DNA of 38,768 nucleotides from contig JAGHUK010000036.1 in assembly GCA_018064845.1 (NCBI GenBank), positions 1 to 38,768 on the forward strand, in the 5' to 3' direction. This DNA is from Candidatus Hennigella equi (GTDB taxonomy: Bacteria > Bacillota_I > Bacilli_A > Mycoplasmatales > Mycoplasmoidaceae). The number at the start of each line of letters is the position of its first letter. Within the stretch, counting starts at the first letter, position 1. The notes under the pieces are model-generated. The model searched no databases. It was given only the letters and a program-made list of their open reading frames with translations, and was not told where the DNA came from. This document shows positions 1 through 38,768 of the stretch, in pieces. The position numbers and the translations under genes are program-made.

Positions 1-101
1 GATGGACCACATATAACAATTAATTTACCTTTTTTTAACAACATAAATAAATTAAATCTATTATATATGTAATCTATATCTATATTTATAGTAAATAAAA
101 A
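1..101. other. Left-edge AT-rich stretch, possibly the tail of a plus-strand gene
   Basis: This stretch is AT-rich and holds no gene I can name. In the frame starting at base 1 the plus strand is open for 23 codons until TAA at 70-72, beginning DGPHITINLPFF, so it could be the C-terminal tail of a plus-strand gene that converges on pgk. The open piece is too short to distinguish from chance. The rest of the stretch is mixed A and T with no recognisable site. Confidence 0.2.
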
Positions 102-120
102 TAGAAGGTTATACCTTCTA
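102..120 (-). terminator. Rho-independent terminator of gap-pgk
   Basis: The arms TAGAAGG (102-108) and CCTTCTA (114-120) form a 7-bp stem with loop TTATA. On the minus strand the stem is followed by a T-rich run. It lies seven bases past the pgk stop codon, which is where a terminator of the gap-pgk transcript should be. Confidence 0.7.
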
Positions 121-126
121 TAATTC

Positions 127-1356
127 TTATCCTTTTAGGCCTGGAAGCTTTTCGCCAGCTATAACTGCAAGTGTTGCTCCACCACCAGTAGATATAAAAC
201 TAAAAGCATTTTTATTTGTGAATTTGATAGCAGCTGCTGCTGTGTCACCACCGCCAATTAATGTAAATGCTCCACTAGCAGTTGCTTTAGCAACTTCTTT
301 TGCGATTGTTGCTGTTGAATTTGAGTAATTATTGAATTCACTTACTCCAGTTGGGCCGTTCCAGAAAATAGTTTTGCTTAACTTAATTATCTTTAGATAT
401 TGCTTAATTGTCTTAGGGCCTACATCTAATGCCATAAGTTCCTTAGGGAACTTGTTGATCGAAACATATTCTCCGGGGATGTCTGCATATTCCTTTGCCA
501 CTTTCAAATCAATAGGAAGGATGATTTTATCTTTATGCTTTGCATATAGATCCCTAGCAAAACCTAGCATCTCGGTTTCTACTAGACTCTTTCCCAGATT
601 AATTCCTAGTGCAGCAAGGAATGTGTTTGCCATTCCACCACCGATTAAAACTTGGTTAGATGTTGCCATTAAAGTTTCTAATAACTTTATCTTGTCAGAT
701 ATTTTTGCTCCACCAATAATTGAAGTTATTGGTCTAGTTGCATATTTGTCAAACTTAATAATGTTTTCTAATTCATTTTGAATTAAGAAACCAATACATT
801 TGTTTTTCATTTGCTTTGCAACACCAGCATTAGAAGCATGTCCACGATGGATTGTTGCAAATGCATCATTAACAAATACTTCCCCAAGACTTGCTCAGAA
901 CTTAGCTAATCTTAAGTTATTTTTACTTTCTAGTTTTACTAGTTGTCCTGTCTTTTGATTAATATCTTGGTATCTTGTGTTCTCTAATAAAAAGATTTGG
1001 TTTTGTTTCATATTGCGAACCAAACTTGGAAGTTTTTTATCTCTATTGTCTTTTATAAAGACAACATTGTAACGCGGATACATTCTTTGTAGTGCTTTAG
1101 CAACTATTTTTAGAGATTTCTTTCCAGATTTAATATCTTCAATCTTTTTAATTCTTGAAAGATGGGACAAAAGTATAACTTTTGCCTTGGCTTTTAACAA
1201 ATAATCAATTGTCGGTTTAGCTGCTTGAATTCTAGCTAAACTAGTTATTTTCCCATCCTTGATGGGAACATTGAAGTCAACTCTAACTAAACAACGTTTA
1301 TTTGTCACTTCAGTGTTTTGAAGTGTAGGTATTTTCTTTAATAATGATTTTTCCAT
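127..1356 (-). CDS. pgk: Phosphoglycerate kinase
   Basis: Cytoplasmic glycolytic kinase that transfers phosphate from 1,3-bisphosphoglycerate to ADP, making ATP and 3-phosphoglycerate. The product has 409 residues, normal for the family. Visible family motifs are RVDFNVP near residue 24, FLLENTRY in the place of the usual LLENVRF, FVNDAFATIHRGHAS for substrate binding, GAKISDKI in mid-protein, and GGGDTAAA and STGGGATL in the C-terminal nucleotide-binding lobe. One TGA codon at about 892-894 is read as Trp and would otherwise split the gene. The ATG is one base after the gap stop (TAA-T-ATG) and has no Shine-Dalgarno sequence of its own, so translation probably depends on ribosomes finishing gap. 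Gap and PGK catalyse consecutive steps, which fits one transcript. Confidence 0.97.
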
Positions 1357-1357
1357 A

Positions 1358-2353
<996 letters not shown>

Positions 2354-2365
2354 ATATTACCTCGC

Positions 2366-2388
2366 TTAATAATATTTTATATTATTAA
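2366..2388. promoter_or_regulatory. Inverted repeat in the gap / membrane-protein divergent promoter region
   Basis: The arms TTAATAATAT (2366-2375) and ATATTATTAA (2379-2388) are perfect complements around a TTT spacer. They sit in the 63-bp gap between two divergent starts, and a TATAAA-type box for gap overlaps the repeat. This could be an operator, or AT-rich chance. Confidence 0.4.
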
Positions 2389-2416
2389 AATGTAAAAAAT
2401 CAATTATCATATTATT

Positions 2417-3271
2417 ATGTCAATCGCTGGTTTAGCACTTGTACTAATCACTGTTGCACTCGCTGCGGGAATGATAGTATGTAACAAATGAATTAGAAAA
2501 GTAACAAATTGTTACTTCTTTTGACTTGCTATTGCGGTTTTCTGCCTAACATGATTAATCATGTTTAGATTTCGCTATGATTGAGCGGCATATGGTGAAT
2601 GGATTAAAGAAGGTGGATTTACTGATCCAAGCAGCGAAATACAAAGCCGTGCAATTTCTAAAGCATTTTTATTAGATGTTTGTCCTTTTGCTGCTTTCAC
2701 AATCAATGCTTTATTGATTGTTGACCCAACAAGAAAAGCTGCAAGAGCATTTGCTCCAGCCGCTTTAATTGGTGGTGCATTTACAATAATTGGTGTAATG
2801 TTTGCCGAACCACCAGCAGAACTTACATGGGAATTTATATTTATTGGGATAGCTCCCAACCGTTGTTATTTTATTATGCATTTTATGCAAGTGATGGTTG
2901 CATTAGGGGTTATGCTCAACACACCACGTAATGGCTGAAAAGGTTTCTTAGCTAGTTTATTAGCAACTATATTTATATATAGTTACGTAGGTATTGTTAT
3001 GACAATTACAGGGTGTAGATGATATTGCTCAGGACTAGCAATTAATGATTGAGAATCTGGAGAATATTCGTTTGCTGCGCAAATATTCGGTTTACCACCA
3101 AAACTAGCACCATACATTGCTATTCCGTTATTGTTTGCTTTAGGAGCAGGTTTTATTGCACTTAAAGACTATGTCTTTGGATCTGGTCATTGAGACTATG
3201 GTAATGCATTTAGTAAAAAGTGATATGCATGATATGATTACAAGAAGCACGTAGTGCAAAAGATTTTATAG
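2417..3271 (+). CDS. Multi-pass membrane protein of unknown function
   Basis: The product has 284 residues, of which several long hydrophobic stretches look like six or seven membrane helices. The first is GLALVLITVALAAGMIV at residues 5-21. Others lie around TGA-encoded Trp residues near 36-55, and near residues 70-90, 110-135, 155-170, 175-195 and 230-255. A cytoplasmic-looking segment reads DPTRKAARAFAP. The layout is loosely like the YwaF/DUF5378 type of small integral membrane proteins, but I rely on memory for that and am unsure. It lacks the HGG and related motifs of prolipoprotein diacylglyceryl transferase. There is no Shine-Dalgarno sequence before the ATG. The stop codon is one base before the rbgA ATG, so it is probably co-transcribed with rbgA and rnhB. 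Confidence 0.85.
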
Positions 3272-3272
3272 T

Positions 3273-4088
3273 ATGGAAAAGCAATTGATAAACTGGTTCC
3301 CTGGCCATATGGCTAAAGCCAACAGAAAAATTATGGAATCACTAAAACAAGTAGACCTTGTTTTAGAAGTTGTTGATTGCAGAGCAATCAAAGCAACAGC
3401 AAATCCAGACTTTAGTAAATTAAATAAACCTGTTTTGAAAGTTGCATTAAAGGCAGATATTGGTGATATTAAAAATGTAAAATGACAACCCAACTTGGTT
3501 GTAGGTAGCACTAAAAATAAAAGTTTTAGAAGTGTTTTATTAAATGAGATTAAAAAGATATTAGCTCCTTTAGAAGCTAAAAAGAAAGCTAAAGGTATTG
3601 CAAACCCAACTTTCTACCTTATGGTAGTAGGTTTGCCAAATGTTGGTAAGTCAAGTTTAATTAATTTCTTAGCTAATAAAAATTTAGCGCCTACAGGTAA
3701 CAGGCCTGCAGTAACTAAAACTCAAACTATTATTAAGATTAGTGATAATTTATATTTACAAGATAATCCAGGAGTCTTCTTTAAAAAGATCCAAGATGTA
3801 AAAGAAGGCTATGTGTTAGCATTACTTAATACAATTAAGAAGGAAGTATTGCCTTTAAATGAAATCCTTGAATATTGCTACAACTACATGGCAAATCATT
3901 ATTGGAAACAATTATCAGCATACTATCATCTTGAATATGCATTGCCATATAACGCATTTATAAAGTGATACGCAAGCAAGAGAAACTTTGTGGTATCTAA
4001 CAATCAACCAGACATTACTCGAGCTCAGGATGCGCTATTTGATGATTTTGTTAATGGTAAGATTTGCAAAATAAATTATGAAAACTAA
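3273..4088 (+). CDS. rbgA: Ribosome biogenesis GTPase RbgA (YlqF)
   Basis: Circularly permuted GTPase that acts late in 50S subunit assembly. The 271-residue product is close to the family length. It starts with NWFPGHMAKA, the family's N-terminal signature. DLVLEVVDCRAI follows, then the permuted G4 region, then G1 as GLPNVGKSS near residue 117 and G3 as DNPG near residue 168. A positively charged C-terminal helical domain ends the protein. Oddly, the usual G4 NKxD reads LKAD here, so the first residue of that guanine-specificity motif is changed. Two TGA codons are Trp. It overlaps rnhB by 11 bases, and the rbgA-rnhB pairing is common in Firmicutes and mollicutes, which supports both calls. 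Confidence 0.93.
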
Positions 4089-4710
4089 AAGTGTTGTTAA
4101 CATGTTCATTTATGAACATAAATATCAAAAACTTGGTCATAAACTTATTGCTGGTGTAGATGAAGTTGGAAGAGGATGCTGAGCTGGGCCGGTCGTTGCA
4201 TGTGCATGTATTTTACCAGTAGGCTATGAAAATAAAGCAATCAAGGACTCTAAAGTCCTTTCCATTAAAAAACGCGAGCAATTAGCCAAAATTATAAAAG
4301 AAAATTGTATTGCCTATGCTATTGCATATGTAGATGCGCCTAGAATAGATATTATCAATATTAAAGAAGCAGCTAAAGAAGCCATGGTTAAAGCTTTAAA
4401 CAATTTAAAAGTTAGGCCAACATGTGTATTGGTTGATGCAGAAAATATTCAATTTGCTAAAGCAACAATTGTTCCAATTATTAAAGGAGACGCCAAGTCT
4501 ACCTCAATTGCAGCAGCCAGTATTGTCGCTAAAGTTTATCGTGATAAGATCTTAGATGATCTTGACAAGCAATACCCTCAGTATGGCTTTGCTAAAAACA
4601 AAGGTTATGGCACAATTGTACATCTTAATGCTCTAAAGCATTATGGGCCAGTAAAATCAATTCATCGTTTTAGTTATAAACCTGTAAAACAAGTAATAAA
4701 AAACAACTAG
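4078..4710 (+). CDS. rnhB: Ribonuclease HII
   Basis: Endonuclease that cuts RNA in RNA-DNA hybrids and at single ribonucleotides in DNA. The 210-residue product shows the four-acid active site: GVDEVGRG (Asp 28, Glu 29), LVDAEN (Asp 120) and KGDAKS (Asp 138), followed by the signature SIAAASIVAKVYRD. The segment after GVDEVGRG has a TGA-encoded Trp (GCWAGPVVA). The start ATG lies inside the last codons of rbgA, an 11-base overlap implying translational coupling. Its stop TAG shares the CTAG palindrome with the stop of the converging minus-strand gene. Confidence 0.95.
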
Positions 4711-4726
4711 TTCTTAGTTGTTTTTT
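4698..4726. terminator. Bidirectional terminator overlapping both convergent stop codons
   Basis: A 12-bp stem, AAAAAACAACTA (4698-4709) paired with TAGTTGTTTTTT (4715-4726), with a 5-base loop. It ends in T-runs on both strands and contains the stops of rnhB (4708-4710) and of the opposing gene (4707-4709). It can serve both transcripts. Confidence 0.85.
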
Positions 4727-5204
4727 CTTCTGGTTTCTTTTTGCTTTTTTGTTTTTCTAGAATGTCTCTACGTTCTTGAGCGTTTATGTATCCTAGTTTT
4801 TTATATCACTTTAGTGTTTTCTTATCAAGCTTAAGCATGTTAACTTTTAAAGCTTTAGCTTTGTTTTCTCTAAACTTAGGTGATTTAAAGTACAGTTCTT
4901 GAGTTTTGTAGAATTTACCAATATCAAATCAACAATATAAGAATGTTCCTACTAGAGCACCGGCCGAAATAACAGAAGCTAACACAGTTAAAGCAATTTG
5001 ATAAGGTTCTTTAGGATCAACTGTTGGTGTAAAACCTTCATCTGGATTTCATGAATAGTTCGAGAAATAGAACATTGCTGAGCATCCTGCTAAGATTACA
5101 ACCATAAGAAGGAAAACTAATCATAGTTTTCTTTTATATCTTTTTCTGCCCTTAATACTGTAATGGACAGATTCATCAAATTTAATTTTATTTTTCTTTT
5201 TCAT
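4707..5204 (-). CDS. Small two-helix membrane protein of unknown function
   Basis: The 165-residue product has a very basic N-terminus (MKKKNKIKF), a first membrane helix around residues 28-46 (LVFLLMVVILAGCSAMF), a short outside loop with Trp and several prolines, a second helix around residues 73-95 (ALTVLASVISAGALVGTF), and a highly charged lysine-rich cytoplasmic tail. The Cys in LAGCSAM resembles a lipobox, but it is followed by more hydrophobic residues and a second helix, so I read it as a membrane helix rather than a lipoprotein signal. Four TGA codons encode Trp. The ATG is one base after the proS stop without its own ribosome site, so it is probably the last gene of the suf-proS transcript. 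I do not recognise the family. Confidence 0.8.
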
Positions 5205-5205
5205 T

Positions 5206-6621
5206 TTAGTATGCCCTAGCAAAATAAATTAAATGCGTTGCAGGTTTGCCTGTATAAAAACAAGTTTTATCTTTTACACCCGCTTGCTTAATACATCTTG
5301 CTGTAGCTCCGGTTAATTCTTTTATCTTCTTTTCATTTTCAATTGTGTCATCAAAATAGCATAATGCTATTTTTTTATTATTAATCACTTCTTTAAATTT
5401 ATTGAAGTTATCTACTTCTACAATTGAAGATTGTAATCTGTTGTTAGCAGTATTGTATAAGTTTGCTTGGTATTCCTTGATTGCTGTAGTTAAATGTTTA
5501 GCTAAAGCTTTTAGACCAATTTTAACTTTGTCGTTGCTATCTCTTCTAATGAATGTAACTTCGTTAGCTTCAATTTCTTGTGTACCAACTGCCAAGCAGA
5601 AAGGAACACCTTGAACTTGGTATTTGTTAATCTTAAACCCAAATGATTTATCGCTATCATCGACAATTACTCTATATTTGTCACCAAGTGTCTTTTTTAA
5701 TATCTTCACATAGTTATTTGTTGCTTTATCGTTAGCGTTAACTACAATAATAGCGATTTGTGTTGGCGCAATTTTAAATGGTAGGATTAGACCGTTGTCA
5801 TCACTATGGCTCATAATCAAACCACCAATGATTCTTGTAGAAATTCCGGCAGATGTTTGATGAACAACATCAAACTTATTATCTCTAGTTTGGTATTTTA
5901 CGTCGTAAGCTCTTGCAAAGTTTTGACCTAAATAGTGACTAGTTGCACATTGCAATGCTTGTCCATCTTGCATTAGCGCTTCAAGTGTATAAGTGTTTTC
6001 TGCTCCAGCGAATCTTTCATTAACAGTTTTTTCACCTACCAACACTGGCATGCATAAATAATCTTCTACGAAGTTTTTATAAACTTCCAAAGTTTTTAAA
6101 GTTTGTTTTACAGCTTCATCTTTAGTTGCATGAGCAGTATGTAGTTCTTGTCAGTGGAATTCTGTGTTTCTTAAAAAAGGTCTAGTATTTTTCTCGCAAC
6201 GGCATACTGAACATCATTGGTTGTATAAAACTGGAAGATCATTAAATGATCTGATTTGAGATTTAAAAACTTGGCAGAAACTAATTTCAGATGTTGGTCT
6301 AACAACTAATGGTTCAGCCAATTCACCTTTTTTGTTTGTTGAAACAGTAAATAGTTCTGGTGCAAAACCTTCAACATGCTCTTTTTCTTTTAGAAAGTCT
6401 GCTTGTCTAATAAATAATGGAAGTTGAACATTTTTAACATTCATTTTTGCAAATTGTTTATCAATTTCATTTCTAATTGATTCTCAAATTGCTCATCCAT
6501 TAGGCAAAAAGAACATAGTTCCTTTTACTGGAGCATATTCAACTAATTTAGCCTCTTTAATAACTGATGTATATCAGTCAGCAAAGTTTGTTTGTCTTGC
6601 AATGATATTTTTGTTTTTCAT
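5206..6621 (-). CDS. proS: Prolyl-tRNA synthetase (short, archaeal/eukaryal-like type)
   Basis: Class II aminoacyl-tRNA synthetase charging tRNA-Pro. The 471-residue product lacks the large inserted editing domain of the long bacterial type. Motif 1 lies in the FFLPNGWAIWESI segment, motif 2 in RNTEFHWQELHTAHA, and motif 3 in SDDNGLILPFKIAP. The anticodon-binding domain follows (QIAIIVVN), then a C-terminal zinc-type domain ending RAY. Several TGA codons are Trp, including those at motif 2. A TATAAT box at 6629-6634 (minus strand) lies 7 nt before the ATG with no Shine-Dalgarno sequence, so the gene may have its own leaderless transcript in addition to readthrough from sufB 14 bases upstream. 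Confidence 0.95.
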
Positions 6622-6628
6622 ACTATAT

Positions 6629-6634
6629 ATTATA
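6629..6634 (-). promoter_or_regulatory. -10 box for a leaderless proS transcript
   Basis: TATAAT on the minus strand, seven bases before the proS ATG and just after the sufB stop. A start site 6-7 nt downstream would put the 5' end at or next to the ATG. No clear -35 was seen. Confidence 0.45.
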
Positions 6635-6635
6635 T

Positions 6636-8006
6636 TTATTTAAAATCTTCATTTAATAATCTGTTTAGTTCTACAGCATATTCCATAGGAAGTTGTTCAG
6701 TAAATGGTTCAAGGAAGCCTAAAGATAACATATTTTTAGCTTGTCTGTCATCTAATCCTTTTGTGTTTAGATAATACATTTTTTCTTTATCTAATTGAGT
6801 AACCTTTGCTTCATGTTTAATAAAACTTGTTTTATTTTCTATTGTTTCTAGTGGGATAGTTCTACTAACTGACTTATTATCAAGTAGAAGTGTATCACAC
6901 ACAACTTCGGCATGACAGTGATGAGCATTTTTTAGAATCTTAACTTCACCACGATAATCAGCTCTTCCACCATCGTGTGCAATCGATTTAGCTAAAATAC
7001 TACTTCTAGTGTATGGAGCAAGATGTATCATCTTGGCACCAGCATCATGGATGACACCTTGATGAGCTAAGGCAATTGAAATACACTTACCACGAGCATG
7101 TGAACCAGCCAAGATTGTTGCTGGATATTTCATATTTAGTTTAGAACCAATGTTGCCATCAACTCATTCCATGATTGCATTTTCTTGACAAATTGCTCTT
7201 TTAGTGACTAAGTTTAACACATTGTCAGACCAGTTTTGAATTGTGGTGTAACGACATGTGGCACCTTTATTAATAAACACTTCAACTACTGCAGCATGTA
7301 AGTTGTTTTTATCATAGATAGGAGCAGTACATCCTTCAATGTATGATAATGAAGCTTTGTCTTCAACAACAATTAGTGTTCTTTCAAATTGACCCATTTG
7401 TCTTGTGTTGATTCTAAAGTAAGCTTGTAGCGGTTTGTCTAGTTTTACTCCTTTAGGAATATAGATGAAACTACCGCCAGATCAAACTGCAGTATTTAAA
7501 GCTGCATATTTATTGTCACTTGCAGGGACTAATCTACCAAAATATTTTTTTACTATTTCTGGGCAAATTTGTAAAGCTTTTTCAATATTACAAAAGATTA
7601 CCTTTTGTTTAGCTAGTTCTTCTTGAATTTTATTGTAAACAACTTCTGAGTCATATTGATTGTTTACACCAGATAAGAATTTTGCTTCGGCTTCTGTAAC
7701 TTTTAGTTTCTTAAATGTGTCTTTTATCTTTTGAGGTACATCTTTTCAGTCATTGGTCATTTTTGATGCATTAGATACATAGTATGTATATTCATCAAAA
7801 TCAATGTGGCTTAAGTCTGGTCCTCACTTTGGGTTTTTAAGTTTTTTAAATAATTTAAAAGCATCTAAACGTTTTTGCAACATTCAGGTTGGTTCGTTCT
7901 TGCTTCTGCTTATGGCTTTAATGACTTGTTCATTAAGTCCTCTTTTGAAGGCAAACTTATTTTTGATGGTGTCATGAAAACCATATTTGTATTTTTTATT
8001 TTTCAT
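6636..8006 (-). CDS. sufB: Fe-S cluster assembly scaffold SufB
   Basis: SufB forms the scaffold of the SufBCD complex on which Fe-S clusters are built. The 456-residue product matches the usual length. Recognisable parts are the N-terminal [22 protein letters not shown] in the usual NEPEWML position, GPDLSHIDF, the beta-helix core with [14 protein letters not shown] and [11 protein letters not shown], and the C-terminal [21 protein letters not shown] segment shared with SufD. The cysteine in SYIEGC matches the family's conserved SYIEGCTAP segment. TGA codons are Trp, for example in EPTWML. The start overlaps the end of sufU by 11 bases, so the two are translationally coupled. Confidence 0.95.
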
Positions 8007-8430
8007 AACTATCTATTGCCTTTTCAATGGCTTGAATACCAGTCATTGCACATTTAACTCTATTTGCTTGCTTGTTTACATTTTTATAAACTATAAGTTT
8101 ACCTAATAGTTTTTTGTCAAACTTTTTGCCAAGGATCATTCCTAAATAATTGGCAATGATTTTCTTAGCTTGCGCTACTGTTTTACCAATAATTTCATCA
8201 ACTAATAAATCTGTACTTGAGGTACATATTGCACAACCAATACCAGAAAATTTAGCGTCTTTAACTTTACCGTTTTGAATTAAAACATAGCCATCAATGT
8301 TATCTATGCATGATGGGCTGTCATTATGGCCATAAAGGTATTTACCTTTTGGTTTTCCTTCAACCTTATTAGAAGGAGATTCATAATGGTCAATAATTAA
8401 TTCTTTTGCTAATTCATTGCTAATTTCCAT
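7996..8430 (-). CDS. sufU: SufU-type sulfur acceptor for Fe-S cluster assembly
   Basis: Accepts sulfur from SufS and passes it to the SufB scaffold in Gram-positive type SUF systems. The 144-residue product has the three conserved cysteines and an aspartate of the SufU/IscU family: SPSCID near residue 41, GIGCAICTSS near residue 66, and RVKCAMTG near residue 128. The extra residues between the second and third cysteines are typical of SufU rather than IscU. A strong ribosome site, AGGAGGAG, sits just before the ATG and overlaps the end of sufS. The gene lies between sufS and sufB and overlaps sufB by 11 bases. Confidence 0.92.
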   Translation of the reverse strand: MEISNELAKELIIDHYESPSNKVEGKPKGKYLYGHNDSPSCIDNIDGYVLIQNGKVKDAKFSGIGCAICTSSTDLLVDEIIGKTVAQAKKIIANYLGMILGKKFDKKLLGKLIVYKNVNKQANRVKCAMTGIQAIEKAIDSYEK

Positions 8431-8438
8431 AACTCCTC

Positions 8439-9638
8439 CTATAGGATAATTTCGTCACCCTTTTTAAATTTTTTAAGAAGTTTAACGAATTTATCAATTT
8501 CTTCCTTAGTGTTATAAAAATACAGACTAAGTCTAACTGCAGCTTGAGTCTTGATAATGTGGTGCGCTAGTTTAGCACAACTTAATCCTGCACGACAAAT
8601 AACACCTTTTGTTCCTAATCAACTAGCAAGGTCTTGGGCATGAACTTTATTAATATTAAAGTAAATAATCGCCTCTGGTTCTTGCTTGTTGTAAACAACA
8701 ATGTTTTTAATTTGTGCTAATTGTTTTACAAAATATTTTTTTAAGTCGTGTTGATATTTAGATATGTTATTGAAGCCGATTTTATTTAAATAATCAATAG
8801 CAGCTTCTCATCCAAAAATTTGAGCAAGTGGCAATGTTCCACCTTCAAATTTATCAACATTGTTATACAAAACATAGTTTTCTTTGTCAATAGATTGGTT
8901 CATTCCTCCACCATATTTTAGAGGTTGAAGTAATGATAATCATTTGTCAGCCATATAAACAATGCCTAAACCTGTTGGCCCAAGTAGTTTGTGGCAACTG
9001 CATGCGATAAAGTCAATGCCACATGTGACATCGATTTTATGATGTGGTAAATATTGAGCTGCATCCATCACAATAATAATATTTGGGTTAAGCTTTTTAG
9101 CTTGTTTTACTAAAGTAACATAATCAATGTTGTTGCCTAGAATGTTGCTGCTTCCTGCAAAAGCAATAACTTTAGTGTTACGTGTAATTGCCTTTAAATA
9201 AGATTCAGCGGTTGGTATTTTGCCTTCATCGACATATTTAAGTTTGAAACAACCTTGTTTTGCTAATCTAATTCAAGGTAATAAGTTAGAAGCGTGTTCA
9301 AGCTTAGAAATTAAAACTTCTTGTTTTGGTTTTATAAAACCATTAGCAATACCATAAGCAATTAAGTTTAATCCTTCAGTTGCACCTGAAGTGAAAACAA
9401 TATTGCTTGCTTTAGCATTAAATAATTTAGCTGTTTTGTTTCTAATAGCTTGGACTTTGGATGTAGTTTTGAAAGCAATAGCTGAATCGCTATTATGTGT
9501 GTTGGTTCCATAATTAATGTAATAATTGCTTATAGCATCAATGACAGATTGAGGTTTTAAGCTAGTTGCTGCAGAATCAAAATAAAGCAACTTTGGATGT
9601 TTTGTTATTCAAGGGAAATCTTTTCTAACATTATTCAT
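8439..9638 (-). CDS. sufS: Cysteine desulfurase SufS
   Basis: PLP enzyme that takes sulfur from cysteine for Fe-S cluster building and other thio-modifications. The 399-residue product shows the class V aminotransferase fold markers: YFDSAATSLKP near the N-terminus, FTSGATEGLNLIAYG, IIIVMDAAQYLPH with the PLP-contacting Asp, and CSCHKLLGPTG with the PLP lysine. The persulfide cysteine is probably the one in RAGLSCAKL, where the family usually has RAGHHCAQ. The start overlaps the sufD-like gene by 8 bases, with a GGAGGG ribosome site inside that gene. TGA codons encode Trp at DFPWITKHP and elsewhere. Confidence 0.95.
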
Positions 9639-10239
9639 AGTTGCCCTCCATTAATGATCTTATATCTTTAGTTATATTAATTTTGTAATGTGAAAGATAT
9701 GGATTTAAATCATTGATAAAACTATCAATTAAAAATTGATATGCTTCTAAAGAACTTAATCCTTTAGTGTTCAAGTAGAAAATAATTTCAGGATCTACTT
9801 GTCCAATATTAACTGTGTGCTTTGCAACAATATCATCAATATTAATATCTAAGCAAGGCAATGCTTGAATTAATGATTCATTGTCAAAGATTAAACCATC
9901 AATTACTTGGTTAATAATGTTTTTGTGTGTTTTAGTTTGACAATTAGAAACACAATTAACTTTAATTGTTGCTTTATTATTTGCTAACGCTTTAACATAA
10001 ATATTACTTTGCGAATTATTGCCATTATGATTCAAATTAATATTAATAACTTTCGTTTTGTTGCTTGATAAAACTAAACAATAAATATTCAGAATATTTT
10101 CATTTTTTAGATTGATGTTAATATTTTTGCAAACATCTGATGAGCTGTTTGCTACAAGGTAAAAATTGGCTTTTTGGTTATCAAATAAGTCATATTTTTC
10201 GTCTATACTTTTGTTTTTTAAATAGACATTAGAAAACAT
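9631..10239 (-). CDS. sufD: Short SufD-like scaffold partner
   Basis: The 202-residue product is about half the length of a normal SufD. The clearest family signal is in the C-terminal half: KHTVNIGQVDPEIIFYLNTKGLSSLEA matches the SufB/SufD consensus HGATVGQLDEEALFYLRSRG. The middle has the repeating beta pattern of a shortened beta-helix (NININLKNENILNIYC, KVININLNHN, IYVKALANN). The long N-terminal domain of SufD is missing. Position between sufC and sufS, and overlaps of 11 and 8 bases with them, support the role. It could pair with SufB in a slimmed SufBC2D complex. The frame is intact, so it is a compact gene rather than a broken one. Confidence 0.78.
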   Translation of the reverse strand: MFSNVYLKNKSIDEKYDLFDNQKANFYLVANSSSDVCKNININLKNENILNIYCLVLSSNKTKVININLNHNGNNSQSNIYVKALANNKATIKVNCVSNCQTKTHKNIINQVIDGLIFDNESLIQALPCLDINIDDIVAKHTVNIGQVDPEIIFYLNTKGLSSLEAYQFLIDSFINDLNPYLSHYKINITKDIRSLMEGNYE

Positions 10240-11014
10240 CTCTTAAACTATCCATTTCTATCTTATTTGCTGTCGATTTTGCATATTTTCCAAAACCTTT
10301 TTCTAGTGCTTTGAAAAGATTTGCTCCATTGCCTGATTCGGCAATTGTTTGGTTGGCAACAATAATATATTTTGTTGGTTTAATTTGTTTTAAAAGTTGT
10401 TCTTGGTGCGAAATTAAGATAATAATCTTATCTTTCTTAATTTTGTTGATTTCACTTGCAATGATTTTTAAACTATCTACATCGCAGCCAGAGTCAACTT
10501 CATCAAGTAAAAGAACATTATTGTTCATTAAAAACATTTGGACAAGTTCATTTTTCTTCTTTTGTCCACCTGAGAAATTAACATTATTTGCTCTTTTAAG
10601 TAAGCTTAAGTCCATATTAAGCTCGTTGAATTTAGGAGTGACAATATTATGTAATGAAATTGGATCAATTTTCTTGTCACTGTGAGCATTAGCAATGATT
10701 TTGTATAAATCGATTAGCTTAACGCCTTCTAATTCCATTGGGTTTTGTGCCAAATAAAAGAAACCAAGTTTAGCAATTTCATCGGTATTTGCCTTAATAA
10801 TGCTTTTGTTATTAAATTTAATATCGCCTTTGGTTACTTTAAATGCATAATGGTGCATAATGGTTTTTAAGAAACTTGACTTTCCAGCACCATTTGGACC
10901 GATAATAGCAATAACATCACCTGTTTTTGCGTTTAGATTTAGATTTTTAAGTAAAGAATGACCCTCTACGCTAACGCATAGATTACTTACTTTTAATAAG
11001 TTAATTTTTTTCAT
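10229..11014 (-). CDS. sufC: SufC ATPase of the Fe-S assembly complex
   Basis: Soluble ABC-type ATPase that drives conformational change in SufB-SufD. The 261-residue product has Walker A GPNGAGKSS at residues 39-47, a Q-loop in FYLAQNPMELEGV, the signature FSGGQKKKNELVQM typical of SufC, Walker B VLLLDEVDSGCDVD and the H-loop ILISHQEQ. It is the first gene of the suf cluster and runs divergently from the large lipoprotein gene. There is no Shine-Dalgarno sequence. A minus-strand TATAAT at 11028-11033 would give a leader of only a few bases. Confidence 0.95.
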   Translation of the reverse strand: MKKINLLKVSNLCVSVEGHSLLKNLNLNAKTGDVIAIIGPNGAGKSSFLKTIMHHYAFKVTKGDIKFNNKSIIKANTDEIAKLGFFYLAQNPMELEGVKLIDLYKIIANAHSDKKIDPISLHNIVTPKFNELNMDLSLLKRANNVNFSGGQKKKNELVQMFLMNNNVLLLDEVDSGCDVDSLKIIASEINKIKKDKIIILISHQEQLLKQIKPTKYIIVANQTIAESGNGANLFKALEKGFGKYAKSTANKIEMDSLRDVF

Positions 11015-11027
11015 ATAATTTAATGTA

Positions 11028-11041
11028 ATTATAATTATAAT
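11028..11041. promoter_or_regulatory. Overlapping divergent -10 boxes of sufC and the lipoprotein gene
   Basis: The sequence contains TATAAT on the plus strand at 11030-11035 and 11036-11041, and on the minus strand at 11028-11033. The core TTATAATTATAA (11029-11040) is itself palindromic. The box at 11036-11041 would give the lipoprotein a leader of about 30 nt with ribosome site AAAGAGGA. The minus box would serve sufC. Confidence 0.5.
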
Positions 11042-11062
11042 AATAAATAATATTATTTATTA
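11041..11062. promoter_or_regulatory. 22-bp perfect palindrome at the lipoprotein start site
   Basis: The half-site is TAATAAATAAT and the second half is its exact complement. It begins at the last base of a plus-strand TATAAT box and covers the expected transcription start. A related 22-bp palindrome lies at the same place before tsaC (28021-28042). Confidence 0.5.
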
Positions 11063-11079
11063 AAAAGAGGATACACAAT

Positions 11080-14000
11080 ATGAAATTAAAAAGATTATTG
11101 CTTGGATCTTGCGTCAGCGCTGTTAGCGGTGGCTTATTAGCTACAATCCTAACTAGCTGTGGTGCAGTTAAGATCGAAGACGATTTAAAAGTTGAACTTG
11201 ATGATCAAGGTAGATTTGTTGATGAAATCAGTTTTCAAGATGCACTTAAGGCTGCTTTAGCAAACCAATCAAGCTGAGCTGCATTAAAAACTGCTTTAGC
11301 AAATGAACTAGTTTATAAATGATTCGAAGACAGAGCGTCTAAAGATAAAGATTCTAAAGATAAGAACGATAGCTTTAGAACAACATTAGATGAAATTAAA
11401 TACAATGTCGATGAAGACTATAAGAAATTAGTTGATGATTTAAAAGCAAAATATGGTTCACAACACAAGTTCTACTTGCAAAATGAACATTTATCACAAT
11501 ATGGCGGTACAGAAGAATCATATAAACACGCTAAGATTGTTGAACAACTTAGAACTAAATTCATTGACAATGTTTTTAAAACAAATTATTTCACATTTAG
11601 ATCAGGTGATGAATCTAAAGATCTTCCTCAATACTTTACTAATGTAAACACATATGTTAAAGAAGATGTTTTAAAAGACCCTGCTAACTGATCAAAAATT
11701 GGGTTCTATGCTAAAGCTAACCCAAACTTTGATGTTAAATCTGAAGACGATGTTAATCAATTAGCAAAACACCCAGATGGTGATTATGCAACTATCCAAA
11801 ACTTTGTTTTTAATAAATGATTTGAAACTGAAAGACCATTCTTCTCTTCAGCTGCTTTATTTAAATATGCTAAACCAGTTGAATCAGGTGGTGAATTATC
11901 TAACATTTATAACAAAGACTACACTGGTGATGTAACTGATCCAAACGAATCATTCCCATTCTTTGGTGGTCAAGCTATAAGTAATGGCTATACAAGTTCT
12001 AGAGGTTTCTATCGTTGATATCATGCTCTAGAAGATGCTGAATTCCAAGAAAATGGATTATATGAAGATGAAGATGATGTAGAACATTACAACTACACTA
12101 TTTCAATTCCTGCTGAATATTCAGAAGATGGACAAACTGTTTTATTATGTTCTGCTAACCAAATGTTTGGCGGATCAAATGCTCTATATGTTCCATATGC
12201 TGTAGCAGCTGGAAGCTTATTAAAGCAAATGCTAACTACTAATAAAACGCCAACAAAACAAAACACTATTGATCAAGACACATTGGCGAACAATGTTGGT
12301 AATGATGAACCATTAGATGTTGACTCAGATATCATATTTAAAAACTTTTTCTATACAAAACAACCTGGTTCTAACATCCCATCATATTTAGACCTTAATA
12401 CTATCTACGGTGGTTTGGTTGGTGATTATTACCATTGCCCAATTTTTAAATCAGATTCAACATTTAAATATTTCTATGGTGCTAATGAAACAACAAATGG
12501 TATTAGATACATTACTAATAATGTACAAGTTCCACTTAAACCTAGAAGCGGTAGCTTCCAAGCTGCAGAACAACCTTGAATTCTTGAATTAAATGAAGCT
12601 GGAGTTCATGCTCAAACAATTGATGCATACTTATATGTATTACAAGGACAAACAGGTACGGTTCTAACTAGATGAAAAGAAGCTGTTAAATTTAGATTGC
12701 TTCAAAAACTTTACTATGATACAAGTATTGTCTCAGCAGATTTATTTGGTAAAGCTGGTAGTGATGATGGTGGTAAGTTAAAAACTTACTTTACAGACAA
12801 CTTCGATAACATCATTCTAGAAATGGCTATCCATGATGATTTAAAAGAAGGTGGCAACCTAAACATATTTAGAAAGATTGAATCATTCAAAGATAGTTTT
12901 AGTTTTGAAAAATCATTCATTAATGAAGTTTATTTAGATCAATTATTTAAAACTTCTGCATTAAGTGATTTGATGACTTATCTAGATTACACAATTGATT
13001 TTGACTTGTTAAAGAAAAACAACGCAACAATCATTAATGCAAATAGCACTATTTATAAATATAAAAATGCTCAAATTGCAAACTTAAAGAGCAAAAAAGG
13101 CAAAAAGAAATACACTAATGGTTTAATTGCTCCATTAGATGCGTTGTATGAAACTAATTCAAGTTTTGAAACTACTCATTTCTATAGTGAAATATTGCAA
13201 GGCGTTATTGTCTCTGAAGTAAAAGAATGAGCTAATACTGAATTCGATAATGCTAGAAAACAAATCGAAGGCTGTAACTTTGTAAAAAACATTAACAACA
13301 TTCCTGTTGACTCTACACTTGAAGGATTATCTCCACAAGTTAAAGCAGCTAAAGATACTCTAAGCAATAGATTCTGATTTAAATCTAGCATCATTGACAA
13401 GATGATGTACTCATTCATGAGCAACAAAACACTAGCTAACGAAATCAAGTCTAAGACATACGAAAACTACAACAAAAATGAAGTATCATATGTTGACACA
13501 AATTATAAACATGAACACATTATTTCTGGATCACATGGTGCATTACCAGCTGCTTTCTATGCATCAAAAATATTAACTGGTGATAACAACTTAGCTTCAT
13601 ATATAACAAGAAGTCAAATACAATCTAGTTCATTTGATGACATTATTAGAACTGCATACACAAATAAATTGGATAAGTCTAAAGCCATTGATGGTTTATA
13701 TTGCGATGATCAATTAAATGATGATGTTTACAACATCACAATGACTTATTTAGCTAAACACAATTTTGAAAACTTCTACAACAATATCAAAATTGGTGAT
13801 ACTGAGAAGGCGCTAGTAGGTTATCTAGTTAAATATAATGCTATTGATCATGATTGACTTCAACCAAATGTTGGATTAACAGTTGACACAATTATGTCTG
13901 GTGAAACAGCATATAACTGAAGCGCAAATGTTGAAAATATGTTTGATGCATTTGGCTATGCTGGATGAAGTAGCGAAACGCCAACAAAAGATGATAGAAC

Positions 14001-14949
14001 TGGACGTGTTAATTACGATGAATACTGACACGTTGTTCCTAAAAAATTCGATATTACTGGCTCAAATGCAATGCAATTTGCTGGGTTTGTTGGAATTCAA
14101 ACATCAGGAAACAACCAACTTGATAGTAGCTCAGGATTAAAAGATGCTGCTTTCAAGGACTTTGCTAAAGCAACAGAAGATTCACCAGTTTTAAGTGATG
14201 CTGGTGGAGAACACGAACAAAATGAAGGCTCATTATTTGCTTGAGCATGTAGTAGTAGCAAAGAAGCTGCCGAAAAATATGCAATTAAGAATGCAGTTGA
14301 ACCAGTTGGCGCTGGTACTCCTATTACTGACTCTCAATTTAGTGTAATCCCAGAAGCTAGAAAATTAGCTTGCAAGATTATTGCTTGTACTACAACTGAT
14401 GACTTAAGAACTTTAGCCGAATCAATTTCTGAATCATTCATTGGTGGATCATTATTTAAACAAATCGCCAGAAGAGAACTTGAAATCGACAAAGATAAGC
14501 CAGTTCAAGACTTGAAGTACAAGATGGTTGGTGAATTGTTAAAAGTAGAAGAGGGCACAGGTAACCTAGTTTACAAAAAAGCATTACAACGTGTTAAAAA
14601 CGTTGAATTACACCGTACTACAAGTTCGAAATATTGCTTCGAAGATGAAAACAACGGCTACAAGTTATTAATGACTCAAATTAACAAAGAAGACGTGCTT
14701 GAAAAGAAACTAGCTCCACGTTGAAATGGAACAGCATGAGTTCTTGATGATAGCCCATTAACTCTTCAAGAATTCTGATATATCTTTGCTAAGATGGCTG
14801 CAGATAACTCAATTCAACAATTAGCTATTGCTGATGCAGTTAAGACTAAGTTTGGCGATAAGAAACTAATCGTTCATGACGCTCAACTATATAACCAATT
14901 CGATTCAGTTTGAATTAAAGACTGAGTAAAGAAACCAATTGGTGAATAA
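11080..14949 (+). CDS. Large surface lipoprotein of unknown function
   Basis: The 1289-residue product begins with a classic mollicute lipoprotein signal: basic MKLKR, a hydrophobic core, then the lipobox LTSC, giving a lipidated cysteine at about residue 27. The mature protein is rich in Asp, Glu, Lys and Asn and has many TGA-encoded Trp residues, about 20 in all. One stretch near residues 55-75, DALKAALANQSSWAALKTAL, looks helical. I see no enzyme motif and no clear repeats, and I do not recognise the family. The frame is intact along its full length. Ribosome site AAAGAGGA precedes the ATG, and a hairpin terminator follows the stop. Abundant surface antigens of this size are common in mycoplasmas, so an adhesin or antigen role is only an inference. 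Confidence 0.9.
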
Positions 14950-14950
14950 T

Positions 14951-14976
14951 AAAAAAAGAGGCATTGCCTCTTTTTC
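14951..14976. terminator. Bidirectional terminator between the lipoprotein gene and fusA
   Basis: AAAAAGAGGCA and TGCCTCTTTTT form an 11-bp stem with a TT loop or slightly larger. A-runs and T-runs on either side make it usable for both the lipoprotein transcript and the converging fusA transcript. Confidence 0.85.
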
Positions 14977-14984
14977 TTTTCCTA

Positions 14985-17078
14985 CTATTTCTTTGCAGCA
15001 GCTTTTTGGCCTGTTCTTGCAGCTACAACTTCATCAACAACACTCTTTGGTGCTTGAGCATAGTGACTAAATTGCATTACATAGTTTCCACGACCTTGTG
15101 TAAATGATCTAAGGTCTGTTGCATAACCGAACATGTTCTTTAAAGGAACCTTAGCCTTAATCATTTGAGCAGCAGCTCTTTGTTCTGTAGATTCAATAGT
15201 TCCACGACGTGAACTAATGTCTCCCATTGCATCTCCTAAGTATTGGTCAGGAACAACAACGTCTACTGACATAATTGGTTCAAGTAAAACTAAACCACAT
15301 TTCTTAGAAGCTTCTTTTAATGCTAATGATGCAGCGACCTTGAAAGCCATTTCTGATGAGTCAACATCGTGGTATGAACCATCATATACTGTGGCTTTAA
15401 TATCCATTAATGGATATCCGGCTAAAGGTCCAGCTTTCATAGCTTCTTGGATGCCTTGGTCAATTGGCTTAATAAATTCACGAGGAATCTTACCACCAAC
15501 GATATCATTAACAAATTCATAACCCTTGTCTTTGTTAGGTTCGAATCTTACTCAACAGTGACCATATTGACCATGACCACCAGATTGTTTAATGTACTTA
15601 CCTTCTGCTTCTCCAACCTTAGTAAATGTTTCACGATATGAAACTTGTGGAGCACCAGCATTTACATCAACCTTAAATTCTCTTCTCATACGGTCAACGA
15701 TAATTTGTAAGTGTAATTCACCCATACCAGAGATAATGCATTGACCAGTTTCGTGATCTGTGTATGTTCTGAATGTTGGGTCTTCTTCTGCAAGTTTTTG
15801 CAAAGCAATACCCATTTTTTCTTGGTCTGCTTTTGTTTTTGGTTCAACAGCTAAACTAATAACTGGTTCAGCAAACTTCATAGATTCTAGTTTAACATCT
15901 AGATCTTCTTCACAAAGTGTATCACCAGTTGTTGTTGACTTTAAACCAACAACGGCACAAATATCACCAGCACAGATGTCAGGGATTTCGTTTCTGTTGT
16001 TTGAGTGCATCTTAATTAATCTAGATACACGTTCTTTAATACCACGTTTTGTGTTAATTACGTAGCTACCAGCATTTAAGTGTCCAGAGTATAGACGAAT
16101 GAAAGTAATTCTACCTACGAATGGGTCAGTAGCAACCTTGAATGCTAAAGCAACAAGTTTGTCTTCATCCTTATTCTTAAGTTCTAATTCCTTACCAGTT
16201 TCTTCGTCTTTAACTTTAATAGCTGGACAGTCTGCAGGAGATGGTAAGTAGTCAACTACTGCATCTAGTACAGCTTTAACACCTTTATTTTTAAATGATG
16301 TACCACATAATACTGGGTGGAATTGAGCAGTCAATGTACCTTTACGGATACACATCTTTAATTCTTCTTCAGTTAATTCTTCACCATTTAGGTATTTTTC
16401 CATACACTTTTCATCGTAGTTAACAGCTTCTTCAACTAAGATTTGTCTAAAGTGTTTAGCTTTTTCCATTAAGTCTGCAGGAATTTCTGCAATCTTATAG
16501 TCTTCTTCTGGTTTACCATCGAACATTCTACATTTCATTGTTACTAAGTCGATAGTTCCAATGAAGTTAGCTTCTGCTCCAATAGGATATTGGATTGCTA
16601 TACCTTTAGCACCTAGATTCTTTTTAATAGATTCTAGACACATTTCAAAGTCTGCACCAACTTTGTCCATCTTGTTACAGTAAACAATTCTTGGTACCTT
16701 ATATTCTGTTGCTTGTCTTCAAACTGTTTCAGTTTGAGGTTCAACACCTTGTTGACTATCTAGAACAGTAACAGCACCGTCAAGTACTCTTAATGATCTT
16801 TCTACTTCAACAGTAAAGTCTACGTGTCCAGGAGTATCAATTAAGTTTAATTCATATCCTTTTCATGTAACATATGTTGCAGCAGCAGTAATTGTAATAC
16901 CACGTTCTTTTTCTTGTTCCATTCAGTCCATGGTAGCACCACCATCATGAACTTCACCAATCTTGTGTGTTTTACCACCATGGAATAGGATACGTTCTGA
17001 TGTAGTAGTCTTACCAGCATCGATGTGGGCCATGATACCGAAGTTACGATATTTTTCTAAAGGAAATTGTCTTGGCAT
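14985..17078 (-). CDS. fusA: Translation elongation factor G
   Basis: GTPase that moves tRNAs and mRNA through the ribosome and helps recycle it. The 697-residue product is full length. Motifs are G1 AHIDAGKTT (residues 17-25), switch I with [10 protein letters not shown]3 DTPGHVDF and G4 NKMDK in the G domain. Domain II contains [15 protein letters not shown], domain [16 protein letters not shown], and domain IV GQYGHC. Several TGA codons are Trp. It ends in two consecutive TAG codons. The ribosome site overlaps the rpsG stop. It is the third gene of the str operon; no tuf follows. Confidence 0.98.
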
Positions 17079-17088
17079 AGTCTATCTC

Positions 17089-17556
<468 letters not shown>

Positions 17557-17570
17557 ATTTAATTCCTTCC

Positions 17571-17990
17571 TTATTGAGCAGCTTTAGGTTTCTTAGTACC
17601 ATAAGCTGATCTTTGTTGGTTTCTCTTAGCTACACCTTGTGTATCTAGAGTTCCTCTTACAATGTGGTATCTCACACCTGGTAAGTCTTTTACACGACCA
17701 CCACGAATAAGTACTACAGAGTGTTCTTGAAGGTTATGACCTTCGCCTGGAATATATGCTAATACTTCTTGACGGTTAGTTAATTTAACCTTAGCATATT
17801 TTCTTAACGCAGAGTTAGGTTTCTTTGGTGTCATAGTACCAACTCTGGTACAAACTCCCCTTTTAAGTGGGCTAGGTGAGTACTTTTGTCTTCTTTCAAA
17901 AGAGTTATAAGTACTTAATAGCGCAGGAGATTTTGATTTAGATTTTTTATTTTTACGTTTGTGACGTATTAATTGTTGTATAGTAGGCAT
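17571..17990 (-). CDS. rpsL: Small-subunit ribosomal protein S12
   Basis: Ribosomal decoding-centre protein. The 139-residue product contains the conserved loops [17 protein letters not shown] and [20 protein letters not shown], then [18 protein letters not shown]. The lysines in KKPNSALRK and the DLPG loop, where streptomycin-resistance changes usually occur, read as wild type. The ribosome site is AAGGAGAAAAG. It is the first gene of the str operon; a TATGAT box about 55 bases upstream may be its promoter. Confidence 0.97.
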
Positions 17991-18105
17991 CTTTTCTCCT
18001 TATTTTTACTATATTTTTAGATACAACTTAGCCGTGTGTATCATACGTATTTATAATAATATCATAAAAATGTATTTTTTATATATTTATTTAATATAAA
18101 AGAAA

Positions 18106-18122
18106 AAGAGGCCGTGCCTCTT
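18106..18122 (-). terminator. Terminator of the EzrA-like gene
   Basis: AAGAGGC (18106-18112) and GCCTCTT (18116-18122) form a 7-bp GC-containing stem with loop CGT. On the minus strand a T-rich run follows. The stem touches the stop codon of the gene. Confidence 0.8.
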
Positions 18123-19803
18123 ATTCTTTACGTTTCTTTGCTGTTTTAATAATTGCTAAGGATTTATCAATACAATCACTATATCTTTTTGCCCTAAAAG
18201 CTTTGTTAGCATCTATGAAGTCATCCTTCAATGCTTTCATTGTTTTATAACGGTTTGCATACATTAAGATTTTAGATGCATACGCTTTTAGAACAATGGT
18301 TGTAGTCATTTGTTTGTAGATTTGTTGACTTTGTTCAACTATTGTGCTTATTTCATAAGCAATATTGTCAAAGTCTGGGTTTTCGTCAGAAACGACTTGT
18401 TTTGAGTAATCATCTAATTGTTTGATGTTACCAGTAATTAGTTTTTGAATTTCGTTTCTATCGTCACCAGGTGGAATTAATTTCTTTGTGACAGCTAATA
18501 ATTGTCAGAAGTAAATTGACAAGTCGCTTAGATCAGTAACAGTCTTGATGATTTTATATAAGATGTCATCAATCTTATTAATAGCAACAATGATTTCACC
18601 TTTTTTATTGACAATCTTATTAGCAATAACATCAAGATCTTGAATAGCTCTAATCTTTTCAGTGTGAGTCTTATAATTAACTCTATTTGCCTCAGCGTTT
18701 AATTTAGAAATAAGGTTGACATCTCTTTCAATTAAATCAAAAGATTCAATCACTTTAGGTTCCAATACAAAGTATTGTTTTAGATCGTTCATGCTATTGA
18801 TGATGTCGTTACGATTTAATAAAATTTTATCAGCTTGTTCTTTTATTTCACCAATACTTAAATCAATTAATGTTGGTGTGTTAATGTGAACATATGTAAA
18901 TTGATTAATTTGATTTAAAGCACTAATTGCTTGAATAGCAAATGTTCTTGCTTTTCCTAGTTCTAAGCTACGGTAGTGGTGGTGGAAATGGCGGTAAGTG
19001 TGAGAAAATAATGTCACTAAATTTTGCAATGATTGTAAATCGGCAGTTGCGATTTCATCATAATGTTTCTTCACTAACTTATCGTTGTATTCTTTTGTTG
19101 TTAACAAATATGTGTCAATGATTTGGAATCTAAACACAAGCATAATTGCATTAGCTAGTGTTTTAAGTTTTCTGCCTAAATCCAAAATAGTGTCAACAGT
19201 TTGCTTATAGTCGAACTTGTTTGAATATTGAGGAATAGAAATTAATGTCTTTCTAATTGACATAAATAGAGAATTAATCTTTGTGAAATCAGTGAAATAA
19301 GTTAATTTCTTTTCATAGAAGTTAGCTAGTGTTTCATAGATTTCAAGATAGTTTTGGAAGGCAGTTTCAATTGTTGATCCGTATTGTGTATAGTTAACAT
19401 ATGCTTCTTGCAATTCGTTTAAATCAGCTAAAGCTTTATTTAAATCACGGTCAATTGTTTTGATATATTTCTTAGCAATCTTTAGATTGAATGCATTTAA
19501 TTCGGCTTCAGAAACAGAAATATTTTCTTTTAAAACAACTGAATTAGCTTTTAACTTCTTGTAGATGTCAATATAACGATTTAAATCTAGTTTATTTCCT
19601 AAGTCGTTTTTAGATAAGACACGAATCTTGTAAATATTAATACCACTCAAACCATTAATTAGTTTGTTGTATTTTTTGATGATGTTAAGTTGTTGTCTAA
19701 AATAACTTTTGTGAATAGAAAAGAAAACAGTGTAGACTCCTAACCCTGCAGCAAAAATACAAATAAAGATGATTAATAAGGCAATAATGACTGCTTCTTG
19801 CAT
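18121..19803 (-). CDS. ezrA: EzrA-like membrane-anchored coiled-coil protein
   Basis: The 560-residue product has one N-terminal membrane helix (about residues 4-28, AVIIALLIIFICIFAAGLGV) and then a long, almost entirely helical cytoplasmic part rich in Ile, Leu, Lys, Asn and Asp. Three things match EzrA, the FtsZ-ring regulator of Firmicutes: the total length (562 in Bacillus subtilis), the topology, and the C-terminal segment YANRYKTMKALKDDF with the NRY core of the so-called QNR patch, followed by an FRAKRYSDCIDKSLAII helix. One TGA is Trp. I chose the ATG at 19803 because it directly precedes the helix and gives the family length. A TATAAT box lies 6 nt upstream of it without a Shine-Dalgarno sequence. 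The family call is from pattern and not proven by a search. Confidence 0.7.
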
Positions 19804-19809
19804 ATTTAT

Positions 19810-19815
19810 ATTATA
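19810..19815 (-). promoter_or_regulatory. -10 box for a leaderless ezrA-like transcript
   Basis: TATAAT on the minus strand ends 6 nt before the ATG at 19803. There is no Shine-Dalgarno sequence and no obvious -35, so the mRNA probably starts at or next to the ATG. Confidence 0.5.
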
Positions 19816-19835
19816 AAAATAAAATGATACAAAGT

Positions 19836-19841
19836 TATAAT
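19836..19841 (+). promoter_or_regulatory. -10 box for a leaderless alr transcript
   Basis: TATAAT on the plus strand ends 6 nt before the ATG at 19848. This spacing also argues for that ATG over the in-frame upstream ATG at 19824, which would lie ahead of the promoter. Confidence 0.5.
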
Positions 19842-19847
19842 ACTTAC

Positions 19848-20924
19848 ATGATATACCGTAAAACATATGCTGAAATTAATACAGCGAACATTATTGAAAA
19901 TATAAAAAGATTTAAGAAATCTCACCAAGAATATAAATACTTTATTGGTGTTGTAAAAGCTAATTGTTATGGACATGGTTTATGCAATGAAACCATAAAA
20001 GCAATGATAGCTGGTGGAGTTAACTATTTTGGTGTTGCCACACTAGAAGAAGCATTAGAAGTTAGACAAATAGATAAAAAGGTTCCAATTTTAGTTCTTT
20101 CGAAAATTGAACTGGATGCTGTTAAAGTAGCTTGCGCAAACAAAATCACACTTACTATTCCTAATTTAGCCTACACAAAACAATTGTTAAGACTAAAAAA
20201 TTTGAAAGGCTTAAAAGTTCATTTAAAGATTGATACTGGAATGAATAGAATAGGAGCTAAAACTAGTGCAGAAGCTGATGAAATAGTTAGGTTAATAAAT
20301 AACTCTAACATTATTCTAGAAGGTATCTTTACTCACATCTTTGACGTGGCAGATAAAGAACGTACTTATAAACAATATGCCAAATTTGAACAAATCACTA
20401 AGAATATTGATTTAAAGAAAATAAAGATGGTTCATTGCGGTGCTGGCGATGCTACTTTACTATATAAAAAACGTCCTTACGCCAACGGCTGCAGATTTGG
20501 TGATATCATGTATGGAATTCAAGAAATACCTGATAACAAATACTTAGACACATATAAACTAATTTCTAAGGTTATCCAAGTTAACAAAGTTAAAAAAGGA
20601 CAAACCGTAGGTTATGGTGGTTTATTTAGTTCAAAAAAAGACGAGCTTATAGCTCTAGTTCCAATTGGTTTTGCAGATGGTCTAAGACGTGATTCAAGAG
20701 GAATGTTTGTCTACATCAATAATAAAAAATACACAATTGTCGGAAATGTTTGTATGGACATGATGTTTGTTAAAGTAGATAAAAATGTAAAAGAGAATGA
20801 TATAGTTTACATTTACAAAGATCGTCAACATTTCTATGATTGAGCAAACTTCTTTAAGACTGCTCCAGACTGAATGATTTGCAATATTAGCAAAAGAGTT
20901 CCTAGAATATATGTAAAAAAATAA
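19848..20924 (+). CDS. alr: Alanine racemase
   Basis: PLP enzyme interconverting L- and D-alanine. The 358-residue product has the fold type III pattern: TYAEINTANIIENI at the N-terminus, the PLP lysine in GVVKANCYGHG (residue about 36), LHLKIDTGMNR-like HLKIDTGMNRIG, RFGDIMYGI, the second-base tyrosine in VGYGGLF, LVPIGFADG and GNVCMDMMFV. Two TGA codons near the C-terminus are Trp. The start at 19848 gives the usual short lead before the first strand. A mollicute without peptidoglycan has no standard need for D-Ala, so the role here is open: D-alanine catabolism, osmolyte use, or another amino acid as substrate. A bidirectional terminator follows. Confidence 0.92.
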
Positions 20925-20946
20925 AAAGAAGCATTTGCTTCTTTTT
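20923..20946. terminator. Bidirectional terminator between alr and the amino acid permease
   Basis: AAAAAGAAGCA (20923-20933) and TGCTTCTTTTT (20936-20946) form an 11-bp stem with a 2-base TT loop, flanked by further T on the plus strand and by T opposite the A-run on the minus strand. It lies between two convergent genes. Confidence 0.85.
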
Positions 20947-20952
20947 TATTTA

Positions 20953-22605
20953 TTAAGCTCTAGCTAAGTGCATTTTCTTTTCTTTATGCATTTCAATTGA
21001 GCTTGGGACACAACATGCTGCCACAAAGACACCCAACATCACAAGAGTCATAATTGCTCCAAGAATATCTCTGTTTCAATCTAGTTGATGATATCCGTCT
21101 TGTACAGAATCAGGGACAATGTCCTTAGCCCATCCTGCGATTATTGCAATATCAGCAACTGATGCGACAACAATGAATAGAATAGCAATGCTAATAACTA
21201 TAACTGATACAATTGAACAGAATCAGAAGCCTTTAGCTTTTGTAACTTTAATCTTGTTAGTTTTTCTGTTGATCATTGCGCCTATAGTCGCAAAGACGAT
21301 ACATAGGAAGGCAAAGATTGATGTTCAATTAGCCATTAGGTCACAGAATGAATATAAGCTGTTGCAACTGCCAATTCCTGTTACTTTGTCATATCCATAT
21401 GCAACAACTTCACCAGTCTTGCTTAAGAAAGGAACCATTCCGGTTGAGCCATAGCCAATAGTATCAGCATACCCCATTGCACCTACTAATGTAAATACAA
21501 TAAAGAATACTATAGTGATAATACCAGCATAGATCAAACCAACTCAGTTACGTTTTTGTGTTGCCAATTTATGTTGTAGTTTATCACTAAATGGTAATTC
21601 ACCAGCTTTAATTAGATCTTGATAGTACAATGGGTTGTACATTGCAAAACCATTTATAACACCTAGAATACCAACAGCAATAAGCATTTCCATGGTACCA
21701 ACTAATCAGTGTAAGCCTTTTTGGTCAAGGAATACCATTCCATTAACCTTTCCATTTACAGCACCAAATAATAATGAAATAGCAACTAGTAAGTTAATGA
21801 TAGAAACGATTACTAAACCAATAACTAGTGCAGCTGGTGTTTTCTTTGGTTCTTCCATTTCTGATTGAATACCTGCTGTAGAATAGAAACCATCATAACT
21901 AAAGATGATTGCTGGGATTGAACCTACTATACCTAGTAGCGGGAACATTTGAGCTAGTCTTGCATGGCCTGGATTTTTCAAATATTCTGGTCAAACGACT
22001 GTTGGGTCTTGGCCAGGAACAGGCATTGTTCATCCTTTATTCATTATTGCTAAGGTAATACCAGCAACAACGCAGAACGCTATTGGTATAAATCTTAACG
22101 CAGCAACGACTTTATTTTGGATGTTACCTAATTTACTTGATATACCACTCATAACGAAAAATCATGCTGTAATGGCAAAAGCAATTATAGCAGCTATATA
22201 CCATTGTGTTTGTCATCCAAATGCATCTTGAATTTGCAAGACAGCATAGTATGGCATCATGAAGAAGTTAAGTGGCAAATATAGAAGTGCCATGAAGTAT
22301 TTTGATACTTTGAACAAATACTTATGACAGAAATTTTTAACTCATGAAATGATTCCTAGGTTGCTGTCAGTTGTAGCACTAGCAATTTCAGCTAGTGAAA
22401 CACCCATACATACAACGCCAAAAATTGAAAGAACTCATGAGATTAGAGCTAGGATTGCACTATGTCCAACATTTCCTAGCACCTCGCCATTTTTAAGGAA
22501 AATACCAGCTCCAATTGTGGAACCAATAACCAATAAAATGGCAGAGGCAAATGTAATTTTTTTCTTTTTGACCTCTTTCTTGGTCATTTTTTTCTTTTTA
22601 TTCAT
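20953..22605 (-). CDS. APC-family amino acid permease
   Basis: Integral membrane transporter for amino acids, of the amino acid-polyamine-organocation superfamily. The 550-residue product begins with a lysine-rich tail and then the helix-1 motif VIGSTIGAGIFLKNGEVL, where GxGIF forms the substrate site. About 12 membrane helices can be counted. SYDGFYSTAGIQSEMEEPKKTPAA matches the family segment between helices 6 and 7, where SYDG or AFDG and the EEPKK motif are typical. Substrate cannot be told from sequence. Six or more TGA codons are Trp. A TATAAT box at 22615-22620 lies 9 nt before the ATG, with no Shine-Dalgarno sequence. Confidence 0.92.
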
Positions 22606-22614
22606 AGCTTAATA

Positions 22615-22620
22615 ATTATA
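22615..22620 (-). promoter_or_regulatory. -10 box close to the permease start
   Basis: TATAAT on the minus strand with 9 nt to the ATG at 22605. It follows the prmC terminator, so the permease probably has its own nearly leaderless transcript. Confidence 0.45.
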
Positions 22621-22623
22621 TAA

Positions 22624-22647
22624 AAAAGAAAGCTATTGCTTTCTTTT
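22624..22647 (-). terminator. Terminator after prmC
   Basis: AAAAGAAAGC (22624-22633) and GCTTTCTTTT (22638-22647) form a 10-bp stem with loop TATT. The prmC stop codon lies at the loop. A T-run follows on the minus strand. Confidence 0.8.
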
Positions 22648-23448
22648 AATTACTATATATTGTTTGTTTGGAATAAAACTTACTTTTATGTTTTGGAAGT
22701 CTTTTGCTAAGTCCATTAAAGGTTTTTCCAAATCATAACCTATTTCAAACCACGCTTCCTTAAATGTGTGTTGATCTAATCATTTAAAGTATTCTTTATA
22801 GAAATATAAACCATTATCTGGTGCGATTAATGCATGTTTGTCTTCATATTTAAACATTCATTCATTAGCAAAATTTTCTTTGTTAATGTACGGTGGGTTA
22901 GATATTAAATAATCAATATTACCTTTTCTTGCTAAATATTTAATTGCATCCACACAATCAACAGTTAATTGTGTTTGGTGTTTAATTCCATTGTCTCTTG
23001 TATCAAAAATAGGTTTTCAATATTTATCAATACATGCGACTGTAAATTGCGGAATGTATTTCTTTATAGAAATACCAATACATCCGCAACCACAACATAA
23101 ATCAACTAAGTGTGATGGTTTATCATTTTTATGTTTATCGATAAAATCACGAGTCATTTGCTCTGTAATATCTCTGGGAGCAAGTACCTTAGGACTAACT
23201 TTAAAAATTAAATCACAAAACCTAGTTTGACCTATGATGTGAGCTAGGGGTTTTTGTTCCACAAAATATTGCTTAACTAGTTTTCAAAAGAACTTTTCTT
23301 TAAAGTCTATTGTTTCATTTCTTTTTTGAATAAATTGATCCTTAGTTTTAACCGATGGTGAAACATAAAAGATTAATTCAAAAAAGATAACATCGTGTGT
23401 ATTGCCGTGTTTTGCTATGAAACTATTAAATAGTTGATTAAAAGTCAT
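22633..23448 (-). CDS. prmC: Release factor glutamine methyltransferase PrmC (HemK)
   Basis: Methylates the glutamine of the GGQ motif in peptide release factors, using S-adenosylmethionine. The 271-residue product has an N-terminal helical domain with QKPLAHIIGQTRF, the SAM-binding motif VDLCCGCGCIGISI, and the catalytic NPPY motif in DYLISNPPYINKE. Five or so TGA codons are Trp. The ATG is one base after the prfA stop (TAA-T-ATG) and has no ribosome site of its own, so it is coupled to prfA. The substrate, RF1, is encoded directly upstream. Confidence 0.94.
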
Positions 23449-23449
23449 A

Positions 23450-24541
23450 TTAGATCTTTAATTTTTCCATTAACTTAGCTTGTTCATCAGCAATTAGTTG
23501 GTCATGGATTTCTTCTAGAGTTCCGCCTTGCATAATGAAATCAAGTTTATTTAATGTTAAACCAATACGATGATCAGTAATTCTATTTTGAGGATAGTTA
23601 TAAGTTCTGATCTTTTCTGCTCTTTCACCAGTTCCTACCTGACTACGTCTAGTAGAATCTTCTTGTGCTTTTCGGTCATCTTCTGCTTTTTGTCATAGTT
23701 TAGATTTAAGCATGTTCATTGCTTTAGCTCTATTTTCAATTTGGCTTCTTTCTGATTGACAAGCCACAACTATGCCCGTAGGCATATGAGTTAATCTAAC
23801 AGCAGATTCTGTTCTATTAACGTGTTGGCCACCAGCACCTGAAGCACGATAAACATCGATTCTTAAATCGGCAGGATTAATTTTAATTTCAATATCATCT
23901 AGTTCTGGTAATACAGCAACTGTAATAGTAGATGTATGAACTCTACCTTTTGATTCTGTAGCAGGAACACGTTGTACACGGTGTACGCCTGATTCAAATT
24001 TCATCTTAGAGTAAACATCTTTCCCTTTTACAGTAAAAGATAAATATGAATAACCATTGCCTTGTGGACTAACATCCATGATGTTACATTTTCATCTTTG
24101 GTTGTCAAAGTATCTTTTGTATGTGTCAAATAAATCAGAAACGAATAATGCTGATTCGTCTCCACCTGCAGCTGGTCTCATTTCCACAATAACGTTTTTA
24201 TCGTTGTTTGGGTCGACTGGTAATAATAATGTTTTAATTTCTTGTTCTAATGGTGGAATAGCAGATCTAATAGAATCTAGATCAGCTTTAGCCATTTCAA
24301 TTAATTCAGCATCTTTAATGCTCGAATCATTAAGCATATCTTCAGCTTGCTTTGCATTGTCAACAAGCTTCTTAAGTTCTGCAAACTTAATTGTTACTGG
24401 TTGTAACTTTTTAAGTTGGATGTTTATTTTCTTAACTTCTTCAAAAGGCAAAGAAGTATCAGTCTCTACCTTATTAGATAGTTCCTTAAAGTTTCTTTCT
24501 ATTTGTGCTACTGTATCGTAAAGTTTTTTGTTATATTCCAT
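23450..24541 (-). CDS. prfA: Peptide chain release factor 1
   Basis: Recognises UAA and UAG and releases the finished peptide. The 363-residue product has the RF1 codon-recognition tripeptide in [14 protein letters not shown] (PAT), the catalytic GGQ in [18 protein letters not shown], and [28 protein letters not shown] near the C-terminus. RF1 alone is enough in code-4 organisms, where UGA is Trp. Two TGA codons within this gene are themselves Trp. The start at 24541 has AAGGA upstream. It follows rpmE and precedes prmC. Confidence 0.97.
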
Positions 24542-24559
24542 ATATGTCCTTACATTAAA

Positions 24560-24596
24560 AGAAAAAAGACACACTAAAAAGTGGTCTTTTTCCTAT
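24560..24596 (-). terminator. Probable terminator or attenuator between rpmE and prfA
   Basis: AAAAAGACACAC and GTGGTCTTTTT can form a stem with one bulged A and a loop TAAAAA. On the minus strand T-runs follow. It lies between rpmE and prfA, so it may cut transcription partly or fully there. Confidence 0.6.
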
Positions 24597-24601
24597 TTAA
24601 G

Positions 24602-24892
24602 TTATTTAGATAAGTCATCTAAATTAGAAATAACGGTTTTGTTTTGTTTCTTAGCTCTAACCTTTTTAGCTTTAGGTTGGTAGTTCTTGTTTTCAAACTT
24701 GCTAGCTAATTTTTCCGCTCTACCTTTAACGTTTGTTTCTACAGATTTGCCAACAAAGACTGGGTGGCAATTAGCACAAACGTCAATAGAAACTACGTCA
24801 GCTTTGCAAGTTGACATAATCTTATATTCAGCACCACATGTAGCACATTTGAATGTGGTTAGTTTACTAACTGGATGTATTTTTTCTTTCAT
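24602..24892 (-). CDS. rpmE: Large-subunit ribosomal protein L31 (zinc-binding type)
   Basis: The 96-residue product starts MKEKIHPV and has the conserved FKCATCGAEYKIMST and DVCANCHPVFVGK segments. The four cysteines (about 16, 19, 38, 41) form two CxxC pairs, so this is the zinc-binding C+ form of L31. The C-terminal tail beyond residue 60 (NKNYQPKAKKVRAKKQNK) is longer and more basic than in most bacteria. AAAGG in the upstream AATAAAGGTTATATT gives the ribosome site. Confidence 0.95.
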   Translation of the reverse strand: MKEKIHPVSKLTTFKCATCGAEYKIMSTCKADVVSIDVCANCHPVFVGKSVETNVKGRAEKLASKFENKNYQPKAKKVRAKKQNKTVISNLDDLSK

Positions 24893-24953
24893 AATATAAC
24901 CTTTATTTTCTAATTATGTAATATCTATTTTATATTAAAAACACTATTTATTT

Positions 24954-25832
24954 TCAAAAACTATTAGAATTTAAACCAAACTCAGGGTCTAGATTTTGAG
25001 CATTTTCTGCTAAATATTTGTGTTGTTTACGGTTACCGATTTCATTAATGAAATCAGAGTTAGATGTAATTAATGAGTTTTTGAATGTAATGTAACACTC
25101 ACTATTAACACAACTTGCAGCTATGTATAGAACGTCTGATAAGTTTTCTACACCAGTGATACCCATGAGTTTTTCAATTGCTTTTAACTTTGTTGATTGT
25201 TTATCGCCAACATGAACATAGCTAGATGTTTTGTTAATCTTTACTACTATATTGCATATTTCATCTTCTCAATATTTGTCTAGATTGTAAAGCAATAAGT
25301 TTTGCTTTGAATTATTAACTGATCCTAAAAAGTGGTAGTAACCAATATCGACAATATCAGTACGTGATAGTGTTTGTTGTAATAATTCATAATTATCAAT
25401 TATTTCATGTTGGCTATAACACATGTCTTTAATACTGTTGTAGCTAACTGAGTTAGAAACATATAAGAATTTACGATCTGGCGTATAAATAGTTACATTT
25501 ACTCCGTGCATAATTCCATGATGAACAACTGTTTGGATATCATCCGGATCTAATGTATTACATTGGATGATCTTTTGTGCAGCGATGTCATAAATGATAG
25601 CTCCACCACTTGCGACCAAATATCCCTTTTTAACATTATGTGTATTAAGAAAGTCTAAAGCATCAACTAAACAACCACTTGTTTGGATAACGATCGTTTG
25701 ATATTTGCTAGCTTGCTCTATTAAATCATAAACAAGAGGAAGATCTTTATATCTACGGTCTTCCTTCTTGTAGCAATTTCAATCTAGGTTAATATCAAAG
25801 ACTACTAATTTCTTATATGTGGTTGTTGACAT
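24954..25832 (-). CDS. HAD-superfamily (Cof-like) protein with degraded active site
   Basis: The 292-residue product follows the Cof-type HAD layout. It begins KLVVFDINLDWN where motif I normally reads DxDGTL, then IVIQTSGCLVDAL for motif II, GYLVASGGAIIYD for the conserved NGA-IYD segment, and DKQSTKLKAIEKLMG for the motif III lysine. The second Asp of motif I is Asn and the GDxxND of motif IV is missing (VENLSDVLYIAASCVN instead). It therefore may not be a working phosphatase. The ATG is two bases after the thrS stop, so it is co-transcribed with thrS. Confidence 0.65.
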
Positions 25833-25834
25833 AT

Positions 25835-27559
25835 CTATTTGTGTTCAGCAATTCTTTTAACTAAAATGTCACCAAATTTAGCCATTGGAACGTTAGTTAC
25901 ATCTTTCTTTCCGTATTCACGGTAAGAGATAGTTCCTGATTTAATTTCTTCATCACCGAAGACAATTTGGTAAGGAATCTTACGGATTTGTCCGTTTCTA
26001 ATTTTCTTACCTAGTCTTTCGTCTGTGTGGTCAACTTCTACTCTAACACCATGATTCATTAGACGTTGCGCAAATTCATCACAGAATTTTTCATGCACAG
26101 ATGCAACAGGAATAAGTTGCACTTGAACAGGCGCTAATCATAATGGGAACACACCTTTGTTGCTTTCTAGTAAGATTGACATGAATCTTTCTAGCGTACC
26201 AATAATTCCACCGTGGACTAAGATTGGTCGTTGAACCTTTCCATCTTTATCAATATATTCAAGATCAAATCTTGCTGGTAGCAAGAAGTCAAGTTGAATT
26301 GTAGACATTGTAATAATGTGTCCCAAAGCTGTCTTCATTTGGAAATCAATCTTAGGGCCATAGAAAGCTGCTTCGCCAACTTTCTTTTCATATTTCATTC
26401 CCATTCTGTCCATTACAGCAGCAAGTTCTTTTTCTGCTTTAGCTCACATTTTTGGGTTGTTGAAATATTTTGCTTTATCTTTTGGATCATGTAATGATAA
26501 ATCAACTCTGTGGATCTTAATATCAAATGCTTTTAATGTTTCCATTACTACATCATAATAATGTCTAATTTCAGATTCGATTTGGTCTGGTCTAATCATT
26601 ACGTGAGTATCGATTAGTTGCATTTGTCTTACACGTTCAAGACCAATTAAACCACCAGAAGCTTCATATCTATGTAAGATAGCCTTTTCAGCAATTCTAA
26701 ATGGAAGTTCACGATAACTTCTTGGTCTATTTTTATAAACTAACATGTGGTGAGGGCAAGTCATTGGTCTTAAAACCATTACTTGTTCATCAATAGTTAA
26801 AGGATTGAACATGTTTTCACGATAGTGGAATCAGTGTCCTGATGTTTTGTATAGTTCGTCACTACCTAATATTGGTGTAGAAACAAAATGGAAACCGTTA
26901 CGTAGTAAGATTCTTCTTACTTCTGCATCTATTTCATACATTACAGCTGCACCGTTTGGTAATCAAATAGGTGCACCTTGTCCTGCTAAATCATTAAAAG
27001 TGAATAATTCAAGATCTTGACCAAGTTTACGGTGGTCTCTTTCTTTACGGTCTTGCATTTCAGCTTCGAAAGCTTTTAATTCTTCTTTTGAAGAGTATGC
27101 ATAACCAGTTATTCTTTGTAGTTGTTTATTCTTTGCACTACCTAATCAGTAGTTACCTGCAACGTTTTCTAGTTTAAAAGATTTGATTTCATTAAATGCT
27201 AAATTAGTTGATTCAAGTTTATTAATGAATGGGAATTCATCATTAATCTTAATCATCTTAACAGTTTTGTTGTCTTGGTGAGTAACATGGTAAGAAAGAT
27301 ATTTGTTCTTGCTCATGCATGGGCAATCTCTTACAACTTCTACTTGTTTGCGCTTAGCTTCAACTTTAGTAGATCTATTGAAGATAAATTCAGTTATTTC
27401 ATTTTCTAGTTTCTTAAAATCAGCGATTGAAATAACATCTTTACTATCAAAGTCAACATAGAAACCATTTTCTAGTTCACCAATGTCAGCAATTTTTGCT
27501 TTATGTTTTTTATATAAGACATATGCAACTGCATATGCCATTTTCATATTAAGTTTCAT
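25835..27559 (-). CDS. thrS: Threonyl-tRNA synthetase with eroded editing domain
   Basis: Class II synthetase charging tRNA-Thr. The 574-residue product lacks the N-terminal TGS domain. The catalytic core has [16 protein letters not shown] (motif 1), [13 protein letters not shown] with the zinc-binding Cys, [17 protein letters not shown] (motif 2), and [17 protein letters not shown] (motif 3). The anticodon-binding domain ends the protein. The zinc ligands Cys, His and His appear present (MTCPHH, DTHVMI, LVHGGI). The N-terminal editing domain is recognisable but its HxxxH motif reads YAVAY, so proofreading of Ser-tRNA-Thr is probably lost. Start at 27559 with ribosome site AGGAGAA. TGA codons are Trp. 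Confidence 0.94.
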
Positions 27560-27583
27560 TTTATTCTCCTATATTAATTGAAA

Positions 27584-27904
27584 TTATTCAGCTGCTTGTT
27601 GTTCGGCTGGTGTTCAGTTTACAAGTTTTTCAATTAATATCGTTGTATGGAATAAATTATCTTTTTTAGAGTAATATGTACGTAATTTACCTTCGATAAT
27701 CACTCTGCATCCTGGATTAGCTTCAATAATTTTAGCTAATTGACCAGCAAGCGGTCTGTTAGCATAAGCAGAGAAAGAATTAACAGATTTAAACTTGTTA
27801 AAAACTCTTTCTTGTTTAATGTTTAAGAAGTATCCACCTTCTTCTTTGTTCTTTCCTCAAGAACTTCTAGTTACTGTTCCTTCAAGAATAACTTTGTTTA
27901 GCAT
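27584..27904 (-). CDS. Small SSB-like OB-fold protein
   Basis: The 106-residue product follows the single-stranded DNA-binding protein pattern: MLNKVILEGTVTRSSW, GGYFLNIKQERVF, SFSAYANRPLAGQLAKII, CRVIIEGKLRTYYSKKDNL, then TTILIEKLVNW. It is short, lacks the acidic DDDIPF tail that recruits partners, and is not next to rpsF and rpsR where the main ssb of mollicutes usually lies. It could be a second SSB or a related primosomal OB-fold protein. Two TGA codons are Trp. The ribosome site is GGAGAC. It heads the transcript that continues into thrS. Confidence 0.65.
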
Positions 27905-27951
27905 AATTTTGTCTCCATTTATATATTATTTTTTTTATAAATAATACCATA

Positions 27952-27957
27952 ATTATA
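27952..27957 (-). promoter_or_regulatory. -10 box of the ssb-like / thrS transcript
   Basis: TATAAT on the minus strand, overlapping one arm of the palindrome at 27954-27977. The leader would be about 40 nt and include the GGAGAC ribosome site. Confidence 0.45.
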
Positions 27958-27977
27958 GTAAATATTTATTTACTATA
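27954..27977. promoter_or_regulatory. 24-bp inverted repeat over the ssb-like promoter
   Basis: TATAGTAAATA (27954-27964) and TATTTACTATA (27967-27977) are perfect complements with a 2-base spacer. It overlaps the minus-strand -10 box. The same 11-mer TATAGTAAATA also occurs at 87-97 beyond pgk. Confidence 0.45.
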
Positions 27978-27994
27978 AAAAATATTTACACTTT

Positions 27995-28024
27995 TTGGTT
28001 CAAAAGTTGGTTTTTGTTTATAAT
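27995..28024 (+). promoter_or_regulatory. Promoter of the tsaC-transporter operon
   Basis: A -35-like TTGGTT (27995-28000) and a -10 TATAAT (28019-28024) are separated by 18 bp. This is the only upstream promoter I can see for the whole tsaC to second-permease run. Confidence 0.55.
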
Positions 28025-28042
28025 GAATATATATATTCATTA
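28021..28042. promoter_or_regulatory. 22-bp perfect palindrome between the -10 box and tsaC ATG
   Basis: The half-site TAATGAATATA is followed by its exact complement. It starts inside the TATAAT box and ends 3 nt before the ATG, covering the expected transcription start. As DNA it could be an operator; as RNA only part of it would be in the transcript. It resembles the palindrome at 11041-11062. Confidence 0.5.
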
Positions 28043-28045
28043 AGT

Positions 28046-28600
28046 ATGCAGATTTACTCTAAGACACAAGTACATGAAATTGCTTTAGCTCTTAAGTCTG
28101 GAAAGGCTGTTGTTTTACCTACGGATACAGTGTGAGCAATCGCTAGTCTTAATGAAGGCCAAATCTATACTATCAAACATAGAGCGCTTGAAAAGAAGGT
28201 ATGCAAGTTTGTCGCAACAGTGGACGAAATCGGAATGCCTTCTTTTTTAAGTGATGTGATAAGAAATTACATGCCAGGAGCATTAACCGTTGTCTGAAAA
28301 GACACAAGTTATCGCATTCCAAAATGCGAATTCATTATTGATATTGTAAAAATAACCGGTCCTTTATATCAATCCTCCGCGAACATTTCGGGTCAGGAAC
28401 CGATTGGAACCTCCCAACAAGTGTTTACTGAGTTCAAACAATACCTCGATCGGATAGTAATTGTTGATAACTCACCATATGAACAATTTAGTCAAAAACC
28501 ATCAACGATCATAAATCTAGATACCCTCACAGTAATCAGGCAAGGGGAAATAGATGGAGAAAGAATAATAGAAGAGATTAAAGAAAGGAAACTTCAATAA
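28046..28600 (+). CDS. tsaC: Threonylcarbamoyl-AMP synthase (TsaC/YrdC/Sua5 domain)
   Basis: Makes threonylcarbamoyl-AMP from Thr, bicarbonate and ATP for the t6A37 modification of ANN-decoding tRNAs. The 184-residue product has AVVLPTDTVWAIASL, where the family has VVxPTDTVYGLA, the TIKHRALEKK segment (KxR), MPGALTVVWK and the conserved SSANISG. It is the minimal YrdC domain without the Sua5 C-terminal domain. Two TGA codons are Trp. There is no Shine-Dalgarno sequence. Its TAA overlaps the next ATG by one base (TAATG), so it is the first gene of the transporter operon, an odd partner for nucleoside uptake. Confidence 0.88.
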
Positions 28601-30819
28601 TGAAATTTAAATCATTCTTAGCAGCACATAAAACATTAGTAAATGATGTTGTTGTTAGTACATGCTTAATTGGTGCATCAGCAGGTGTTGTTTTTGGTAT
28701 TTCAGCAGGAATGTTCAAAGTTGAATACATGCAATTACATGGAATCGAACAAAGAGTAGCTGCAATGAAAAACAACAACTATCTTTCAGAAGATATTGAC
28801 TCAAGCTGGAATATGAACCAAGGCAAAACTGCAGACGGCAAGATAATTCCAGGCTGAGATGCGCCTGAGTGATCAGACATGAAGGAAGTTTGAAGCAAAC
28901 AAGAAGTTAAAGACTGGTTTTATGCAACACATGGTAATGACGCTGTTCCATTGTGAGATGGCATTGGTGATAGAAAACTACAAATTGATAAAGTAGAAGG
29001 TGACCCAACTTACAACGCATATGAACAAAGATATAAATATGCAAGTCTTGTAATCGATGGTGCCGCTCACTCAACAATGGACCGTTCCTTTAACCAATCA
29101 CTTTACCAAGGTTTGGTAGACTTCATTCATAATGAACATTGTGATCATTGTGATGCTGAAACTGGAAAGGATCCAGAAAAACAATTTATTGCTAAGTCAT
29201 GAAAACCATCACAAGATACTACAACTGATTTCATTAATACATATGTTACAGCTATTAGAGAAAATGACGTTCTTGGTTTAGCTGGTTTTAACCACACTAC
29301 TCCACTATCTACAATGATGCAACACAAAGAGGATGGAGATGTTGTTGATAAATTTGCATCTAACTCTGACCCTGAAATTAACAAATATTGTAATAGTACT
29401 GCTTTCATCCTTCTTGACTCTAATATTGCTAATAACCAAAATATTGCTTCTGTTCAATTTAGAGCAGACCAACCTGGATTCTTAGCAGGATTGGCAACAT
29501 GTCAATATTTAATGAATAACTTAGATTTATATCATGATAAGTTTCAAGATATAGCTGTTGCTGCTTTTGGTGGTGTAGCTATTCCAACTGTTACTATTTA
29601 TATTGGTGGTTTCCAAAGAGGAATCGAACTTTACAATTACTGTGTAATTTCTGGTTCACTTGATACTGCACCAAAATATTACTTTGCAAGTACTACTCCA
29701 ATACCTTCATGAGAAAAAACTCGTTTAGATACTTTTAATAACTTAATTAAACACAGCAAATATAAAGCAGATGTTGAAGCAATTGCAAATGACACATCAT
29801 TATCAACAGAACAAAAAGTTGAAAAGTTCAACACTGACTGTTGACAAAATATTTATGATGAGTTCTCAATCAAAATGATTAAATTAGGTGGTTTTGATAC
29901 TCACTTCTCAGGAACATTTGCTGCTGGTGATGCAATTGGTATTACAAAACAATACTTAAATAGAGGAGCTAGCGCAATTATTGCAGTAGCAGGTCCTCAA
30001 TCATTAGATGCTTCACAAGAAATTAGAAATCAAAACTCTAAAGCAATCGTAATTGGAGTTGACTCAGCAATGGAAGATGGTGATTACCAAAGATACCACC
30101 ACGGTTGCGATGAATCATCTAAAACACAAAAAGTTGAAAGCGATCCATATGTTGATGCAACAATTGCACCAGACAATAGTTGTTCGCCTCAAGCTAACTC
30201 AATTATTAAGTTCTCAGCTGTAAAAGACCTTAGAAACGTTGGAAACAGAATTACAAGACTATGTGCTGAAGGTAAAAACTGAGACATTAGTGCAGGCGAC
30301 CAAAATGAAATTGGTAAACCAGACCCTAGAAGAGCGGTGTGTGGACCAGGTTTCCAAACATGTGGTAACATCCTTAATGGTTTAATTTCAATTTCATGAG
30401 ATGGTTTCTATTATATGCTTCAAGCATTATCTCATGTTTCATTTTCATTTGAACAATATGACAATTTAGGATTAGAGCAAGTTTGAGCAATAGTAGCAGC
30501 TAAATATGTAACAGCTCACGCAGAACTTGATCCGGAATATGCAGAAGGTATTGTCAACATCAACAACATTAAGACATTTAATAGAACATATAAAGAAGAT
30601 GTTGGCGAACACAAAAAAGGTGACCAAACTGTATATTACCTAAACTATAACTCAACTACAGAAATTCTTGGTGACCTATTCAATTCAGCAAAAATCGCAT
30701 TTGCAGACTACATGTCATTAGTTAAAAATGAAGCTGGCGAATTTGTTCCAATGACTGTCCCATCAACAAATTTAACTATCCTTGATTGGTTAGCAAATAA
30801 CATGTACATGATGAGCTAG
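28600..30819 (+). CDS. Membrane-anchored BMP/PnrA-type substrate-binding protein
   Basis: Likely captures purine nucleosides for the ABC importer encoded downstream. The 739-residue product is about twice the usual length. Family signatures are GAAHSTMDRSFNQSLYQG near residue 155-170 (PnrA: DGGKIDDKSFNQ), AGFNHTTPL near 228, VQFRADQPGFLAGLAT near 285, YIGGFQRGIELYN near 340, TFAAGDAIGITKQYLNRGA near 448 and IGVDSAMED near 486. The N-terminus has a basic region and a single hydrophobic helix (residues 16-38) with no lipobox at its end, so it looks anchored by a helix rather than by lipid. Residues 40-145 and the region after 500 are extra. TAATG overlap with tsaC; its TAG lies within the next gene's AGGAGG. 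Confidence 0.88.
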
Positions 30820-30829
30820 GAGGCAGACG

Positions 30830-32467
30830 ATGAAAATTACTGATTTATTTAGAAAGCGTAAATCTGCTTCTAAGGATGTGGAAAATAAGAAGAAAAGCAA
30901 ATTTGCCATTGAAATGAAAAATGTTACCAAAACATTTTTAGGCGGCAAGATTATTGCTAACTCTAACGTTAACATTAGTGTTAAATGAAACGAAATCCAT
31001 GCACTATGTGGTGAAAACGGTGCTGGTAAGTCTACATTAATGTCAATTTTGTTTGGATTATACAAACAAGACTCAGGTACAGTTTATGTAGCTGGTAAGA
31101 AAGTGGACTTTAAAAATGCTATGCAAGCCAACAATGCTGGTTTAGGAATGGTACACCAACACTTTAAACTAGTAATGGCATTTGATTTATTGCAAAACAT
31201 TACTTTAGGTGCTGAAACAACTAGACACGGTTTGTTATACTCTAAACCTGCTAAAGAAAAAATTAACCAAATTTGCAACAAATATGGTTTTAAAATTGAT
31301 TTACACCAAAAAACTTCAGAAGCTACCGTAGGTACACAACAAAAAGTAGAAATTATTAAGTTACTATATCGTGGTGCTGAAATTCTAATCTTCGACGAAC
31401 CTACTGCCGTTTTATCTGATGATGAAATTGCCGGTTTCCTTGATATGTTAAGAACATTAAAGAAACAAGGAAAGACAATCATTCTAATTTCGCATAAATT
31501 AAATGAAGTATTAGATGTAGCTGACACAATTACAGTTCTAAGAAAAGGTGTAACTGTCGGAACTTACCCAAGATCTGAAATTGACACATCAAAATTAGTT
31601 GAACTAATTGTTGGTCGTAAGATGATTGAGAACACAAACATGTTAAACTTTGAAAACAAGTTGTCCCCAATCATTAGAATTGAACATATTAAAATGCACA
31701 AACAAAATGACAAGAACTTAACTGCTATTTATGACTTGTCATTAACTGTTAACTCAGGTGAAATTGTTGGTATTGCTGGAATTGAAGGTAATGGTCAATC
31801 TGAATTAGCTTTAGCTCTTGCAGGAATTCAACACCCTGATAAAGGAAAGATCTTCTTTACGGTGTCAGGTCTAGAAACAGACATTACTAAAGAAAAACCA
31901 GGAATTATTTCTAACTTAGGTTTATCACATGTACCTGAAGACAGACATAAATATGGATGTATTCTTGATGAAACTGTTGCATTCAACCTTATTAGCAACC
32001 AAATTAACAACAAGTTGTACAACCGTTTTGGTTTCTTAAAAATGAAAGAAATTAGCATGAATGCTAACAACCTATGTACAAGATTTAATGTCTTAGGTGC
32101 TAATAAAGGTAGAGCTAGATTCAGATCATTATCTGGTGGTAACCAACAAAAAGTAGTTGTGGCAAGAGAATTATCTAAACCACACTCTGTTATTGTTATG
32201 GTTCAACCAACGCGTGGTTTGGATATTGGTGCTATTAACTCTATTCATGATTACATTCTTGAAGAATCTAAGAAAGGCAAGGCTGTTATCCTTATTTCTT
32301 ACGAATTAGATGAAATCTTAAAGATTGCATCAAGAGTAGTAGTGATGGACCACGGAAAGATTGTTTATGATGGTCTTAAGACTAAGACTGATAGACAAAC
32401 TATTGGTAAGTTCTTAATGAGGACCGGTGGAACACCAAAAGATACTGCTACGAAAGGAGGTAACTAA
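30830..32467 (+). CDS. nupO: ABC importer ATPase, nucleoside (NupO/RbsA-like) type
   Basis: Two-domain ATPase on the inner face of the importer. In the 545-residue product, domain 1 has Walker A GENGAGKST near residue 61, Q-loop MVHQHFKL, signature TVGTQQKVEIIKLLYR, Walker B ILIFDEPTAVL and H-loop LISHKLNEV. Domain 2 has a degraded Walker A (GIEGNGQSELALALAG), the signature LSGGNQQKVVVAREL, VQPTRGLDIGAI and LISYELDEI. This asymmetry with one weak ATP site is typical of the NupO/RbsA group. A long basic N-terminal lead (residues 1-25) precedes domain 1. Ribosome site TAGGAGGC; the stop overlaps the next ATG by one base. Confidence 0.93.
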
Positions 32468-35025
32468 TGGCTATTTTCTCAAATAAGTCAGTCACGCAAC
32501 AAAAAATGAACAACAAATGACAAAAGTTTGTTCATTCTGACGTAAGGCAATCAACAACAAAGAAGATTCTAGCAACTATTGCTTCAATCTTTGTTGCTTT
32601 TGTTCTTGCGTTAATCATTGCATGTAGCGTTTGCAATGCTTGAGGGAAAATTGGTAAAGTCTTATCAATTATCTTTACATCAAGCTTTAAAAACCAAACA
32701 ATCGTTAACACATTACTAAGTAACATGTGTATATTGATTGTTGGTGGTATGGCCTTTATCTTTGCTTATAAAGCAGGCTTATTCAATATTGGAATCTCAG
32801 GCCAAATGGTTGCCGGAGGAACGGCTGCTACCATAATTTGTCATCTTGCTAAACTTCAACCTGGTGTAAACCAATTTGTTATCATCATTGCAAGTATGGC
32901 ATTTGGTGCATTAGTTGCATCACTGGTTGGTGTCATGAAGGCATATCTAAGAATTAATGAAGTTGTTTCATCCATCATGTTTAACTGGATTATTTACTTC
33001 ATGTCAATTCTTACATTGTCATTATTGCCAATTCAAAGAGACGCATCTAACCTTAATACATTAGCTCCAAATGATAACTTATTGCTAAGAGCTGATGGTT
33101 TTAGCTGGATGCCACTAGTTATTATTACAGCAATTGTTATAGTATTTGTTGCTGTTGTTTTAAATTACACAGTATTAGGAAGAAAGCAAAGAGTTACAGG
33201 ATTAAGCAATACTGGAGCTTTAGCTGCTGGTTATAACGTTAAAGCCAACATGATCACTTCAATGGCAATATCTGGAGCTATATCAGGTATTCTTGGTGTT
33301 ATGTTATATTGTGGATTTAGTCCAAACATGCCAGTAACAGCTGCCGCAAAAGCAATTCCTCAAGAAGGTTTCAACGGTATTTCAGTTGGATTGATTTCAA
33401 TGTGCAACCCAGTCGCATCTATTCCAGTTTCATTATTCTTCTCAATGGTTAAAACATCTGTTTCTGACCTACAAGCAATCGGAATTGATAATCACATTGC
33501 TGATGTTATCTTTGGTATTGTTGTATATGGTGCAGCTGCAATTACATTGTTCTTAAACTTAAAACCTTATTGATTAACATTAAGGATTTTCAGAGGAAAG
33601 AACTACAGCAAGATCCAACACGAAAGAAATATGACAAACATTCAATTATTGTCATTAGCTTCTGACCAATGTGCAATCTTAAGCAAATACTATGTTTACT
33701 ACCGTAAACAAGAAGCTGTTGCATCAACAATGAAACTTAACTTCATCATTAGATTTAAGATGAAATTTGCTGATTTAAGATATGCAATAGTATCATTACG
33801 TGCTAAATATCGTGTTTGAAAGAACTTAGAATTTGATGAACTAACAGGTCAAAAATTCTATAAACAACAAATGATAAGAGTTTATAAGAAAAACAACTTA
33901 CTATATGTTGCTTCCGACAAGAGAAAAGCATTCTGCAAATATATTAAAGTAACTGATGAAATTATTGCAGATAGTCAATTTAAAAATAATCTTAAGAAAG
34001 CTTTCAATGTTAATTTAGCTCCAAACTTCATGCCAACTCTACAAGATGTTTGGAACAAAAAGAAAGCTGTTCCTTGAACTGACAATAAGATTAAATTAGT
34101 TGCATATCTTGCATATCTACAAAACTTAAGATCTGGTTTAATTTACAGAAATACAATTTCTAAACAAAATAAATTGACTTACTTTGCTTTGCAACAAACT
34201 AAACAACAAGCAGAATCAATCGGTTTAGCAGAAATTAGATCTAAGAAACAATATCTATTTGCTAGAACAGCATATTTCAAAGCTTACCAAAAAACATTTG
34301 ATATTGTTAAAGCTCACTACGACACAATGGCTAGAACATTCGGCCGTAACAAACCTTTAAACATTATTGGTATTAGATTTAACCCAGAAACATTAGAACA
34401 ACTATATATCAACAATTTAAAATCAGAAATTAAAGCAATCGGTCACTTGATTAACTGCCCATTGACAAAAGTTCAACTATCTGAAGTTGGTACATTAGTT
34501 TCTCGTGCTAGATATCTACAATTAAGAATTGAAACAGGTACAACTCAAGCTAACAGCTTTAGAAGAATGTCATTACCATACTATGACAAAGCCAAGAAGC
34601 TTAATGAAAGGGCAGCTAGACTTCATAGCCAATTAAAATCTAACATTAAATTAGTTAATAGATTAGTTGAAACTCCACTTAAAGACATTGAGGCAGATGC
34701 AATTAATAACTTATTAGGAAGAGTTGATTCTCTAAATAAGGAAATTCAACAAGTTAGAGTACAAGCCGATGATGCAAAAGCAACTGCTGAAAGCTATGTT
34801 ATTAAATCTAAAGACGTAGCAGATTCAGTAACAACTGACAGAATTGCTCAAGATCAAGCTAACAAGAAGATCTCATCTATCGTTGATCGTGCTAGAATGA
34901 CACAACAAACTACACAACAAGATAAATGATCAGCTCAACTTAAAGCTAATGAAGAAGCTGAAAAGATCTTAAGAAAGCTAGCAATTAAACAAGCTCGTAG
35001 AGCATCAAGGAGAGGAGGGGAATAA
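32467..35025 (+). CDS. nupP: ABC importer permease with giant basic helical tail (NupP-like)
   Basis: Residues 1-368 form a normal permease of the BmpA-NupOPQ type: about 9-10 membrane helices with AGLFNIGISGQMVAGG, RINEVVSSIMFNWI, NTGALAAGYNV and GFNGISVGLI. Residues 370-852 form an extra tail of about 480 residues, predicted cytoplasmic, rich in Lys, Arg, Gln and Ala, first with aromatic basic segments (YYVYYRKQEAV, SLRAKYRVWKN) and then with long helical, coiled-coil-like stretches (LKSNIKLVNRLVE, LGRVDSLNKEIQQVRVQADDAK). It ends RRASRRGGE. The join has no stop or frame change. The ribosome site AAAGGAGG is strong. The tail has no motif I recognise. Confidence 0.9.
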
Positions 35026-35026
35026 T

Positions 35027-35335
35027 ATGAAAAAGACAAATGCTAAAAAACCTGCTCCGTTTGCACTAAAAATGCAAAAAGCAAAAGCTAAGAAAGCTAA
35101 ACGCATGGAGAAAGAAGCAGCTAAAAAAGCAAAATTAGAAAAGAAAGCTGCTGTAGAAAAAGCTAAGCAAGCAGAAATCTTAAAAATAGCACTAAAAGCT
35201 CGTGCTGCTGCTCGTGCCATTTCTAAAGAAAAAGACCGTATATACGCAGAAAAAATGGCACAAAAACAAGCAAAAGCTTTAGCAAAACAACGTGATAAAA
35301 AACTAGCCGCTAAAGCTAAGAAAGGAGACAAATAA
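35027..35335 (+). CDS. 102-residue Lys/Ala-rich polycationic helical protein
   Basis: Of 102 residues, 32 are Lys and 27 Ala, with almost no hydrophobic core. It reads as one long charged helix (KKAKLEKKAAVEKAKQAE, ALKARAAARAISKEKDR). No membrane helix, signal or enzyme motif is visible. It starts one base after the permease stop with ribosome site GGAGGGG, and its own TAA overlaps the next permease ATG, so it is made together with the importer. It may bind nucleic acid, acidic lipid, or the helical tail of the upstream permease. Alanine and lysine bias is not a sign of a non-coding frame here, since a good ribosome site and tight coupling flank it. Confidence 0.8.
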   Translation: MKKTNAKKPAPFALKMQKAKAKKAKRMEKEAAKKAKLEKKAAVEKAKQAEILKIALKARAAARAISKEKDRIYAEKMAQKQAKALAKQRDKKLAAKAKKGDK

Positions 35336-36261
35336 TGGGAGATTTAGGTTCCTTACTAGACTTAACCTTTATATTCACCGCTATCTTATTAGCTGGTGCA
35401 TTATCAGGTTATTTGTCTGAACGTGCAGGGATTGTTAACTTAGGTATCGACGGAATGATGTGTATTGGTGCATTGTTCTTTGGTATCTTCTCATCAACTG
35501 CCTTCTGAGGAGGTACTCCTCCTTTTGCAACTATCATTGTTGCTTTATTATTAACAATGATTTGCACAATGATCATGGGTGCATTGCATGCTTTTGTCTG
35601 CATCCATCTGAAAGCTGACCATACAATTGCTGGTACAGCAATTAACTTAGTTGGTCTTGCTTTAGCTACATTCTTGAACCCAAGTTTAGCAAATTTGTTA
35701 AACCCAGGTGAATCTAAGATTATGTGTAAATATTTCTCTTGTTTGCCAATGGGAAGCTCACTATTTGGTTCAAGCTTAATTATTTTCTTAGTGGTGTTAG
35801 CTATTGGTGCTGTAATCTTCTTTGTTGTTAACAAAACAAAAGTAGGATTAAGATTTAGAGCAGTAGGTGAAAACCCTAATGCTGTAGACGCACAAGGTAT
35901 TTCAGTTATTAAATATCAATGAATTGCAGTATTGCTTTCTTCTGCAATGGCAGGATTAGCTGGTGGACTATTCCTATTTAAGGTTAATGCCTTCAATGGT
36001 GATGTTCAATCAATGGGATATCTATCATTAGCTATTCTAATTACTGGTGGATGAAAAGTTCCTAAGATGGCAGTGTTTGCTGTTGTCTTTGCATTGTTTA
36101 ATGCTGCAGCCGGAACAACTACATTCACACAATTAGGTATTCCACAATTAGTTGTTTTCTCTATTCCATATATTATTACTTTAGTAATTCTATTATTCTC
36201 TGGAAGAAAGAACCTACCTCCAGCCCATTCGGGTATACCATTTGAAAAGGGCGCTCGGTAG
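35335..36261 (+). CDS. nupQ: ABC importer permease, nucleoside (NupQ-like)
   Basis: Second permease of the importer. The 308-residue product has about eight membrane helices with family signatures LAGALSGYLSERAGIVNLGIDGMM at the N-terminus, ADHTIAGTAINLVGLAL, and KTKVGLRFRAVGENPNAVDAQGISV, the cytoplasmic EAA-like loop. AMAGLAGGLFLFKV and SLAILITGGWKVPK follow. Unlike the first permease it has no C-terminal extension. Ribosome site AAAGGAGAC. It pairs with the upstream permease to form the channel. Confidence 0.93.
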
Positions 36262-36264
36262 CTC

Positions 36265-37284
36265 ATGAATTTATTTAAAACATTACAAATTGCAATTCCA
36301 TGCACAATGGGAGCAACGATAGTTGTTGTTCCTAGTATTGTAGCTGCAACAGACAATAGTAAAGTTTATGATGAAGCGCTTTGTTTTGAATGTGCTGCAG
36401 GTTCATCATCAACTGTTCAATATGAAGCAGTCAGCTCTGATAAAATGAAAATTGATATTGAATATAAGATAAATGGCGGAGAATGACAAGACTGAGAGCT
36501 GATTGATCAAGAATCAGGACATGGATTAAGCATACCACTTACTATTAAAAGAAGACAAAAAGTATACATTAGAAATACAACTGAATATCTTTCAAATTCT
36601 AAAGACGAATATGTTCAATTCAAAATTGATGGTAATAATAAAATAAAAGCATCAGGTAATATCAATAGCTTGGTAAATTATCAAGATGATTTAAGTGATT
36701 TTAGCTTTTATGAGTTATTTTATGACTGTGATGGTTTAACAAAAGCACCAGATATAACAACGCATGTTGGCAATAAAAGTTGCTATTACAAAATGTTTGC
36801 ATTATGTGATTCATTAAAAGATGCACCAAAAATTAAAGCAGAAAAATTGTGTGCATATGCTTGTGAATCAATGTTTAATTCATGCACTCACTTAACAAAC
36901 GCTCCTTTAATTGATGTGCCTAATTTAGGAGGAACAGCTGTATTTAAATCTTGTTTTGCAGAATGCCATGCTTTAATTAATGTTCCAAAAACATTGCCAG
37001 CAACAACACTAACATCACACTGTTATGACAGTATGTTTATGAACTGTTCGCTATTAACTAAGGCTCCATTGTTACCTGCAGGATCTTTGCATATGCAATG
37101 TTATCAACAAATGTTTAAAGGTTGCTCAAAATTAAAAATATTAGCTGATAAAGGCAAAAATGTAATTTGTGATTTTAGGGAAAGACATATAGAATTCCCA
37201 ACTAATGCAACAAGAGATATGTTTGCTGATACTGCCTATGGCACCATCGAAGTTTTACCTGAACACTTCTATAGTTATGAATAA
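36265..37284 (+). CDS. BspA-like cysteine-rich repeat surface protein
   Basis: The 339-residue product starts with a signal-like segment (IAIPCTMGATIVVVPSIVAA) and a beta domain at residues 35-140 containing EYKINGGEWQDWEL and KASGNINSLV. About six repeats of 23-30 residues follow (146-296) of the form YxxMFxxCxxLxxAPxLxAxxLxxxC, for example YDSMFMNCSLLTKAPLLPAG. This layout is known from LRR proteins of Bacteroides and other gut bacteria, and is related to BspA. It is most likely a secreted or surface protein gained by transfer. The start is three bases after the permease stop without a clear ribosome site. A terminator follows. Confidence 0.85.
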
Positions 37285-37306
37285 AGAGGTAGCTCCTCTT
37301 TTTTTA
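37283..37306 (+). terminator. Terminator of the transporter / BspA-like run
   Basis: AAAGAGG (37283-37289) and CCTCTTT (37295-37301) form a 7-bp stem with loop TAGCT, followed by TTTTA. It overlaps the stop codon of the repeat protein. Confidence 0.8.
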
Positions 37307-37326
37307 TTAAAAAACATATTTACATA

Positions 37327-37361
37327 TATAATAAATAAACCATATTTTAATTTTTATGGTT
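37327..37361 (+). promoter_or_regulatory. rplU promoter box and leader hairpin
   Basis: TATAAT at 37327-37332 is the likely -10. Just downstream, AACCATA (37338-37344) and TATGGTT (37355-37361) can form a 7-bp stem in the 5' leader. The leader to the rplU ATG is about 80 nt, unusually long for this genome, so a ribosomal-protein leader control is possible but unproven. Confidence 0.4.
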
Positions 37362-37419
37362 ACAACCGCACTAAGTATGATTAAGTTCAAAATAGGCGAG
37401 TCATGAAAGGATATAAACT

Positions 37420-37719
37420 ATGTTTGCAATATTCACTACAGGTGGAAAACAATATAAAGTTCAACCAAATGATGAAATTTATGTTGAAAAACTTGAAGCA
37501 AAAGAAAAAGAAAAAATTACTTTTGATAAAGTTTTAATGATCGATGCAAAAATTGGTAAACCTTACTTAACTGGTGCAAAAGTTATTTGCGAAGTATTAA
37601 AGCAAGGTAAAGGTAAGAAGATTGTTAATATTAAACACTTACCACAAAAACACCACACTCACAAAACAGGTCATAGACAACCATACACAAAACTAGTTGT
37701 TAAAGAAATTCTTGGATAA
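37420..37719 (+). CDS. rplU: Large-subunit ribosomal protein L21
   Basis: The 99-residue product matches L21: [18 protein letters not shown] at the N-terminus, [18 protein letters not shown] in the middle, and [16 protein letters not shown] in the C-terminal 23S-binding loop. The ribosome site is AAAGGA. It is the first gene of rplU-prp-rpmA. The stop TAA overlaps the next ATG. Confidence 0.97.
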
Positions 37720-38012
37720 TGATTGTTATTAGTTACACTAAAAACTCTATACAACTATCTGGTCATGCAGGTCAAGCACAAAAAGGCAAAGACATTGTAT
37801 GCGCTGGAGTTAGTGCTATCTTCTTTGGTTCATTAACATGATTCAAAGCAAAAGATATTAGACTTAACTACAACAAGAAAACAAATGCAGTTAAATTAGA
37901 GTTAGTTAACAAAACTAAAACAAATCAATCATACATTGCTCTAATTGTTAAGCAATTAAAACCAATGGCTTATGATTTCAAGAAATACATTAAACTAAGT
38001 AAAGGAAAATAA
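37719..38012 (+). CDS. prp: Ribosomal-processing cysteine protease Prp
   Basis: Cysteine protease that cuts the N-terminal extension off L27. The 97-residue product has the active-site pattern [21 protein letters not shown] with His near 16 and Cys near 28, followed by the family's helix and strands. One TGA is Trp (GSLTWFKA). It lies between rplU and rpmA as usual and overlaps rplU by one base (TAATG). The L27 downstream carries the matching cleavage sequence. Confidence 0.94.
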
Positions 38013-38013
38013 T

Positions 38014-38292
38014 ATGAAAAAGATTAATTTACAGTTCTTCGCATCTAAAAAAGGAGTAGGTTCTACTAAAAACGGTAGAGACTCTAATCCTAAATTTTTA
38101 GGAGCTAAAATTCCTGATGGTAAAGTAGCTAAGACAGGACAAATCATTTACCGTCAAAGAGGAACAAGAGTATATCCTGGTAAAAACGTAGGTATGGGGA
38201 AAGACCACACATTGTTTGCCCTAAAATCTGGTGTAGTTAAATATACAAGATTTGGTGACAATAAACGTAGAGTAAGCATCGAAGCAAAATAA
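38014..38292 (+). CDS. rpmA: Large-subunit ribosomal protein L27 with Prp-cleaved leader
   Basis: The 92-residue product begins [21 protein letters not shown]. The segment NLQFFA is the Prp recognition site; cleavage after it would leave SKKG at the mature N-terminus, which reaches toward the peptidyl-transferase centre. The rest ([28 protein letters not shown]) is standard L27. Its start is one base after the prp stop; AAAGGAAAA provides the ribosome site. Confidence 0.97.
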
Positions 38293-38317
38293 AAAATAGG
38301 GGTTAACCCTATTTTTT
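38291..38317. terminator. Bidirectional terminator after rpmA
   Basis: AAAAAATAGGG (38291-38301) and CCCTATTTTTT (38307-38317) form an 11-bp stem with loop GTTAA. T-runs flank it on both strands, so it can serve rpmA and the converging gene. Confidence 0.85.
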
Positions 38318-38330
38318 GTTATTTTTTTGT

Positions 38331-38768
38331 TTATTCAACAATGTCCCAGTCAATTCTAATTTTTTCAATTTCATATTGTAGAGATTCTAAAATTAATCTT
38401 GTAATCCCTCATTCAGTAAGTTTAACTGTTGCTGTTTTTTCAAGTGAAGGCTCACGTGTATAATCGTAAGATTCAAGTTTTTGTTCATTCAAGTCGCTGT
38501 CTGTAGCTCCAGTTAATAAATATAAATCTTTAATTTGAATTTCATTTTCGTTAGCGGCAATAGTTAGTTTTTGGTCTCATGTTAAAAAGGAAATTTCAGC
38601 AGGAGTTGCAGTAACTGTGTCCGGTTCTACTGCTTGATTACCAACATAATTGGTTAGAACAGGTAAATCTGCTGCACTTTCTAGTAATCTTATAGTAAAT
38701 TTTAAATCTCCAGGTTTAACTCCAGGGTTAAATTTTACTTTAAATGTATTACCATACATTCCTTTTTC
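38331..38768 (-). CDS. Unrecognised protein, 3' part (cut by the window edge)
   Basis: The minus strand is open from TAA at 38331-38333 to the window edge. The visible part is about 145 residues: YGNTFKVKFNPGVKPGDL, DLPVLTNYVGNQAVEPD, TWDQKLTIAANENEIQIKD and LTEWGITRLILESLQ, ending IRIDWDIVE. It is acidic with a mixed strand and helix pattern. Three TGA codons are Trp. An ATG at 38757-38759 is preceded directly by AAAAAGGA, too close for a normal ribosome site, and the frame stays open upstream, so the true start is probably outside. I do not recognise it; a beta-rich secreted or lipoprotein domain is possible. Confidence 0.7.

Follow-up and report, generated by a model that had tools for sequence, protein, structure and literature searches.

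Why does a nucleoside permease gene run on into a C-terminal tail longer than the channel itself? The question arises at one locus of Candidatus Hennigella equi, within a stretch of 38,768 nucleotides that was analyzed as a whole and is called the window (contig JAGHUK010000036.1). The window genome (G000; G001 to G005 denote its genus relatives) is a mollicute assembly of 636 kb in 46 contigs that is 82% complete. An earlier note on this DNA had described an intact frame joining a permease to a tail, and the frame held up. Positions 32467–35022 on the forward strand are open under genetic code 4 (TGA = Trp) for 852 codons, the stop is at 35023–35025, and in-frame TGA codons, read as Trp, encode residues 18, 59, 369, 451, 537, and 821. 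Shuffling of the tail codons puts the probability of meeting no TAA or TAG in the 484 tail codons at ~1.6e-14. The single 852-residue product consists of a BPD_transp_2 (NupP-type) permease core followed by a 484-residue C-terminal tail. The core (residues 1–368; 32467–33570, + strand) matches Pfam BPD_transp_2 over residues 82–355 with 117.8 bits against a curated cut-off of 26.8, and its AlphaFold2 pLDDT is mostly 80–97. The same family is matched by 42 of the 42 aligned members. The idea that the tail is a separate downstream gene was rejected; the frame is continuous and there is no start with a Shine-Dalgarno sequence near residue 369 or 451.

The permease gene belongs to an operon that encodes a Bmp lipoprotein, an ATPase, and the P and Q permeases, and the same gene order is found in genus relatives. 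The Bmp/PnrA-type nucleoside-binding lipoprotein is an ORF of 739 aa (28600–30819, + strand) that matches Pfam Bmp with 47.8 bits (E 1.3e-12). This match covers just residues 159–346, and the counterparts of 825 aa in G003 and 701 aa in G002 exceed typical PnrA proteins. The double-domain ABC ATPase of the importer (ORF of 545 aa; 30830–32467, + strand) matches ABC_tran in two stretches (E 3.5e-41), and the stop of its gene overlaps the start of the P permease gene at 32467. The Q permease (308 aa; 35335–36261, + strand) matches BPD_transp_2 with 107.6 bits and has no tail. Between P and Q lies a small basic ORF of 102 aa that is rich in Lys and Ala (35027–35335, + strand; pI 10.6) and has no match in Pfam or NCBIfam. 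It has its own Shine-Dalgarno sequence and is absent between P and Q in the genus relatives that were read. The Q permease gene is followed in the window by a BspA-type LRR protein (36265–37284), where relatives have an upp-like (uracil phosphoribosyltransferase) gene. Elsewhere in the window, a 1289-aa ORF at 11080–14949 has a lipoprotein-like start (a signal peptide with LTSC). The same gene set imports nucleosides in M. agalactiae, and mutants in its permease and lipoprotein genes resist 5-FU (PMC12892991). By analogy with the M. agalactiae operon, for which nucleoside transport has been demonstrated, the window permease is assigned as the P subunit of a Bmp-type nucleoside ABC importer.

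The earlier note stated that standard NupP proteins end after about 350 residues. This is correct outside Mycoplasmatales, where 67 homologues (Lachnospiraceae, Bacillus, Acholeplasmatales, and others) extend just 5–56 aa past the core, but not within the order. At loci of the same GTDB family, 63 of 63 P permeases are tailed, with 79–412 aa after the core; the core end was misplaced in two of these loci, L105 and L106, and the corrected L105 tail is 359 residues (L128). Another 32 P permeases from other Mycoplasmatales families have tails of 31–566 aa. The 72 partner Q permeases from the same operons are 299–345 residues long, end ≤6 residues past the match, and have no tail. All P permeases examined in the order are tailed and these 72 Q permeases are not; therefore, only one of the two channel subunits is extended. 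Tails are never missing on P and always missing on Q in the sampled Mycoplasmatales. The search of permeases in related mollicutes that the earlier note had suggested thus gave a tail on every Mycoplasmatales P permease examined, and the idea of a tail unique to the window genome was rejected because P tails are the rule in the order. The window tail is among the longest in the sample. The longest, 566 aa, is on a 928-aa P permease from another family of the order (L146:773–3559, genome G026). All Mycoplasmatales P tails likely share a common descent. Iterative profiles built from the juxtamembrane and helical modules gave no match below 1e-3 beyond G000, G002, and G003, so the tails of different genera are not linked by this route. 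The tail fusion itself is an ordinary and apparently undescribed Mycoplasmatales feature; we found no description of an order-wide stalk on an importer subunit in the open-access literature. A published M. bovis screen found full resistance to ICE transfer when a transposon sat 96.9% of the way along the first permease gene, FWK06_000100 (PMC12892991). A rough estimate from the printed positions gives this gene ~640 codons, in which case no more than some 20 residues would be missing from the end of a tail. The phenotype is explained more simply by polarity on the Q gene than by tail loss.

The tail was divided into four modules from an alignment to the five genus relatives and further alignments to two of these, G002 and G003. 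Module a (residues 369–450; 33571–33816, + strand) is a juxtamembrane helix that aligns in G003 and G002. Module b (residues 451–533; 33817–34065, + strand) is the YlxR/RnpM-like domain and is present only in G000 and G003. Module c (residues 534–690; 34066–34536, + strand) is a helical domain with an LQNLR motif that is found in G003 and G002. Module d (residues 691–852; 34537–35022, + strand) consists of long coiled-coil-like helices with no counterpart in relatives, and just 12 of its residues align in G003. The identity between the window protein and G003 is 62% in the core, 41.5% in module a, 19% in module b, and 37.6% in module c, so within the aligned tail module b changes fastest. AlphaFold2 modeling of the full protein with 41 relatives gave a mean pLDDT of 75.5 and a confident core. 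Helices are predicted in the tail at residues 378–453, 558–584, 593–624, 640–663, 668–735, and 743–848, and the pLDDT is ~66–89 over residues 571–690 in module c. These long helices agree with the coiled-coil-like parts noted earlier, but a heptad period (3.49) is significant in residues 668–735 only (5/1000 shuffles) and nowhere else in the tail. Foldseek with the full-length model recovered only ABC permease cores (PsaB, 7kyp; BhuU, 5b58) with E values of 0.005–0.02. Weak Pfam matches to T3SS_SCTL, XhlA, and DUF6480 and weak PDB matches were set aside as coiled-coil or chance level.

Two sequence features picked out in the earlier note proved less telling. The tail is indeed rich in Lys and Arg (pI 10.1; 89 K+R versus 43 D+E), but a pI above 9 is found in 97% of 103 tails and also in 79% of the other ORFs at these loci. 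With such neighbors, basic composition is uninformative as a sign of nucleic acid binding and was dropped. The RRASRRGGE ending is there, but RRGGE is the Shine-Dalgarno sequence of the next gene read as codons. This ribosome-binding site (35009–35020, + strand; sequence GGAGAGGAGGGG / GGAGAGGAGGGGAATAATATG) encodes the terminal RRGG of the tail, and the ATPase gene and the gene for the 102-aa ORF likewise end in a Shine-Dalgarno sequence read as codons.

A weak match to YlxR/RnpM was located at the same place, residues 451–533, in both Pfam and NCBIfam. The library scores are under the curated cut-offs (Pfam, 14.3–18.5 versus 26.9 bits; NCBIfam, 14.6–16.1 versus 80), as would be expected if the likeness were a chance match and the tail merely a fast-evolving helical extension. 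The structure predictions gave no confirmation either. AlphaFold2 of the domain alone gave strands followed by helices at low confidence (pLDDT 49.5), and Foldseek with this low-confidence model of the domain alone returned no significant match. The full-length model represents the region overlapping module b with low confidence as mostly helix or coil, with no strands. Profile comparisons argue the other way. A local YlxR profile made from 16 Mycoplasmatales YlxR proteins gave 24.6 bits with the window protein and 25.0 bits with its ortholog in G003, whereas the best of the other 62 permeases reached 3.0 bits and the maximum from 10,000 shuffled tails was 11.7 bits. The alignment of these two segments to 11 YlxR proteins by hhalign had a probability of 94.8 and an E value of 5.5e-8. 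The segment is the sole YlxR match in the whole window genome (E 5.3e-6) in a whole-genome profile search. G003 was not listed in that search; its domain contains four TGA-Trp codons, and it is probably missing because these were read as stops. The insert is also about the size of YlxR relative to G002, and the two genomes that carry it, G000 and G003, are exactly the genus members in which ylxR is gone from nusA-infB, as described below. We consider a chance match very unlikely. Judged from the sequence comparisons, residues 451–533 are a diverged YlxR/RnpM-like domain of remote homology. Other long tails had no such insert, among them those of the neighboring genus g9, which itself lacks ylxR. 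The insert is common to the window and G003 only and the tails are order-wide; therefore, it is the insert and not the tail that is unusual. The embedded YlxR-like domain, unlike the tail as such, is the surprising part of this protein.

The arrangement of ylxR in the genus bears on the origin of the insert. G001, G002, and G004 have the order nusA-ylxR-infB, followed by a gene resembling rbfA, and G005 also has ylxR. In all four of these relatives ylxR is retained and the tail has no insert. In G003, nusA adjoins infB with no space for ylxR. In the window genome, nusA and infB are separated by a lipoprotein-like ORF, without ylxR, and whole-genome searches of the 82% complete assembly found no standalone ylxR. 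The nusA-infB interval of this genome, on contig C20, holds lipoprotein-like ORFs of 182 and 72 aa (L084:2208–2904). Modules a and c are joined directly in G002, without module b, and what the window and G003 proteins have in addition is close in size to the YlxR protein (90–92 residues in the genus). The permease-core tree places G000 and G003 as sisters (support 92/89) inside a well-supported genus. Our inference is a transfer of ylxR into the permease tail, and one move on the common branch of G000 and G003 explains the pattern. The gene has been lost repeatedly in this GTDB family; it is above background in 0 of 36 genus g9 genomes, with one marginal match at 0.023. With losses this common in the family, the absence of ylxR does little by itself to show that the gene moved. 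The earlier note had named a match of the tail to a separate protein family that starts independently in relatives as counting against its reading, and this came out in part. A run of 83 tail residues does match ylxR, which stands between nusA and infB in relatives, but in the window the YlxR-like part lies within the long frame and lacks a nearby start codon plus Shine-Dalgarno sequence of its own.

We propose that the cytoplasmic C terminus of the P permease carries a long helical stalk; throughout the sampled Mycoplasmatales the extension is on this one subunit, so each importer has one kind of subunit with a stalk. In the lineage of G000 and G003, the stalk gained a YlxR-sized domain and the nusA-infB operon lost ylxR. 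A single relocation would account for both, and the YlxR-derived domain would have been repurposed within the stalk. The usual topology of the permease family suggests that the tail lies on the cytoplasmic side. There, the role that we favor for the stalk is that of a docking or regulatory arm near the ATPase, where the importer opens to the cytoplasm. The identity and origin of the protein, a P permease with a stalk and a YlxR-derived insert, are probably as described. A role for the stalk in docking partners or regulating the importer is a tentative suggestion. The cytoplasmic scaffold of the earlier note is a reasonable reading of a tail that is truly fused, but the fusion is no oddity of the window genome, and the interpretation in that note is partly supported.

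Other roles for the tail were weighed against this proposal. The tail may link import to enzymes that salvage nucleosides or bases, forming a metabolic channel. The upp gene (so named on the basis of its sequence rather than a family search) adjoins the Q gene in genus relatives, and a single kind of tailed subunit in each importer would supply a docking arm. However, the LRR protein and not upp comes after the Q permease in the window, and no enzyme partner was identified, which leaves this coupling unlikely. The tail could instead be a neutral, drifting C-terminal extension. Tails range between 31 and 566 aa, with weak sequence conservation between genera, and 11 of 52 M. pneumoniae ribosomal proteins carry extensions that are mostly predicted to be disordered (PMC9534751). 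Neutral drift is hard to match with P always tailed and Q never in genomes under strong deletion pressure, or with the 38–42% identity to G003 that is kept in the flanking modules; disrupting the M. pneumoniae ribosomal extensions also affected fitness (PMC9534751). We regard drift as improbable.

Alternatively, the YlxR-like domain may have kept the ability to bind RNA (RNase P RNA, for instance), which would anchor RNA metabolism to the importer at the membrane. B. subtilis YlxR(RnpM) associates with RnpB and binds DNA nonspecifically (PMC11898665). RNase P RNA is present in both G000 and G003, the domain is basic (pI 9.8 and 9.9 in the window and G003 copies), and the fusion could be the replacement for the standalone ylxR that was not found. 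However, the GRGxY motif reads AFCKY in the window, where it is lost, and TRGWW in G003, and the invariant YlxR positions are only partly kept, with a different subset in each copy. The segment evolves fastest, with 19% identity compared to 38–42% in its flanks, and many relatives simply do without YlxR. RNA binding by the domain is possible but doubtful. Given how fast the domain changes relative to the rest of the aligned tail, and the loss of GRGxY in the window copy, it is unlikely to have kept the function of RnpM. The sequence drift suggests repurposing instead, and a membrane tether for RNA metabolism is quite unlikely. The tie to nucleic acid in the earlier note gains some support from one segment of YlxR/RnpM descent and none from basicity or the RRGGE end. 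It is highly doubtful that an RNase P modulator that left nusA-infB now works as a domain of the importer arm, joining RNA processing or decay to nucleoside uptake at the membrane. The reading that we prefer remains a P permease stalk with a repurposed, YlxR-derived insert.

An apparent one-off fusion is replaced here by two testable facts. One is an order-wide cytoplasmic stalk on a single nucleoside importer subunit of wall-less bacteria. The other is that, within one genus, a transporter tail seems to have taken up a conserved gene of RNA metabolism. Close relatives preserve the earlier arrangement, which allows the uptake of the gene to be mapped onto a phylogeny and function to be compared.

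Three known systems are the closest points of reference. The window protein shares with the NupP-type ABC permease of the P48-linked importer in M. agalactiae and M. bovis its core domain, the lipoprotein/ATPase/P/Q set, and a code-4 mollicute host. It differs in a 484-aa tail with a YlxR-like insert, compared to the 5–56 aa of homologues outside Mycoplasmatales. Module b resembles YlxR/RnpM (PF04296, NF047356; 1g2r) in ~83 aligned residues in the same order and in insert size, and each copy keeps some family-typical residues. In contrast to that family, the window domain is not standalone, is not between nusA and infB, scores below the curated cut-offs, and has lost GRGxY. The C-terminally extended ribosomal proteins of M. 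pneumoniae (PMC9534751) are likewise long extensions on conserved mycoplasma proteins, whereas the window extension is on a membrane transporter, is mostly helical, and is found on one of two related subunits.
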